A stretch of 64,000 bases of DNA from an uncultured Curtobacterium sp. (GTDB lineage Bacteria; Actinomycetota; Actinomycetes; Actinomycetales; Microbacteriaceae): the NCBI GenBank assembly GCA_913778205.1, contig CAJYUW010000031.1, positions 1-64,000 of the forward strand. The letters run 5' to 3'. The number at the start of each line of letters is the position of its first letter. Within the stretch, counting starts at the first letter, position 1. Under the pieces are notes generated by a model. The model did not search any database, was not told the DNA's origin, and saw only the letters and a program-made list of their open reading frames with translations. Below are positions 1 through 64,000 of this stretch, in pieces. The translations under genes and the position numbers were made by a program.

Positions 1-172
1 GGCGCCGCCCGGGGCCGCCCGCCCGACAGCGGGCCGGCCCACAGGGCCGACAGGGGGTACGGACAGGACCCGCTTCCCTCGGACGCTCTTTGGTTCAGTG
101 GAGGTGTGCGGGACCGGACGGTCCCGTGGACGGGCCACGGCCCGGACACCGTCGTCCCGGAAGGACAGCTCC

Positions 173-838
173 ATGACCACCATCGCCATCGTCGGCGCCG
201 GTAAGGGCCTCGGCGTCGAGACCGCCGCACGCTTCGCCCGCGAGGGGTTCTCGGTCGCGCTGATCTCGCGCAACCAGGACCGCCTCGACTCGCTCGCCGC
301 GCAGCTCCGCGAGCAGGGCCACACCGCCGCCGGTTTCGCCGCGAACGTCCGCGACGGGGACTCCCTGCGCGCCGCCCTCGAACGGGCCACCGAGCAGCTC
401 GGTCCGATCGAGGTGCTGCAGTACAGCCCGCTGCCCGCGAAGGAGTACATGCGGCCGGTCCTCGAGACGACCGCCGAGGACCTCGTCGGACCGATCGAGT
501 TCTCCGTGTACGGCTCGGTGAACGCCGTCCGCCAGGTGCTCCCGGGCATGCGGGCACTCGGGAAGGGCACGATCCTGTTCGTCAACGGCGGCAGCGCGGT
601 CCGTCCCGGCGCCCGGGTGACGGGGACCTCGGTGGCCTTCGCCGGCGAGAGCGCGTACGCGCAGCTCCTGCACGACGCCGTCGCCGAGGAGAACGTGCAC
701 GTCGCGCAGCTCATCATCCCGTTCGGGATCGACGACGGGCAGGAGGAGCACTCCGGCGCCGCCGTGGCCGAGCGCCTCTGGAGCATGCACGCCGAGCGCG
801 GGGAGTTCCGCACCTACGCGGAGCCGCTGCCCGAGTGA
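173..838 (+). CDS. Atypical short-chain dehydrogenase/reductase (SDR)
   Basis: Predicted 221-residue cytoplasmic Rossmann-fold protein. The N-terminal GAGKGLG (residues 8-14) fits the G-x3-G-x-G dinucleotide-binding motif of SDR enzymes, and NGGSA (138-142) sits where the catalytic Ser region lies. The expected YxxxK motif reads Y162-A-Q-L-L166, so the catalytic lysine is replaced by leucine; the protein may be a non-canonical reductase or a binding protein. The ATG at 173 is preceded by AAGGA at 161-165, a good Shine-Dalgarno spacing; an in-frame extension upstream to 98 lacks SDR sequence. Its substrate cannot be told from sequence. Confidence 0.85.
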   Translation: MTTIAIVGAGKGLGVETAARFAREGFSVALISRNQDRLDSLAAQLREQGHTAAGFAANVRDGDSLRAALERATEQLGPIEVLQYSPLPAKEYMRPVLETTAEDLVGPIEFSVYGSVNAVRQVLPGMRALGKGTILFVNGGSAVRPGARVTGTSVAFAGESAYAQLLHDAVAEENVHVAQLIIPFGIDDGQEEHSGAAVAERLWSMHAERGEFRTYAEPLPE

Positions 839-870
839 CCCGTTCCCAGGGGACACGCTGACGCAGCCCC

Positions 871-876
871 TACCCT
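871..876 (+). promoter_or_regulatory. TACCCT -10 element, leaderless start
   Basis: The hexamer ends 6 nt before the GTG at 883, so transcription should begin at or next to the start codon. Confidence 0.5.
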
Positions 877-882
877 CGGCGC

Positions 883-1983
883 GTGGAGCCGGGGGCGTTC
901 GACACGGCGGTGGGGGCCGCGCTGCTCTTCGGCATGCCCGCGGCGGTGCTCTTCGTCGCCGCCGCGCTCCGCAGGCTGAGCGTCCCGCGCTGGACCTGGG
1001 GTGTCTTCGCGGCAGGGATCGTCGGGGTCCTGGTCCTGCTCGACGGGGCGGGTGACGTCCGCTACCCGATCCCCGGCGCGACACCCTTCGAGGACTTCGG
1101 CCAGTGGGTCGGACTCGCCCTCGGTTGCGTCGGCGTCGCTGTGAACGGCGCGGTCTGCGCGCTGTTGGGCGGGTTCCGCAGACCGGCTCGCCCGTCCCTG
1201 CAGGTCTCCGGCCGGGAGGCACGGGTCCTGTCCGGCGCGTACCTCGCCCTGGCATCGGCCCTGGTCGTGCCCGTGGTCTCGTGGTCGTGCGGCCTCGGGC
1301 TGCCCTCCCCGCTCCTGACGGTGCCGCTCCTGGCCGTCGGGGTCGCGCTCTTCGGGCTCGCCCTCACGCTCCGGTCGCGGCGACTGGGGCTGCTCCCCGA
1401 GGACGACCGGCCGTCAGTGGTCTCCCTCTGGCCCGCCGACGCGGTCACGGGGGTGCTGCTGACCGCGATCCTGGTGGTCGCGAACGGGTCGCTCGGCGGC
1501 GGCGTGCCCGACCGGGTGCGGACCGTGCCGGACGCGGAGGAGCGCCGGAGCACGTCGCCGGCACCCGACCCGGACTGGCCGGGCCCCGTCCCGACCGGAC
1601 ACACGACGCTCGACGCCGCCGCCGTGGAGGCGGGCACGCGACGGGCGCTCGCCGACACGGTCCGGTGGGCGGGACCGCTCGACGACCTCTCGTCGCCGAC
1701 GCCCGCCCGTGCCTCCGCACCGCCGGTGTCGCTGACCGAGGAACGCTGCGACGGCGGCGTCCGGTGGACGGGTTCGCTCGTGCTGCCGTCGGTGACCCCG
1801 CAGGACGTCGCCGACGCGGTGCAGCGCGGGTGGGAACGGTCCGGCTACGCCGTCGTGGACCGGGCGATGGGCACGGACTTCCTGATGCCCGTCGAGGATG
1901 CTCTGCCGGTGCGCCGCATGGCCCTCGGCGGCGGGCAGGACGGCGTGCACGTCGAGGTGGAGTCGTTCTGCGTCCCGCGCTGA
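883..1983 (+). CDS. Polytopic membrane protein of unknown function
   Basis: A 366-residue protein I do not recognise. Hydrophobic segments lie at about residues 8-30, 38-55, 75-100, 115-165 and 188-202, giving roughly six membrane passes. They are followed by a soluble C-terminal domain (about 210-366) rich in Asp, Pro and Arg. The GTG start has a TACCCT -10 element six bases upstream and no Shine-Dalgarno, consistent with a leaderless transcript. It stands alone, between the SDR and the convergent SGNH hydrolase. No catalytic motif is evident. Confidence 0.7.
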   Translation: MEPGAFDTAVGAALLFGMPAAVLFVAAALRRLSVPRWTWGVFAAGIVGVLVLLDGAGDVRYPIPGATPFEDFGQWVGLALGCVGVAVNGAVCALLGGFRRPARPSLQVSGREARVLSGAYLALASALVVPVVSWSCGLGLPSPLLTVPLLAVGVALFGLALTLRSRRLGLLPEDDRPSVVSLWPADAVTGVLLTAILVVANGSLGGGVPDRVRTVPDAEERRSTSPAPDPDWPGPVPTGHTTLDAAAVEAGTRRALADTVRWAGPLDDLSSPTPARASAPPVSLTEERCDGGVRWTGSLVLPSVTPQDVADAVQRGWERSGYAVVDRAMGTDFLMPVEDALPVRRMALGGGQDGVHVEVESFCVPR

Positions 1984-2017
1984 GCGCCGTCCGGTGCCCG
2001 CTCCGCGGGGGCCCGGG

Positions 2018-2788
2018 TCAGCGTGCGGCCGCCTCGATCGCGTCCGCCATGTCCCGGGCGACCCGGACGTTCGCCGCGGCCGTGGGGTGGATGCCGTCGG
2101 GTGTCGTCCCGGGCTCGTACGCTCCGTCGGCCGTCCGGATCGCCGTGAACGGGTCGACGTAGGACCACCCGTGCTCCTCGGCGTCGGCGCGGAGCTCCCG
2201 GCTGAGCACGAGCTGCCCGGCCCGCCGGTCAGCGCCCCAGAGGCTCGTCGTGCGGTCCGACGGCGGCCCGGCGACGACGAGCACGTGGTGCGCGCCGACC
2301 GTGCGGACCACAGCGTCCACGTTCGCGGTGATCCGCCCGACGGGGACCGCCTGGTTGACGTCGTTCGTCCCGAGCTCGACGACGAGGACGTCGGCGTCCG
2401 GCACCGGGCCGATCTCGTGCAGGACCTGGTCGGAGCGGTACCCGCTGTGCGCGTACCCACCGACGGCGTGGAGGTCGGGGTCGGCCTCGAGCTGGTGCAG
2501 CCACGAGTCCGGCCGCGCCGTGATGGAGTCCCCCGCGTACGCGAACGTGACCGCGTCGGAGGCGTGTGCCGTGTCGAGCGCTCCCCGGACGACCTGGTCG
2601 GGTGTGCGTCGGAGCGCGGCGTCCTGCCGCAGCACGGCGTCCCGGCGGATGACCGTGTCCTGGTGGACGGCGACGGCGCCGTCGGCCGCCGCAGTGTGTG
2701 CGGTGGCGATGACGGCTGCGCCGGTGCCGACGAGGGCTGCGGACGCGATGATGCTCATGAGGACCACGAGGTGGCTGGTGCGGGACAC
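2018..2788 (-). CDS. Secreted or membrane-anchored SGNH/GDSL hydrolase
   Basis: A 256-residue serine esterase/lipase-type protein. An N-terminal hydrophobic segment (about 8-32) acts as a signal peptide or anchor, so the catalytic domain is probably extracytoplasmic. SGNH blocks are clear: GDSI with nucleophile Ser88 (block I), a Gly in the SGYRSDQ stretch (block II), GTND at 140-143 with Asn142 (block III), and DGIH at 231-234 giving Asp231 and His234 (block V). Substrates in this family are acyl or acetyl esters of carbohydrates or lipids; the specific one cannot be inferred. It is convergent with the membrane protein gene ending at 1983. The GTG start at 2788 has a GATACC hexamer seven bases upstream. 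Confidence 0.85.
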   Translation of the reverse strand: MSRTSHLVVLMSIIASAALVGTGAAVIATAHTAAADGAVAVHQDTVIRRDAVLRQDAALRRTPDQVVRGALDTAHASDAVTFAYAGDSITARPDSWLHQLEADPDLHAVGGYAHSGYRSDQVLHEIGPVPDADVLVVELGTNDVNQAVPVGRITANVDAVVRTVGAHHVLVVAGPPSDRTTSLWGADRRAGQLVLSRELRADAEEHGWSYVDPFTAIRTADGAYEPGTTPDGIHPTAAANVRVARDMADAIEAAAR

Positions 2789-2887
2789 GACTACAGGTAT
2801 CCCCCGGAACGGCTCGGAACACCAGGCCCCAGACCTGGGGAACCGTCGCGGTGACTGTGGCTTCTCGCACCCGTTCCGGGCGACGGT

Positions 2888-5674
2888 TCAGTGTGCACGC
2901 CGCACCGCCAGGCGTCGACCACGTCCGGCGGTCAGCCAGGTCCCCGCGGTGACGAGGACGGGCAGGCCGACTGCGAGCAGCGCCAGCACGGGCCAGTCCG
3001 CCACGAACGGCATGTGGCTGACCCCCGGTGGCGTCTCCCCGAAGCGCAGGGTCAGCGCACGGATCGGCAGGAGTCCGAGCAGGGTGCCGATCACCGCGCC
3101 GACCGAGGTGAGGATGGCGGCCTGCCACGCCGTGGTGCGGCGGCGCAGGATCGGTGCCGCGCCGATCGCGTCGAGCACCTCGTCGTCGCGGCGCCCGTCC
3201 GCACGGGCCAGCCCGATCGCCACGGCCGTCGCACCGATGGTCACCGCAGCCGCGAGCGCGAGTGCCAGCGCCCGGACCGGGGCGCTCGCATCGACCGGGC
3301 CGGACTCGTAGGAGAAGGTCGGCGCCGGGGCCAGCGCGCGCGCCGAGCCGCCGGAGCTCTGCCACGCCGAGGCCAGCTCGCCGGTCTGCTCGGGTGAGAC
3401 CTCCCCGTCGAGCCGCGTGACGAGCAGGCCGTCCACGGCGGGCACCCGGTACCGCTCGGCGGTCGCCTTCGTCATGAAGACGCCGACCTGGATCGGCGGG
3501 TCCTGCTCGTCGAGGACCGCGGGGATCGTGGTGGTCGCGTCGGGGTGCTCCGGGTCCGGCGAGGTGGCGTCCTTCCAGCTCCGGTCGTGGAAGGTGTCCA
3601 GTCGGACGGCGCCCTCGTGCACGAACTCGGGCCAGAGCGCCACCGCCTCGCCGTCCGCGAGTGCGTCGCGGACCGCCACCGACGGCCGGTGCCCGGTGAG
3701 CACGGCGTAGTCGTCGACCGTCCCGGTCAGGACGTGGGAGCTGCCACCGGGCTCGAGCCACGACCAGCAGGAGTCGTCCGGGCAGCCGGTCGGCCGCTCC
3801 CAGAGGTGGAGCTGCGTCACCGTGCTCGGTTCCTCGGGCGGCTGCTCGTCGAAGGTGCCGAGCACGCGGATGCGGTCGTGGTCGAGCACGCGTGCGCTCA
3901 CCTCGGCCGCCTTCGCCGTCACCGCCGCGTCGTGGCCCTGCGGGAACGACCGGCTGTCGACGCGTTCGATGTCCGCCGTCGCCACCCCGACCGCGGTGCT
4001 GTACTCATAGTCGCGGACGTACTGGGCGTGCTGCGAAGCGTTCCACGTGATCACCACGGACGCGACGAACACGACGCTCATCACACTGGCGAGCACCGGG
4101 ACCGTCCGGACCGGGTTCCGGCGGGCGTCACGGCCGGCCATGCGCGCGGCGAGGCCGAACCGGCTCGACACGCGCGCGACGAGGGCGAGCACCCACGGCG
4201 AGCAGATCGCGACCCCGAGCTGCACGAGGCACGGTCCGATCGCGACGCCGGCGCCGACGACCCACGCCCAGTGGTCGCGCTGGGCGCTCTGCTCCGGCCG
4301 GTCGTTCAGCACGAGGACACCGATGCCGCACGCGAGCGTCATGACGGCACCGACGACGACCAGGAGCGGTCCCCACACCCGACGGCGGCGTGTCGTCGCA
4401 CGGCTCGGGGTCTCCGGTCGGAGCGAACCGCGGAGTGCGGCGAGGACGTTCACCCGGGTCGCCGCACGCGCGGCGGCGAGCGACGACAGCACTCCCGCGA
4501 CGACCCCGGCCACGGCGATGCAGAGGAGCATCACCACGGGCACGTGCAGCCCCGGGAAGGCGTTCACGTTTCCGGTGTCGAGCAGGTGGAAGGCGAGGGC
4601 GCCGATCCCGGTCCCGAGCACCGTCCCGAGGACCGCCCCGGCGGTGCCGAGCACGAGGCCGGACCCGGCGACGACGGACCGGACGACCCGCCGTTCCGCG
4701 CCGACGCTCGTCAGGATCGCGTACGAGCGGGCGTCGGCGCGGGTGCCGACGAGGAACGCGGCACCCGCGAGCAGGCCGACCTCGAACAGCGCGAAGACCC
4801 CGACGAGCCCGAGTCCGGCGACGTACCACCCGAGGCTCTGCGGACCCGAGAAGGTACCGATCCGTTCGTCCGGCGGGTCGAGCACGACCGGACGCGACTG
4901 CACGACGATGCCGTGGTCGTTCAGCCGCTTGATCTCGGACCACGTCGGGGCGTCCCGCGGCAGGTACACCGTGACGGCGCCCGCGTCGGACCGGCCCGTG
5001 GAGATCGGGGCGGCGTCCGCGGCGATGCTCCCCCACGGCAGGTAGATCGTGGTCTCGTCCGGGTCCTGTCCGAGGTCCCGCATCGTCCCGGTGATCGTGA
5101 ACCGCTTGGTCACCGGGTCGGTCACGTCGACGGTGTCACCGACCGAGAGGCCCAGCTCCGCGAGCATCGCCGGGGTCGCCATCGCCTGGTCGCGTGCGGT
5201 CGGGGCCGTACCGTCGAGGACGTGCCAGCGCCCGTCGAGCACCGGGTCCCACGTGTCACCGAGGGTCGCCGTGGTGCCGACCGGGCCGTGCGCACCGCGC
5301 AGGACGACGTCGGCGCTCGTCACCGGGATCGCGAGCGCGCCCGGGGGGACGTACCGCGTGACGTCCGCGAACGGGGTGTCGTCGTCGGCCTTCGCCGCGG
5401 GGCTGTTCGTGCGGGTCGTGGTGCTGGTCCACTCGACCGGGTCCTGCCGCATGCCACGGGCGTCCGGCTGCTGGGTCGTCATCTGCGCCTGGGCGTGCCC
5501 GAGGTCGTACCGGAGCTGTTCGGCCTGGGTCGCCTGCGTCGAGGCGAACAGCACCGAGACCCCGGCGAAGCCCATGGTGGGCAGAGCGATCAACGCGACG
5601 ATGAGCGCTGCGCGTCCGGTCTTCGCGAACGCCATCCGTCGGCCCAGCCGGAGTGCCGGCCGGAGCCGGATCAC
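2888..5674 (-). CDS. FtsX-like ABC transporter permease, two-domain
   Basis: A 928-residue MacB/FtsX-type permease. The first membrane segment is at about 24-46, followed by a large extracytoplasmic domain. A three-helix FtsX block lies in the middle, then a second extracytoplasmic domain, and a final three-helix FtsX block near the C terminus. This is the usual long two-FtsX architecture of actinobacterial exporters. The GTG at 5674 overlaps the ATPase stop by four bases (GTGA), so translation is coupled. A longer in-frame reading upstream only shadows the ATPase gene. Together with the ATPase it should form a mechanotransmission-type ABC complex for a drug, peptide or envelope component; the substrate is unknown. 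Confidence 0.9.
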   Translation of the reverse strand: MIRLRPALRLGRRMAFAKTGRAALIVALIALPTMGFAGVSVLFASTQATQAEQLRYDLGHAQAQMTTQQPDARGMRQDPVEWTSTTTRTNSPAAKADDDTPFADVTRYVPPGALAIPVTSADVVLRGAHGPVGTTATLGDTWDPVLDGRWHVLDGTAPTARDQAMATPAMLAELGLSVGDTVDVTDPVTKRFTITGTMRDLGQDPDETTIYLPWGSIAADAAPISTGRSDAGAVTVYLPRDAPTWSEIKRLNDHGIVVQSRPVVLDPPDERIGTFSGPQSLGWYVAGLGLVGVFALFEVGLLAGAAFLVGTRADARSYAILTSVGAERRVVRSVVAGSGLVLGTAGAVLGTVLGTGIGALAFHLLDTGNVNAFPGLHVPVVMLLCIAVAGVVAGVLSSLAAARAATRVNVLAALRGSLRPETPSRATTRRRRVWGPLLVVVGAVMTLACGIGVLVLNDRPEQSAQRDHWAWVVGAGVAIGPCLVQLGVAICSPWVLALVARVSSRFGLAARMAGRDARRNPVRTVPVLASVMSVVFVASVVITWNASQHAQYVRDYEYSTAVGVATADIERVDSRSFPQGHDAAVTAKAAEVSARVLDHDRIRVLGTFDEQPPEEPSTVTQLHLWERPTGCPDDSCWSWLEPGGSSHVLTGTVDDYAVLTGHRPSVAVRDALADGEAVALWPEFVHEGAVRLDTFHDRSWKDATSPDPEHPDATTTIPAVLDEQDPPIQVGVFMTKATAERYRVPAVDGLLVTRLDGEVSPEQTGELASAWQSSGGSARALAPAPTFSYESGPVDASAPVRALALALAAAVTIGATAVAIGLARADGRRDDEVLDAIGAAPILRRRTTAWQAAILTSVGAVIGTLLGLLPIRALTLRFGETPPGVSHMPFVADWPVLALLAVGLPVLVTAGTWLTAGRGRRLAVRRAH

Positions 5675-6402
5675 GAGTGGGTCCGGTCCGCGAGGGCCAT
5701 CTCGACGCCCGAGTACGCTGTCTCGTCGACGACGCGACCGTCGCGCAGGAACACGATGCGGTCCGCCCAGGCAGCGTGCCGGGCGTCGTGCGTCACGAGG
5801 AGCGCACCGGCCCCCGCGTCGACGTGCCGACGGAGCATCCGGAGGACGACCTCGCCGGTCTGCGAGTCGAGCGCGCCGGTCGGCTCGTCGGCGAGCACGA
5901 GCCGTCGTTCGCCGACGACCCCGCGTGCGATCGCCACGCGCTGCTGCTGCCCGCCGGACAGGTCGTCCGGGAAGGCGTCGGCCCGGTGGCCGAGCTCCAC
6001 GTTGTCGAGCGCCAACTGCGCGGCGCGGCGCGCACGGCTCGACTTCCAGCCGTCGAGCTCGAGCGGCAGCGCGACGTTCTCGATCGCGGTCAGGGACGGG
6101 ATGAGGTTGAAGTCCTGGAACACGAACCCGACGAGCCGTCGGCGCAGGGCGGCGAGCTCCTTCGCCGGACGGTCGGCGACCCACTCGCCGTCGATGCGGA
6201 CCTCGCCGCTGGTCGGGGGCAGCAGCGTGCCGGCGCAGGCCAGGAGTGTCGACTTCCCGGAGCCGGAGGTGCCCATCACGGCCACCATCTCGCCGCGGCG
6301 GATGGTCAGGTCGACACCGGCCAGGGCGGTCACGGCCTTCGATCCGGAGCCGTACTGCACGCTCACCGCGTCGAGCTCGAGCAGCGGAGCGACGGCGTTC
6401 AC
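5671..6402 (-). CDS. ABC transporter ATP-binding protein (LolD/MacB type)
   Basis: A 243-residue ATPase that energises the FtsX permease encoded downstream. Walker A GTSGSGKST is at residues 44-52, the Q-loop Gln at 96, signature LSGGQQQR from 148, Walker B LVLADEPTG with catalytic Glu173, and H-loop His205. Length and the DEPTGALDSQTG sequence are typical of the LolD/MacB group. The GTG start at 6402 overlaps the end of padR by four bases, so all three genes form one overlapping operon read leftward from the promoter near 7000. Confidence 0.93.
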   Translation of the reverse strand: MNAVAPLLELDAVSVQYGSGSKAVTALAGVDLTIRRGEMVAVMGTSGSGKSTLLACAGTLLPPTSGEVRIDGEWVADRPAKELAALRRRLVGFVFQDFNLIPSLTAIENVALPLELDGWKSSRARRAAQLALDNVELGHRADAFPDDLSGGQQQRVAIARGVVGERRLVLADEPTGALDSQTGEVVLRMLRRHVDAGAGALLVTHDARHAAWADRIVFLRDGRVVDETAYSGVEMALADRTHS

Positions 6403-6986
6403 CGGGCGCTCCGGACGGCCTCGTCGCTCGGCGCGGCTCCCGTCCGGGCGGGTGGTGGTGTCGCGTGACCGCTCGGTCGGTACCGTGCCACGCTCGACTC
6501 CACGTGGTCGAGCCAGCGGACCTCGGCCTCGGCCTGGAACACCATGGACTCGAGCACGAGGGACCAGGCGAGGTCGTCCGACGGGTCGGCCGTCCGCTTC
6601 AACCGGGTGAGGTCCTGGAGGTTCCGGACGGCGGCGCCGCGCTGCACCTGCACGAGGCGCTCGACGTCGACCCCGGGCACCGTCACGGCGATCGCGAACT
6701 TGATCGCGAGCTCGTCACGACCACGCTTCGCGGGGACCGGCTCGCTGAACCACCGCGCCACCGCTCCACGTCCCGCCTCCGTGGCGGTGTAGACCACGTG
6801 ACCGTCCACGTCGGCGTCGCCCCGCGCGACGAGGCCGTCGCGCTCGAGCCGGTCGAGGGTCGTGTAGACCTGGCCGATGTTGAGCGGCCAGCTCCCGCCC
6901 GTGCGCTGCTCGAACTCCCCCCGGAGCTGGTACCCGTACCCGGGCCCGTCCACCAGCAGCGCGAGCACGCCCATCCGTACGCTCAT
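6399..6986 (-). CDS. PadR-family transcriptional regulator
   Basis: A 195-residue repressor whose N-terminal winged helix (about 1-80) contains GYGYQL and GQVYTTLDRLERDGLV, hallmarks of PadR proteins; the C-terminal half is the helical effector/dimer domain. The ATG at 6986 has a strong GGGGGAG Shine-Dalgarno; an in-frame reading further upstream runs through the operator and is rejected. It is the first gene of the operon with the ABC ATPase and permease, and two palindromic sites lie 30-60 bp upstream. Autoregulated control of export by a PadR sensor is a well-known arrangement. Confidence 0.92.
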   Translation of the reverse strand: MSVRMGVLALLVDGPGYGYQLRGEFEQRTGGSWPLNIGQVYTTLDRLERDGLVARGDADVDGHVVYTATEAGRGAVARWFSEPVPAKRGRDELAIKFAIAVTVPGVDVERLVQVQRGAAVRNLQDLTRLKRTADPSDDLAWSLVLESMVFQAEAEVRWLDHVESSVARYRPSGHATPPPARTGAAPSDEAVRSAR

Positions 6987-7015
6987 GACACTCCCCCATC
7001 GTCCGGCCCGTCGTC

Positions 7016-7046
7016 GGGCATACCGAGTATGCCCATACCGGGTATG
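7016..7046. promoter_or_regulatory. Tandem PadR operator, two CATACnnnGTATG palindromes
   Basis: CATACCGAGTATG lies at 7019-7031 and CATACCGGGTATG at 7034-7046, centre-to-centre 15 bp. The first extends to a perfect palindrome GGGCATAC-cga-GTATGCCC (7016-7034). They sit 30-60 bp upstream of the padR start and between padR and the rightward EEP gene. Position and symmetry fit autoregulation by the PadR protein; binding is inference. Confidence 0.7.
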
Positions 7047-7123
7047 CACCGCAAGTGGGACCGAGCGGTGAGCCACGGACCGAACGCGCACGGAACGCCC
7101 CGGTCACTGTCAGAGCGGCTGCC

Positions 7124-7129
7124 TACGCT
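7124..7129 (+). promoter_or_regulatory. TACGCT -10 element, leaderless start
   Basis: Ends 6 nt before the GTG at 7136; no Shine-Dalgarno is present. Confidence 0.5.
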
Positions 7130-7135
7130 CGTGCC

Positions 7136-8056
7136 GTGCCCCTCCGATCCCACCGGCGGAACCCCGGACGGACGCTGGTCGTCGCCCTCGTCGGCGCCGC
7201 GCTCGTCGTCGGGGTCGTCGTCCTCCTCGCCCCGCACGTGCTCGACGTGCTCGGGACGCCGGGGTCCGCGATCGGGTCGCTGCTGCCCTGGATGGGCGTG
7301 CTGCTCGTGCCGGTGGCCGGGCTCGCGCTCGGCACCCGGTCGAAGCGGCTGGCGGTCCTGTCCGTCGCGTACGCCGCGGCCTGGTCGGTCGCGGTGCTCC
7401 CGGCGGTCCTCGCACCGGGGGCGACGGGGACACCGCAGTTCACGGTGGCCACGCAGAACGTCGAGGCCACCAACGAGGACCCCGCTGCCACCGCCTCGGC
7501 CGTCGCGGCGCGGCACCCGGACGTCATCGCACTCGAGGAGCTCACGGGCGACTCCGGGGACGCCGTCGCAGCCGCGCTCGCCGACGACTACCCGCACCAC
7601 TACCGGGTCGGTTCGGTCGGGGTGTGGAGCCGCACCCCGCTCAGCGAGGGTGAGCCCCTGACGCTCGGGCTCGGCTGGGCGCGGTCCCTCCGGGTGACGG
7701 TCGAGACCGCGATGGGCGACGTCCGGCTGTACGTCGTGCACGTCGACTCCCTCCGGCTCGAGTCCGAGGACGCGCGTCCGACCATGCTGCGGTCGCTCGC
7801 CACGGAGGTCCGGGACGACCCGGCCGAGCGCCTGGTGGTCGCGGGCGACTTCAACGGCGGTGCGGCCGACCCACTCATGGCGCCGCTGCGCGCCGAGCTG
7901 TCCGAGGGCGGCGGCTTCGGCTTCACCTGGCCCGCGCAGATGCCCGTCGTCCGGCTCGACCACGTGTTCGTCCGGGGGCTCGGCACGGTGGCGACGGAGG
8001 TCCTGCCGGCGAACGGCAGCGACCACCGCGCCGTGCTCGCGCGCCTCGCGCGCTGA
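7136..8056 (+). CDS. Membrane endonuclease/exonuclease/phosphatase family protein (VanJ-like layout)
   Basis: A 306-residue protein with three N-terminal membrane helices (about 13-35, 44-66, 72-93) followed by an EEP catalytic domain. Conserved residues are TQNVE with Asn108, ALEEL with Glu134, VVHVDS with His202, GDFN with Asp238 and Asn240, RLDHVF with Asp275, and SDHRAV with Asp296-His297. The layout resembles VanJ/StaP-type membrane EEP enzymes of Streptomyces, which act on undecaprenyl-linked substrates; that parallel is inference. The GTG at 7136 is chosen because a TACGCT hexamer lies six bases upstream; an earlier in-frame start at 7055 would run through the leader. It diverges from the padR operon. 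Confidence 0.85.
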   Translation: MPLRSHRRNPGRTLVVALVGAALVVGVVVLLAPHVLDVLGTPGSAIGSLLPWMGVLLVPVAGLALGTRSKRLAVLSVAYAAAWSVAVLPAVLAPGATGTPQFTVATQNVEATNEDPAATASAVAARHPDVIALEELTGDSGDAVAAALADDYPHHYRVGSVGVWSRTPLSEGEPLTLGLGWARSLRVTVETAMGDVRLYVVHVDSLRLESEDARPTMLRSLATEVRDDPAERLVVAGDFNGGAADPLMAPLRAELSEGGGFGFTWPAQMPVVRLDHVFVRGLGTVATEVLPANGSDHRAVLARLAR

Positions 8057-8128
8057 CCCGCGCCCGCCGACGACGGCGCTGGCCGACGACGGATCCGGTC
8101 CACACGGCGTCGGCCGCCCGCACCACGG

Positions 8129-8175
8129 ACGGACGGGAGGCCCGTGACCAAGCCGGTCACGGGCCTCCCGTCCGT
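8129..8175. terminator. Repeat-family hairpin terminator, copy 1
   Basis: Perfect 21-bp arms (8129-8149 and 8155-8175) with a 5-nt loop. The arms contain GGACGGGAGGCCCGTG and its complement. It sits between convergent gene ends at 8056 and 8201 and could terminate both. No T-tract follows. Confidence 0.8.
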
Positions 8176-8200
8176 CGGTGGTCGCGTCGGCGACCCGGTG

Positions 8201-9079
8201 TCAGCGGCCGAGGCCGGAGAGCTCCTCGAACTCCTCGTCGGAGAGCTCGATGGTCGCGCCCGCGAGGTTGTCCTCGAGGTGCGCCACGCTCGACGTGCCC
8301 GGGATGGGCAGCATCACGGGCGAGCGCTTGAGCAGCCAGGCGAGTGCGAGCTGCGCGGGCGTCGCACCCTTGCGCTCGGCGATCTCCGTGAGGGGCGAGT
8401 CCTCGCCGGTGAGCCCGCCGGTCGCGAGCGGGAACCACGGGATGAAGCCGATGCCCTGCTCCTCCGACCAGTCGAGGAGTTCCTCGGCGTCGCGCTTCTG
8501 GAGGTTGTAGAGGTTCTGCACGGTGACGATCGTGGCGTGCTCCTGCGCGGCCTTGACGTCGTCGACCGAGACCTCGGACAGGCCGATGTGGCGGATCTTG
8601 CCCTCGTCCTGGAGCTTCTTGAGCTCGCCGATCTGGTCCTCGAGCGGGACCTTCGGGTCGATGCGGTGCAGCTGGAACAGGTCGATGCGCTCGAGGCCGA
8701 GGCGGCGGAGGCTCATCTCGGCCTCCTGGCGGAGGTACTCCGGGCGGCCGACCGGCGGCCACTCGTTCGGACCAGTGCGGGTGAGCCCGGCCTTCGTGGC
8801 GATGACGACGTCGTCGCCGTAGGGGTGCAGGGCCTCGCGCAGCAGGTCCTCGGCGACGTACGGGCCGTAGGAGTCGGCGGTGTCGAAGAAGTCGACCCCG
8901 AGCTCGACGGCGCGCTTGAGGACGCGGATCGCCTCGTCGTGGTCCTTCGGAGGACCCCAGACGCCGGGGCCGGTGAGCTGCATCGTGCCGTAGCCGAGGC
9001 GGTGGACCTCGAGGTCGCCACCGATGCGGAAGGTGCCGGAGGACGCGGCGGGACGGGTGGTGTCGGTACCAGTGGTCAT
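8201..9079 (-). CDS. Aldo/keto reductase
   Basis: A 292-residue NADPH-dependent TIM-barrel oxidoreductase of the YajO/AKR family. The catalytic tetrad is visible as Asp66 (FFDTADSYG), Tyr71, Lys96 (IATKAG) and His138 (LFQLHR). The C-terminal [13 protein letters not shown] is the usual cofactor phosphate-binding segment. Its ATG overlaps the stop of the upstream YdeI-like gene (ATGA), so the two are co-transcribed. It ends just before a bidirectional hairpin terminator. The substrate is probably a small carbonyl compound; not resolvable from sequence. Confidence 0.92.
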
Positions 9080-9756
9080 GCACGCCGTTCTACGCCGGGT
9101 GCGTGACGCGTCCCTGAGCGCTCGTCCCCCGTGCGGTCAGGCTGCCCGGCCCCCGGGGACGTCCGGTCCGTCGCGGGCTTCCGCGGGTACGGGGTCTCAC
9201 CGCGCTCGAGCCCGCCGACGAGCTTCGCGATCCGGTTCGCCCGGGCCGTCGCACTCGGGGCCGTCGTCACCCGGTGCAGCACGGCGTACCGGTTGGTGGC
9301 GTCCAGCTCGGCGAACAGCGCTCGGGCGACCGGGGCGGCATCGAGCGCTGCCCGGAGGTCGTCCGGCACCGTCGCGGTCGCTGCCCCCGCGTACGCGCGG
9401 TCCCACCGGCCGTCGCCCTTCGCCCGGTCGACCTCGGCCTGTCCCCGTTCCCGCATCCGGCCGTCGGCGACGAGGGACGCGACGAGTCCGATGTTGCGCT
9501 GCGACCAGAGGGACGCGCGCCGTCGGGGCGTGAAGCGTTGCCGGAACGTGGCGGTGTCACGGCTGCGCTTCTGCCCGTCGATCCAGCCGGAGCACAGCGC
9601 CTCGTCGAGTGCCTGGTCGTAGGTCAGCGACGTGGGGTCGGTCGTGCCCTTCTTGGCGAGGACGAGCCACACGCCGTCGGGGTCGTCCTCGTGCGCGTCG
9701 AGCCAGGCGCGCCAGGCGGCGGCGTCGGGCAGCACGAGGTCCTCGAAGTCGTTCAC
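9076..9756 (-). CDS. YdeI/OmpD-associated family protein
   Basis: A 226-residue soluble protein. The core from about residue 10 to 175 contains [35 protein letters not shown] and [11 protein letters not shown], characteristic of YdeI/OmpD-associated proteins, whose biochemical role is unclear although Bacillus YdeI has been linked to antimicrobial peptide resistance. The C-terminal tail (about 180-226) is basic and disordered-looking. I choose the GTG at 9756. An ATG at 9804 is possible but would extend into the low-GC islet and overlap its gene's stop, which suggests the original 5' leader was replaced by the insertion. Coupled by a 4-bp overlap to the aldo/keto reductase. Confidence 0.8.
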
Positions 9757-9772
9757 GATGTCCAAAGCTCGC

Positions 9773-11002
9773 TCATACAAAGTAGCCACGTTTCTCGGAA
9801 TCAACGAGGATGAATTGTTCGCAGCCTTCCTCCCTGACCCATAATCCTATCGAAGTGATAGGTTGTCGCTTTTCGATCCACCACCAGTCCCCAACACCTG
9901 AATCTAGCGGGCGTTTCAATCGCTCGATGTCGTCCCCGAGGAGAAATTCTATGGATTCTGAAGTTGTACCGATTCGGAACCCAACCTCAACCGCGTAGCG
10001 GCGCTTCTCGATCACTCCGATCAGGCCGAACGCGTCTTCAGACTGCACCCACTCCGTGTTCGCCGCAAACCACTCATAAAGTGCAGTGATAGTGTTTATG
10101 AAGGTCTTGTCGCCATTGTGCTTGCCGCCCGCAAGCCATAGCATGCTCTGATTTGATTGTCCGTAGACACCTGACTTGTCCACCTCAAGTGCCACAAAGT
10201 TGCGGTATTTCTTGCAGAAAAGGTCAATGGACTCTGCATCCGATAACGGTCGGTCTGCCTGCATCTGCATAACGCCATAGCTCCCCGCGCGACGAAAGAG
10301 ACCCAAAAATCTCTCGCTGCGTCGGAGCCATCGGGGGCGCTGGAGGATCTCGGCTACCGCCACAGATCGCGCGAGGAGCGGGTCTGTCCGGAAGTGGGCC
10401 GCCCGTCTAAAGATCTCGTCAAAAATGTCAATTCCCGCATCTCGCAGGGCTTTCTCATATTTGTACCTTTCGTCCGAGGAGCGCCCCTCTTCACCCTTGG
10501 AGGTGAGACGGATGAGAAACGCGCCTAAGACTGCCACAAGCCCGGCAGTCCAGACCGACTCTGTGAGTGAAGTTGTCGACGGTACGTATTCTTTGGTGAA
10601 AGGAAAAGCGAGGTACCCGAATATCGCTCCCATCGCGGATATGGCTACTGCGAGGAGGTGATAACTCCCGTAATTGATGATCGCTTCGGGGCGGCCGGGT
10701 ATGAGACCGTTGACTAGCGCTCGAACATTGGTGACTGCAGTGTGCAGGGTAACAGCAGTGATTACCGCTATTGCAGCTTCTCCATGTGCTCGGTTCGACA
10801 GAGCAACGACCAGAGTGGTGACGAAGAATACTGGCAGTGCTCTGAAAGTCACAAGGCGCCACAGCCTCTGCGTCACTCGAAGGCCGTACGTGTCGGCGAG
10901 ATTCCTGTACGAGCTCGGCCAGTGATGCTCGTACCCGGCATAGATGACAGTTAGGAGTCCGAAGCCGAGAAGACCAATGGCTAGTGAGGTTAACCAGTGC
11001 AT
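9773..11002 (-). CDS. Low-GC islet gene: five-TM membrane protein with unidentified C-terminal domain
   Basis: A 409-residue protein of unknown function, markedly less GC-rich than everything around it: the 60 bases from 10201 hold 30 G/C. Predicted membrane helices are at about 3-20, 52-70, 75-93, 112-133 and 149-166, followed by a soluble domain (170-409). That domain has Glu218 in SVAVAEIL followed by GSYGVMQMQ (240-248). A Glu upstream of a GxMQ motif is reminiscent of lysozyme/lytic-transglycosylase folds, but this is a weak resemblance. The ATG at 11002 has AAGGGGG five bases upstream. It stands alone between the FAD oxidase and YdeI genes and is probably horizontally acquired. A defence or envelope role is possible but unproven. 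Confidence 0.75.
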   Translation of the reverse strand: MHWLTSLAIGLLGFGLLTVIYAGYEHHWPSSYRNLADTYGLRVTQRLWRLVTFRALPVFFVTTLVVALSNRAHGEAAIAVITAVTLHTAVTNVRALVNGLIPGRPEAIINYGSYHLLAVAISAMGAIFGYLAFPFTKEYVPSTTSLTESVWTAGLVAVLGAFLIRLTSKGEEGRSSDERYKYEKALRDAGIDIFDEIFRRAAHFRTDPLLARSVAVAEILQRPRWLRRSERFLGLFRRAGSYGVMQMQADRPLSDAESIDLFCKKYRNFVALEVDKSGVYGQSNQSMLWLAGGKHNGDKTFINTITALYEWFAANTEWVQSEDAFGLIGVIEKRRYAVEVGFRIGTTSESIEFLLGDDIERLKRPLDSGVGDWWWIEKRQPITSIGLWVREEGCEQFILVDSEKRGYFV

Positions 11003-11187
11003 TTCGTCCCCCTTCAGCATGAAGACCCTACATATGCCGTTCAACAGTAAGTGCAGCAACGCTGTTGAGTCTCGGCTGAGCCTACGTCGCAGGGCCGTTT
11101 GCCGCCGGAGGACTGCTCGCCGGCCGTGGCGGGCTCGCCTCACGCTCCAAGCTGGCGGCCGACCGTGTGCGGGCGGGAGCCGACCGC
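11003..11187. other. Upstream region of the islet gene and right islet boundary
   Basis: Low-GC sequence continues to about 11090 and then returns to the GC-rich norm. On the minus strand a TAGGGT hexamer lies just upstream of the islet gene and is the best -10 candidate. I see no integrase, tRNA or clear terminal repeats. Confidence 0.4.
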
Positions 11188-12792
11188 TCAGACCCAGTGC
11201 GGCTGCGACAGCAGTCCGTCCGGGTCCACCTGTTCGGCGATCCGGTGCAGCCGCGAGGTGTTCACGCCGAAGTACGCCGTCGGGTCGGTGATCGCCGCGT
11301 CGCAGTAGTTCGCGTACGCCGCGGTGCCCCACGCCGGCGTCATCGCCTCCCGGAACGCCCGCACGTACGCGTCGAACGGCGCCGGGTCCGTCCCGTCCGC
11401 GAACACCGACGTGTACTGCACGGTCATGAGCGCCGAGCGCCACGGGAACGCCGAGTCCGTCCGTCCGACCCGAGCCACCGCCCCGCCGAGGGCATCGAGC
11501 GAGACCCCGCCCTCGAGGTTCCCGGAGACGTCACCGGCGGCCTCCGCGTGCTGCACGAGGACGTCGATCTGCGCGTCCGTGAGCTTCGTGCCGCCGATCG
11601 AGGACGTCGCCGCCTCGGACACACGTTGCGCCTTGCCGGCCAACGCGGACATCGCAGCGCCGTAGGACAGCTGCTCGGCCGTGTGGCGCGTGGGCTTCGC
11701 TCCGGTGGCGGCGATGAAGCCGTCGACGGAAGCGTCGGCGCCGGTCTTCGAACCGGTCCACACGCCGGTCACGGTGACCGACAGCGAGGAGTGCCGCGAG
11801 CCGCCGAGGAGCTTGAGCGTCGACCAGAGCTCGTCGTCGGCGGTTGGGGCCCAGTCCTGCCACGCGCGGACGACGTCCGCCGCGGCCGAGGCCGGGAACG
11901 CGAGCTCGAAGAGCAGGACGTTCGGAGCCTCGCGGGTCCGGAACGTCATCGACGTCACCACGCCCACGGTTCCGCCCCCACCACCACGGCAGGCCCAGAA
12001 CAGGTCCGGTTCCGCCTGCGCGGAGACGTCGTGCACGGCACCGTCCGGCGTGACGAGCCGCACGGACGTGAGCTGGTCGCACGTGAGCCCGAAGGAGCGG
12101 GTGAGCACGCCGACACCCCCGCCGAGGGTCAGGCCGCCGGTACCGACCGTCGGGCAGGAGCCGGCGCCGATCGCACGGCCCTGGGCGGCCAGCGTCGCGT
12201 ACACGTTCGCGAGCCGAGCCCCCGGCCCGATCGTCGCGGTGCCGTCGGCGTGGACCTCGATGCCGTCGAGCTCGCGCGTGCTGATCACGAGCGACCGCGG
12301 GACGTCGGTGCCCGGGGCACCCCCGGCCGACCAGCCCGTGTACGAGTGGCCGCCCGCGCGGAGGGCGACCGGGGTGCGGGTGTTCCGGGCGAAGGCCAGG
12401 CCGGCCTGCACGTCCGCCTCGCTCGTGGCGAGCAGGATGCCCTGCGGGTCGGCGTCGTCGAAGCGCGGGTTCTCGAGCACGCGGGCGTCGTCCCAGCCCG
12501 ACGAGCCCGAGCGGAGCAGGGTGCCGGACACCGCGGCCGCGAGGGCCTGCCACGAGTCCGGGTCGGGCCCGCCCGGTGTCGCGCTGGACGTCGGCGCGCC
12601 GCTCGGCGACGCGTCCGGCACGGACGCCGAGGGTGTCCGGCTCGGCTGCGGAGCCGCGCCGGAGCACGCCGCGAGCAGGCCCGCCACCCCGATGCCGAGC
12701 CCTCCGGCGAGCAGAGCACGTCGACTGGTCCGGCGGAAGGCGCGAGCGGGGTCGACGGGCTCGGTGGGGCCGGCTGGTTCGACGGGGTGCAC
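11188..12792 (-). CDS. Tat-exported lipoprotein FAD-linked oxidase (BBE type)
   Basis: A 534-residue member of the FAD_binding_4/BBE (berberine-bridge-like) family. The N terminus carries SRRALLAGG and a lipobox ending at Cys43 (GLLAAC), so it should be folded in the cytoplasm, exported by Tat and anchored as a lipoprotein. A Ser/Pro/Thr linker spans about 44-80. The FAD domain has AGGHSY with His149 and GSCPTVG with Cys213, the pair used for bicovalent flavin attachment in gluco-oligosaccharide oxidase-type enzymes. The C terminus has the BBE YANYCD motif. It probably oxidises a sugar or aromatic alcohol outside the membrane. The GTG start follows a TAGACA hexamer by six bases. Confidence 0.9.
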   Translation of the reverse strand: MHPVEPAGPTEPVDPARAFRRTSRRALLAGGLGIGVAGLLAACSGAAPQPSRTPSASVPDASPSGAPTSSATPGGPDPDSWQALAAAVSGTLLRSGSSGWDDARVLENPRFDDADPQGILLATSEADVQAGLAFARNTRTPVALRAGGHSYTGWSAGGAPGTDVPRSLVISTRELDGIEVHADGTATIGPGARLANVYATLAAQGRAIGAGSCPTVGTGGLTLGGGVGVLTRSFGLTCDQLTSVRLVTPDGAVHDVSAQAEPDLFWACRGGGGGTVGVVTSMTFRTREAPNVLLFELAFPASAAADVVRAWQDWAPTADDELWSTLKLLGGSRHSSLSVTVTGVWTGSKTGADASVDGFIAATGAKPTRHTAEQLSYGAAMSALAGKAQRVSEAATSSIGGTKLTDAQIDVLVQHAEAAGDVSGNLEGGVSLDALGGAVARVGRTDSAFPWRSALMTVQYTSVFADGTDPAPFDAYVRAFREAMTPAWGTAAYANYCDAAITDPTAYFGVNTSRLHRIAEQVDPDGLLSQPHWV

Positions 12793-12835
12793 CGCCCCTG
12801 TCTACGCCATGTCCGCGTCCTGCACGAGGGTGTCC

Positions 12836-13378
12836 TCAGCGAGCGCCGCTGCTGATCCGCACAGCGTCGGCCCAGTCCCGCACCCAGTCCGGCGCGGAGA
12901 GGTCCCGCGGCGACGGTCCGGTGACCGCGAGCAGCTCCGACGGGGTCACGTGCCCGCCGTCCCGGTGCAGGAACCGCGCCTGCACCACCGCGCGGGCGAC
13001 GACGGCGTCCCGCCGGACGAAGGTCTGCTCCATGTAGACCGACCGCTCGTCCATCGCGAGCACCCGCGTGCGCAGGGCGAACCGCTGCCCGAGCGTCAGG
13101 GAGCGCTTGTACGTGATCGTCTGCGCGGCGACGACGGCGTACCAGCCGCGACGGGTCGCCGCCTGCCAGAACCCGGAGCGGGTGAGCAGGTCGAAGCGAC
13201 CGAGGTCGAGGAGCGACAGGTACTTGCCGTTGTTCACGTGCCGCAGCGGGTCGAGGTCGGTGAGCGTGACCCGGAAGGACGTCGTCGTCTCGTCCCAGAG
13301 CGAGGTCCGGCGACCCGGGCGCGCGCGGGCGACCCGGGTGCGCAGTGCGAGGAGGAGCAGGCGGAAGTACAGGTTCAC
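12836..13378 (-). CDS. Acyl-CoA thioesterase, hotdog fold (YbgC/FadM-like)
   Basis: A 180-residue hotdog protein. The segment TDLDPLRHVNNGKYLSLLD with a following GR is the YbgC/4HBT-type active-site signature. Such enzymes hydrolyse acyl-CoA thioesters in fatty acid or aromatic metabolism. The N terminus (about 1-25) is basic and partly hydrophobic. I take the GTG at 13378, six bases after a TGTGAT hexamer, since the reading frame further upstream has no family resemblance. It diverges from the aldo/keto reductase at 13507. Confidence 0.85.
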   Translation of the reverse strand: MNLYFRLLLLALRTRVARARPGRRTSLWDETTTSFRVTLTDLDPLRHVNNGKYLSLLDLGRFDLLTRSGFWQAATRRGWYAVVAAQTITYKRSLTLGQRFALRTRVLAMDERSVYMEQTFVRRDAVVARAVVQARFLHRDGGHVTPSELLAVTGPSPRDLSAPDWVRDWADAVRISSGAR

Positions 13379-13497
13379 GGACCGATCACACCAGTTGCAC
13401 TGTGCACCCGGCGACACCGTTGGAGGATCCGCACCAGTGCGTTCCCGCCTGGACGGGCACCGACAGTGCCTGCCTCCGAACGCGGGCCGGCGAGTAG

Positions 13498-15079
<1,582 letters not shown>

Positions 15080-15187
15080 GGTGTGTCGCTCTCGACGGGG
15101 CCCGGGGCACGCGGACGCGCGCCGCACCGGGCGGGGGTGATCAGGGGTCGGTGACGGCGGCCGCACCGCACGGTGCGACCGGGGGCG

Positions 15188-15238
15188 TCACGCCCTGATG
15201 CCGGCGCTCTGCGCGCCGACCACCTCCTGGAAGCTCAC
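15188..15238 (-). CDS. Possible 16-codon leader peptide upstream of the FBP gene
   Basis: GTG at 15238 starts an open frame reading MSFQEVVGAQSAGIRA, stop at 15188. TAGGCT (15245-15250 on the minus strand) ends six bases before it, the same leaderless geometry seen at many genes here. The frame stops 109 nt before the FBP start, with a GCACCG-TG-CGGTGC hairpin between. Too short to prove coding. Confidence 0.35.
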   Translation of the reverse strand: MSFQEVVGAQSAGIRA

Positions 15239-15280
15239 CGTCCCAGCCTACGACGGCGTGTCAAGCCGGGCGTGTCGCGG

Positions 15281-16021
15281 TCAGTGCGGTTCGGGGGTCG
15301 CGCGCAGCAGGACAAGGGAGCCGTCGCACGACGGACGCACCCGGAGCGACCCGTGCCGACCGTCCCACTCGCCCGACTCGAGCGCGGTGCGCAGTGCGGC
15401 CACGGACCGCCGCGCCGTCACGTCGTCGACGAGGCCCCACGCCGGGTCCGCGCGGCGGACGGCGGGGTCGAGGAGGCGCTCCGGTCGTGCGTAGTAGGCC
15501 TCGGAGAACCCGTCCACGCACGTGAACGGGATCGGCAGCAGGGTCGTCTCGACGGTCCCGCCGAGCGCTGCCGCGATCCGGTCGAGCGTCGGGTAGCGAC
15601 CGGCGTCGGCCGCCACGATCTCGGGGGCGTACTCGGCGAGCCACGACCCCCGCACCCGGTCCGGGTCGCGGGTGACGACGACCACGGGACCGCGTGTCAC
15701 CCGACGCACCTCGGTGAACCGGGCCTCCGGGTCGGTGCTCCCGTCGTCGTCGAGCGTCACCACCGCGGCGTCGAACGCGCCGTCGGCGTCCGGCAGGGCC
15801 CCGGTCGCCCAGGCCATCGTCCGGGCGGTCGCCCGGTCCGTCGTCCGGGCGGTCGTCCGCCCGCCGTCGGGCGGCGCGTACGAGACGGGTCCGGTCGCCA
15901 CGTCGAGCACGGTGTGGCTGTCCCCGAGGGCCCTGGCGACGGCACGGAGGACGGACGGCTCGGGGCGGCGGAAGCGTCGGAGGTCGTGGTCCACCACGTC
16001 GTCTCCCGGGGTGCTCGTCAC
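15281..16021 (-). CDS. Class I SAM methyltransferase-like protein
   Basis: A 246-residue protein. VLDVATG at about 38-44 matches methyltransferase motif I, followed by a shortened core: AFDAAVVTLDDDG as motif IV-like and the strand around GPVVVVTRDPDRV. The glycine-rich loop is interrupted by an Arg/Thr/Ala repeat (about 53-72: RTTARTTDRATART), so SAM binding may be altered. The GTG start at 16021 is six bases from TAGGCT, a leaderless layout. It diverges from the small membrane protein at 16060, 38 bp away. Substrate unknown. Confidence 0.7.
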   Translation of the reverse strand: MTSTPGDDVVDHDLRRFRRPEPSVLRAVARALGDSHTVLDVATGPVSYAPPDGGRTTARTTDRATARTMAWATGALPDADGAFDAAVVTLDDDGSTDPEARFTEVRRVTRGPVVVVTRDPDRVRGSWLAEYAPEIVAADAGRYPTLDRIAAALGGTVETTLLPIPFTCVDGFSEAYYARPERLLDPAVRRADPAWGLVDDVTARRSVAALRTALESGEWDGRHGSLRVRPSCDGSLVLLRATPEPH

Positions 16022-16027
16022 GGGCCC

Positions 16028-16033
16028 AGCCTA
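16028..16033 (-). promoter_or_regulatory. TAGGCT -10 element, leaderless start
   Basis: Six bases upstream of the GTG at 16021; it lies back to back with the rightward TACGCT at 16048-16053. Confidence 0.5.
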
Positions 16034-16047
16034 CGGACCGACGCTGC

Positions 16048-16053
16048 TACGCT
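16048..16053 (+). promoter_or_regulatory. TACGCT -10 element, leaderless start
   Basis: Ends six bases before the ATG at 16060. Confidence 0.5.
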
Positions 16054-16059
16054 CGCGGG

Positions 16060-16272
16060 ATGTTCTCCGGGGGATTCGCCGTCGTGTCGATCGTCTACCT
16101 GCTCGTCGTGCTCGCCGCACTCGTGCTCGGGATCGCGCTCATCGTGCTCGTGTTCGCGGCGATCCGGGTCCTCCGGCTCTCGGCGCAGGAGCGGGAGCTG
16201 CGCATCGACCTCCTGCGCGTCCAGCACGCCGTCGAGCTCGACGACGGCGAGCCGGGCTCGCCCGCCGCGTAG
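16060..16272 (+). CDS. Small single-pass membrane protein
   Basis: A 70-residue protein with one long hydrophobic helix (about 5-38) and a charged cytoplasmic tail with a likely helix (RLSAQERELRIDLLRVQHAV). No family recognised. The TACGCT element six bases upstream supports the ATG at 16060 and expression. It precedes the 73-bp repeat array. Confidence 0.65.
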   Translation: MFSGGFAVVSIVYLLVVLAALVLGIALIVLVFAAIRVLRLSAQERELRIDLLRVQHAVELDDGEPGSPAA

Positions 16273-16337
16273 CCGGCTGCCGCCCGGGCCCGGGCCTGGC
16301 CTGGGCGGGGCGGGGCGCCGACCGGGGTGCCGCTGTC

Positions 16338-16690
16338 GAGCGACGTGGTCGTTGTCGTACGACAGCGGCGTTGTCGCAGTGCCGCGTGAGCAACTTCCTG
16401 CGTGTGCAACGAGCGACGTGGTCGTCGTCGTACGACAGCGGCGTTGTCACAGTTCCGCGTGTGCAATCTCCTGCGCGTGCAACGAGCGACCAGCCCGTTG
16501 TCGTACGACGTCGGTGCTGTCGCAGTGCCGCGTGTGCAACCTTCTGCGTGTGCAACTTCTCGCGCGTGTGCAACGAGCGACCAGCCCGTTGTCGTACGAC
16601 GTCGGCGTTGTCGCAGTGCCGCGTCTGCAACCCCCAGCGCGTGCAACGAGCGACGTGATCGTCGTCGTACGACAGCGGCGTTGTCGTTCA
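16338..16690. repeat. 73-bp direct-repeat array with GTCGTACGAC palindromes
   Basis: Four full units and a partial fifth start at 16338, 16411, 16484, 16575 and 16648. Three units are 73 bp; the third is 91 bp because an 18-bp segment with another CGTGTGCAAC is added. Each unit starts GAGCGAC and carries a perfect 10-bp palindrome GTCGTACGAC (16354, 16427, 16500, 16591, 16664), then GGCGTTGTCGCAGTGCCGC-like sequence and CGTGTGCAAC motifs. Two unit types exist: GTGGTC (1, 2, 5) and CCAGCCC (3, 4) before the palindrome. No plausible gene lies in it, the 73-bp period is not a multiple of three, and there are no unique spacers. Confidence 0.9.
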
Positions 16691-16759
16691 GCAGCGACGT
16701 CGCACGCGCCACCGACGCCCGCCGGATGCCACCGACGCCCGCCCAACGCCCGCCCAACG

Positions 16760-16797
16760 CCCCCGACGCCCCGACGCCCCAGGCGCCCCGACGCCCC
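16760..16797 (-). other. G-quadruplex motif
   Basis: On the minus strand five runs of four or five G (16797-16794, 16789-16786, 16780-16777, 16772-16769, 16764-16760) are separated by 4-5-nt loops, a textbook four-tetrad pattern. It lies just beyond the 3' end of the leftward regulator gene, so its transcript would carry the G-rich strand. Confidence 0.6.
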
Positions 16798-16807
16798 GCC
16801 GCGCGGA

Positions 16808-17686
16808 CTACACCGCGGCGGACCGCTCCGACCGCTCCGTCGCCGCCCAGGTCCCGAGCAGCGCCAGGTTCCGCTCGGACTCGCTGCCGGGCTCAGCCCC
16901 GTACGTGAACATCGTCAGGCCCGGGTCCGCGACGAGGTCGAGCGCCTCGTACGTCAGGTCGAGCGCCCCGACGACCGGGTGGTCGAAGCGCTTGCGACCC
17001 GTCCGGTGCGATCGCACGTCGTGGGCCGCCCACCACGTGCGGAACTCCTCGCTCCGGGTGGAGAGCTCCCCGACGAGGGTCACGAGTCCGGGCTCGCACG
17101 GGTTCGCGACGGCGGCGGCGCGGAGGATCGCGACGGCGTCACGCGCGGTCTGTGACCAGTCGCGGAAGAACTCGCGCGCGGCAGGGTCGAGGAACGTGAA
17201 GCGTGCGGTGTTCACCGGTCGCCCCGGACCGGCGAACATCGGCGAGTAGAGCGCGCGGCCGAGGTCGTTCGTCGCGACCACGTCCCCGCGCTCGTTCCGG
17301 ACCCACGCCGGCGCACCGGTGATGGCGTCGAGGAGCTGTTGCACGCCGGGGCGCACCCGGGTCGGGACGTTCCGGTGCATGGTCTTCACCCCGGCGTTCG
17401 CGAGCCGAGCGAGGTCCCACAGGTGCGTGCGCTCGTCGTCATCGAGGCGCAGAGCGGCGGCGAGCCCGTCGAGCACGCCGTCGGACACGCCCTTCAGGGT
17501 GCCCCGCTCGAGCCGCGTGTAGTAGTCGACGCTGACGCCGGCGAGCATCGCCACCTCGTGCCGACGGAGACCGGGGACCCGACGGACTCCTCCGCCGAAG
17601 GTCGGCATCCCGACCTGGTCCGGGGTCAGTCGCGCCCGTCGTGAGGACAGGAAGTCCCGGATCTCCTTGCGCACGTCGATACCCAT
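16808..17686 (-). CDS. XRE-family regulator with MmyB-type ligand-binding domain
   Basis: A 292-residue regulator. The helix-turn-helix (about 36-62) reads RRHEVAMLAGVSVDYYTRLERG, and the C-terminal 100-280 region matches the MmyB-like domain (WVRNERGDVVATNDLGRALY, FLDPAAREFFRDW), thought to bind a fatty-acid-like ligand. The family often controls neighbouring SDR or AKR genes, but none is adjacent here. ATG 17686 lies seven bases from TACCCT (17694-17699), a leaderless arrangement. It ends at the G-quadruplex/repeat region. Confidence 0.9.
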   Translation of the reverse strand: MGIDVRKEIRDFLSSRRARLTPDQVGMPTFGGGVRRVPGLRRHEVAMLAGVSVDYYTRLERGTLKGVSDGVLDGLAAALRLDDDERTHLWDLARLANAGVKTMHRNVPTRVRPGVQQLLDAITGAPAWVRNERGDVVATNDLGRALYSPMFAGPGRPVNTARFTFLDPAAREFFRDWSQTARDAVAILRAAAVANPCEPGLVTLVGELSTRSEEFRTWWAAHDVRSHRTGRKRFDHPVVGALDLTYEALDLVADPGLTMFTYGAEPGSESERNLALLGTWAATERSERSAAV

Positions 17687-17693
17687 GCCGGTC

Positions 17694-17699
17694 AGGGTA
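17694..17699 (-). promoter_or_regulatory. TACCCT -10 element, leaderless start
   Basis: Seven bases upstream of the ATG at 17686, on the minus strand. Confidence 0.5.
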
Positions 17700-17763
17700 C
17701 GTGGCCGGACCGGTAGCGGGACAGGTACCGGGAGTGCCTGCCTCGGTACCGGGTCCACACGGA

Positions 17764-17809
17764 CCGGACGGGAGGCCCGTGGCGGCGCCGCCACGGGCCT
17801 CCCGTCCGG
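17764..17809. terminator. Repeat-family hairpin terminator, copy 3
   Basis: A perfect 46-bp palindrome (23-bp arms, no separate loop) with the GGACGGGAGGCCCGTGG core, downstream of the CorC-like gene ending at 17822 and upstream of the regulator promoter. Confidence 0.75.
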
Positions 17810-17821
17810 CGGTGGTCGCCG

Positions 17822-19099
17822 CTACAGCGCGCGTTCCCGCGCGACCAGGCGCACCCGCGCCACCCGGTGGCCGTCCATCTCGGTGACCTCGATCGACCAG
17901 TCGTCGAGCTCCACCACGTCCCCGACGACGGGGATGCGGTCGAGGTGCACCTGCACGAGTCCGCCGACGGTCTCGTAGTCGCCGTCGGGCAGCACCGGGC
18001 CGCCGTCGGCCGCGAGGTCCTCGAGCACGAGCGCCCCGTCGACGTGCTCGGTGGCGTCGGACGCGGAGTCGGGCTCGGCAGTGTCCCACTCGTCCTTGAT
18101 GCGACCGACGAGGTCCTCGAGCAGGGCCTCCAGCGTCACCATGCCCGCGCTGCCGCCGTACTCGTCCACGACGAGCGCGATCTGGTGGCCGTCGGTGCGC
18201 ATCTGTGCGATCGCGCTCGAGAGCGACTTCGTCTCGGGCATCGCGAGCACCGGGCGGACGAGGGTCGCGAGCGGCGCCTCCGGGTCCGCGGGACGGAGCA
18301 GGTCGCGCAGGTGCACGAAGCCCGCGACGTGGTCGCGCGAGCCCGAGGTCACCAGGTACCGGGAGTGCCCGGCGTCGAGCGCGTGGTCGGTCGCCCGGCG
18401 GACGGAGAGCTCGGCGTCCATGGTGGACACGTCGTACCACGGACGCATCGACTCGCGGAGGGTGCGCTCGCCGGCGTCGAGGGCGCTCTTGGCGATCTGG
18501 CGGCCCTGGGCGTCGATGGCGTCGTGCTCGGCGACGAGGTCGCGGAGCTCCTCGGTGCTCATCGACTCGCTCCGGGCGTCCGGGTCGCCGCCGAGCAGGC
18601 GCACGATCGCGTTCGTCGTGCTGGACAGCACCCAGATCACCGGGCGCATGAGGGTCGCGAAGCGGTCGAGCGGCGGGGCCACGATCATCGAGAAGCCCTC
18701 GGCGCGCTGCAGGGCCAGGCGCTTCGGGACGAGCTCGCCGAACACCAGCGACAGGTAGGCGATGACGAGGGTGAGCAGCACGAGGGCGACGGCCTCTGCG
18801 GCACCGCGGTCGAGGCCGAGACCCTGGAGCAGCGGAGCGATGTCCGGTGCGATCGAGGAGGCGCCGTACGCGGCCGAGAAGAACCCGGCGACGGTCACGC
18901 CGATCTGCACGGCGGAGAGGAAGCGGTTCGGGTCGCGGCTGAGCTGCGCGACCCGTGCACCGCGGGGCCCCTTGCGTTCGAGCTGCTGCAGCTGCGACTC
19001 GCGGAGGGAGACGAGGGCGATCTCGGCTGCGGCGAACACACCGCCGACGAGCACGAAGAGGATGACGAGCCCGAAGGCGATCCAGGTGTCGGCGCCCAT
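17822..19099 (-). CDS. CNNM/CorC-type membrane protein (hemolysin family)
   Basis: A 425-residue protein with the standard DUF21 (CNNM) membrane domain (helices at about 6-28, 62-82, 100-122, 140-160), two CBS domains (about 205-325) and a C-terminal CorC_HlyC domain (about 345-420, GDYETVGGLVQVHLDRIPVVGD). Such proteins are implicated in Mg2+/Co2+ efflux or homeostasis; the hemolysin name is historical. ATG 19099 begins the predicted first helix. A hairpin terminator follows 13 bp after the stop. Monocistronic. Confidence 0.92.
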   Translation of the reverse strand: MGADTWIAFGLVILFVLVGGVFAAAEIALVSLRESQLQQLERKGPRGARVAQLSRDPNRFLSAVQIGVTVAGFFSAAYGASSIAPDIAPLLQGLGLDRGAAEAVALVLLTLVIAYLSLVFGELVPKRLALQRAEGFSMIVAPPLDRFATLMRPVIWVLSSTTNAIVRLLGGDPDARSESMSTEELRDLVAEHDAIDAQGRQIAKSALDAGERTLRESMRPWYDVSTMDAELSVRRATDHALDAGHSRYLVTSGSRDHVAGFVHLRDLLRPADPEAPLATLVRPVLAMPETKSLSSAIAQMRTDGHQIALVVDEYGGSAGMVTLEALLEDLVGRIKDEWDTAEPDSASDATEHVDGALVLEDLAADGGPVLPDGDYETVGGLVQVHLDRIPVVGDVVELDDWSIEVTEMDGHRVARVRLVARERAL

Positions 19100-19241
19100 C
19101 AGCGGGTGATCCGCTCAGATCGGGGCGGAACCGGTCGCGATCGGGCGCTGGGCCTGTGACAGTCGTCCATGCCTGTGAGCCTGCACAGGGCGTCTGGGAA
19201 GGCACCCCGCGCTCACTGCGGTGGCGCTGTGGATCGGCTGG

Positions 19242-20279
19242 CTAGGCGGTGATCGGACGTCCGGTGCGCGCTTCGAGCCATGCCTCGGGGTCGATCGGCG
19301 TCACGCCGTCGAGCAGGACCTCGAGGTGCAGGTGCGCACCGGTCGAGACACCCGAGTTCCCCACCTGGCCGATGAAGTCGCCGGCCTCGACGGTGTCACC
19401 GACCTTGAGGGGGGTCGATCCCGGGATCATGTGGCCGTAGAGCGTGGCGACCCGCCGGCCGTCGATCACGTGGTCGATCACCACCGCGGTGCCGTAGTTG
19501 AAGTACGTGCCGGCGACCCGGACGGTGCCCTTCGCGACCGCTCCGATGGGCGTGCCGAGTCCCGGCGTGAAGTCGAGGCCCTCGTGCAGCGACGAGCACG
19601 CCCCGCACGGTGCCGAGCGGTAGCCGAAGCCGGAGCTCATCTGCACCGGGCCCGGGAACGGCGAGCGGACCTCGCCCCCGAACGACACCGAGCCGCTCGC
19701 GGTGGCCTGCTCCTTCGTCGTCGAGCCGCCGCCGATCGTGAACCCGTCGCGCGCGGGGTCGGCGAGGGCGGCGAGCTGCGTGACCGAGTAGTCCTGTCCG
19801 GCGACGCTCGGGGCGAGGGTCGCGGTGGCGATCGCGGTGCCGGACGCCGCGTGCGCCGGTGTCGCGGAGGCGGCGAAGAGGACGAAGGCGGCGAGGGCGC
19901 TGGTGAGGGTGACGCGGCTCGCCCGGTTCGCGGGGCGCAGCGGGTTGACCCGGGTGCGGAGCGGGCGCCGTGCCTGCGGACCGGTCGTCACGGTACCCGG
20001 GCGGACGGTGGTCGGCCCGGTCGTGGCGCGGTCGACGCGGCGGATGCGGGTCTCGGCGTGCGCGGTGCCGGCGTGCTCGGTGATGGCCCGGGCGGTGGCG
20101 ACCCCGCGACCGGTCGTGGCCGCTCGATCGGGTGCAGGCGTGCGGTCGGTGATGACCGGGCGAGTCGTCCGGCGGGGTTGCTTGCGGGCCGCGGCGCGCT
20201 CGGCCTCGAGGGCTGCACGGCGCGACAGGTGCACGACCGGGGTCTCCGGGTGCTGGTCTGGGTGGGGTGCAGTCGTCAT
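19242..20279 (-). CDS. M23 (LytM) peptidoglycan endopeptidase
   Basis: A 345-residue envelope enzyme. The first 120 residues are a Thr/Arg/Pro-rich, probably cytoplasmic and disordered segment; a single hydrophobic helix or signal (about 123-145, ending AHA) follows. The C-terminal LytM domain has zinc ligands His232 and Asp236 (HEGLD) and the HLH motif at 316-318. GFGYRS and YGHM are also typical. It should cut peptide cross-links in peptidoglycan. ATG 20279 is used; the long N-terminal part is unusual and the true start could be further in. It diverges from the gene at 20420. Confidence 0.9.
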   Translation of the reverse strand: MTTAPHPDQHPETPVVHLSRRAALEAERAAARKQPRRTTRPVITDRTPAPDRAATTGRGVATARAITEHAGTAHAETRIRRVDRATTGPTTVRPGTVTTGPQARRPLRTRVNPLRPANRASRVTLTSALAAFVLFAASATPAHAASGTAIATATLAPSVAGQDYSVTQLAALADPARDGFTIGGGSTTKEQATASGSVSFGGEVRSPFPGPVQMSSGFGYRSAPCGACSSLHEGLDFTPGLGTPIGAVAKGTVRVAGTYFNYGTAVVIDHVIDGRRVATLYGHMIPGSTPLKVGDTVEAGDFIGQVGNSGVSTGAHLHLEVLLDGVTPIDPEAWLEARTGRPITA

Positions 20280-20419
20280 GGCCGCCCACCATTCTGCACG
20301 ACTCTGTTCGTTTGTACAGACCCCAGTGTGATCATTCCGTTACCGGACGCACACCCTCGACACGGCCTCCCCCGTCGATCGGTACTGTCCGAGGAGAGCG
20401 ACCGGAAGGACCGACGCCG

Positions 20420-20914
20420 ATGGCCCGAACGCCGCGTGAACGCCACGAACCGATCGACCTGCGCTCCGCCGAGGTCGTCCTCGCCGGCACCCAGGACCTC
20501 CTCCCGGTGCTGCGTGCCGCCGCGGTCCGGGCCGGCGTCGACGCCATGCGGATGCGGGTGGTCGGGGTCGACGACCTGCCCGACCCGAGCGAGCGGGGTG
20601 ACGCCGAGCTCGCCGTGATCGCGATCCGACGCCCGGGCGACGACCCCGCGTTCCACCGGGCGCACGAGGCCGCCGAGCTCATCGCTCCGCTCCTCGCCCC
20701 GCACGCGGTGCGGATCGTCGTCACCGTCTCCGGCATGACCCGGCTCGCCCCGAGGCTCGAGCGCACCCTGACGTCGGAGGTGCTCCACCAGATCAGCGCG
20801 GCCGCAGCCCCCACCGGTCGGAACCGCCCGTTCCGCAACCTCCGGATGCGGCTCGGACTCGCGGGGCTGAAGGCGTCGGGCGTCCGCGTGTTCCGGGTGT
20901 CGATCGGCGCCTGA
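20420..20914 (+). CDS. Conserved-looking hypothetical protein
   Basis: A 164-residue soluble protein I do not recognise, with alternating helices and strands, an acidic centre (DDLPDPSERGDAEL) and a basic C terminus (RNRPFRNLRMRLGL). ATG 20420 is preceded by GGAAGGA at 20404-20410, a good ribosome-binding site, in contrast to the many leaderless genes nearby. It is divergent from the M23 peptidase. Confidence 0.65.
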   Translation: MARTPRERHEPIDLRSAEVVLAGTQDLLPVLRAAAVRAGVDAMRMRVVGVDDLPDPSERGDAELAVIAIRRPGDDPAFHRAHEAAELIAPLLAPHAVRIVVTVSGMTRLAPRLERTLTSEVLHQISAAAAPTGRNRPFRNLRMRLGLAGLKASGVRVFRVSIGA

Positions 20915-21020
20915 GCCGGGGGCGGCCTCGTGCCGTCCGATCCGGTGCCCGGGTGTGCCGCACCGCGGGCCTCGCGCCGCCCGTCAACTGCCGTCACCCC
21001 GAGGCGCCGCTCCCGGGCGG

Positions 21021-21416
21021 TCAGTCCCCGTCCGGTGCCGCCGGTGCCGCGGTGTCCGCGTGCGCCGCGCCGGCCTGCGCCGCGCCGGCCTCCACGGTGC
21101 CGTGCGACGGTGCTGCGTCCGCGACGACCGCCACGCTGCCCACCGCGAGCACGACCGCGAGGGTGCCGGCCGCCACGGCGGTCCCGATGCGGCGAAGCCT
21201 CCCGTGCCCCCGGCGCTCGCGCGGCGCGAAGCGGGCGAGTCCGCGGGCCGGCTCCGGACCGACGAGCCACGGACCCGAACCGTCGGCGTCGTACGAGAAC
21301 GGCCCGGAGCCGTCCGGGGCGTAGCGGTACGGGCCGCTGCCGTCCACGGCGTAGGCGGAGCGGAGGTCCTCGGCGGTCCACCCGAAGTCCTCCGGGGTCT
21401 GTCGTGCTGTCGTCAT
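21021..21416 (-). CDS. Small single-pass membrane protein with DGSGP repeats
   Basis: A 131-residue protein. The N-terminal part carries three copies of DGSGP followed by Y or W (about 24-50), each spaced by about ten residues. A basic stretch precedes one membrane helix (about 80-100), then a short Ala/Gly-rich extracytoplasmic tail. The ATG at 21416 has a strong GGGAGGAG site nine bases upstream. Function unknown. It is divergent from icd. Confidence 0.65.
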   Translation of the reverse strand: MTTARQTPEDFGWTAEDLRSAYAVDGSGPYRYAPDGSGPFSYDADGSGPWLVGPEPARGLARFAPRERRGHGRLRRIGTAVAAGTLAVVLAVGSVAVVADAAPSHGTVEAGAAQAGAAHADTAAPAAPDGD

Positions 21417-21618
21417 GGCCTGCTCCTCCCACCGCGGCGCGGGGTGCCGCGGGAGACCATTCCACGCACTGTGTCCATGAGGCGGCCATGTGCCTCCCGG
21501 GAGTGCAGCGCACGTTCGCTGGGAGGCGACCCCACCAGGTATCTTGACGTCGAGACATCCCCCGACTGCGAGTAGCGTGGGGCGTACCGACGGCATGAAC
21601 AAGGGAGTACCCGCCAGC

Positions 21619-23829
<2,211 letters not shown>

Positions 23830-23841
23830 GCGCGACCCGCA

Positions 23842-23889
23842 GACGGACGGGAGGCCCGGTGCCAGCTGGCACCGGGCCTCCCGTCCGTC
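23842..23889. terminator. Repeat-family hairpin terminator, copy 4
   Basis: A perfect 48-bp palindrome with arm core GGACGGGAGGCCCGGTGCC. Compared with copies 1-3 it has GGTGCC in place of GTGACC/GTGGCG, with matching changes in the other arm. It lies between icd and the convergent gene ending at 24059. Confidence 0.8.
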
Positions 23890-24058
23890 CCGGGGTGCGC
23901 TGGTACCCCGCGCGCCGTCGTCGCCGTAGGTCGCAGTAGGTGTCGCCGCGCGGAGTCCGGGGCGACTCGTTGTGCGATCGGAGCGGAACTGAGCGGCACG
24001 TCGTGCGACCAGCCGTGCGCGCCGGAAGCCGGGAGCCGCCGCCGCCCTGCCGCGCCCC

Positions 24059-24514
24059 TCAGGCGCGCGGCGGCACCGGCGGCCCGACCACGAGCAGCCC
24101 CGAGAACACGAGGGCGACCGCGACGACACCGATCGCGACCGAGAGCACCGGTCGCCGCACCACGAAGAACAGCAGGCGGTCCCAGAAGCCCGCGCGGCCC
24201 TCGGCCGACCGACGCCATCCCCCGTCGAGCATCCCGCGTCGGGCGACCGCGACCTCGAACGGCACCGTCGCGTAGGGCACGACTGCGCTCGCCCAGCCGA
24301 GCACGAGCGCGCCGAGCGACCACCGCTGGTTGACCGCGACCACCGTCGTCACGACGAGGTACGCCAGGAACACGAAGCCGTGCACGCCGCCACCGATGCG
24401 CACGCCCCAGTCGCCGGCGTGCACGACGTACTTCAGCACCATCCCGGCGATGAGGAGCGTCCAGGTCACGAGTTCGGCCACGGCGGCGGCACGGAACAGG
24501 GATCGGGGTGTCAT
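24059..24514 (-). CDS. DUF3817-type integral membrane protein
   Basis: A 151-residue protein with four hydrophobic helices (about 10-28, 40-62, 68-85, 122-143). The first half (FRAAAVAELVTWTLLIAGMVLKY, GVHGFVFLAYLV) matches DUF3817 proteins, small actinobacterial membrane proteins of unknown role. The extra C-terminal helix is longer than usual. The ATG at 24514 is used because similarity begins there. It diverges from the operon at 24648. Confidence 0.8.
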   Translation of the reverse strand: MTPRSLFRAAAVAELVTWTLLIAGMVLKYVVHAGDWGVRIGGGVHGFVFLAYLVVTTVVAVNQRWSLGALVLGWASAVVPYATVPFEVAVARRGMLDGGWRRSAEGRAGFWDRLLFFVVRRPVLSVAIGVVAVALVFSGLLVVGPPVPPRA

Positions 24515-24634
24515 GCCGACATGGTGACGCACCCTCCCCGACAGAACCCCGACACCGACGCGTCGTCTACGACGACCCGATGACCCGACGACCCGACACG
24601 CCGCCGGTCGTATCGATTCGACCCGTGCTCCGGC

Positions 24635-24640
24635 TAGCGT
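24635..24640 (+). promoter_or_regulatory. TAGCGT -10 element, leaderless start
   Basis: Ends seven bases before the ATG at 24648. Confidence 0.5.
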
Positions 24641-24647
24641 TGACGTC

Positions 24648-25772
24648 ATGTCGACGACGACACCAACGGACACCACACCACCCCTCCGCGTCGGGGTGAT
24701 CGGTCTCGGCTTCGCCGGCACCACCCACCTCGACGCCTACTCCGCGATCCCCGGGGTCGAGGTCATCGCCCTCGCCGGCCAGGAGACCGAACGGCTGCAC
24801 GAGCTCGCCGACTCCCGGGGCGTGCCGCACCGGTACGCGGACTGGCAGGACCTCGTGGCGCGCGACGACCTCGACATCGTGTCGATCGGCGTCCCGAACG
24901 CCCTGCACCACCCGATCGCGGTGGCGGCCCTCGAGTCCGGCAAGCACGTGTTCTGCGAGAAGCCCCTCGCCACGACGGGCGACCAGGCGCAGGAGATGGT
25001 CGACGCCGCCGTGCGGAACGACCGCGTGCTCGAGGTCGCCTACAACCACCGCCGCCGGGCCGACGTGCAGTTCCTCAGCGCCCACCTCGCGCAGCGCGAC
25101 GCCGACGGCAACGGGCCCCTCGGGCACGTCTACCACGCCCGGGCGAGCTGGCTCCGTCGCGCCGGCATCCCGGGCATCCGGAGCTGGTTCGCGAACAAGG
25201 AGACCGCGGGCGGAGGGCCGCTCATCGACCTCGGCTCGCACGTCCTCGACATCGCCCTGCACCTGCTCGGTGAACCCCGCGTCGTGTCCGCGAGCGCCGT
25301 GGCGTACAACGAGCTCGGCAGCGCCGGCCGGGGCGGCAGCGACCGCGACCCCGTGTCCGCGGCGACGGGCCGGCCGTTCGACGTGGAGGACTTCTCGAGC
25401 GCACTGCTCCGGTTCGAGGACGGGTCGAGCCTGCTGCTCCAGGCGTCCTGGGCGAGCTACTCGAAGGACGTCGAGGACATCGAGGTCGAGCTCCTCGGCT
25501 CGACCGGCGGCGCACGGCTGTTCGTCCGCGACTACGCCACCGAGGGCACGGTCACGCTCTACTCCGACGAGCAGGGCGTCCCGACCGTCACCCGCCCGGG
25601 CATCCGCGTCCCGGCCGGGCACCACCAACGGGTCATCGAGGAGTTCCTCGGCACGATCCGCTCCGGGGACCACCACGGGCACCACGGGGAGTTCGCACTG
25701 CACCGCAGCCGTGTCGTCGACGCGATCTACGCGTCCGCTGCTGCGGGTCGAGAGACGGAGGTCACGGCATGA
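24648..25772 (+). CDS. Gfo/Idh/MocA-family sugar oxidoreductase
   Basis: A 374-residue NAD(P)-dependent oxidoreductase. GVIGLGFAG (about 16-24) is the Rossmann motif, and CEKPLA (about 104-109) contains the family EKP signature with the catalytic lysine. The C-terminal domain is the usual alpha/beta substrate domain. ATGA overlap at 25769 couples it to ThuA, a pairing seen in sugar-utilisation loci (trehalose, inositol and related compounds). The precise substrate is unknown. Promoter TAGCGT lies seven bases upstream. Confidence 0.92.
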
Positions 25773-26536
25773 CGAAGGACGCACCCACGATCGTCGTCTG
25801 GAACGAGAACGTGCACGAGAGCCGCGGTGACGCCACGGTCATCGGGCACTACCCGGACGGCATGCACGCCGTGATCGCAGCCGCACTGCGGGAGCTCGTC
25901 CCCGGCGCCGACGTCTCCACCGCGACGCTCCAGGAGCCGGAGCACGGGCTGACCGCCGAGCGCCTGGCGCAGACCGACGTCCTCTTCTGGTGGGGCCACG
26001 CCGCGCACGACGAGGTGTCCGACGAGGTCGTGCAGCGGGTAGTCGACGCCGTGCACGCAGGCATGGGCCTCGTGGTGCTGCACTCCGGCCACTACTCGAA
26101 GCCGTTCAAGCGCCTGATGGGCACGACGTGCTCGCTCAAGTGGCGCAACGACGGCCAGGACCGCGAGCTCGTCTGGACGATCGCGCCCGACCACCCGATC
26201 GCCGAGGGCGTCCCGCACCCGATCGTCATCGACCAGCAGGAGATGTACGGCGAGTTCTTCGACATCCCGCGCCCCGACGAGGAGGTCTTCCTCTCCACGT
26301 TCTCCGGCGGCGAGGTGTTCCGGTCGGGAGTCGCGTACCGGCGCGGCCTCGGTCGGGTGTTCTACTTCTCCCCCGGTGACCAGGAGTACCCGGTCTACCA
26401 CCACCCGGACGTCCAGCGGGTCCTGGCGAACGCCGCACGGTGGGCGGCGCCGGTGTCGGAGCGCCGCGAGCTGACGGCCGACCCCCACCCGCGGGACTGG
26501 TTCACCGCGGAGGGAGCGGGTAGACAGGGCGTGTGA
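25769..26536 (+). CDS. ThuA-domain protein
   Basis: A 255-residue glutamine-amidotransferase-like fold protein of the ThuA (trehalose utilisation) family: [10 protein letters not shown] at the N terminus, [14 protein letters not shown] and [15 protein letters not shown] in the middle, and [12 protein letters not shown] near the C terminus. Rhizobial ThuA works with the oxidoreductase ThuB in trehalose and disaccharide breakdown, so the adjacent Gfo/Idh/MocA gene is its likely partner. It overlaps both neighbours by four bases. Confidence 0.92.
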
Positions 26537-27687
26537 CGCAGTCCCCCACCGCGCTCCCGCTCGACCCCGCGGCCCGACGCACCGCCCTCGTCGAAGCGCT
26601 CGGCGTGCTCGGAAGCGGGCCGGAGGAGCGCTTCGACCGCATCACCCGGATGACGCAGGAGGCGTTCGGCGTCCCGCTGACGTTCCTCAACCTCGTGCAC
26701 GACGACGTCGTCACCACGCAGTCGACGTACGGGTGGCAGCAGGGCACGAGCGTGCCGGCGTCCGAGCAGTTCTGCGCGACGACGGTCCTGACCCCGGAGC
26801 CGATGGTCATCCCGGACACCATGCTCGACCCCCGGTTCGCGACCACGCCGGCGGTCGCCGTGCACGGGATCCGCTTCTACGCCGGTGCGCCGCTGACGAT
26901 GCTCGACGGCACGCGGGTCGGGACACTCTGCGTGATGGACGCGCAGCCGCGGGCCTTCGGCGTGGAGGACGTCGCCCTGCTCCGCGACCTCGCGCGCTGG
27001 GCGGAACGGGAGCTCGGACACGCGATCGACCGGCGGCGGGTCCGTCGGGTGCTCGACGGACTGGCCCCCGCGCCGGTCGACGTGCCCGGGTACGGCGTCG
27101 TGACGGCGACCGTGCAGCCGGACGGCGGCGGCGGCGACGTCGTGGACGTCCGGACCGCCGCCGACCGCGCGCTGCACCTGACCGTCGGCACGGTGGCCGC
27201 GGGTCGCGCGTCCGCGCTCCTCGCGGCGACCGTCCGCGGGGCGGTCGCGGCCCGGACGGACGTCCCGCTGGACCGTGCGGTGGCCGGCCTGGAGGCGCAG
27301 CTCACCCCCGACCTGTCGCGCGCGGGAGCGGTCGCGACGCTCGTCCACGCGCGGCTCGACCCGCGGTCGGGTCGCGTGGACGTCGTGGACCTCGGACACG
27401 GCCTCGCGGCCGTCGTCCGGGCGGACGGCGCGGTCGAGGAACTCCGAATGCCCGGCCTGCCGGTCGGCCTGCAGCTCGCGGCCACGGCGCGGACGTCGCA
27501 GGAGGTGCGGCTGGCGTCCGGGGACGCCCTCGTGCTCTGCTCCGACGGCGCACCCGCGCTCCCCGGCGTCGACGGACTCGTGCACCTCGCCCGGACCGCG
27601 GCGACCGGCGAGGACGCGCTCCGGTCCCTGCTCGCCGCGGCGCGGCCGTCGCTCGCGGCGGCCGTCACCACCGTCCGCCGGGACTGA
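26533..27687 (+). CDS. GAF-SpoIIE (PP2C-type) phosphatase-like protein
   Basis: A 384-residue soluble signalling protein. A GAF domain spans about 15-165 ([44 protein letters not shown]). A C-terminal SpoIIE-like domain (about 190-384) has GGGDVVDV in place of the usual GGDWYD metal site and [11 protein letters not shown] near the end. The first metal-binding region looks degenerate, so activity is uncertain. GTGA overlap with thuA makes it the third gene of the operon. It may tune anti-sigma or anti-anti-sigma proteins, as other GAF-SpoIIE proteins do. Confidence 0.8.
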
Positions 27688-27733
27688 CCGAGCGGGGGAC
27701 GGCACCGACGATCCCGCCCGGTCCTGGAGCCGA

Positions 27734-27860
27734 CGCTGCCGGACCGTGTCGTCGTGGCGTGATCGCTGCCGGACCGCGTGGTCGTGGCGCGAGCATTGCC
27801 GGGTCCGTGCCGTCGTGGCGCGACGTCAGCGCTGCCGGGACCTCGCGGTCGTGCCGTGGG
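27734..27860. repeat. 30-bp tandem repeat between convergent gene ends
   Basis: Units start at 27734, 27764, 27794 and 27830 with consensus CGCTGCCGG(A/G)CC followed by TCGTGGCG. The first two are 30 bp, the third 36 bp and the fourth diverged. The array runs into the last codons of the leftward gene ending at 27826. Confidence 0.75.
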
Positions 27861-28269
27861 GACCCGTGAGCGAGACGACGAGCAGCGTGGCGAGCACACC
27901 GACGCCGGCGAGCTCGACCCCGAGGCCGAGGAGCATCCAGTACGCGCTGCCGACGACCTGCGGCTGGGTGATCGCGTCCGGCCACCAGGGGTCGATGAGC
28001 GGGAACGTGCCGGGGATCGGGTCGAGCCCGAAGAGCACGAGGCCGCCGAGCAGCAGGGCGATCCCGACGCCGGCCATGGCGGCCCGGGAGCGTCGGAGCA
28101 TCCGGACCACGACCGCGGCGGCGACCGCGACGAGGCCGACCACGGCGACGAGGAACGCCACCACGACCACCGGCTGCGGGGCGAGCGCGAACCAGTCGAG
28201 CACGGCGACGGGCAGGAGCAGCCACCGACCGGTCCGGGCCAGGAGCGCCGGGTTCGTCCACGCCTGCAT
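27826..28269 (-). CDS. Four-helix membrane protein of unknown function
   Basis: A 147-residue protein with hydrophobic segments at about 15-30, 33-56, 62-80 and 110-132. I do not recognise the family. ATG 28269 lies seven bases from TACGGT (28277-28282 on the minus strand), the leaderless pattern. Its final codons overlap a 30-bp tandem repeat, so its C-terminal sequence may vary between strains. Confidence 0.65.
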   Translation of the reverse strand: MQAWTNPALLARTGRWLLLPVAVLDWFALAPQPVVVVAFLVAVVGLVAVAAAVVVRMLRRSRAAMAGVGIALLLGGLVLFGLDPIPGTFPLIDPWWPDAITQPQVVGSAYWMLLGLGVELAGVGVLATLLVVSLTGPHGTTARSRQR

Positions 28270-28311
28270 GCCGACGACCGTAGGGCACCGGTGCTGGACG
28301 ACGACCGGTGA

Positions 28312-28947
28312 TCAGCTGTGGCGGACCTCCACGGCCCGTCGCACGAAGCCGACGAGGAACGGTGCGACGGACCCGCGCAGGGACGCCCCCTGTCGGAGCA
28401 GCCCGCGGACCCGGAGCACCCCGGCGGCCACGACCACGCCGTCGAACCCGCCCTCGGCCAACCGCGCGCCGCGGGCGTCCACGGCGAGCGGGAAGACCGA
28501 CCGCGGGACCCGGACCACGACGGTGTGCAACGTCGTGGTCGCCGACCACGCACCGCGGACCCCGCCACGCACGCGCTTGACCCCGTCGACGACGAACGCG
28601 TCCGGTCCGGCGGTGACGAGCAGTCGGTAGTGCATGCGGCGCCCGCCGACCGAGGTGGTCAGGATGTCCGCGAACCCCGCGTCCACCCGGGCCGGCGCAG
28701 CGACCACGCCGGACACGGTCCCTGCCGTGACGGTCGCCGCGTAGCCGTCGCGCTCGCCGTCGAGGCCGTCGACCCGCACGTGCAGGTCGGCGAGGTCGAG
28801 CACGGCGGGACGTGCGCCCTCGGTCGTCCCCGCCACGCGCACGATGCCGTCCGCGCCCCGGGGTCCCCTCGGTCGGACGGTCCACGGCAGTTCCGGCACG
28901 GGGCCGACCGGGCCGACCATGCGTTCGCGGAAGGTGGTCAGCGGCAC
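28312..28947 (-). CDS. Accessory protein of the GMC oxidoreductase operon
   Basis: A 211-residue protein, last gene of the redox operon. The start FRERMVG followed by a beta-rich domain resembles the middle module (often beginning FTExMxG) of long actinobacterial cholesterol-oxidase-like proteins that join GMC and alpha/beta-hydrolase domains in one chain. Here the modules are separate genes in a row, which is suggestive only. GTG 28947 is chosen because GGAGGA lies just upstream and the frame overlaps the hydrolase gene by ten bases. No catalytic motif is visible. Confidence 0.65.
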   Translation of the reverse strand: MPLTTFRERMVGPVGPVPELPWTVRPRGPRGADGIVRVAGTTEGARPAVLDLADLHVRVDGLDGERDGYAATVTAGTVSGVVAAPARVDAGFADILTTSVGGRRMHYRLLVTAGPDAFVVDGVKRVRGGVRGAWSATTTLHTVVVRVPRSVFPLAVDARGARLAEGGFDGVVVAAGVLRVRGLLRQGASLRGSVAPFLVGFVRRAVEVRHS

Positions 28948-30047
28948 GGCTCGTCCTCCTCGGGTCGGTGCTCCTCGGGTCGGTCCTCCTCGGGCGCGTC
29001 CGCGATCGGGGCGTCTGCGCGGTCGTCGTCGTGGCCGGCGACGGCGAGCGTGAACCGGACCAGCGCGCTCCTGGCCTCCTGCCCGACCGGCCACGCCTCG
29101 ATGTCGATGCCGTGCCGAGCGGCGGCGCACTGGAGGACCCGGACGTCGGCTCCGGCACGGGGAGCGACCGTCTCGGCCCAGCGCCGGACCGCCGGGACGT
29201 CGACGTACCGGTCGTCGTCGCCGGCGAGCTCGACCAGGGTCGGCACGGCCGCGGGGAGCGGCGCCGCGACGGCCACCCCGGCCTGCGCCACGAGCCGGCC
29301 CGCGAACACCGGGTCGAGGAACGGTGACGCCGGGTCCGGCGGACCGGCGACCGGTGCTCCGAGGTCGTGCGTGAGCGCGCGGAGCCGGGAGGTGCCGTCG
29401 CCGCCGGCGAAGGTCCGGGGCACGATCGCGGGGGACTCGAGGGCGAGCCCGCGCACGGGACGCCCGAACGCCGCGCGGATCGTCGGGTCCTGCACGAAGC
29501 GTGTCGCGAGCAGCCCGCCGAAGGACCAGCCGGCGACCACGAAGGGTCGGTCCGGGTCCTGCCCGGTCGCGTGCACGACCCGGGCGGCGAGGGCGCCGAG
29601 GTCGTCGAAGGACCACCGGTCGATCGCTCCGGCGTCCGTCTCGCCGTGGGAGGGCAGGTCGAACGACACGACCCGGACGCCTGCGGCGCGGAGGTCGGCG
29701 AACAGCGCTGCGTGGTTGTCCAGCCGGTCGGCGTGCCCGTGCACGAAGAGCAGGTCCGCGACGGGTTCACCCGCCGGGGCGACCACGCCGACCCGGACCC
29801 GGTGCGCGCCGCCCCCGAGGTCCGGGACCCGGAGGAACCCGGTCCGCAGGCCGGCGACCGGGCCCGGCGCCGGGCGCAGCCGGAGCGCGTCGTCCGCGGA
29901 CCCTGACGGCGGCGCGGTCGCGGCCGCACCCGCGGCCAGGGTCCGGTCGGTGCGCACCGTCTCGAGCACGGACGGCACGGTGCCGGCGGCGAGTGCGACC
30001 GCCGACGCGACCACGAGCGCGACGCCCGCCGACCTGCGCGCCGTCAC
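28938..30047 (-). CDS. Alpha/beta hydrolase, membrane-anchored or secreted
   Basis: A 369-residue serine hydrolase. The N-terminal hydrophobic stretch (about 5-26) suggests a signal or anchor. LFVHGHAD is the oxyanion-hole HG motif, GWSFGG the nucleophile elbow with Ser as GxSxG, GDDDRYVD supplies the acid and AARHGID the catalytic His. The C terminus ends in a 15-bp-encoded RPEED/RPEEH repeat. It overlaps GMC1 by GTGA and the next gene by ten bases. It probably hydrolyses an ester or lactone formed or used by the two oxidoreductases. Confidence 0.88.
   Translation of the reverse strand: MTARRSAGVALVVASAVALAAGTVPSVLETVRTDRTLAAGAAATAPPSGSADDALRLRPAPGPVAGLRTGFLRVPDLGGGAHRVRVGVVAPAGEPVADLLFVHGHADRLDNHAALFADLRAAGVRVVSFDLPSHGETDAGAIDRWSFDDLGALAARVVHATGQDPDRPFVVAGWSFGGLLATRFVQDPTIRAAFGRPVRGLALESPAIVPRTFAGGDGTSRLRALTHDLGAPVAGPPDPASPFLDPVFAGRLVAQAGVAVAAPLPAAVPTLVELAGDDDRYVDVPAVRRWAETVAPRAGADVRVLQCAAARHGIDIEAWPVGQEARSALVRFTLAVAGHDDDRADAPIADAPEEDRPEEHRPEEDEPCR
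28954..28998. repeat. 15-bp tandem repeat in the hydrolase C terminus
   Basis: Three units (28954, 28969, 28984) of CTCCTCGGGTCGG-like sequence encode RPEED-type pentapeptides on the minus strand and also supply the GGAGGA ribosome-binding site of the next gene. Confidence 0.7.
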
Positions 30048-31702
30048 CGGATGCCTCCCGTCCGGAGGGGTGACCCGACCAGGGCCGGCAGGTCGCGGGC
30101 GAGTAGTCGCTCGACCGCACGCTCGGCGAGCGACGCGATCGTGAGCGAGGGGTTCGCGCCGGTCGACGTCGGGCAGAGCGCGCCGTCGACGACGTACAGC
30201 CCGGGGTGGACGTCGCCGTCGGCGTGGAACACCCGTCCGTCGGGGTCGCAGACGCCGCGGTCGACGTCGTCGGCCATCGGCGCACCGCCGAGGGGGTGCA
30301 CGGTGATCGGGGTGGCGGCCGGGACCCCGCGCTGCAGCAGCGCGCGCCGGGGGTTCCCGACGAACCGCGCCGCGGAGCCCGCGGACAGCACCCGGAGGTC
30401 GTCGAGCTGCCGCGCGTAGACGGACTGCGTGCCGGCGTCGGGCCAGACGATCCGGGGCTGGCCCCGCCCGTCGAGGACGACGCGACCCTCCGACGAGTCC
30501 GTCCCCATCGCGAGCCACACCTGCGAGTGCTCGAGCGCACCGCACCCCGGCGGGCACCCGCCCGGCCGGAGGTCGCACCAGACCCGGCTGTCGGCACTCA
30601 GGGCGAAGCGCAGCCCGAGCACCCGTCGGAGCGCCTCGGCCACCGGGTAGGGCAGGGCGCCGTCCTGCACGAGGTGGCCGTCCGGCCCGGTGCGCAGGTC
30701 GAGCGCGCTCGTGATCGTCGGTCCGATCGCGACCTCGGGGTCCGCGGCGTCCCGGGCCCCGGTGCCCGAACGGCGACCCGCGCTGTTGTACGACACGGAG
30801 AGGGAGTCGGCGTTCCCCGAGAACCGCGACCCGAGCTGCGGGCTGGTCGCCAGCCCGGCGTCGGCGCTGCGGAGCAGGATGCCCGTCGTGCCGATCGAGC
30901 CGGCCCCGAGCACCACGACGTCCGCGTGCAGCACGAAGGGCTGCGGCGTGCGTCGACGACCGGACGCCGGGTGGCGCAGGCCGTGCACCGTCCAGCGGCG
31001 GCGTCCGGTGCCGGGCAGGACGCGGGTGACCTCGGTCCGGGTCACGATGCGCGCGCCCGCCGCACGGGCCATCGGCAGGTAGCTCATCCACATCGTGGTC
31101 TTCGCCCCGACCCGGCAGCCCGTCACGCAGTTACCGCAGCGGGTGCAGATCGGCTGGTGCACACCGGCGGCGTTCGGACCGGGCGTCCCGTGCAACCGGA
31201 CCGCGATCGGGAGGCGCTGCGGCTCCCTTCCGTGCACCCGACCGAGGTGCGCGAGGGCGTCCGCCTTGGGGGTCGGTCGGTCCTCGACCTGCGGTCGGAG
31301 CACGGCGCGGACGCGCTCGGCGTACGGACGGAGCTCCTCGGCGTCGACACCGGCCGGCCAGTGCTCGTCGAACACCTCCGGCCGGGCCTCGAGCAGCACG
31401 TTCGCGTAGATGAGGGACCCGCCGCCGAGGCCGTTCGCCGTCAGCCGGTCGACGTCGGCGCCGAGCTGCAGGTCGAAGAGGCCGAGCGGGTTGCGACGGC
31501 TGCGGACGGCCCGGCGGACGTCGGCGAAGTCCGCCGGGAAGTCCTCGGGCAGCCACTCCCGGCCGCGTTCGAGCACGACGACGTCGTCGGTCGCGGCGGC
31601 GATGCGGGCGGCGGCGACCGAGGCGCCGAAGCCCGAGCCGACGACCGCGACCGAGCACTCCTCGGGCAGGTCCTCCGTGGCGAGGGGGCGGTGGATGGTC
31701 AC
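30044..31702 (-). CDS. GMC-type oxidoreductase with CxxCxxCxxxC motif (cholesterol-oxidase-like)
   Basis: A 552-residue FAD-dependent oxidoreductase. VVGSGFGAS (about 20-28) binds FAD; NGLGGGSLIYANVL and the C-terminal TVHPLGGAPM and NPSLTIASLAERAVE fit the cholesterol-oxidase-like GMC branch. It also has CTRCGNCVTGC near 190-200, a CxxCxxCxxxC pattern like that of 4Fe-4S ferredoxins, common in this branch. It is cytoplasmic by sequence (no signal peptide). GTGA overlaps link it to GMC2 before it and the hydrolase after it. Substrate unknown; a sterol or terpenoid alcohol is one possibility. Confidence 0.85.
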   Translation of the reverse strand: MTIHRPLATEDLPEECSVAVVGSGFGASVAAARIAAATDDVVVLERGREWLPEDFPADFADVRRAVRSRRNPLGLFDLQLGADVDRLTANGLGGGSLIYANVLLEARPEVFDEHWPAGVDAEELRPYAERVRAVLRPQVEDRPTPKADALAHLGRVHGREPQRLPIAVRLHGTPGPNAAGVHQPICTRCGNCVTGCRVGAKTTMWMSYLPMARAAGARIVTRTEVTRVLPGTGRRRWTVHGLRHPASGRRRTPQPFVLHADVVVLGAGSIGTTGILLRSADAGLATSPQLGSRFSGNADSLSVSYNSAGRRSGTGARDAADPEVAIGPTITSALDLRTGPDGHLVQDGALPYPVAEALRRVLGLRFALSADSRVWCDLRPGGCPPGCGALEHSQVWLAMGTDSSEGRVVLDGRGQPRIVWPDAGTQSVYARQLDDLRVLSAGSAARFVGNPRRALLQRGVPAATPITVHPLGGAPMADDVDRGVCDPDGRVFHADGDVHPGLYVVDGALCPTSTGANPSLTIASLAERAVERLLARDLPALVGSPLRTGGIR

Positions 31703-33675
31703 GGCTGTGGCTCCTGTCGTGGTCCGGGTCCGTCGGCGAGCATCCGGTCCGCGGCGCGCTCGGACACGGCGAAGATCGTCATCAGGGGGAAGAGCGCCGG
31801 GATCGCCGGGAACACCGACGCGTCGACCACCCGGAGCCCACGTGTCCCGCGGACGCGGAAGTCGCTGTCGAGGACGGCGTCCGGGTCGTCGTCGCGACCC
31901 ATCCGCGCCGTGCAACTGGCGTGGTGGCCCCACGCGTCCCGCCGGATCACCGCGTCGAGAGCGGACCCGTGCACCGCCGCTCCCGGGTAGACCTCACGGT
32001 CCGTCGCGGCGTCGCCGAAGCGGAGCCGGTGCGCCGTGGCGTTGACGCGCCGCGCCTCCTCGAGGCCCTCGCGGACGGCGCGGAGGTCCTGGCGCACACC
32101 GGCCGAGTCGCCGTCGTCGTCGAAGTACCGGAAGTTGATCGCTGGCGGCTCGGTCGGGTCGGCGCTCCGGAGCCGGACGGTGCCGTCCATGCTCTGCTGG
32201 TACCCGCGGATCACCGCCCAGTTGAAGTGGTCCCCACCGCGCAGGCCGTCCTCGGCGAACCCGGGACGGTACCCCGTGAAGTTCGACGGGGCACCGAACA
32301 CGAACAGCTCCGGGTGCTCGCTGCCCTCGGGCACCTTCCGCTTGATGCCGACCAGGATGCCGTTCGAGCGGTACAGCGCGTTCGGGTCGCCGGAGCGCCA
32401 CTCGGTGAGCCCCGGGTCGCCCGGCTGCCCGTAGGTCTTGCCGTCGAGCACCGAGAACGGCCGCTCGTACTCGGTGACGACGGTCATCTCGTAGCGGTCC
32501 TGCAGGTTCCCGCCGACCCCCGGCGCGTCCACCACCACGGGCACGTCGTGCGCGCGCAGGTGGTCCGCCGGCCCGACGCCCGAGAGCATGAGCAGTTGCG
32601 GGGTGTTGAACGCCCCGGTCGCGACGACGACCTCGCGCCGCGCGGTGACCCGGACCCGTGCCCGGTCACGCGCCGCGGGGTCGAGCCGGCGTCGGAGCGG
32701 ACTCGCACCGTACTGGTACGGCGCGACGACGACGTCGACCCCGGTGGCGCGCGGGACCTCGCCCGACGTGTCGAAGACGATCCGTTCCACCAGCGCGTCG
32801 GTCTGCACGGCGAGGCGCCCGTCCAGGGTCGGGACGGCCTCCAGCAGGCGTTCCCGGGTGCCGTACCGCCTGCCGTCGCGCGACGACTGCGGCACGAGGA
32901 AGGTGCCCTCGCGGTACGCCTCGACGCCGCGGGGGTCGTTCGGGTCGAGCAGGGTGCCGCCGACGGTGCCGCCCTCGACGTCGACGTCCGACGCGGGCGG
33001 CGCGAGGTGCCCGGTCTCGACGAGCGCGGCGGTGACGATCCGCGCGAGCGTCGGGTCCTCGGTCAGGATCGCCGCCGGGGAGGTCTCGATCGGCAACCAC
33101 TCCCGGACCCGGTCCTGGTAGCGCCGCATCACCAGGGCGTTCCAGCTCGGGTCGCCGGTGGCGCGGCCGATGCGGTCCCAGTCGGCGGACTCCGGCGCGA
33201 GCATGAGCAGGGCGTGGTGCGCCGTGCACCCGCCGAGCGTCGAGGCCCGTGGGTACAGCACGCCGTCCCGCTCCGGGACGAACGCGGAGCCGTGCGCCCC
33301 GGCGTCCGTGTAGTGCCGGACCCAGAAGTCCCAGCTCATCTGCGGGTCGCTCGACGCGAAGAGGTGGAACGCGGGTACGGAGTAGACGTCCGGGTCGGTC
33401 GTGGCCGGGCCCGCCTCGAGCACGAGGACGCTGTGCCCGGCCTCGGCGAGCCGCACCGCGAGCGGGACACCGCCCGCGCCGGCCCCGACGACCACGTAGT
33501 CGTACTCGGTCGTCGTCGCCAGCGCGTCGGTGTCGACCGGGGTCCGCCGTGGGCCGTCCGTGGGGTCGCCGACCCGAGCCGGTCGCGCGGCGAACGCCGC
33601 ACCCGCAGCCGTGACGGCGGCGGCACCGGCGAGCCCACCGGCGATGAAGCCGCGTCGTGAGGTCCGCCCGGTCAC
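31699..33675 (-). CDS. Tat-exported GMC oxidoreductase
   Basis: A 658-residue flavoprotein. SRRGFIAGG plus a hydrophobic Ala-rich stretch (6-30) is a twin-arginine signal, so it should act outside the membrane. VVVGAGAGG binds FAD; PRASTLGGCTAHHAL and GAFNTPQLLMLSGVGP are the two GMC signatures; GHHASCTARMG holds the catalytic His. The enzyme would oxidise an alcohol with O2 or another acceptor. It overlaps its neighbours by GTGA on both sides. Unlike GMC1, it has no ferredoxin-type cysteines. Confidence 0.92.
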   Translation of the reverse strand: MTGRTSRRGFIAGGLAGAAAVTAAGAAFAARPARVGDPTDGPRRTPVDTDALATTTEYDYVVVGAGAGGVPLAVRLAEAGHSVLVLEAGPATTDPDVYSVPAFHLFASSDPQMSWDFWVRHYTDAGAHGSAFVPERDGVLYPRASTLGGCTAHHALLMLAPESADWDRIGRATGDPSWNALVMRRYQDRVREWLPIETSPAAILTEDPTLARIVTAALVETGHLAPPASDVDVEGGTVGGTLLDPNDPRGVEAYREGTFLVPQSSRDGRRYGTRERLLEAVPTLDGRLAVQTDALVERIVFDTSGEVPRATGVDVVVAPYQYGASPLRRRLDPAARDRARVRVTARREVVVATGAFNTPQLLMLSGVGPADHLRAHDVPVVVDAPGVGGNLQDRYEMTVVTEYERPFSVLDGKTYGQPGDPGLTEWRSGDPNALYRSNGILVGIKRKVPEGSEHPELFVFGAPSNFTGYRPGFAEDGLRGGDHFNWAVIRGYQQSMDGTVRLRSADPTEPPAINFRYFDDDGDSAGVRQDLRAVREGLEEARRVNATAHRLRFGDAATDREVYPGAAVHGSALDAVIRRDAWGHHASCTARMGRDDDPDAVLDSDFRVRGTRGLRVVDASVFPAIPALFPLMTIFAVSERAADRMLADGPGPRQEPQP

Positions 33676-34856
33676 CGCCGGACCCCCGCGGCGAGGGCGA
33701 CGGCGACGACGGCTCCGGAGGCGACGAGCACCCCGGCGACCGCGAGCACCGGCAGGGCGACCACCGCGCCCCACAGCGCGGGCAGAACGAGCACCGGGAC
33801 CCAGGCGAGGACGCTCCGGCGTCGCACCACGGCGACGAGCGAGAGCACGAGCAGTCCGCCGAGGCCGACCGTCGACGCCGCGGCGACCCCGACGGTGACG
33901 GCCAGGACGAGCTCGGCGAGCTGGAGGGCGCACAGCAGGAGCACCGTGACGATGCCCGAACGGGTCCGCGCGACGACGACCACCGCGCCGCTCCCGAGGA
34001 CGGCAGCGGCGGCGAGGAGGACCGAGGGCCACGGCGCGGCGGGGGCCAGTGCCGACGCGACGACCGGGAGGGCCCCCGCGACGACCTGCGCGACGAGGAC
34101 CACGACGGCCGTGCGGCGCATCGTGGTCCACACGGTCCACACGCCGGGGGCCCGCCCCACGACCGACCCCGCGGTGACGGCGACCGCGACGGCACCGGTC
34201 AGGACCGCGACGTCCGCACCGTCGACCGCGGCACGGTCGTGCGTGAGCGGGTGCACGACGAGGGCGACGCCGACCGGGACGAGCACCGTCGTCGCCACGA
34301 CCACGCTCCGCGCGACGCCGACGGTCCGGACCCACCACGAGCCGACGAGGCCGGCCACCAGGACCGCGATCGGCACGATCTCGAACACGTGGGCGACGAC
34401 GCCCCAGGCGAGCGCCAGCCCCTGCGCGACGACGAGGTGGACGGACGAGCGGAACCAGAGCGCGATGCCGACGTTGACGGCCACCGCGACGAGCAGCACC
34501 GCGACGAGCGCCCCGCCCAGGCCGACGAGGTTCACGAGTCCGAACAGGCCGAACGTCGCCGTGGCGCCCGCCCAACCCGCCCACGCGCGGGCGGCGGCGG
34601 TCCTCCCCACCGCAGCGGCCCGGCGCCCGAGCGCCAGGAACGCGACCGTCAGGAGCGTCAGCACGAGCGGGAGGACCCACGCGGCGAGCAGCGGGAGCGC
34701 CTCGGACACGACGAGGACGATGCCGGTCGCGAGCACGACGGTCCCCGCGGTGAGGACGGCGAAGCGGGCACGGTCCGGGGCGGAGGTGCGGGGGCGCGGG
34801 GCAGCGGCGTCCGCAGGGTGGTCGAGGAGGCCGGTTCGTCCGTTGATGTGCGACAT
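33672..34856 (-). CDS. Polytopic membrane protein, first gene of the GMC operon
   Basis: A 394-residue, very hydrophobic protein with about 12 predicted helices in near-continuous succession from residue 30 to the C terminus. No family recognised; it could transport a substrate or serve as a membrane partner of the oxidoreductases. ATG 34856 has AGGAG eight bases upstream. A 50-bp gap separates it from the divergent TetR gene. Confidence 0.7.
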   Translation of the reverse strand: MSHINGRTGLLDHPADAAAPRPRTSAPDRARFAVLTAGTVVLATGIVLVVSEALPLLAAWVLPLVLTLLTVAFLALGRRAAAVGRTAAARAWAGWAGATATFGLFGLVNLVGLGGALVAVLLVAVAVNVGIALWFRSSVHLVVAQGLALAWGVVAHVFEIVPIAVLVAGLVGSWWVRTVGVARSVVVATTVLVPVGVALVVHPLTHDRAAVDGADVAVLTGAVAVAVTAGSVVGRAPGVWTVWTTMRRTAVVVLVAQVVAGALPVVASALAPAAPWPSVLLAAAAVLGSGAVVVVARTRSGIVTVLLLCALQLAELVLAVTVGVAAASTVGLGGLLVLSLVAVVRRRSVLAWVPVLVLPALWGAVVALPVLAVAGVLVASGAVVAVALAAGVRR

Positions 34857-34906
34857 GACGGCTCCTGTTCGGAGTGCGTCGCTACGATCGACTGCGGAGG
34901 TCGTGC

Positions 34907-35599
34907 ATGGCAGAGGACGGACGGTCCCGGCAGCGGCGAGCCGTCGCGACCCGGGCGGCGATCATCGAGGGTGCCGCCAAGGAGTTCGACGAGCGCGGCT
35001 ACGTCGGCGCCTCGATGGACGGCGTCGCCGAACGCGCCGGCGTGACCAAGGGAGCGCTGTACTTCCACTTCACCTCGAAGGCCGACCTCGCCGGTGCCGT
35101 GATCGCCCGGCAGCACGAGGTGTCCCGCGCCTACGCCGAGGTCGCGCACGCCCGCGGACGGACGCCGCTCGAGTCGATGATGTGGATGTCGCAGGGCCTC
35201 GCGGTGCAGATGACCACGGAGGTCGTCGTGAGCGCCGGCATCCGGCTCTCGAGCGAGCCCGCGGACCACGGCATCGACCGGCAGGACCCGTACACCGACT
35301 GGATGCGCGTGACGGCGGACCTCTTCCGCGAGGCCGTCGCGGTCGGCGAGGTCGACGACCGGTGGGACCCGGTGCTCATCGGCCGGGTGGTCAGCCCCGC
35401 GTACACGGGCGTGCAGATGGTCTCCGACGTCCTGGCCCACCGGAGCGACCTCTTCGAGCGGCTCCGCGAGCTGTGGACGGTGCTCCTGAGCGCCTTCGTG
35501 ACGGAGCGGACGCGTCCGGAGATCCCCCGGCTCGTCGCGATCATCGCGCCGGACGAGGCGCGCCCCGCTGCGGGGGACCAGGAGCGACCGGTTCGGTGA
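34907..35599 (+). CDS. TetR-family regulator, ScbR/gamma-butyrolactone-receptor-like
   Basis: A 230-residue regulator with an N-terminal TetR helix-turn-helix (about 10-58): RAAIIEGAAKEFDERGY and VTKGALYFHFTSKADLA. This resembles the ScbR/ArpA group, which in Streptomyces sense gamma-butyrolactones; whether this one binds such signals is unknown. The ATG at 34907 is preceded by GGAGG at 34896-34900. It is divergent from the five-gene redox operon and is its most likely regulator. Confidence 0.9.
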   Translation: MAEDGRSRQRRAVATRAAIIEGAAKEFDERGYVGASMDGVAERAGVTKGALYFHFTSKADLAGAVIARQHEVSRAYAEVAHARGRTPLESMMWMSQGLAVQMTTEVVVSAGIRLSSEPADHGIDRQDPYTDWMRVTADLFREAVAVGEVDDRWDPVLIGRVVSPAYTGVQMVSDVLAHRSDLFERLRELWTVLLSAFVTERTRPEIPRLVAIIAPDEARPAAGDQERPVR

Positions 35600-35677
35600 C
35601 GCGGGTCCCCCCAGGGACACCCACGTCACCTGCCCACGAGGATACCAACCGGTACGCTTCGGTTGCGGCCCCCGTTC

Positions 35678-35776
35678 GTGGGTGCCCGCCCGGGCAGCGG
35701 CGACCGGACGGTGGGTGCCCGCCCGGGCGGCCGGCACCGAGCGGTGGGTGCCCGCCGGTACGGCGGTAGCCTCGAC
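35678..35776. repeat. 33-bp tandem repeat upstream of the APH gene
   Basis: Three units start at 35678, 35711 and 35744, each beginning GTGGGTGCCCGCC, the first two continuing CGGGC. The last unit contains the TAGCCT hexamer (35767-35772) that ends six bases before the GTG at 35779. Confidence 0.8.
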
Positions 35777-35778
35777 CG

Positions 35779-36690
35779 GTGCCCACCCCCGCCGCCGAGG
35801 TGCACGTCGACGTCTCGCTCGTCCGGGACCTCCTCCGTGCCCAGCACCCCGACCTCGCGGACCTCCCCCTCGAGGTCGTCGCGAACGGCTGGGACAACGT
35901 CCTGGTGCGGCTCGGCGACGACCTCGCCGTCCGACTCCCCCGCCGGGACGCGGCCGCCCGGCTCGTCGAGCACGAGCAGCGGTGGCTGCCCGCGATCGCC
36001 CGACGCGTCGCCCCGGTCGTCCCCGTCCCCGCGCCGGTCCGCACGGGCGTCGCCACCGCGCGGTACCCGTGGTCCTGGAGCGTCGTCCCGTGGTTGCCTG
36101 GTGTCGTGGCGGGCGAACGGGTCGGCGGGCCCCGCGTCGCGTCGGCGCTCGCCGCCTTCCTCGGGCTGCTGCACGTGCCCGCCCCCGCGGACGCCCCGGT
36201 CAACCCGGTCCGCGCGGTGCCGCTCGCCTCGCGCTCCGAGGCGGTGCTCCACCGCCTCGCGACCGCGGACGTACCACGGTCCGGCGAGCTGGCGACCGTC
36301 TGGCGGGCTGCCGCCGCCCTGCCGGCGCACTCCGGGCCTCCCGTCTGGGTGCACGGCGACCTGCACCCCTTCAACCTGCTCGTCGAACCGGACGCCGACG
36401 GCGACCGCCTCGCGGCGGTCATCGACTTCGGCGACGTGACGGCCGGCGACCCGGCCGTTGACCTCGCGACGGCCTGGCTGACACTCGACCGGGAGGCCCG
36501 CTGCGGCTTCCGGACGGCGCTGGCCGTCGACGACGTGGCCTGGGGCCGCGCGCGCGGCTGGGCCGTCGCCATCGCGTCCGCGCTGCAGCAGTCCTCCGAC
36601 GCGGCATCCCGTGCGGTCGGCCGGCGGGCGATCGACGCACTGCTCGACGAGCGAGGGCTGTTGCCGGGCACGGACCCGGGGTTACCCTGA
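35779..36690 (+). CDS. Aminoglycoside phosphotransferase (APH)-like kinase
   Basis: A 303-residue protein-kinase-fold phosphotransferase. HGDLHPFN (192-199) is the Brenner catalytic motif and IDFGD (215-219) the metal-binding loop. Family members phosphorylate antibiotics, choline, fructosamine or other small molecules; resistance cannot be assumed. The GTG at 35779 follows TAGCCT by six bases (leaderless). It is followed at 41 bp by the DUF6197-like gene and may form an operon with it and the DinB gene. Confidence 0.88.
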   Translation: MPTPAAEVHVDVSLVRDLLRAQHPDLADLPLEVVANGWDNVLVRLGDDLAVRLPRRDAAARLVEHEQRWLPAIARRVAPVVPVPAPVRTGVATARYPWSWSVVPWLPGVVAGERVGGPRVASALAAFLGLLHVPAPADAPVNPVRAVPLASRSEAVLHRLATADVPRSGELATVWRAAAALPAHSGPPVWVHGDLHPFNLLVEPDADGDRLAAVIDFGDVTAGDPAVDLATAWLTLDREARCGFRTALAVDDVAWGRARGWAVAIASALQQSSDAASRAVGRRAIDALLDERGLLPGTDPGLP

Positions 36691-36730
36691 CCCCCACCAC
36701 ATCCGTGCACGTGAAGATCGGAGGGGCCTG

Positions 36731-37342
36731 ATGACCCTCGAGTTCCGCGTCCAGCACGACGTCGCCACCGACGCCTCCCCCGTCCCCAGTCCGCCAGCAC
36801 ACCGCGGGATCCGCGGCCTGATCGCCCGGTACGCCGCGCACCGGTCAGCTGTCCTCGCCCGCCGTGCCGAGGCCCACGTCGAGGAGCTCCGCGACCTCGA
36901 GGGACTCCTGTCCGATGCCCGCGCCGTGATCGAACGCGGTTGGGTCCAGCACGCCTGGTTCGCCTACCTGGACGACCACGGTCGGGTGCGGAAGGCGTCG
37001 AGCGCCGCCGCCGCCGGCGTGCAGGGCCGTCCGCTCGTCGGCGCCTGCCTGGTCGGGGCGGTCGTCTCCGCGGCCGGCGGTCCCGCGGTGGTGCACTCGC
37101 AGCGCGTCCAGCGTGCGCTCGACGTGGTCTGGAACGCGCTCGCCGTCGAGGAGGGCTCGCCGGTGCTCTGGTGCCCCGCGCCCGACGTCCGGATGGCCCG
37201 GGTCCGCGACCTGACGACCTGGAACGACCGCGCCTCCCGCACCGCCGAGGAGGTCGCCGGGCTCCTCCTGACCGCCGAGCGCGTCGCCGTGCAGGAAGCC
37301 GCGCGCGTGCAGGAGCGGGTGCCGGCGCGACCACGGGCATGA
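36731..37342 (+). CDS. DUF6197-like protein
   Basis: A 203-residue soluble protein. The central LLSDARAVIERGWVQHAWF, ending CLVGAVVSAA, then ALDVVWNAL resembles DUF6197 domains, small actinobacterial proteins of unknown function. ATG 36731 has GGAGGGG immediately upstream. Its stop overlaps the start of the DinB-like gene (ATGA). Confidence 0.7.
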   Translation: MTLEFRVQHDVATDASPVPSPPAHRGIRGLIARYAAHRSAVLARRAEAHVEELRDLEGLLSDARAVIERGWVQHAWFAYLDDHGRVRKASSAAAAGVQGRPLVGACLVGAVVSAAGGPAVVHSQRVQRALDVVWNALAVEEGSPVLWCPAPDVRMARVRDLTTWNDRASRTAEEVAGLLLTAERVAVQEAARVQERVPARPRA

Positions 37343-38004
37343 CCGACGGGATCCCCGACGACGACGTCCCCGAGGTCCGCCCCGCGGCCCCGGGGACGGC
37401 CGTCACCGAGCGTCCCGTGACGGGGTCCGGGAAGGAGACCCTGCACCGGTACCTCCGGAAGCACCGTGCAGCGCTGCTGGCGAAGGTCGACGGGCTCGCC
37501 GAGCGACAGGCGCGATGGCCGCTGACGCCGACCGGCACCAACCTGCTCGGACTCGTCAAGCACGTCGCCGGGGTGCAGGCCGGGTACCTCGGGGCGGTGT
37601 TCGGCCGACCGCTGCCGGACGCGCCGGCGTGGCTCGAGTCGTGGCAGGGCGACGACATGTACGCGGCGCCGGACGAGACGGTGGCCGACGTCGTCGCCTT
37701 CCACCGCCGGAGCGCCGAGCACGCGGACGCCACGGTCGCGGCGCTCGACCTCGACGCCCGCGGCACCGTGCCGTGGTGGCCCGAGGACCGCCGGGAGGTC
37801 GCGCTCCACCAGGTGCTCGTGCACCTGGGGTTCGAGGTGGCACGGCACGCCGGACACGCCGACATCGTGCGCGAGATGCTCGACGGCACCGCCGGCGCCG
37901 GCGACGGCAACCTCGCCGACAAGAGTGCCGCGGACTGGGTCGCGTGGCGGGAGCACCTCGTCGACGTCGCCGAGCGGTCTGAGCTCCGCGACCTGGGCGC
38001 ATAG
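37339..38004 (+). CDS. DinB/DUF664-family protein
   Basis: A 221-residue four-helix-bundle protein of the DinB/DUF664 superfamily: LAERQARWPLTPTGTNLLGLVKHVAGVQAGYLG, then VLVHLGFEVARHAGHADIVRE. His residues in HVAG, HLGFEVARH and GHAD fit the metal triad. Relatives include mycothiol-dependent transferases. ATGA overlap with the preceding gene. Confidence 0.88.
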   Translation: MTDGIPDDDVPEVRPAAPGTAVTERPVTGSGKETLHRYLRKHRAALLAKVDGLAERQARWPLTPTGTNLLGLVKHVAGVQAGYLGAVFGRPLPDAPAWLESWQGDDMYAAPDETVADVVAFHRRSAEHADATVAALDLDARGTVPWWPEDRREVALHQVLVHLGFEVARHAGHADIVREMLDGTAGAGDGNLADKSAADWVAWREHLVDVAERSELRDLGA

Positions 38005-38110
38005 CCGACCATCGCTCGGCATCGTTACCGATCTCCCAGGGTCGACGCGCGCTCCCCGCGCTGACCTGGTGTTTTCGTCGCCCGTGGGCGGTTTCCGCCC
38101 GTCGATCCGA

Positions 38111-38150
38111 ACATTTGCAGATGTACAAGAAGCGACGTGCTGCGTAGCTT
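38111..38150 (+). promoter_or_regulatory. Promoter and imperfect palindrome of the compatible-solute operon
   Basis: TAGCTT at 38145-38150 fits a -10, with TGTACA (38122-38127) 17 bp upstream as -35. An imperfect palindrome ACATTTGCAGATGT (38111-38124, 12 of 14 positions symmetric) abuts the -35 and could be an operator. Confidence 0.4.
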
Positions 38151-38210
38151 GGACCGCGTTCGTGCCCCGATCTGTGGGTACTTCGACCGACCAGGAAGGA
38201 GCGCCCACCC

Positions 38211-38858
38211 GTGTTCCAGTACGTCGTGGAGCGATGGGACCAGATCTGGTTCTCGTCGTGGCAGCACTTCTCACTGGTGGTCCAGTGCGTCGTGCTCGCC
38301 ACCGTCATCGCCGTGGTGCTCGCCGCACTCGTCTACCGCATCCCCGGACTCCGGACCGCCGCGAACGAGGTGTCGACCGTGGGTCTGACCCTCCCGTCGT
38401 TCGCGGTGATCGGCCTGCTGCTCGTGCCGCTCGGCTTCGGCGTCGTCCCGTCCGTGGTGACCGTGACGTTCTTCGCCGCGCTGCCGATCCTCCGGAACGC
38501 GGTCGTCGGGCTCGGCGAGATCCCGGACACCGTCGTCGAGTCCGCCCGTGGCATCGGCATGGGGCGCTTCCGCACGCTCGTGCAGGTCGAGCTGCCGATG
38601 GCGTGGCCGATCATCCTCACCGGCGTCCGGGTGTCCGCGCAGATGGTGATGGGTGTCGCCGCGGTCGCCGCCTACGCGCTCGGCCCCGGGCTCGGCGGCT
38701 TCATCTTCTCCGGTCTGTCCCGACTCGGCGGCGCGAACGCCCTCAACTCCGTGGTCGTCGGCACCGTGGGCGTGGTCGTCCTCGCCCTGGTCCTCGACCT
38801 CCTGCTCCTCGGCCTCGGCCGTCTGACCATCTCGCGAGGTATCCGTGTCCAGCACTGA
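38211..38858 (+). CDS. OpuB/OpuC-type ABC importer permease 1
   Basis: A 215-residue permease with about five membrane helices and the BPD_transp_1 signature (GIGMGRFRTLVQVELPMAWPIILTG) that contacts the ATPase. GTG 38211 has AGGAAGGAG nine bases upstream. It is the first gene of a four-gene operon for glycine betaine, choline, carnitine or proline betaine uptake. It overlaps the ATPase start by 14 bp. Confidence 0.93.
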   Translation: MFQYVVERWDQIWFSSWQHFSLVVQCVVLATVIAVVLAALVYRIPGLRTAANEVSTVGLTLPSFAVIGLLLVPLGFGVVPSVVTVTFFAALPILRNAVVGLGEIPDTVVESARGIGMGRFRTLVQVELPMAWPIILTGVRVSAQMVMGVAAVAAYALGPGLGGFIFSGLSRLGGANALNSVVVGTVGVVVLALVLDLLLLGLGRLTISRGIRVQH

Positions 38859-40164
38859 ACGCACCAGCTCCGACCACGCCAGCGCTGCCCACACCGGCAC
38901 CGGCGCCGTCGACCCCGCCGTCACCGGGCGCGGCATCCTGCTCGACGAGGTCACGAAGCGCTACCCCGGCCAGGCGAAGCCTGCGGTCGACGGCATCACG
39001 CTCGAGATCCCGGCCGGCAAGGTCGTCATGCTCGTCGGCCCGTCCGGCTGCGGCAAGACCACGACGCTGAAGATGATCAACCGCCTCATCGAGCCCACCG
39101 AGGGGCGCATCGTCGTGGGCGAGGACGACGTCACGAACATCGACGGCGACGAGCTGCGTCGACGCATGGGCTACGTCATCCAGGCCGGCGGGCTCTTCCC
39201 GCACATGACCGTCGCGGCGAACATCGCGATCGTGCCGAAGATGCTCGGCTGGTCGAAGGAGAAGATCGCCGCCCGCGTCGACGAGCTGCTCGACCTGGTC
39301 TCGCTCGACCCGGACACCTACCGCGACCGCTACCCCCGCGAGCTCTCCGGCGGGCAGCAGCAGCGCGTCGGGGTGGCCAGGGCGCTCGCCGCCGACCCGC
39401 CCGTCCTCCTCATGGACGAGCCGTTCGGCGCCGTCGACCCGATCACCCGGCAGCGGCTGCAGGACGAGCTGCTCCGCATCCAGGAGGAGCTGCACAAGAC
39501 GATCGTCATCGTCACGCACGACTTCGACGAGGCCGTGAAGCTCGGCGACTGGATCGTCGTGTTCTCCGAGGGCGCCCACATCGTGCAGTACGACACCCCG
39601 GAGCGCATCCTCGCCGAGCCCGCGAACGAGTTCGTGGAGAACTTCATCGGGTCGGGCGCGGGGCTCAAGCAGCTCACGCTCAACCGGGTGCGGGACGTCG
39701 AGGTCGAGTCGGCCGTGACGTGCTCCCCCGGCGAGGAGGCGAAGGCCGTCCTGCAGCGCATGCGCGAGGGCGGCGGGCACGGGCACGCCGTCGTGGTCGA
39801 CCGCCGTCAGCGCCCGATCGGCTGGCCGACCCGTCGGCAGATCGAGCGCCTCGAGCGCATCCCCGAGGGAATCGAGCCGAACCTGCCCGTCGTCGGCGAG
39901 GCCGCGACCCTCAACGACGCGCTCGACACCATGCTCGTCTCGAGTGCCGGTGCCGCGCTCGTGACCGGGCGTCGCGACGCCTTCCGCGGGGTCATCACCG
40001 TCGAGACCGTCATGGACGCCATCACCCGGTCGCGGGCGGCCGCGGCCGAGCAGCAGGCCTACACCCCGGTCGGCACGAACACGAACCCGATCGAGACGAT
40101 GCCGTCCGCACCGGCGCCCGTCGCCGCACCGGTCGCCGCCGAGACGGAGCGCGCCGATGGCTGA
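38845..40164 (+). CDS. OpuB/OpuC-type ABC importer ATPase with CBS domains
   Basis: A 439-residue ATPase. Walker A GPSGCGKTT, signature LSGGQQQR, Walker B LLMDEPFGAVD and H-loop VTHD are intact; MGYVIQAGGLFPHMTV is typical of ProV/OpuCA. After the ATPase domain (about 30-275) a CBS pair (about 285-400) follows, the ionic-strength sensor in OpuA-type systems. The C terminus has a 40-residue Ala/Pro tail. GTG start. Confidence 0.95.
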   Translation: MSSTERTSSDHASAAHTGTGAVDPAVTGRGILLDEVTKRYPGQAKPAVDGITLEIPAGKVVMLVGPSGCGKTTTLKMINRLIEPTEGRIVVGEDDVTNIDGDELRRRMGYVIQAGGLFPHMTVAANIAIVPKMLGWSKEKIAARVDELLDLVSLDPDTYRDRYPRELSGGQQQRVGVARALAADPPVLLMDEPFGAVDPITRQRLQDELLRIQEELHKTIVIVTHDFDEAVKLGDWIVVFSEGAHIVQYDTPERILAEPANEFVENFIGSGAGLKQLTLNRVRDVEVESAVTCSPGEEAKAVLQRMREGGGHGHAVVVDRRQRPIGWPTRRQIERLERIPEGIEPNLPVVGEAATLNDALDTMLVSSAGAALVTGRRDAFRGVITVETVMDAITRSRAAAAEQQAYTPVGTNTNPIETMPSAPAPVAAPVAAETERADG

Positions 40165-40921
40165 CGTCGTCGCCGCCGTCTCCGACCGTCCGACGCGCAT
40201 CTCGTGGCGCGGGCTCGTCGTCCAGCCGGTCGTCATCGTGCTGGTCCTCGTGGCCTTCGCCGTCTGGCTGAACACCGCGGCCCTGACCCCGACCGAGCGC
40301 ACGACGCTCAACCCGGCGGACATCCTCGCGCTCACCGGGCAGCACCTGTACCTGACGCTCGCGTCGACGGTCATCGTGCTCCTGATCGGCATCCCGCTCG
40401 GCGTGCTGCTCACCCGTGGGCCGTTCCGCCGGGCGAGCGGTGCGATCCTCGCCGTGGCGAACGTCGGGCAGGCGGCTCCGGCCGTCGGCCTCGTGGTGCT
40501 GCTCGCCGCGTGGCTCGGCTTCAACTCCTGGGCCGCGATCGTCGCCCTCGTCCTCTACGCGATCCTCCCGGTGCTCCGGAACACCATCATCGGCATCGAG
40601 AGCGTCGACCAGCGGCTCGTCGAGGCCGGTCGCGGGATGGGCATGAGCGCTGCGTCCGTCCTGTTCACGGTCGAGCTCCCGCTCGCGGTCCCGGTCATGC
40701 TCGCCGGCATCCGCACCGCCCTCGTGCTGCTCGTCGGCTCCGCGGCCCTCGCCACCTTCATCGGCGCCGGCGGGCTCGGGCTGCTCATCACGACGGGCGT
40801 GAACCTCTTCCTGCCGAAGGTGCTCGTGTCCGGGGCGCTCCTGATCGCGCTCCTCGCCCTGTCCATCGACTGGGTGGGCCGGGTCGTCGAGACCGTCGCA
40901 CGACCGAAGGGACTCCGATGA
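40157..40921 (+). CDS. OpuB/OpuC-type ABC importer permease 2
   Basis: A 254-residue permease with an N-terminal extension and about six helices; GRGMGMSAASVLFTVELPLAVPVMLAGI is the EAA-loop signature. It overlaps the ATPase by eight bases and the binding protein by ATGA. Two different permease subunits plus one lipoprotein define the OpuB/OpuC layout. Confidence 0.95.
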   Translation: MADVVAAVSDRPTRISWRGLVVQPVVIVLVLVAFAVWLNTAALTPTERTTLNPADILALTGQHLYLTLASTVIVLLIGIPLGVLLTRGPFRRASGAILAVANVGQAAPAVGLVVLLAAWLGFNSWAAIVALVLYAILPVLRNTIIGIESVDQRLVEAGRGMGMSAASVLFTVELPLAVPVMLAGIRTALVLLVGSAALATFIGAGGLGLLITTGVNLFLPKVLVSGALLIALLALSIDWVGRVVETVARPKGLR

Positions 40922-41913
40922 AGCGCCGCTCCGTCGCCGCCGCCGTCCTCGCGGGGGCATCCGCCCTCGTCCTGACCGGCTGCGGCCTGCAACCCGCCGC
41001 GTCGTTCGTGCCCGCCGCGGGCCCCGGCACCATCCACCGCATCGACGACCTGCCGGCCGGCGCGCACATCACCGTGACGTCGAAGAACTTCACCGAGCAG
41101 CTCGTGCTCGGGAAGATCGCCGTGCTCGCCGCCAAGGCCGCCGGGTTCGACGTCACCGACGAGACGAACGTGCCGGGCAGCGTCGCCGTCCGCCAGCTCA
41201 TGACCGGGCACGAGGCCGACATGACGTACGAGTACACCGGCACCGCGTGGCTGACCTACATGGGCCACGACGCGGGCATCCCGGACAAGCAGGAGCAGTA
41301 CGAGGCCGTCCGGGACGAGGACGCCGGCAACGGCCTGACGTGGCTGCCGCCCGCGCCGATGAACAACACGTACGCGTTCGCGGTGCGCGAGGAGGCCGTC
41401 AAGGAGCTCGGCGGCATCACGAAGCTCTCGCAGATCGCCGACCTACCGGCCGACCAGCGCACCTTCTGCGTCGAGTCCGAGTTCAACTCGCGTTCCGACG
41501 GCTTCAAGCCGATGCTGAAGAAGTACGGCCTGCAGATCGGCGGATCGGGCGAGGACGCGATCCCCTCGGGCAACGTCGACATCCTCGACACCGGCACGGT
41601 CTACACCGCGACCGACCGCGGCAAGTGCAACTTCGGCGAGGTCTTCACGACGGACGGCCGGATCAAGTCGCTCGGCCTGGAGGTGCTCGAGGACGACCGC
41701 GGGTTCTTCCCGGCCTACAACGTCGCGCCCGTGCTCGCCACGAAGACGCTGGAGGAGTACCCGCAGCTCGCCGACGTGTACGACCAGATCTCCCCGAAGC
41801 TGACGGACGCCGTCCTGCAGGAGCTCAACCGTCAGGTCGACGTCGAGGGCCGCGAACCCGCGGACGTCGCCTTCGACTGGATGACGAAGGAAGGCTTCAT
41901 CAGCAAGGGCTGA
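40918..41913 (+). CDS. OpuBC/OsmX-type compatible-solute-binding lipoprotein
   Basis: A 331-residue extracytoplasmic substrate-binding protein. The signal peptide ends in lipobox LTGC (Cys21). VTSKNFTEQLVLGKI, the start of the OpuAC domain, and YEYTGTAW are family hallmarks. It captures quaternary amines for the permease pair. It ends 12 bp before a hairpin terminator. Confidence 0.95.
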   Translation: MKRRSVAAAVLAGASALVLTGCGLQPAASFVPAAGPGTIHRIDDLPAGAHITVTSKNFTEQLVLGKIAVLAAKAAGFDVTDETNVPGSVAVRQLMTGHEADMTYEYTGTAWLTYMGHDAGIPDKQEQYEAVRDEDAGNGLTWLPPAPMNNTYAFAVREEAVKELGGITKLSQIADLPADQRTFCVESEFNSRSDGFKPMLKKYGLQIGGSGEDAIPSGNVDILDTGTVYTATDRGKCNFGEVFTTDGRIKSLGLEVLEDDRGFFPAYNVAPVLATKTLEEYPQLADVYDQISPKLTDAVLQELNRQVDVEGREPADVAFDWMTKEGFISKG

Positions 41914-41924
41914 CGCGACCACGA

Positions 41925-41972
41925 GACGGACGGGAGGCGCGGTGCGAGCTGGCACCGCGCCTCCCGTCCGTC
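41925..41972. terminator. Repeat-family hairpin terminator, copy 5 with compensatory change
   Basis: Perfect 21-bp arms (41925-41945, 41952-41972), loop GAGCTG. The arm reads GGACGGGAGGCGCGGTGC: C to G relative to other copies, compensated in the opposite arm. Between convergent genes ending at 41913 and 41991. Confidence 0.82.
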
Positions 41973-41990
41973 ACCCGCTCGCGTGGACCG

Positions 41991-42605
41991 TCAGGCCGCC
42001 GCGATCCGCGACGCCGTGTCACGGATCAGCGCGACCACGTGGGCGCGGACCTCGTCCGCGCTCTCGCCCTCCTGGCGTGCCGCGCTCCGCAGCGCGGTCA
42101 TGCACATGCCGAGGAGCATCTCGGCGGCCTGGGTGGTGGCGGCCTCCGGGCCCCATGCCGGGTCGCGCGCCAGCACGGTGCGGACCGCACCGACCATCGC
42201 CTCGGACACCGTCGTCATCCGGGAGACCTGCCGCCGCATCAGCTGCGGGAACCGCACGACGAGCTCCTTGCGGGCCGTGCGCTCGGTCTCGTCGGCGAAC
42301 GTGTCACCGAACACGAGGAACGCGAGGTCGACGACGGCCTGGGCAGCCGGCTCCCCCGCGACCGCCTCGAGGTGCGTCGCCAACGTGTCCGCCGACAGGT
42401 CGAGCTCGGTGTGCCCGAGGACGGCGTCCTCCTTGGAGTCGAAGTAGTTGAAGAACGTCCGGGGCGAGATGTCCGCACGCGCGGCGATCTGCTCGATCGT
42501 GGTGTGGTCGATCTCGTGCTCGAGCGCCAGCGACCGGGCGGACTCGGCGATGCGTCGTCGCGTCTCGATGCGCTTCCGGTCGCGCAGACCCAGTGTCTCG
42601 GGCAT
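41991..42605 (-). CDS. TetR-family transcriptional regulator
   Basis: A 204-residue regulator with an N-terminal TetR domain: RIETRRRIAESARSLALEHEID, TTIEQIAARADISPRTFFNYFDSKED. The C-terminal ligand domain is typical length. ATG 42605 lies six bases from TACAGT (42612-42617). It is divergent from the acetyltransferase at 42663, a plausible target. Confidence 0.92.
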   Translation of the reverse strand: MPETLGLRDRKRIETRRRIAESARSLALEHEIDHTTIEQIAARADISPRTFFNYFDSKEDAVLGHTELDLSADTLATHLEAVAGEPAAQAVVDLAFLVFGDTFADETERTARKELVVRFPQLMRRQVSRMTTVSEAMVGAVRTVLARDPAWGPEAATTQAAEMLLGMCMTALRSAARQEGESADEVRAHVVALIRDTASRIAAA

Positions 42606-42662
42606 GCCACGACTGTATCCGTCGGCGGACGCGGGGGCGACGTCGTGCATAGTGTCGGGTCC

Positions 42663-43190
42663 GTGGCGGCGTTCGGACGGGACCTCGGGGACGGGTGCAC
42701 GCTGACGCTGCGCGACCTCACGACCGTCGAGCCGCTGCACGCCCTGGTGGCCGCGAACCTCGACCGGCTCCGGGCCGCGGAGCCCTGGGCGTGGCAGGAG
42801 CAGAGCGTCGACACGATCGCGATGCACACCGAGCACCTGCTCGGGCAGTACGCGATGGACCGCTCGCTGCCGTGCGTCATCCGGTCGGACGACCGCGTCG
42901 TCGGGGCGGCCTCGCTCGCGTTCGACCCGTACCTCGGGCAGGCGTCGCTCGGCTACTGGATCGACGCCGGACTGGAGGGGCGGGGCATCGTCCGCCGGAC
43001 CGCCACGGTGCTCGTCGGCGTCGCCCGGGCGCGCGGGTGCGCACGGGTCGAGGTCCGGACGGCGGTGCACAACGTCCGGAGTCGCGGGCTCGCCGAGCGG
43101 CTCGGCTTCGTGCACGAGGGGACGCTGCGCAGCGGGATGCCGCTCGGGCCGCGGCGCGTCGACGTGGCGGTGTACGGGCTGGTGCTCTGA
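42663..43190 (+). CDS. GNAT-family N-acetyltransferase (RimJ/RimL-like)
   Basis: A 175-residue acetyltransferase. GQASLGYWIDAGLEGRGIVRRTATVLVGVA is the acetyl-CoA-binding motif A region of RimJ/RimL-type GNATs; VHNVRSRGLAERLGFVHEGTLR is motif B. GTG 42663 follows TAGTGT by seven bases; an in-frame GTG at 42645 is a less likely start. Substrate could be a protein N terminus or small amine. Confidence 0.85.
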   Translation: MAAFGRDLGDGCTLTLRDLTTVEPLHALVAANLDRLRAAEPWAWQEQSVDTIAMHTEHLLGQYAMDRSLPCVIRSDDRVVGAASLAFDPYLGQASLGYWIDAGLEGRGIVRRTATVLVGVARARGCARVEVRTAVHNVRSRGLAERLGFVHEGTLRSGMPLGPRRVDVAVYGLVL

Positions 43191-43258
43191 CGCGTGCGGG
43201 CTGCGCCGCTGCGCCGCGGTGCGGCGGCGTCGGGCTGCGCCGTGGTGCGCTTCGCGTC

Positions 43259-43320
43259 CGCACAACCGAAGTCACAGCGAACCGCGGTTCTCCGCGGTTC
43301 CGAGCGCCTTTGGTTGTGCG
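43259..43320. repeat. 62-nt inverted-repeat element, copy 1
   Basis: Begins CGCACAACCGAAGTCAC and ends TTTGGTTGTGCG, with inner arms GAACCGCGG / CCGCGGTTC. Same length and termini as the element at 58644-58705. It lies between convergent gene ends (43190, 43356) and may act as a terminator. Confidence 0.75.
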
Positions 43321-43355
43321 GCGTGCAGCGCCGAGCGCCGACCGCCGCCGTCGTG

Positions 43356-44406
<1,051 letters not shown>

Positions 44407-44488
44407 CGGGCTCGGTCCGCCCGGTCGCGGTCACGGCGGTCAGCTCGGGCGCCTGCGTGATCTGAAGCCCTCCGCACCTCGGTGTCCC

Positions 44489-44494
44489 TAGGCT
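44489..44494 (+). promoter_or_regulatory. TAGGCT -10 element, leaderless start
   Basis: Ends seven bases before the ATG at 44502. Confidence 0.5.
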
Positions 44495-44501
44495 CTGGTG
44501 C

Positions 44502-45947
44502 ATGGTGGACGCGGTGGTGGTCGGAGCAGGGCCGAACGGACTCGCGGCGGCGGTGACGCTCGCGCGCGCCGGTCTCAGCGTCGAGGTGGTCGAACGGAAC
44601 GACACCATCGGCGGGGGAGCCCGGACCGCGGAGCTCACCCTGCCCGGCTTCCACCACGATGTCTGCTCGGCCGTGCACCCGCTGGCGCTCCAGTCCGCGT
44701 TCTTCCGCGCGTTCCGGCTCGAGGACCGGATCGAGCTCCGCCTGCCGGAGGTGCAGTACGGTCACCCGCTCGACGGCGGCCGTGCCGGCATCGCCCACCG
44801 GGACGTCGCGGAGACCGCCGCCGGACTGGGCGTGGACGGCCCGGCCTTCCACCAGCTGATGGCCCCGCTGGCCCGGCGGTCCGACCAGGTCGCCGACTTC
44901 GCGACCGACGCCCTCCTGCACGTCCCGCGGCACCCGGTGACCGTCGCGCGGTTCGGGCTCCGTGCGCTCGAACAGGGGACCCGCGCCTGGAACGCCCGGT
45001 TCCGTGAGGACGTGGCGCCCGCGATGCTGACCGGTGTCGCCGCACACTCGATCCAGCACATCCCGTCGTTGTCCACCGCCGCCGCGGCGCTGTCGCTGGG
45101 CGCCTACGCCCACGCCCGCGGCTGGCCGGTGCCGATCGGCGGGAGCCAGGCGATCGTGGACGCGCTCGCCGCGGACCTCCTCGCGCACGGCGGCACGATC
45201 GAGACCGGCCGCGAGGTCACGAGCCTCGGCGACCTCACGCCCGCGAGGGCCGTGTTCTTCGACACGAGCGTCCCGGGCATGCTCCGGATCGCGGGGAAGC
45301 AGATCCCGACCCCGAAGCGGGGCGCGCTCCGTCGTTTCCGGTTCGGCAACGCGGCGGCGAAGGTCGACTTCGCCCTGTCCGGGCCGGTGCCGTGGGAGAA
45401 CGAGCTGCTCCGGAAGGCGGGCACGGTGCACATCGGCGGGACGCGTGCGGAGATCGCGGCGGCCGAGGGTGCGGTGGCCCGCGGGCAGCACGCCGAGCGC
45501 CCGTACGTCCTGGGGTCGGAGCCGACGGTCGTCGACCCGGGACGAGCGCCCGAGGGGAAGCACGTGTTCTGGGCGTACGCGCACGTCCCCGCCGGGTCGG
45601 ACGTCGACCAGACCGAGGCGGTCACCCGGCAGATCGAACGATTCGCGCCGGGGTTCCGCGACCTCGTCCTGCACGCGTCCAGCCGGACCGCGGTCGAGAT
45701 GGCCGAGTACAACCCGAACTACGAGCGTGGCGACATCGCCGCGGGGGCCGCGAGTTTCTGGCAGCTCGTCAAGCGCCCGGTCCTGTCGTCGGACCCGTGG
45801 CGGATGGGCGGCGGCATGTATCTCGCCTCGCAGAGCGCGGCGCCGGGGCCCGGTGTGCACGGCATGGCCGGCTGGCACGCCGCGAAGAGCGCGCTGCGGC
45901 ACACGTTCGGCCTGCCCGTCGACGTCGATCTCGCACCGGAGGACTGA
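44502..45947 (+). CDS. NAD(P)/FAD-dependent oxidoreductase, phytoene-desaturase-like
   Basis: A 481-residue flavoprotein. VVVGAGPNGLAAAVTLARAGLSVEVVERND is the FAD dinucleotide-binding start, followed by the CrtI-like GGGARTAEL. The C-terminal PGPGVHGMAGWHAAKSAL is the typical flavin-contact motif of the family. Because no other carotenoid genes are near, a role as a desaturase or isomerase of some other lipid is equally likely. The next gene begins three bases after its stop. Confidence 0.88.
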   Translation: MVDAVVVGAGPNGLAAAVTLARAGLSVEVVERNDTIGGGARTAELTLPGFHHDVCSAVHPLALQSAFFRAFRLEDRIELRLPEVQYGHPLDGGRAGIAHRDVAETAAGLGVDGPAFHQLMAPLARRSDQVADFATDALLHVPRHPVTVARFGLRALEQGTRAWNARFREDVAPAMLTGVAAHSIQHIPSLSTAAAALSLGAYAHARGWPVPIGGSQAIVDALAADLLAHGGTIETGREVTSLGDLTPARAVFFDTSVPGMLRIAGKQIPTPKRGALRRFRFGNAAAKVDFALSGPVPWENELLRKAGTVHIGGTRAEIAAAEGAVARGQHAERPYVLGSEPTVVDPGRAPEGKHVFWAYAHVPAGSDVDQTEAVTRQIERFAPGFRDLVLHASSRTAVEMAEYNPNYERGDIAAGAASFWQLVKRPVLSSDPWRMGGGMYLASQSAAPGPGVHGMAGWHAAKSALRHTFGLPVDVDLAPED

Positions 45948-45950
45948 CCC

Positions 45951-46397
45951 GTGGCGAAGAACGTCCGCATCATGCACTGCCGGCCCGAGGACGTCTTCGA
46001 CGTCCTCGGCGACGGCTGGCTGTTCCCGACGTGGGTGGTCGGAGCCTCCCGGATGCGCGACCAGGACCCGGGGTGGCCGGCGGTCGGTACGCGGATCCAC
46101 CACTCGTTCGGTGTGTGGCCGCTCGTCGTCGACGACACCACGACCGTGGAACGCTGGGACCCGCCCCGCGCGATGACGGTCCGGCCGGAGGGCTGGCCCA
46201 TCGGAGAGGCCCGGGTCGCGTTGACGGTCGAGGAGCACCGACGTGGCTGCCGGGTCACGATCGTCGAGGACGCGATCGCCGGGCCCGGGTCACACGTCCC
46301 CGACGTCCTGATGCAGCCGGCGATCTGGCTGCGGAACCGCGAGACGCTGCGGCGGCTCGGCTGGGTCGCGACCGGTCGCGCCGATCGCGACGCGTAG
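45951..46397 (+). CDS. SRPBCC-family protein (polyketide cyclase/dehydrase-like)
   Basis: A 148-residue START-like fold protein: PEDVFDVLGDGWLFPTWVVGASRMRD at the N terminus and a C-terminal helix. The family binds hydrophobic ligands. GTG 45951 lies three bases after the oxidoreductase stop, so they are co-transcribed. It ends before a hairpin terminator. Confidence 0.85.
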   Translation: MAKNVRIMHCRPEDVFDVLGDGWLFPTWVVGASRMRDQDPGWPAVGTRIHHSFGVWPLVVDDTTTVERWDPPRAMTVRPEGWPIGEARVALTVEEHRRGCRVTIVEDAIAGPGSHVPDVLMQPAIWLRNRETLRRLGWVATGRADRDA

Positions 46398-46413
46398 CGG
46401 GGCGCGACCAGGA

Positions 46414-46458
46414 GACGGCCTGGAGGCCCGTGGCGGCGCCGCCACGGGCCTCCCGTCC
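46414..46458. terminator. Repeat-family hairpin terminator, copy 6
   Basis: Arms 46414-46437 and 46438-46458. The right arm has GCCTCCCGTCC; the left the GGCCTGGAGGC variant also seen at 14532. Between convergent genes ending at 46397 and 46475. Confidence 0.75.
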
Positions 46459-46474
46459 GGAGCGACCGACGTCG

Positions 46475-47293
46475 CTACTCCGCGCGACTGAACTCGCTCG
46501 CGCGACGCACCTGGTCGTCGGTGAGGGCGACGCCCGTGTAGCGCTCGAACTGCCGCGCCGCCTGCAGGGCGATGACCTCGGCACCGGTGATGACGTGCTT
46601 GTCGGCCGCGCGGCCCGCGCGGACGAGCGGCGTCTCGGCGGGGAACGCGACGACGTCGAAGACGGTGTGCGCCGCGGCGATCCGGGCGTCCTCGAACGCG
46701 AGGGTGTCCTGGTCGCCACCGCGCATGCCGAGCGGTGTGACGTTCACGAGGACGTCGGCGTCGCCGGCGTCGCGCTCGTCGGCGACCCGCTCGTACCCGT
46801 ACTGCGCGGCGAGGGCCGGACCGGTCTCGTCGTTGCGGGCGACGACCGTGAGGTGCTCGAACCCGGCGCCGCGGAAGGCCGCCGTCACGGCCTTCGCCAT
46901 CCCGCCGGAGCCGCGGAGGAGCACGCGTGACGACCGGTCGACGTCGTGGCTCGCGAGCAGGGACGCCACGGCCTCGTAGTCGGTGTTCGACGCCGTGAGC
47001 ACGCCGTAGTCGTTCACGACGGTGTTGACGGACCGGATCGCCGCCGCCGACTCCTCGATGACGTCGACGAGCGGGATGATCGCCTCCTTGAACGGCATCG
47101 ACACCGAGCAGCCGCGGATGCCGAGCGCCCGGATGCCCGCGACGGCGCCGTCGAGGTCGGTGGTCGTGAACGCCTTGTAGAGGAAGTTCAGCCCGAGCTC
47201 GTCGTACAGGAAGTTGTGGAACCGGGTGCCGATGTTGCTCGGCCGGGCCGCCAGCGACATGCACACCTGCATGTCCTTGTTGAGGATGGGCAT
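46475..47293 (-). CDS. Shikimate 5-dehydrogenase-like protein (AroE family)
   Basis: A 272-residue AroE/YdiB-type enzyme. SVSMPFKE carries the catalytic lysine, NTVVNDYG and NTDYEA the substrate-binding Asn/Asp, and GSGGMAKA the NADP-binding loop. The first SxS motif reads MSLAARPSNIG, divergent from true AroE, so the substrate may be quinate or another polyol acid. ATG 47293; diverges from the quinone reductase at 47370. Confidence 0.85.
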   Translation of the reverse strand: MPILNKDMQVCMSLAARPSNIGTRFHNFLYDELGLNFLYKAFTTTDLDGAVAGIRALGIRGCSVSMPFKEAIIPLVDVIEESAAAIRSVNTVVNDYGVLTASNTDYEAVASLLASHDVDRSSRVLLRGSGGMAKAVTAAFRGAGFEHLTVVARNDETGPALAAQYGYERVADERDAGDADVLVNVTPLGMRGGDQDTLAFEDARIAAAHTVFDVVAFPAETPLVRAGRAADKHVITGAEVIALQAARQFERYTGVALTDDQVRRASEFSRAE

Positions 47294-47369
47294 GGCGACA
47301 GTCTCCCATGCTGGCACTGATGGAGCGGTCCATGTCCGCGCGGTCGCCCGTGGGCGTAGCGTCGTTCGC

Positions 47370-48308
47370 ATGGCAGAGATCCCCGAGACCATGCGCGCCG
47401 TCCGGTTCTCCGAGTGGGGGGACCGGTCCGTGCTGCACGTCGAGCAGGTCGCCGTCCCGCCGGTCGGTGCGGGCCGGGTGCTCGTCCGCGTGCGCGCCGC
47501 CGGGATCAACCCCGGGGAGGCCGCGATCCGCCAGGGCCTGTTCGACGACGAGGACCCGTCGAAGCTCCCGTCCGGCCAGGGCACGGACTTCGCGGGCGTC
47601 GTCGTGGCGGTCGGCGAGGGCGTGGACGGGGTCGACGAGGGCGAGGAGGTGCTCGGCTGGTCGTGGGAGCGGTCGAGCCACGCCGAGTACGTGTCGGTGC
47701 CCGCCGGCCAGGTCGTGCAGAAGCCGCACCTGCTCTCGTGGGAGGTCGCGGGCGGTCTCGACATCGTCGCGACGACCGCGGCCGCAGCCGTCCGTGCCGT
47801 GGACCCGAGGCCGGGGGAGACCGTCGTGGTCTCCGGTGCCGCCGGTGGCGTCGGGGGCTTCGTCACCCAGCTCCTCACGAACGAGGGCATCGACGTCATC
47901 GCGATCGCGTCCGAGGCGAACCACGACTGGCTCCGGTCGAAGGGCGCCCGACCGGTGGCGTACGGCGACGGACTGCGGGAGCGGGTCACCGAGCTCGCGA
48001 CGAACGGCGTCGACGCGCTCATCGACACGTACGGCCCGGAGTACGTGCACCTCGGCGTCGCGCTCGGGGTCCCCGTCGAGCGCATCGAGACCGTCATCGC
48101 GTTCGAGGCGGCGTCGGAGCTCGGGGCGAAGGCCTCCGGGAGCGCGGACACGGCGGACCCGGAGATCCTCGGGGCGCTCGCGCTGCAGGTCGCCGAGGGG
48201 GCCATCGAGGTCCCGATCGCCGCGATCTACCCGCTCGAGCGGGTACAGGACGCGTACGCCGAGCTCGAGCAGCGGCACACGCGCGGCAAGATCGTCCTCG
48301 TCCCGTAG
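47370..48308 (+). CDS. Zeta-crystallin-like NADP-dependent quinone oxidoreductase
   Basis: A 312-residue medium-chain (MDR) reductase without zinc ligands. MRAVRFSEWGD, GTDFAGVVVAVG and VVVSGAAGGVGGFVTQLL define the GroES-like and Rossmann domains. ATG 47370 follows TAGCGT by seven bases. Likely role: one-electron-safe reduction of quinones or enones. Confidence 0.9.
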   Translation: MAEIPETMRAVRFSEWGDRSVLHVEQVAVPPVGAGRVLVRVRAAGINPGEAAIRQGLFDDEDPSKLPSGQGTDFAGVVVAVGEGVDGVDEGEEVLGWSWERSSHAEYVSVPAGQVVQKPHLLSWEVAGGLDIVATTAAAAVRAVDPRPGETVVVSGAAGGVGGFVTQLLTNEGIDVIAIASEANHDWLRSKGARPVAYGDGLRERVTELATNGVDALIDTYGPEYVHLGVALGVPVERIETVIAFEAASELGAKASGSADTADPEILGALALQVAEGAIEVPIAAIYPLERVQDAYAELEQRHTRGKIVLVP

Positions 48309-48352
48309 GGCCCCGCGTCGTCGGTGCTGCACACCCGTCCGTCCGGACGGGC

Positions 48353-48358
48353 TAGGGT
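48353..48358 (+). promoter_or_regulatory. TAGGGT -10 element, leaderless start
   Basis: Ends six bases before the GTG at 48365. Confidence 0.5.
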
Positions 48359-48364
48359 TGCCGC

Positions 48365-49745
<1,381 letters not shown>

Positions 49746-49765
<20 letters not shown>

Positions 49766-50039
49766 CCCGCGCCGCGTCGACCCGCGCCGGGTCGACCCGC
49801 GCCGCGTCGACCCGCACTGCGTCGACCCGTACCTCGAGCCGTGCCTCGGTCGGGACGACCCGCGTTGCCCCGTCCGCGTCGAGCACCACGAGCGCGGTCG
49901 CTCCCGGGGTCGTGAGCTCGTCGACGACCGTGCCGACGTGGCGCTCGCCGCGGTCCTCGTAGCGGACGGTGGCGTTCACGGGGACCTCGTCGGCGGGGAC
50001 CTCCAGCCACGCGTCCTGCTCGTCGACCGTCCGTTGCAC
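49746..50039 (-). CDS. Small hypothetical protein with RVDA repeats
   Basis: A 97-residue soluble protein I do not recognise. The body is beta-rich ([20 protein letters not shown]). The last 30 residues are RVDA/RVDP pentad repeats encoded by a 15-bp tandem repeat. GTG 50039 follows GATGAT by six bases; a longer frame upstream is unlikely. The 3' end overlaps sdaA on the opposite strand by 20 bp. Confidence 0.6.
49761..49835. repeat. 15-bp tandem repeat (GTCGACCCGCGCCGC)
   Basis: Five units start at 49761, 49776, 49791, 49806 and 49821, forming the C-terminal codons of the leftward gene and touching the end of sdaA. Confidence 0.85.
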
Positions 50040-50197
50040 CGCTCCATCATCGCTGAATGTCCGGAAGACGCAGAATCGTCGAACCATCGTCACGTTCAAC
50101 GGCCTCGTGGTGCGCCGGGCCGCGACCGAGCCCGGCGACCACCCGACCCGGGGAGTGACGGTCACGGCGGGACGGTGGTCCACGGCATGATCGTCCC

Positions 50198-51886
50198 GTG
50201 CACCACGTCCTCCGCCGCGTCGACGGCGGCGTCTCCGCGACGCCGCTGACGGACGCGGGGACCCCGGACGGCGAGCCGGCGCGCTTCGCCGAGCCGGGCC
50301 TCCCGGCCTTCGTCGCAGCACACGACGGACCGGGCGTGCGCTGGGTCTGGGACGACACGTCGCGGTGGTACCCGGCGGTCCTCGCGGCCGGCGGTCGCGT
50401 CGCCCGCTGCGTCGACCTCCGGCTGGGGCGCCGGGTCCTGCGCGGCGCACTCGCCGCGCGCGGGACCGCCCTGCAGGCGTCCCCGCCGGACGCGCTCGAC
50501 GCGCCACCCGCCCTGGAGGCACGGGTCGCCCAGCCGACGCAGGCCCGGCTCTTCGACGACGCACTCTTCGCCGCGCCGGTGCCGGACGACGCGCTCGACC
50601 CGGTCGCCGAGTTCCGGGCGCAGCTCGACGCGGTCGCCTCGTCCACGGCGCCGAGTGCGCTGCGGCTGCTCCTCACCGCCGAGTCCGCGGGGGCGCTCGT
50701 CGCGGCCGAGATGCTGCACGCCGGACTCCCGTGGCGGGTCGACCTCCACGAGCGGCTCCTCGAGCAGGAACTCGGGCCGCGGGTGCCGTACGGGGTACGG
50801 CCGCAGCGGCTCGAGGAGATCGCCGCCGTCATCCGCGACCGCCTCGACGACCCGGCCCTGAACCCGGACTCGCCCGCCGACGTCCTCCGTGCGCTGCGGC
50901 GGGCCGGGCTGACCGTCACGAGCACCCGCAAGTGGGAGCTCCGCGAACTCGACCACCCGGTCATCGAGCCGCTCCTGGAGTACAAGCGGCTCGCCCGGCT
51001 CCTCACCGCGAACGGCTGGACGTGGCTCGACGACTGGGTCCGCGACGGCCGGTTCCACCCGAAGTACGTCGTCGGCGGGGTCGTGACGGGGCGCTGGGCG
51101 GCGGACGGCGGGGGAGCGATGCAGCTGCCGAAGGGCATCAGGAGCGCCGTGGTCGCCGACGACGGCTGGAAGCTCGTGGTCGCCGACGCCGCCCAGCTCG
51201 AGCCGCGCGTGCTCGCCGCTATGGCGGGGGACCGTGCCATGGCCGCCGCCGGCCACGGGCGCGACCTCTACGACGGCGTCGTGGCGTCGGGCGCGGTCGA
51301 GACCCGGCAGCAGGCCAAGGGCGCGATGCTCGGCGCGATGTACGGCGCCACCCAGGGCGAGGGCGGCCGGCTCGTGCCGCGGCTCGCCCGCGCGTTCCCG
51401 CAGGCGTTGGCGCTCGTCGAGCGTGCGGCGCGGGCGGGGGAGCGCGGCGAGCCCGTCACGACCCTGCTCGGTCGGACGTCACCCGTGCCGGAGGCGTCCT
51501 GGTTCGCGGCCCGCAACCGGGCCTACGCGGTCGACGGCACCCCGGCGATGCAGCGCGCGGTCGACTCGCGGGCGAGGAGCTGGGGGCGCTTCACCCGGAA
51601 CTTCGTCGTGCAGGGCACGGCCGCGGAGTGGGCACTGGCGTGGATGGGCGCGCTCCGGACCCGCATCGCGAACCGGTTCCCCGGTCCGGTGACGGCGGGC
51701 CCGCACCTGGTGTTCTTCGTGCACGACGAGCTCGTGGTGCACGTCCCCGCCGAGCACGCCGAGTGGGTCGCGGAGCAGGTGCGCGCGGCAGCGGTCGACG
51801 CCGGACGCCTGCTCTTCCGCGACTTCCCGGTGACGTTCCCGTTGAGCGTGGCCGTGGTCGACTCCTACGCGGACGCGAAGGACTGA
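50198..51886 (+). CDS. PolA-family DNA polymerase without functional exonuclease (short form)
   Basis: A 562-residue family A DNA polymerase. Motif A VVADAAQLEPR (Asp330, Glu335, Arg337), motif B RQQAKGAMLGAMYGATQGEG (Lys374, Tyr382) and motif C VHDE (508-510) are present, so polymerase activity is likely. The N-terminal ~200 residues correspond to the 3'-5' exonuclease position but show no DEDD motif. No 5' nuclease domain. Actinobacterial copies are annotated as bifunctional exonuclease/polymerase; a repair role is likely. CATGAT lies six bases before the GTG. Confidence 0.88.
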   Translation: MHHVLRRVDGGVSATPLTDAGTPDGEPARFAEPGLPAFVAAHDGPGVRWVWDDTSRWYPAVLAAGGRVARCVDLRLGRRVLRGALAARGTALQASPPDALDAPPALEARVAQPTQARLFDDALFAAPVPDDALDPVAEFRAQLDAVASSTAPSALRLLLTAESAGALVAAEMLHAGLPWRVDLHERLLEQELGPRVPYGVRPQRLEEIAAVIRDRLDDPALNPDSPADVLRALRRAGLTVTSTRKWELRELDHPVIEPLLEYKRLARLLTANGWTWLDDWVRDGRFHPKYVVGGVVTGRWAADGGGAMQLPKGIRSAVVADDGWKLVVADAAQLEPRVLAAMAGDRAMAAAGHGRDLYDGVVASGAVETRQQAKGAMLGAMYGATQGEGGRLVPRLARAFPQALALVERAARAGERGEPVTTLLGRTSPVPEASWFAARNRAYAVDGTPAMQRAVDSRARSWGRFTRNFVVQGTAAEWALAWMGALRTRIANRFPGPVTAGPHLVFFVHDELVVHVPAEHAEWVAEQVRAAAVDAGRLLFRDFPVTFPLSVAVVDSYADAKD

Positions 51887-51919
51887 CCACGCACACCCGC
51901 GACCGGGCAGGCTGGGGCG

Positions 51920-52726
51920 ATGGACCGCATCCACGCCGAGGCACCCGACGAGCGCGTCGGCGACGTCGACCTGACCCGCTGGCGCACCCGGGTGGGCCGG
52001 ACGGTCGCCGACGCCTGGGCGGCGCTCGGTCACCGCTACGGCGCGCTCCCGCTCCTCGTGCTCACCCTGTCGCTCGGGATCGCGGTGGCGGTCACGGCGA
52101 CCTGGGCCGCGTCCGAGGTGTACGACGCGGTGCGTGCCGGTGACGACGTCGCGGTGCTCGACCGGCCGGTGCTCGACTGGGTGCTCACGCTCCGGTCGCC
52201 GACCGCGGACACGCTCGTCACCTGGTGGACGGACGTGGCGGGGACGATCGGGATGCCGATCGTCGCGCTCGGGTTCCTGATCGGCTTCACGATCCAGCGC
52301 CGGGCCTGGACGCCGCTCGTCGTGCTCGTCGCGGCGAGCGGCGGATCGCTCCTCATGACCGTCGCGGGCAAGGACCTGATCGGGCGTGCGCGTCCGCCTC
52401 TCAGCGACGCCGTGCCGCCGTACGAGCACTCCGCGTCGTTCCCGTCCGGCCACACGCTCAACGCCACGGTCGTGGTCGGCACGATCGTGTACCTCCTCGT
52501 GCTCCGGCAGTCGCGGCTCGTCGTGCGGGTGTGGACGATCGCGCTCGGGACGGTGTTCGTGCTGTCGATCGGGGCCTCGCGGGTGTTCCTCGGCCACCAC
52601 TGGCTCACCGACGTCCTGGCGGCGTGGACGCTCGGGCTGGCCTGGCTCGCGATCGTCGTGACGGCGCACCGGTTGTACCTGACGGCGCTCCGCCGCGGTG
52701 CGCGGCCCGTCAGGTCCCCCCGGTAG
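51920..52726 (+). CDS. PAP2-family membrane phosphatase
   Basis: A 268-residue integral membrane phosphatase with about six helices. Motif 1 KDLIGRARP (151-159), motif 2 PSGH (175-178) and motif 3 SRVFLGHHWLTD (220-231) are complete. Substrates in the family include undecaprenyl pyrophosphate and phosphatidate. ATG follows CAGGCT by six bases. Confidence 0.93.
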   Translation: MDRIHAEAPDERVGDVDLTRWRTRVGRTVADAWAALGHRYGALPLLVLTLSLGIAVAVTATWAASEVYDAVRAGDDVAVLDRPVLDWVLTLRSPTADTLVTWWTDVAGTIGMPIVALGFLIGFTIQRRAWTPLVVLVAASGGSLLMTVAGKDLIGRARPPLSDAVPPYEHSASFPSGHTLNATVVVGTIVYLLVLRQSRLVVRVWTIALGTVFVLSIGASRVFLGHHWLTDVLAAWTLGLAWLAIVVTAHRLYLTALRRGARPVRSPR

Positions 52727-52736
52727 GTTGCCGGAC

Positions 52737-54305
52737 ATGGAGGAACGGGTCTTCGGCGGCAGGTACCGCGTCACGGGCACGCTCGGGCACGGCGGCATGG
52801 CGTCCGTGTACCGCGCGGTCGACGAGCTGCTCGGGCGTGAGGTCGCCGTCAAGGTCTTCCGCATCGGGCCGGTCGACCACGGCGAACGCGCGCGGGCCGA
52901 GGCGGAGATCCAGGTGCTCGCCTCGCTCCGCAGCCCCTCGCTCGTCACGCTCTACGACGCCGCGCTCGACGACGCCGACGGCGACTCCTACCTGATCATG
53001 GAGCTCGTGCCGGGCAGCGACCTGGCGACACGGTTGCACGAGGGTCCGCTCGACACCGTGACCACCGCCCGTGTCGGCGCGCAGATCGCCGACGGGCTCG
53101 CCGCCGCCCACGCCCAGGGTGTCGTGCACCGCGACGTCAAGCCCGCCAACGTGCTCCTCGAGTCCGACGGCGTGCACGTGAAGCTCGCCGACTTCGGGAT
53201 CGCCCTGCTGCGCGACTCCGCACGGGTGACGGGCACCGGCACCGTGATGGGCACCGCCGCCTACATCGCGCCCGAGCAGGTGATGGGCCAGCCGATCACG
53301 GGCAAGGCCGACGTCTACGCCCTCGGCCTCGTGCTCCTCGAGACCCTGAGCGGCAAGCGGCCCTTCCCGGGCAGCGCGGTCGAGTCCGCGACCGCCCGGC
53401 TCGCCAGGAGCCCCGAGATCGACCCCCACCTGCCCACCGCCTGGCGCACACTCCTCCACGTGCTCACCGCGACGGACCCGGACGAACGCCCCACCGCCGC
53501 GGAGGCCGCCGAGCGCCTCCGTGCCCTCGGTCGTGACGACGTCGCCCCGGCGACGCAGCTCCTGCCGGGTGCCCCCGGGGCGATGACGCGCGCCGGAGCG
53601 GCCGGAGCCGGGCTGGCCGCGGCCGCGGCCGGAGCCGCCGCGGCGCGCGCGGACGACGCGTCGGGGGCGACCGCCGCGATGGGCGCGACCGCACCGATGG
53701 AGCAGCCCGACCGGGCGGACGACGCGACCCGCGTGATGCCCGCGAGTCGCGCCTCCCGTCCGGACGACGTGGCGACCACGGTCCTGGGTGCCGCCGCCGC
53801 GGACGCCGGGGCCGCCCGCGCGGCCGGTGCCGGTGCCACGCCGCCCCGCGCGCCCGCCGCGCCGTCCCCGGCCCGCCGTGACGACGAGCCCCGCCGTCGC
53901 CGCTGGCCGATCGTCCTCGCCGTGGTGGTCGCGCTCCTCGTCATCGCCGGCATCGTCGGCGCCGTGGTCGCGCTCGGACCGGGGTCGGCCCCGACGCCGA
54001 CCGACTCGAGCACGAGCACCCCGCGGGACGAGCAGCCGAGCACCGACGCGAGCCAGCCGGCCCAGGAGCCGAGCCGGTCCGAGCAGGAGCCCGCCGAGCC
54101 GACCCAGGAGCCGAGCGAACCGACGCAGCCGAGCGGAGAGTCGTCGCAGGTCCCCGTCCCGACCGGGCTCCCCGAACCGACGAACCCCGCCTCGAACCCC
54201 GTCCAGTCGCCGCAGAACGGAGTCGGTCCGGCGTCGGGGGCGGGTCCGGGAGGATCCGGGAAGGGCCCCGGCAAGTCCGGCAACGCGCCAGGCCACGGCG
54301 GGTAG
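52737..54305 (+). CDS. Membrane Ser/Thr protein kinase (PknB-like)
   Basis: A 522-residue receptor-type kinase. The catalytic domain (about 7-265) has glycine loop GHGGMASVY, Lys39, HRD at 131-133, DFG at 152-154 and APE at 178-180. A low-complexity Ala-rich linker follows (280-385), then one membrane helix (390-413) and a 110-residue Pro/Ser/Glu/Thr-rich, glycine-ending outer tail without PASTA domains. ATG 52737 follows TAGGTT by seven bases. It starts 10 bp after the PAP2 stop. Confidence 0.93.
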   Translation: MEERVFGGRYRVTGTLGHGGMASVYRAVDELLGREVAVKVFRIGPVDHGERARAEAEIQVLASLRSPSLVTLYDAALDDADGDSYLIMELVPGSDLATRLHEGPLDTVTTARVGAQIADGLAAAHAQGVVHRDVKPANVLLESDGVHVKLADFGIALLRDSARVTGTGTVMGTAAYIAPEQVMGQPITGKADVYALGLVLLETLSGKRPFPGSAVESATARLARSPEIDPHLPTAWRTLLHVLTATDPDERPTAAEAAERLRALGRDDVAPATQLLPGAPGAMTRAGAAGAGLAAAAAGAAAARADDASGATAAMGATAPMEQPDRADDATRVMPASRASRPDDVATTVLGAAAADAGAARAAGAGATPPRAPAAPSPARRDDEPRRRRWPIVLAVVVALLVIAGIVGAVVALGPGSAPTPTDSSTSTPRDEQPSTDASQPAQEPSRSEQEPAEPTQEPSEPTQPSGESSQVPVPTGLPEPTNPASNPVQSPQNGVGPASGAGPGGSGKGPGKSGNAPGHGG

Positions 54306-54329
54306 GTTTCCTCGAGTCGATGGAGCAAA

Positions 54330-54335
54330 TAGGCT
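54330..54335 (+). promoter_or_regulatory. TAGGCT -10 element, leaderless start
   Basis: Ends six bases before the GTG at 54342. Confidence 0.5.
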
Positions 54336-54341
54336 CGTCGT

Positions 54342-57300
54342 GTGGATGAGCTGCAACGGAGCGGCGGGCCGACGACGGCCGTCGCGGCGCGGAACGGTGT
54401 CGGGTACGCCTCGGCGGAGGCCTGGTCGCTCGGACGACCGGCAGGGGACGGCGTCGTCGAGCGCACCGTGCCCGGGTTCGCGGGACGCGCGATCGATCCC
54501 GGCGACGAACTGTCCTGGGTCTGGTTCCCCGAGCGGACCCTGCCCGCGGGGCTGACCGAGCCCACGGAGGCGGAGCTCCCGCACCTCTGGGACGCCACGG
54601 CGTTCACGCTCGACGTCGTCTGCACCGACGGCACCCGCCTGAGCGACACGGCACGGGACCAGTACGGCGACGCCCTGACGCCGGAGGCGCAGGACGCCGC
54701 ACGCAAGCAGTGGGTCGACCAGTGGAACCGTCGGGCCGTCGACCTCACGCCGCTCGCCGGCCGCGTCGTGGACCGCCTGGAGGCACGGCTCGGCTCCGCC
54801 ACGCCGCACCCGTCCGGCGACGGTGCACGTCCGGCACTGCGCGGCTGGCTCGACGACGTCCGGCTCGGTCCGGCGCGGCCGACCCCGTCGACGCCGCTCG
54901 ACCACGTCCGCACCACCCGTGGCACGCAGGCGTCGTCCCGGTTCTCCCGCGGCAACAACGCCCCGCTCGTGGGCCTGCCGCACGGTGGTGTGTTCGGCCT
55001 GCCGATGACCGACGCGGCGAGCAACCGGTGGCCGTACGCGTACCAGGAGCACTCGCGGGTCGAGGGCGACCGGGTCCGCCCGGCGATCCAGGCCTTCGCG
55101 ACGAGCCACATCCCGTCGCCGTGGATGGGGGACCGCGGCGTGTTCCAGGTCATGCCCTCCCCGCTCGACACCCCGGACCCCGACCGGTCGGCGCGGGCGC
55201 TCGGGTTCGACCACGACGACGAGCAGGACGGTCCGCACCGCTACCGGGTCTCCCTCGACCACGGCGTCACGGCCGAGGTGACGGCGGGGGAGTTCGCCCT
55301 CGGCTTCCGGTTCACCGGTACGAGGAGCGTCGTGCTCGACCACCACGGCCGGGTCTCCGACGTCACGGTCACGGTCACGGACGGGGTCGCCGTCGTCGAG
55401 TGCCTGCTGGACGACCGCCCCGGCACCCCGCCGCACCACGTCCACGTCCGGGTGCCCCGGGTCGCGGCGGACCACACGGTCGTCGCCCAGCACGAACTGC
55501 GCGGGTGGCTCGCGGTCGACGGGGACGTCGACGTGCTCCTCGGCATCTCCACGGTGTCGATGGAGGACGCCCGCGCGAACCTCGCCGCCGCCGGGGACGT
55601 CGACACGATGCGCGCGCACGCCGAGGAGCGCTGGACCGCCGAGCTGTCGACGATCTCGTTCGAGGGTGCCACCCCGGACCAGCTCACGTCGCTGTGGTCG
55701 GGCCTGTACCGGCTCTTCCTCTACCCGAACCGCGCCGGCGAGACCGCCCGGGACGGCGTCCCTCGGCACCGGTCCCCGTACGGCGCCGTGCAGGAGTCCC
55801 CGATCCGCGACGAACCCGGTCCCGAGGTCGTCGAGGGACCGTTCACCACGACGAACGGGTTCTGGGACACCTACCGCACCGCCTGGCCGCTCCTCGCGCT
55901 CCTCACCCCGGGGACGGCGGGGGAGCTCGCGCAGGGCTTCGTCGCGCACCACCACGACGGCGGGTGGACGCCCCGGTGGAGCGCACCCGGCGCCGAGGAC
56001 TGCATGACCGGCACCACGAGCGACACCGTCTTCGCCGACCTCGCCGCGAAGGGCGTCGGCGGCTTCGACCTGTCGGCGGCGTACCGGAGCGCGGTGCGGA
56101 ACGCGACCGTGCCGCCGCGGGACGAGCGCGTCGGACGCAAGGGGAGCCTCCCGGGCGCCTTCCGCGGCCACGTCGACACCGCGACCCACGAGGGGATGAG
56201 CTGGACCCTCGACGCGGCGATCAACGACTGGGGGCTCGCCGTCATGGCGGACCTGCTCGCGGGGCGTGCGTCGACCGATGCCGAGCGCGAGCGCCTCCGG
56301 GCGGAGCACGAGTGGTTCGCCCGGCGCTCACTGCAGTACCGGAACGTGTTCGACGCCGAGCGCGGCTTCTTCATCGGCCGCGACCCGGACGGCTCGTGGC
56401 GGGTCGGCACCGAGTTCGACCCGCGCGACTGGGGCGACGACTACACCGAGACGAACGCCTGGGGCACCGCCTTCACCGCTCCCCACGACGGCGCCGGCGT
56501 CGTCGACCTGCACGGCGGACCGTCCCGGTTCGACGCCGCGATCGACGCGTTCCTCGCCACGCCGGAGACGGGCGCGGCGGCCCGGTCCGGCTCCTACGGC
56601 TCCCCGATCCACGAGATGACCGAGGCCCGCGACGTCCGGATGGGCATGCTCGGCATGTCGAACCAGCCGGCGCACCACATCCCGTTCTTCCCGATGTTCA
56701 CGGGCCGGCACGACGACGCGCACCGCATCGTCCGGTCGGTGCTCGAGCGGCTGTTCGTCGGCTCCGACCTCGGCCAGGGCTACCCCGGCGACGAGGACAA
56801 CGGCGAGATGAGCGCCTGGTACGTCTTCGCGACGATCGGGCTCTACCCGCTGGCGCCGTCGACGGGCACCTACGTGCTCGTGCCGCCGTCGGTCCGGCGC
56901 ACGGAGCTGCGGCCGGTCGCGTCGGACGGCGGGGTGACGCCGACCGTGATCGAGGTCGTGTCCGGTCCGGTGGGCGGGTACGTCGCGTCGGTGACCGTCG
57001 ACGGTGCGCCGTGGGAGTCGGTCAGCATCCCGCACGCCGTGGTCGAGGCCGCGTCGCGCATCGAGTTCACGCTGTCCGCCGAGCCCACGGGGTGGGCGTC
57101 GGACACGCGGCCGGTGTCGGCGTCCGAGGTGCACGGGTACCGGGACGTGCCGGTCGACCTGCTGCCGGTGGGTGCTGCGCCGGTGGGTGCTGCGTCGCCG
57201 GGTGCCGCGCCGGTGGGTGCTGCGCCGGTGGGTGCTGCGTCGCCGGATGCTGCGCCGGTGGGCGCTGCGCCGGTCGGTGCTTCCTTGTTGTGCGACGACA

Positions 57301-57584
57301 CCGGGCGGACGGCCACGGCGCTCGCCGCCGGGTCCTCGGTGACGTTCGCGGTCCCGCCGACCCCCGCGTCCCTGTACACCGTGACCGTCGCGGCGCCGGG
57401 GACGTACTCGTGGGACGTGACGCTCGGTTCGGCGTCGGTGTCGGTGCGCGACGCCGCGTTCGGGTGGCCCGGGCAGACGCGGGTGTTCCGGCTGCGGGGC
57501 GCGGGACCGACGTTCACCGTGTCGGCCGTGACCGACCTGACCCTGACGCAGCTCGAGCTGATCGCGGCGGACGGACAGCGTTGA
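54342..57584 (+). CDS. GH92 alpha-mannosidase, apparently cytoplasmic
   Basis: A 1080-residue glycoside hydrolase of family 92 (exo-alpha-mannosidases needing Ca2+). GFWDTYRTAWPLL, GTTSDTVFADLA, LGMSNQPAHHIP and GYPGDEDNGEMSAWYVF are family signatures; the Glu/Asp of GDEDNGEMSAW include catalytic residues. There is no signal peptide, unusual because most GH92 enzymes are exported. A C-terminal 120-residue extension holds PVGAA/SPGAA repeats. Substrate is likely alpha-mannoside such as fungal or yeast glycan fragments. Confidence 0.9.
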   Translation: MDELQRSGGPTTAVAARNGVGYASAEAWSLGRPAGDGVVERTVPGFAGRAIDPGDELSWVWFPERTLPAGLTEPTEAELPHLWDATAFTLDVVCTDGTRLSDTARDQYGDALTPEAQDAARKQWVDQWNRRAVDLTPLAGRVVDRLEARLGSATPHPSGDGARPALRGWLDDVRLGPARPTPSTPLDHVRTTRGTQASSRFSRGNNAPLVGLPHGGVFGLPMTDAASNRWPYAYQEHSRVEGDRVRPAIQAFATSHIPSPWMGDRGVFQVMPSPLDTPDPDRSARALGFDHDDEQDGPHRYRVSLDHGVTAEVTAGEFALGFRFTGTRSVVLDHHGRVSDVTVTVTDGVAVVECLLDDRPGTPPHHVHVRVPRVAADHTVVAQHELRGWLAVDGDVDVLLGISTVSMEDARANLAAAGDVDTMRAHAEERWTAELSTISFEGATPDQLTSLWSGLYRLFLYPNRAGETARDGVPRHRSPYGAVQESPIRDEPGPEVVEGPFTTTNGFWDTYRTAWPLLALLTPGTAGELAQGFVAHHHDGGWTPRWSAPGAEDCMTGTTSDTVFADLAAKGVGGFDLSAAYRSAVRNATVPPRDERVGRKGSLPGAFRGHVDTATHEGMSWTLDAAINDWGLAVMADLLAGRASTDAERERLRAEHEWFARRSLQYRNVFDAERGFFIGRDPDGSWRVGTEFDPRDWGDDYTETNAWGTAFTAPHDGAGVVDLHGGPSRFDAAIDAFLATPETGAAARSGSYGSPIHEMTEARDVRMGMLGMSNQPAHHIPFFPMFTGRHDDAHRIVRSVLERLFVGSDLGQGYPGDEDNGEMSAWYVFATIGLYPLAPSTGTYVLVPPSVRRTELRPVASDGGVTPTVIEVVSGPVGGYVASVTVDGAPWESVSIPHAVVEAASRIEFTLSAEPTGWASDTRPVSASEVHGYRDVPVDLLPVGAAPVGAASPGAAPVGAAPVGAASPDAAPVGAAPVGASLLCDDTGRTATALAAGSSVTFAVPPTPASLYTVTVAAPGTYSWDVTLGSASVSVRDAAFGWPGQTRVFRLRGAGPTFTVSAVTDLTLTQLELIAADGQR
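57165..57284. repeat. 15-bp repeat in the GH92 C-terminal linker
   Basis: Eight 15-bp units encode PVGAA, PVGAA, SPGAA, PVGAA, PVGAA, SPDAA, PVGAA, PVGAS: an A-A-B pattern with a 45-bp super-period, so expansion probably occurred in 45-bp steps. Confidence 0.88.
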
Positions 57585-57618
57585 CCCGTCGTTCACCGAC
57601 CGGGAGCATGCTCGGGCC

Positions 57619-57837
57619 ATGTCGATGAGCGCACCCTTCGATCCTGAACAGCCCGACGCGTCCGTCCCCGTCGACGGCAGCGACCCGACCGAACTCGAGG
57701 TGGAGGAGGAGCGCGGCGCCGATGCCGGCGACCCGAGCGTCTCCCCAGTCGACCACCGCGACGAGGACGAGTCCGGCGGCGGACCGGTGTTCCGACGTCC
57801 GCAGGCCGGCGACCGGCTGCACCCCGACGACCTCTGA
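57619..57837 (+). CDS. Small acidic protein A
   Basis: A 72-residue acidic, probably disordered protein; unrecognised. It contains GDPSVSPVD, similar to ADPTRVSPVD in the next gene. CATGCT ends six bases before the ATG. Confidence 0.55.
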   Translation: MSMSAPFDPEQPDASVPVDGSDPTELEVEEERGADAGDPSVSPVDHRDEDESGGGPVFRRPQAGDRLHPDDL

Positions 57838-57883
57838 CGCGCTTCTTGGCGGATTGCCATGCGGGTCGGGCATGCTCGGCCGC

Positions 57884-58084
57884 ATGTCGATCGCGAACTC
57901 CTGGGACCCCTCCGGCGGCCGGGCCATCCCCGAGGACCAGGTGAAGGAAGACGGACTCGAACTCGACGAGGAGACCGCCGCCGAGCTCGGCATCTCGTTC
58001 GACGTCGTCGGCGGTGCGTCGGCGGACCCGACGCGGGTGTCGCCGGTCGACGTCGCCGTGCCGACGCCCCCGTCCGAGGACTGA
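57884..58084 (+). CDS. Small acidic protein B
   Basis: A 66-residue acidic protein; unrecognised. DQVKEDGLELDEETAAELGISFDVVGG is a likely helix-strand core. CATGCT ends seven bases before the ATG, and the leader sequence resembles that of the gene at 57619, suggesting duplication. Confidence 0.55.
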   Translation: MSIANSWDPSGGRAIPEDQVKEDGLELDEETAAELGISFDVVGGASADPTRVSPVDVAVPTPPSED

Positions 58085-58179
58085 CGCGGGAGCACGCTGT
58101 CGGGGGCTGCGCCCGGTGTTCCCTGGGTGCCGTCGTGGAGCGTTGTGCGCGGGCGTGCCGCGCCCGAGGCGCACGTCGG

Positions 58180-58608
58180 TCAGCGCGTGTACTTGAACCC
58201 GACGTGCGACCCGACGAATCCGAGCCGTTCGTAGAACCGGTGAGCGTCAGTCCTGGCGGCGTCGGACGTCAGCTGCACCACTGATGCCCCGAGCGCCGGA
58301 GCGGCCTCGTCCGTCACCCATCGCATCAGTGCCGTGCCGGCCCCACCGGACCGCTGCGTGCTCCTGACCCGCACGGCCTCGACGAGCAGCCGGGTGGCGC
58401 CTCGTCGGGCCATCCCCGGGATCCGGGTGAGCTGGAACGTCCCGACGAGTGCACCGGACTCGTCCTCGGCGAGGAGCAGTGCGTTCGCGGGGTCGTCAGC
58501 GACCGCGCGCAGTGCCGCGGCGTAGCGCGGGCGGTCCTCCGGGGCGGCGACGTCGCCGCGCGCCGCGCTGACCGGGTCGTCCGACAGCAGCGCGAGTTCG
58601 GTGAGCAC
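58180..58608 (-). CDS. GNAT-family N-acetyltransferase
   Basis: A 142-residue acetyltransferase. VEAVRVRSTQRSGGAGTALMRWV is the acetyl-CoA pyrophosphate loop (QRSGGAG) and AHRFYERLGFVGSHVGFKY is motif B. GTG 58608 follows CAGGCT (58615-58620) by six bases; the frame further upstream is non-homologous. Confidence 0.88.
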   Translation of the reverse strand: MLTELALLSDDPVSAARGDVAAPEDRPRYAAALRAVADDPANALLLAEDESGALVGTFQLTRIPGMARRGATRLLVEAVRVRSTQRSGGAGTALMRWVTDEAAPALGASVVQLTSDAARTDAHRFYERLGFVGSHVGFKYTR

Positions 58609-58643
58609 GGGACCAGCCTGCCGTACGTGGCGCGCTCGGGTTC

Positions 58644-58705
58644 CGCACAACCGAAGTCACCTCGAACCGTGCGGAAGCGCGGTTCGAGGTGGCTTCGGTT
58701 GTGCG
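58644..58705. repeat. 62-nt inverted-repeat element, copy 2
   Basis: Near-perfect 30-nt arms, outer CGCACAACCGAAGTCAC and inner CTCGAACCG, loop GAAG. Same length and termini as 43259-43320. It lies after the aldo/keto reductase stop (58734) and could terminate it. Confidence 0.78.
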
Positions 58706-58733
58706 CGGTGCCGGCGCGAGCGGGAGGTCGGGC

Positions 58734-59660
58734 TCAGGGGACCGTGTGACCCGCCGCCGTGAAGATCCGGTACCACTCCTCGCGCGAGAGCTCCACGTCC
58801 GAGCCGGCCGCCGAGTCCCGCACCCGCTGCGGGTTCGTCGTGCCGAGGACCACCTGGAAGTGCGCCGGGTGCCGGGTGATCCACGCCACGGCGATGCCCG
58901 TCGGAGTGACGCCGTGCGCCGCCGCGACCTCGTCGAGCACGTCGTTCAGCTCGGCGTGGTGCTCGCGGTCGCCGAGGAAGACACCGTCGAAGAAGCCCTT
59001 CTGGAACGGCGACCACGCCTGCAGCGTGATGTCGTTGATGCGCGAGTGGTTGAGGATGTCATTGTCGCGGTCGACGGACTGGTCGAGCCCGCCCATGTTC
59101 GCCGCGACGCCCTGCGCGATGACGTTCGCGTGCGTGATGCTCAGCTGCACCTGGTTGAACGCGAGCGGTTGGTTCACCGAGCGACGCAGCAGCTCGACCT
59201 GGCCCGGCGTGTGGTTCGAGACGCCGAAGTGGTGGACCTTGCCGGCAGCGTGCAGCTCGTCGAACGCCTTCGCCACCTCCTCCGGCTCGACCAGGGCGTC
59301 GGGACGGTGCAGCAGCAGGACGTCGATGAAGTCGGTGCGGAGCGCGGTGAGGGACTCCTCGACCGACGAGACGATGTGCTCGTACGAGAAGTCGAAGTAC
59401 CCGTGGCGGATGCCGACCTTCGTCTGCAGCTGGATCGCCGCACGCTCGGACGACGACAGCGTCACTGCCTCGCCGAAGCGCTGCTCGCATCCGTGCCAGC
59501 CGCCGTAGATCGCCGCGTGGTCGAACATCGTGACGCCCGCGTCACGCGACGCCGAGTAGAGGGCTCGGATGTCCTCGTCGCTCATGTCGTTGATCCGCAT
59601 CAGCCCGACGATGACGTCGGAGGCGGTGAGGTCGGTCTGTGGCAACTCCAGTGTCTTCAC
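58734..59660 (-). CDS. Aldo/keto reductase (YdhF-like)
   Basis: A 308-residue oxidoreductase of the YdhF/AKR11-like branch: VIVGLMRINDMSDEDIRALY, then Asp/Tyr of MFDHAAIYGG, Lys of LQTKVGI and LLLHRPD. GVSNHTPGQVELL and LGTTNPQRVRD complete the pattern. GTG 59660 follows CAGGAT by seven bases; an upstream in-frame extension is not homologous. Confidence 0.92.
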   Translation of the reverse strand: MKTLELPQTDLTASDVIVGLMRINDMSDEDIRALYSASRDAGVTMFDHAAIYGGWHGCEQRFGEAVTLSSSERAAIQLQTKVGIRHGYFDFSYEHIVSSVEESLTALRTDFIDVLLLHRPDALVEPEEVAKAFDELHAAGKVHHFGVSNHTPGQVELLRRSVNQPLAFNQVQLSITHANVIAQGVAANMGGLDQSVDRDNDILNHSRINDITLQAWSPFQKGFFDGVFLGDREHHAELNDVLDEVAAAHGVTPTGIAVAWITRHPAHFQVVLGTTNPQRVRDSAAGSDVELSREEWYRIFTAAGHTVP

Positions 59661-59746
59661 GCCGACGATCCTGCCAGCCGGACGGAGCCCGCGGCAGGCC
59701 CTGCCGGTACCCCCGGCCGCCCGGGGATCGGACGGAACAGGAGCGG

Positions 59747-60358
59747 TCAGTCGGCGAGCACCACGAGCACGCCGGAACCGGTCGGCCAGGTCGCACGGAG
59801 CGTCTCCCCGGACGGCACGGGCGACCCGACGACCCGCAGGACGACGAGCTCGCCGTGGCCGGTGTCGATCGTCGTCTCGCCCTCCTCGGTCCGGGTGGCG
59901 ACCGCGGTCACCGTCGGCGACGACGGCGCCGAGCCGCTGCCGACCGCCGTGCACTCCTTCTCCGAGGAGCCGGACCCGTCCGCCTGCACGAGCTCGGCCT
60001 CGTGGCCGCCGGTCGCGATCGTGCGGCGGACGACGTCCGCGTAGACCGGGTCACCGGCGGCGTCGTACACCCAGCGACGACCGAGCACGGAGTGGTCCAT
60101 CTCGGTCACGAGGAACGCGTCCGCCCGCTCGAGCGGCGCCCCGCGGTAGGTCAGCGGCGTCTGCAGGAGCCGACCCGACGCGGTGCGGACGACGATCGTC
60201 TCGATCCCGACCTCGCCCGCGGGGTCGTCGAGGCGGAAGCGCCCGACGACGTCCACGTCCTCACCCCGCGTGACACCGCTCCACGGCTGGGAGGGCAGCC
60301 AGGCGGCCAGCGCCTCGGCCTTGGACGGTCGGAGTTCCGCGCGGTGGATGATCGCCAT
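59747..60358 (-). CDS. Maltokinase N-terminal cap-like protein
   Basis: A 203-residue protein resembling the cap domain of maltokinase and the CG0192 family: MAIIHRAELRPSKAEALAAWLP, DPAGEVGIET, PLTYRGAPLE, MDHSVLGRRWVYDAAGDPVY. It has no kinase core, so it is not an enzyme of that type; role unknown. ATG 60358 follows TAGGTT (60365-60370) by six bases. Confidence 0.82.
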   Translation of the reverse strand: MAIIHRAELRPSKAEALAAWLPSQPWSGVTRGEDVDVVGRFRLDDPAGEVGIETIVVRTASGRLLQTPLTYRGAPLERADAFLVTEMDHSVLGRRWVYDAAGDPVYADVVRRTIATGGHEAELVQADGSGSSEKECTAVGSGSAPSSPTVTAVATRTEEGETTIDTGHGELVVLRVVGSPVPSGETLRATWPTGSGVLVVLAD

Positions 60359-60388
60359 GCGACGAACCTACCGAGCACGGCGCGGCCC

Positions 60389-60394
60389 TACGCT
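60389..60394 (+). promoter_or_regulatory. TACGCT -10 element, leaderless start
   Basis: Ends six bases before the GTG at 60401; it is back to back with the leftward TAGGTT at 60365-60370. Confidence 0.5.
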
Positions 60395-60400
60395 GGATGG

Positions 60401-61243
60401 GTGCGCGACGACCTCCTCCCCGTGCTCGCGTGCCCCGTCTGCGCCGAGCCGCTCGGTCGCGTCGACGGACAGGTCGGGTGCGCGAACGGACACCGGTTCG
60501 ACGAGGCCAAGCAGGGGCACCTGACGCTCCTGCCCGCCCGGCGTCGCGCCCTCACCGCGGACACCCCGGAGATGGTCGACGCGCGGGTGCGCTTCCTGGG
60601 TCGCGGGCACTACGCGCCCGTCGAGCGGGCGCTCGCCGCGGTGGTCCGGGCGACTAGGGCGCCCGGGATCGTCCTCGACGTCGGTTCCGGACCGGGGACC
60701 TACCTCGCGCAGGCGCTGCGCGCGGCGGACGGGAGGCCCGGAGCCGGCTCCGCCACGGAGACCGCCCCGCGACTCGGGGTCGCGCTGGACCTGTCCGCGG
60801 TCGCGATCCGGCGGGCGGCGCGCGTCCACGAGCGGGCGGGAGCCGTCGTCGTGGACGTGACCGAGCGCCTCCCGGTCGTCGACGGTGCCGCCGCGGTCCT
60901 GCTGGACGTGTTCGCACCGCGCAACCAGACCGAGTACGCGCGCGTGCTCCACCGCGACGGCGTGCTCGTCGTCGTGACCCCGCGGGCCGGCCACCTGGCG
61001 GAGCTGGCGGAGGCGACGATCTCGGTCGATCCGGAGAAGGAGCGGCGGCTGCACGACTCGCTCGCGCCGTCGTTCGCGCGTCGATCGTCCGAGGACCTGA
61101 CGTGGACGATGGACCTCGACGCCGCGGACGTCCACGACGTCGTGCACATGGGGCCGAGCCACCACCACGTGCGCGCGGGGACGGTGTTCGCTCCGGCACG
61201 GGTCACGGCGGCGGTGACGATCAGCACGTGGTCTCGTTCCTGA
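60401..61243 (+). CDS. 23S rRNA guanine-N1 methyltransferase, RlmA/TlrB-like
   Basis: A 280-residue methyltransferase. The N-terminal zinc finger has Cys11, Cys14, Cys27 and His31 (CPVC ... CANGH). VLDVGSGPGT (91-100) is motif I. RlmA (G745) and TlrB (G748, tylosin resistance) share this design; which base is modified cannot be told. About residues 108-122 (ADGRPGAGSATETAP) an insertion carries GGACGGGAGGCCCGG, half of the genomic hairpin repeat. Confidence 0.88.
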   Translation: MRDDLLPVLACPVCAEPLGRVDGQVGCANGHRFDEAKQGHLTLLPARRRALTADTPEMVDARVRFLGRGHYAPVERALAAVVRATRAPGIVLDVGSGPGTYLAQALRAADGRPGAGSATETAPRLGVALDLSAVAIRRAARVHERAGAVVVDVTERLPVVDGAAAVLLDVFAPRNQTEYARVLHRDGVLVVVTPRAGHLAELAEATISVDPEKERRLHDSLAPSFARRSSEDLTWTMDLDAADVHDVVHMGPSHHHVRAGTVFAPARVTAAVTISTWSRS

Positions 61244-61268
61244 GCCGTCCTCGGTGCAGGATGGCTCC

Positions 61269-61703
61269 ATGTTCAGGAGCCGCCTCGTCGCCGCCCTCGT
61301 CCTGACGGTCGCAGTGGGCAGCGCCCTCTCGGGGTGCACCTCGTCCCCGGTGTCCGGTCCGACGGCCGGCTGCCTCCCGCGGTTCACGGTCACGCCGGAC
61401 ACCGCACGGGCCGGCGACACCGTGACGTTCGCCACGACGGACGAGTGCGGCGTGGAGGTGCCCGACGGCGGGTGGCGGATCGACGTGCAGCACCAGGGCG
61501 AGAACGTCCCGGACGACCCCGCGTTCGCCGACGCGGCGCGTTCGGACGACGCGTTCGACGGATCGTGGTCGGTGTCCGTCCCGGTGCCGTCGGACATCGA
61601 GCCCGGGGACGCCTGGGTCTCGATCCGGAACTGGGACTACTCGACCTGCCCGGACGACGCGAGCTGCGCGGGTCCGTCGCAGGACTTCACGATCGAGCGC
61701 TGA
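61269..61703 (+). CDS. Small lipoprotein of unknown function
   Basis: A 144-residue predicted lipoprotein with lipobox LSGC and an Ig-like or beta-sandwich domain (TPDTARAGDTVTFATTDECG), two or three cysteine pairs. CAGGAT ends six bases before the ATG at 61269, favouring it over the in-frame ATG at 61254. Unrecognised. Confidence 0.7.
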   Translation: MFRSRLVAALVLTVAVGSALSGCTSSPVSGPTAGCLPRFTVTPDTARAGDTVTFATTDECGVEVPDGGWRIDVQHQGENVPDDPAFADAARSDDAFDGSWSVSVPVPSDIEPGDAWVSIRNWDYSTCPDDASCAGPSQDFTIER

Positions 61704-61706
61704 CCC

Positions 61707-62219
61707 TCAGCCACCCCGGCCGGCCCGCCGGCGGGCGACGTGCGCCCGACCACGGGCGCGGTCGACCGTGACCCCGACCTGACCGAGCAGCCAGGCCAGT
61801 CCGACGACCCCGGCGACGATCGGGGTCAGGAACAGTTCGGGGTCGACGCCCGGTGCCCGCCACCAGTCGATCGACCAGCCGGCGACGAGGCCGAAGAGGA
61901 GCACGCCCCCGCTGACCCACCATCCTCGGCCGGGCAGCGTCCAGGCACCGAACCCGGCCAGCACGACGAGCGCCCAGGCACCGATCGGGGCGAACGAGCG
62001 CGGATCGTCCGTCCCGCACGACGACACCGCGCACTCCCACACGACGGTGTGCGCGACACCTGCGTACCAGTGCACGAGCAGGCTGGCAGCCACGAGTGCC
62101 AGCGCCGCGAGGGGCGGTCCGGCCCACCGGCGGACGCGGGCGGACCGGGAGCGACGTCGTCGCGCCCCGGTCCACCCCTCGCCGAGTTCGTAGCCGGGCA
62201 TCGGTCGGTACTCGGGCAT
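61707..62219 (-). CDS. Four-helix membrane protein
   Basis: A 170-residue protein with hydrophobic helices at about 35-52, 75-92, 100-118 and 126-145, and a basic N terminus. ATG 62219 follows TACGGT by six bases. Unrecognised. It is convergent with the lipoprotein gene, separated by three bases. Confidence 0.65.
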   Translation of the reverse strand: MPEYRPMPGYELGEGWTGARRRRSRSARVRRWAGPPLAALALVAASLLVHWYAGVAHTVVWECAVSSCGTDDPRSFAPIGAWALVVLAGFGAWTLPGRGWWVSGGVLLFGLVAGWSIDWWRAPGVDPELFLTPIVAGVVGLAWLLGQVGVTVDRARGRAHVARRRAGRGG

Positions 62220-62271
62220 CCCGGCACCGTACCGCCGTGGGGATTTCGTGGAGAAGTGCTCCGGAACGACG

Positions 62272-62691
62272 TCAGCCCTGCGGGCCGGCGACGTCGAGCG
62301 CCCAGACGACGCCGAACCGGTCCCGGAGCTGCCCGGCGAGCGGGGCCCAGGCCGACGGGCCCAGCGGCTGCCGGACCTCGGCACCGTCGAGCAGGCCGTC
62401 CCAGTACCGCTCGACCTCGGCCGCGTCGTCGCCGTGCACGTACACGTAGAACGCGTTGCTGCCCTGGTCCCAGGGCTGTCCGGGCCACACGTCGAACGCC
62501 ATCACCCGCAGCCCGGCGTCGTTCGTCACCTGACCCCACACGATGCGGTCGGCCCAGGCGGGTTCGTCGGTGGCGCCCATCGCGCCGTAGGTCATGGACG
62601 CCACCGTGCCGCCGAACACCGCGGCGTAGTGGTCGAGGGCCTCGCGGGCCTGTCCGTCGAAGTTGAGGTGGGTCGTGGTCTCGATGCTCAT
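62272..62691 (-). CDS. VOC-family protein (PhnB-like)
   Basis: A 139-residue glyoxalase/bleomycin-resistance fold protein of the PhnB/3-demethylubiquinone-methyltransferase-like branch: THLNFDGQAREALDHYAAVFGG, RIVWGQVTNDAGLRVMAFD, FYVYVHGDDAAEVERYWDGL, DRFGVVWALD. ATG 62691; diverges from the WYL regulator at 62753, a likely co-regulated pair. Confidence 0.9.
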   Translation of the reverse strand: MSIETTTHLNFDGQAREALDHYAAVFGGTVASMTYGAMGATDEPAWADRIVWGQVTNDAGLRVMAFDVWPGQPWDQGSNAFYVYVHGDDAAEVERYWDGLLDGAEVRQPLGPSAWAPLAGQLRDRFGVVWALDVAGPQG

Positions 62692-62752
62692 GGGACGAGC
62701 TTGACGCCGGAAGCGGTCAGATCGTGACCGCTTCTCGACGGATACTGGTGCC

Positions 62753-63691
62753 GTGCCCGCTCCGTCCTCCCGCATGCTCACGCTGCTGTCCCTGCTGCAG
62801 GTGCACCGGGACTGGCCGGGCGACGAGCTCGCCGGCCGCCTCGAGGTCAGCCCGCGCACGCTCCGTCGCGACGTCGACCGGCTCCGCGGCCTCGGGTACC
62901 GCATCGATGCCGTCCGCGGCCCGTCGGGCGGCTACCGCCTCGCGCCCGGCGCGGACCTCCCGCCGCTGCTGTTCGACGACGACCAGGCGGTCGCGATCGC
63001 CGTCGCGTTGGCGGTCGCTCCCGCGTCCGGTGCCGACATCGCCGAGGGTGCGGTGCGGGCGCTCGCGACGATCCGGCAGGTCCTGCCCGAGCGGCTCCGG
63101 CACCGCATCGGCGCGGTGGACGTCACGACGACGGCCGCGCGGACCACCGTCGACCCGGAGGTCCTCGTGCAGGTCGGTCGCGCGGTGTCCGCGAACGAGG
63201 TCCTGCGCTTCGGGTACGGACCGGACGAGCACCCCCGCAGGGTCGAGCCGCACGCCCTCGTCGCCCGCTCCGGGCGCTGGTACCTGCTCGCCTGGGACCC
63301 GGAGCGCACCGACTGGCGGACGTTCCGGGTCGACCGCATCGCGCCGCGGCAGCCGACGCGGCTGCGCTTCACGCCGCGACCCGTCCCGGGCGGGGACGCC
63401 GCGGCGTTCGTGGCCGCCCGGTTCAAGGGCTCGGACGCGGAGGACGTCTGGCCGTGCACCGGCACGGTCGAGCTGCGCTGCCCGGCCACGGCGATCGAGC
63501 CCTGGCTCGATGCGGACGCGAAGCTCACGGTGGACGCGGAGCGCTGCCGCATGACGACCGGCTCGTGGTCGTGGGAGGCGCTGGCCGCGCGGTTCGCGGG
63601 CTTCGGGGTCGACTTCACCGTGGTCGGGCCGCCGGCCCTCCGCGCGGCGGTCGCGGCCGTCGCCGACCGCCTGCACGCAGCGGGGCGTTAG
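62753..63691 (+). CDS. WYL-domain HTH regulator (YafY/PafC type)
   Basis: A 312-residue regulator. The N-terminal HTH_11 domain (LAGRLEVSPRTLRRDVDRLRGLGYRIDAVRGPSGGYRL) is followed by a WYL domain containing SGRWYLLAWD. The family often represses a divergent gene, here the VOC protein. GATACT lies six bases before the GTG start. Confidence 0.92.
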   Translation: MPAPSSRMLTLLSLLQVHRDWPGDELAGRLEVSPRTLRRDVDRLRGLGYRIDAVRGPSGGYRLAPGADLPPLLFDDDQAVAIAVALAVAPASGADIAEGAVRALATIRQVLPERLRHRIGAVDVTTTAARTTVDPEVLVQVGRAVSANEVLRFGYGPDEHPRRVEPHALVARSGRWYLLAWDPERTDWRTFRVDRIAPRQPTRLRFTPRPVPGGDAAAFVAARFKGSDAEDVWPCTGTVELRCPATAIEPWLDADAKLTVDAERCRMTTGSWSWEALAARFAGFGVDFTVVGPPALRAAVAAVADRLHAAGR

Positions 63692-63737
63692 GAGCGCGCA
63701 TGCGTCCGTCAGGACGCCGTCAGGGATCCGTTAGGGA
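63687..63737 (+). promoter_or_regulatory. Direct-repeat operator upstream of kdp
   Basis: GTTAGGA (63687), GTCAGGA (63708), GTCAGGGA (63719) and GTTAGGGA (63730), spaced 21, 11 and 11 bp. Tandem repeats one helical turn apart suit an OmpR-family regulator such as KdpE; binding is inference. Confidence 0.5.
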
Positions 63738-63837
63738 CGGCCTGGAGGCACGACACCGGTCGCACCATCGGTGACGCACCAGGAATGGTGCGGCCCGCAC
63801 CGCCCGGTGGCGGGCCCGTGCAACCTACGGAGTCCAA

Positions 63838-63921
63838 GTGTTCGACGTGTTCGTCGTCGCCGGTGTCCTCGCCGTGTTCGGCCTGGTCGCCCTCATCGCC
63901 AAGGGGGTGGAGCGGCTGTGA
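63838..63921 (+). CDS. 27-residue hydrophobic peptide upstream of kdpF
   Basis: GTG start with GGAG five bases upstream (63829-63832). The peptide is one membrane helix ending AKGVERL. Its stop overlaps the kdpF start (GTGA). It may be an extra KdpF-like subunit or a translation-coupling leader. Confidence 0.6.
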   Translation: MFDVFVVAGVLAVFGLVALIAKGVERL

Positions 63922-64000
63922 TCGGCATCACCATCGCCGCGGCCGTCCTCGGCGTCGCCGCTGTCGTCTACCTCGTCTGGGCGCTCGTGCGCCCGGAGAA
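63918..64000 (+). CDS. kdpF: KdpF, potassium-transporting ATPase small subunit (cut by window end)
   Basis: The visible 27 codons encode a single membrane helix ending VYLVWALVRPE, characteristic of KdpF, which stabilises the KdpABC complex. The gene runs off the window; kdpA is expected next. Confidence 0.8.
   Translation, partial: MIGITIAAAVLGVAAVVYLVWALVRPE

What the first reader, a model, noticed from the sequence alone, without database searches (positions are those of the whole stretch)
16338..16690. Non-coding array of 73-bp repeats each carrying a perfect GTCGTACGAC palindrome
Four full units plus a partial fifth; palindromes at 16354, 16427, 16500, 16591 and 16664 lie 73, 73, 91 and 73 bp apart. 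73 bp is close to seven helical turns, so most palindromes would face the same side of the helix, as expected for an ordered protein-binding array. Two unit types (GTGGTC and CCAGCCC before the palindrome) alternate in blocks, and the third unit gained an 18-bp piece with an extra CGTGTGCAAC. The period is out of frame and no gene fits. It could be a binding array for a nucleoid or partition protein, an sRNA array, or a mobile non-coding repeat. I know no named element like it.
Basis: partly seen in the sequence, partly recalled or inferred. Interest (0 to 1): 0.72.

Follow-up and report, generated by a model that had tools for sequence, protein, structure and literature searches.

The report
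Intergenic operator-like repeat arrays of Curtobacterium
The repeats are real: they belong to a family of regularly spaced, protein-site-like DNA arrays scattered between genes in most sampled species of one bacterial genus, in at least two sequence dialects, and one whole dialect can vanish in a close relative, although the protein expected to read them is not yet known.

Summary
The array is real and belongs to a genus-wide family. Its core is a 36-bp skeleton, CGAC-N9-GTCG-NN-CGAC-N9-GTCG, usually repeated every 72-73 bp. The own genome has 75 copies; 51 of 60 Curtobacterium genomes carry it (0-108 copies; backwards control 0). In 292 other genomes of the family only 1-3 stray matches occur, in 27. 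In 80 of 80 loci examined in four relatives it is intergenic: 40 convergent, 4 divergent.

Variable positions do not pair above chance in the own genome or G044, nor between neighbouring cores in any of five sets; G001 is slightly above, and perfect palindromes are an over-represented minority. So the skeleton is probably read mainly as duplex DNA. RAYT transposase is absent from 60 of 60 genomes, so it is not filed as REP/REPIN. Two dialects differ in centre, inner bases, linker and period (72-73 or 71).

Between two close species one has 32 TA-type cores, the other none; their array-bearing gaps are rewritten (median identity 0.35, 8 gaps) while other gaps are 93% identical (25 gaps).

Best reading: ordered binding arrays for an unidentified, dialect-specific protein, evolving like a RAYT-less BIME family. 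The protein, its function and any mobility are not shown.

The parts
16341..16376 (.). Core 1, type I, 16/16 skeleton bases
16377..16413 (.). Linker 1, 37 bp
   Evidence: linker consensus
16414..16449 (.). Core 2, type I, 15/16 (last base A)
16450..16486 (.). Linker 2, 37 bp
16487..16522 (.). Core 3, type I, 16/16
16523..16577 (.). Linker 3, 55 bp: carries one extra ~18-bp GTGTGCAAC sub-repeat
16578..16613 (.). Core 4, type I, 16/16
16614..16650 (.). Linker 4, 37 bp
16651..16686 (.). Core 5, type I, 16/16
16687..16700 (.). Possible outer end (TTCAGCAGCGACGT); resembles the weak outer-end consensus of the own genome's arrays
16060..16272 (+). Left flanking gene, 70-aa predicted protein, ends towards the array; no Pfam family
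16808..17686 (-). Right flanking gene, MmyB-like HTH regulator, ends towards the array (convergent gap)

Best explanation
The locus is one of dozens of intergenic binding arrays for a dedicated, sequence-specific DNA-binding protein that has not been identified. SHOWN by sequence: a fixed 36-bp skeleton made of two 17-bp inverted-repeat sites (CGAC-N9-GTCG) joined by 2 bp, mostly repeated at 72-73 bp with a weakly conserved linker of nearly fixed length; restriction to Curtobacterium in the collections searched; intergenic placement, mostly downstream of genes; two dialects that differ in core, linker and period together; similarity of neighbouring cores as direct repeats; strong copy-number differences of one dialect between close species. 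INFERRED: a dimeric or tetrameric protein reads each core as double-stranded DNA, bound cores are ordered along the array, each dialect has its own protein or protein variant, arrays grow by tandem duplication, and loss of the protein leads to quick loss of its arrays. What binding does (DNA architecture, insulating gene 3' ends, or recognition by a transposase-like protein that copies the arrays) is not resolved. Evolutionarily it behaves like a BIME family without RAYT.
For: Skeleton in 51 of 60 Curtobacterium genomes, backwards control 0 in all 60; TA form in 46 of 60. Adjacent cores at 72-73 bp: 48 of 56 in G001 and G044, not chosen by spacing; 167 of 211 strict type I pairs in all held loci, part of which were chosen by a 30-42-bp linker. 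Pairing at variable positions within cores: own 61 cores 0.464 against null 0.529, G044 74 cores 0.643 against 0.651, G016+G037 29 cores 0.648 against 0.638, named type I TA 197 cores 0.599 against 0.597. Between neighbouring cores it is below the null mean in 5 of 5 sets, and direct identity above it in 5 of 5. No overlap with predicted genes in 80 of 80 loci of G001, G044, G016 and G037; 40 convergent, 4 divergent, against 21 and 21 of 76 background gaps of 60 bp or more. Two dialects. At one gap fetched by the neighbouring protein and not by the motif, 24 of 50 genomes have an intact core and 6 a degraded one, in gap sequence that by eye is otherwise poorly conserved. Set-wise difference: TA copies 32 in G001, 0 in G033; 81 in G044, 5 in G039. 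Type I is probably ancestral there: 9 of 32 G001 cores are identical, 17 of 32 within one base, to a core of the more distant G005, and G033 keeps one decayed copy.
Against: No protein is identified; the only candidate family tested (ParB_N) shows no correlation. Pairing within cores is slightly above the null in G001 (0.632 against 0.588, 21 of 500 shuffles as high) and clearly above it in two pooled multi-species sets (L031-L060 0.604 against 0.488; all named cores 0.565 against 0.523); restricting to TA type I brings the named set to the null but leaves L031-L060 above it (0.626 against 0.574, 8 of 500). Perfect palindromes are over-represented: 7 of 74 in G044 (null 1.1), 13 of 290 named (1.0), 3 of 29 in G016+G037 (0.4), and one orthologous pair keeps a perfect palindrome through compensating changes. 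Whole two-core elements fold more stably than shuffles (z -6.15 for 16578-16686, -8.91 for one G044 element). Some spacings break the order. End-like inverted repeats and the turnover would also fit a mobile element.
Confidence: 0.48

Rival explanations
1. A non-autonomous mobile repeat: MITE-like or REPIN-like units with inverted ends, copied into gene 3' regions by an unknown transposase or recombinase that recognises the cores.
For: Inverted outer ends (CCGACTCGGAA / TTCCGAGTCGG in G044); set-wise differences and rewriting of array-bearing gaps between close species; orthologous arrays less alike at variable positions (0.576 best orientation, 108 pairs) than arrays at different loci of one genome (0.70 in G044, 0.674 in G001); both dialects use the same gaps.
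Against: No RAYT/Y1 transposase in 60 of 60 genomes. No near-identical copies at different loci of G044: best pair 0.88, median 0.78 of 33 elements. No clear target duplication at the one fairly clean indel read. No autonomous copy seen in the loci held; not searched genome-wide. Orthologous similarity rises when flanks exceed 90% identity (0.665 for 5 pairs, 0.975 for 1) and cores are shared between G001 and G005, as for inheritance in place.
Confidence: 0.3
2. An RNA element: hairpins at gene 3' ends acting as bidirectional terminators or RNA-processing sites.
For: Placement between convergent genes; stable predicted folds; excess of perfect palindromes and above-null pairing in G001 and in pooled sets; compensating changes in one pair; one terminator-like match at 16663-16680, shuffles mean 0.2.
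Against: Within single genomes pairing is below the null in the own genome and at the null in G044; between neighbouring cores it is below the null mean in 5 of 5 sets; the window's own cores mismatch 5-7 of 18 pairs; no Rfam match at gathering score; several gaps hold a separate perfect hairpin as well.
Confidence: 0.15
3. Neutral tandem-repeat noise: local slippage of a chance palindrome with no recognition by anything.
For: Direct similarity of neighbouring cores and a 213-bp duplication in G001.
Against: The same 16 fixed bases in the same 36-bp frame at unrelated loci and species, with only stray matches in the rest of the family; dialect-wide linkage of core, linker and period.
Confidence: 0.05

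Closest known systems
REP / BIME / REPIN elements (E. coli, Pseudomonas, Stenotrophomonas)
   Same: Dispersed, intergenic palindromic units, often in doublets or regularly spaced clusters with variable linkers; hybrid clusters of two types; binding sites for proteins. REP features taken from passages of PMC8049555 and PMC2817692.
   Different: No RAYT gene, no GTAG/GTGG-type head, arms not generally kept complementary, neighbouring cores in direct rather than inverted order, mostly fewer than 100 copies.
ParB parS and Noc/SlmA/MatP-type chromosomal site families (recalled, no call)
   Same: Palindromic duplex sites spread over a chromosome.
   Different: Tandem arrays at fixed spacing and dialects; in G044 even spread from dnaA (10, 10, 9 and 12 of 41 loci per quarter of the distance, counted); one ParB_N match per genome.
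CRISPR arrays (features recalled)
   Same: 36-bp repeat plus 35-37-bp linker geometry.
   Different: Cores vary from copy to copy, linkers share motifs and are not unique spacers.
MITEs (features recalled)
   Same: Short, intergenic, inverted ends, lineage-specific numbers.
   Different: No near-identical copies in G044, no target duplication or parent transposon found.

Membership tests
REP/BIME/REPIN | Extragenic location | tested here: met
   0 of 80 loci overlap a predicted gene (19 in G001; 41 in G044; 20 in G016 and G037); gene caller is my own
REP/BIME/REPIN | Cognate RAYT (Y1) transposase in the genome | tested here: not met
   PF01797: 0 of 60 genus genomes, control found it in 5 of 14 known genomes including E. 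coli; 0 in own genome
REP/BIME/REPIN | Imperfect palindrome kept by complementary changes | tested here: inconclusive
   Not met in the own genome (0.464 against null 0.529) or G044 (0.643 against 0.651); slightly above the null in G001 and above it in pooled sets; minority of perfect palindromes in excess
REP/BIME/REPIN | Inverted doublet that folds as one hairpin (REPIN) | tested here: not met
   Core1-core2 pairing below the null mean in 5 of 5 sets, direct identity above it in 5 of 5; the folds are stable all the same
REP/BIME/REPIN | GTAG or GTGG-like head at the 5' end | tested here: not met
   Flanks of cores favour A-R-CGAC / GTCG-Y-T; feature from passages of PMC2817692
REP/BIME/REPIN | High copy number (usually >100) | tested here: inconclusive
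   0-108 exact skeleton copies per genome, own 75
MITE | Terminal inverted repeats | tested here: inconclusive
   Inverted outer ends in G044, weaker in the own genome and no clear consensus in type II
MITE | Target site duplication | tested here: inconclusive
   Seven G001/G033 gap pairs aligned; most gaps rewritten, no clear duplication
CRISPR | Near-identical repeats with unique spacers | tested here: not met
   cas genes not searched
ParB/Noc site array | A ParB-family paralogue in array-bearing genomes | tested here: not met
   One ParB_N match in each of 20 genomes, with and without arrays
Described structured RNA | Match to an Rfam family | tested here: not met
   0 matches at gathering score in the 64-kb window; lower scores and other loci not searched

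The most novel reading that the evidence does not exclude
Curtobacterium carries two (or more) orthogonal, RAYT-independent repeat systems in which a dialect-specific duplex DNA-binding protein keeps dozens of ordered operator arrays in gene 3' gaps; switching or losing that protein leads to genome-wide purging of its arrays, often leaving arrays of the other dialect in the same gaps.
Probability: 0.35. Interest if true: 0.8.

Novelty: new variant of a known kind. Interest (0 to 1): 0.62.

Why it matters
The REP/REPIN repeats described in the passages read (PMC2817692, PMC8049555) are tied to RAYT transposases and to hairpin formation. This family has no RAYT in the genomes searched, looks mainly duplex-read, comes in dialects that change core, linker and period together, and can be missing as a set in a close species while ordinary gaps stay 93% identical. 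Close pairs with and without one dialect (G001/G033, G044/G039, G059/G031) would turn the search for the trans-acting protein into a comparison of gene content, and make the question of why bacterial intergenic repeats persist testable.

Tried and rejected
sRNA or Rfam element: no match in the window. RAYT/REPIN: no transposase and no pairing between neighbouring cores. Partition or Noc-like ParB: one match per genome in 20 of 20. Origin/terminus positioning: even in G044; G001 has none of its 18 TA-core loci in the ~0.9 Mb around dnaA, not tested for significance. Phage or plasmid origin: 0 matches in viral contigs for a TA pattern and a type II pattern, none by blastn of one type I array in phages or plasmids. 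Papers, listings only: Curtobacterium with palindromic/intergenic (3 papers), the exact 10-mer, Microbacteriaceae and REP terms, Curtobacterium and repetitive/intergenic terms (15 seen of 1,962), interspersed repeats and RAYT, Curtobacterium and REP sequences, BIME/convergent/nucleoid terms (12 seen of 13); by title and abstract start none describes this family. Only open-licence papers are held.

Dropped or limited before counts: scripts count exact skeleton matches unless a score is stated. The 69 G044 cores are those followed by T on either strand, from the listing, not all 81. One search gave loci for 30 of 59 genomes with a match, best scores first. One search matched 60 of 60 genomes; I looked at 50 (30 best-scoring, 20 chosen by me). 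Overlapping own-genome loci make the 'own' row unusable. G051 was left out of the one-locus tree, which shows no support values. output was cut and I do not count from it. TA counts allow N8-10, those only N9, so differences between them are approximate. One sequence given to (L272) missed its array.

Full report
1. The observation. The five GTCGTACGAC palindromes and their 73, 73, 91, 73 spacing are as described. They lie in a convergent gap between a 70-aa predicted gene (16060-16272, +) and an MmyB-like HTH regulator (16808-17686, -). The palindrome is the centre of a larger unit, CGAC-N9-GTCG-NN-CGAC-N9-GTCG, 36 bp, at 16341, 16414 (15 of 16 bases), 16487, 16578 and 16651. No other place in the window reaches 15 of 16; 20 Markov windows gave a mean of 0.15.

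2. A genus-wide family. The array matches 56 places in its own 3.43-Mb genome. With TA in the centre the skeleton occurs 37 times there and in 46 of 60 genomes of the genus; with any centre 75 times and in 51 of 60 (0-108 copies); the pattern read backwards gives 0 in all 60. In the family sample, of 292 genomes outside the genus 4 have 1-2 TA matches and 27 have 1-3 matches with any centre (the backwards control matched in 1 of 299). In the first 80 of these loci, 87 spacings fall in the permitted range of 66-78 bp: 59 at 73, 23 at 72, 3 at 71, 2 at 78.

3. Placement. In the 80 loci of four relatives none overlaps a predicted gene; 40 are convergent, 36 tandem, 4 divergent (19 loci of G001; 41 of G044; 20 of G016 and G037). 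In about 164 kb of background (window and five G001 stretches) convergent and divergent gaps of 60 bp or more are equal, 21 and 21 of 76. The gene caller is my own. Distances from dnaA in G044 are even over four quarters (10, 10, 9, 12 of 41 loci, counted from the list).

4. Anatomy. Just outside each core A-R is favoured before CGAC. In G044 a common element is: end (CCGACTCGGAA), core, 37-bp linker centred on GCAAC-n-GTTGC, core, inverted end; single-core and longer forms exist. Own-genome linkers keep mainly a TTG near each edge instead. A second dialect, typical of the G016 and G037 loci, has centre AT or AA, the inner CG one position further in, a linker centred on GCAYC-n-GRTGC, and period 71 in 10 of 10 spacings. 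Hybrid arrays of both dialects in register occur (L209, L222). Spacing: 48 of 56 adjacent cores closer than 300 bp in G001 and G044 are at 72-73; 167 of 211 strict type I pairs in all held loci, partly chosen by spacing.

5. Duplex or hairpin. If the units worked as RNA or single-strand hairpins, the variable positions should pair. Against a null that re-deals half-sites within each set: own genome 61 cores, 0.464 against 0.529, below the null; G044 74 cores, 0.643 against 0.651, at the null; G016+G037 29 cores, 0.648 against 0.638; G001 34 cores, 0.632 against 0.588, slightly above (21 of 500 shuffles as high). Pooled multi-species sets are above the null (L031-L060 0.604 against 0.488; named 290 cores 0.565 against 0.523), as mixing dialects and species would give; TA type I alone is at the null in the named set (0.599 against 0.597, 197 cores) and above it in L031-L060 (0.626 against 0.574, 31 cores, 8 of 500). 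Perfect palindromes are in excess: G044 7 against 1.1, named 13 against 1.0, G016+G037 3 against 0.4. Two-core elements fold strongly (z -3.70 and -6.15 for two stretches of the window, -8.91 and -6.85 for two of G044). Pairing between neighbouring cores is nevertheless below the null mean in 5 of 5 sets (own 18, G001 13, G044 34, named 151, type II 10 arrays) while direct identity is above it in 5 of 5; the low value partly follows from the direct similarity. My reading: the fixed bases are read mainly as duplex DNA, arrays grow by tandem duplication, and a minority of cores have become perfect palindromes.

6. History. At the window's own gap, retrieved through the HTH protein (30 of 59 genomes with a match), the own genome has 4 intact cores, G004 has 3, G010, G028 and G032 one each, and the other 25 have none (G004 and one other contig end soon after the gene). 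Another gap, retrieved through a cation-efflux protein, shows 24 of 50 genomes with an intact core, 6 with a degraded one, 19 without (gap 19-102 bp in the 18 measured; the own genome is among them) and 1 without data; some species have type I and others type II there. Close pairs differ as sets: TA copies 81/5 (G044/G039), 32/0 (G001/G033), 56/9 (G059/G031), 56/15 (G056/G053), other centres about 1/5, 9/21, 32/31 and 25/42 (tree of one locus). G031 is one contig and G033 two, so missing copies are unlikely to be an assembly effect there; G039 has 320. G001 and G033 are 94-95% identical at the compared locus, G001 and G005 90.5-92%. Yet 9 of 32 G001 cores are identical, and 17 of 32 within one base, to a core of G005 (orthology of places not checked), and G033 keeps a decayed type I copy at one gap: G033 probably lost the set. 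Gaps without an array are 93% identical between G001 and G033 (median of 25), gaps with an array in either genome 35% (median of 8). In 4 of 9 compared gaps where G001 has type I, G033 has type II (one of them degraded), and in a fifth G001 has an intact type II core beside its type I array and G033 has type II alone. Orthologous arrays in other species are less alike at variable positions (0.576, 108 pairs) than arrays within G044 (0.70), except where flanks exceed 90% identity.

7. What it does. I commit to ordered binding arrays for an unidentified dialect-specific protein (0.48). Shown: architecture, restriction in the collections searched, placement, dialects, direct similarity of neighbours, set-wise differences. 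Inferred: the protein, its oligomeric binding, its identity with the factor whose loss purges arrays, and any role at gene 3' ends. A mobile-repeat reading with an unknown enzyme is the main rival (0.3) and is compatible with binding.

8. Known families. REP/BIME/REPIN elements are closest in behaviour (features from passages of PMC2817692 and PMC8049555), but RAYT, inverted doublets and the GTAG/GTGG head were tested and not met, so it is not filed there; conserved complementarity is inconclusive. CRISPR, ParB-type and Rfam membership were tested, within the limits given in the table, and not met.

9. Names. The window's HTH protein is 97% identical to those of G004 and G010.

Noticed in passing
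window 8133, 17768, 23847, 41930: A second dispersed family of near-perfect hairpins (ACGGGAGGC...GCCTCCCGT), also beside arrays in other species; terminator-like.
   Followed up: no
L009, L068, L155, L031: Some of the larger arrays (3-7 cores) lie in the flagellar gene cluster before an flgB-like gene (gene names by resemblance, recalled; genes listed for L009, L068 and L155, L031 linked by flanks).
   Followed up: partly
L209:4322-4571, L222:4690-5073: Hybrid arrays with type I and type II cores in one register.
   Followed up: partly
G052 (rows): A distant member of the genus has cores with variable centres, some 71-72 bp apart, perhaps a third dialect.
   Followed up: no
G192:C1:1856278, 2039108, 2419259: Another genus of the family has three palindromes of the same skeleton, two of them near-perfect repeats of each other; possibly a related element.
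   Followed up: no
L065:4300-4621: In G001 the array plus the neighbouring hairpin is duplicated in tandem (213 bp).
   Followed up: no
L084: A draft contig of G004 ends inside the array orthologous to the window's; arrays may break assemblies.
   Followed up: no
L289/L290: G044 and G039 are 96-97% identical at this locus, yet the gap is about 331 bp against 39 bp; filler around the array is missing too.
   Followed up: partly
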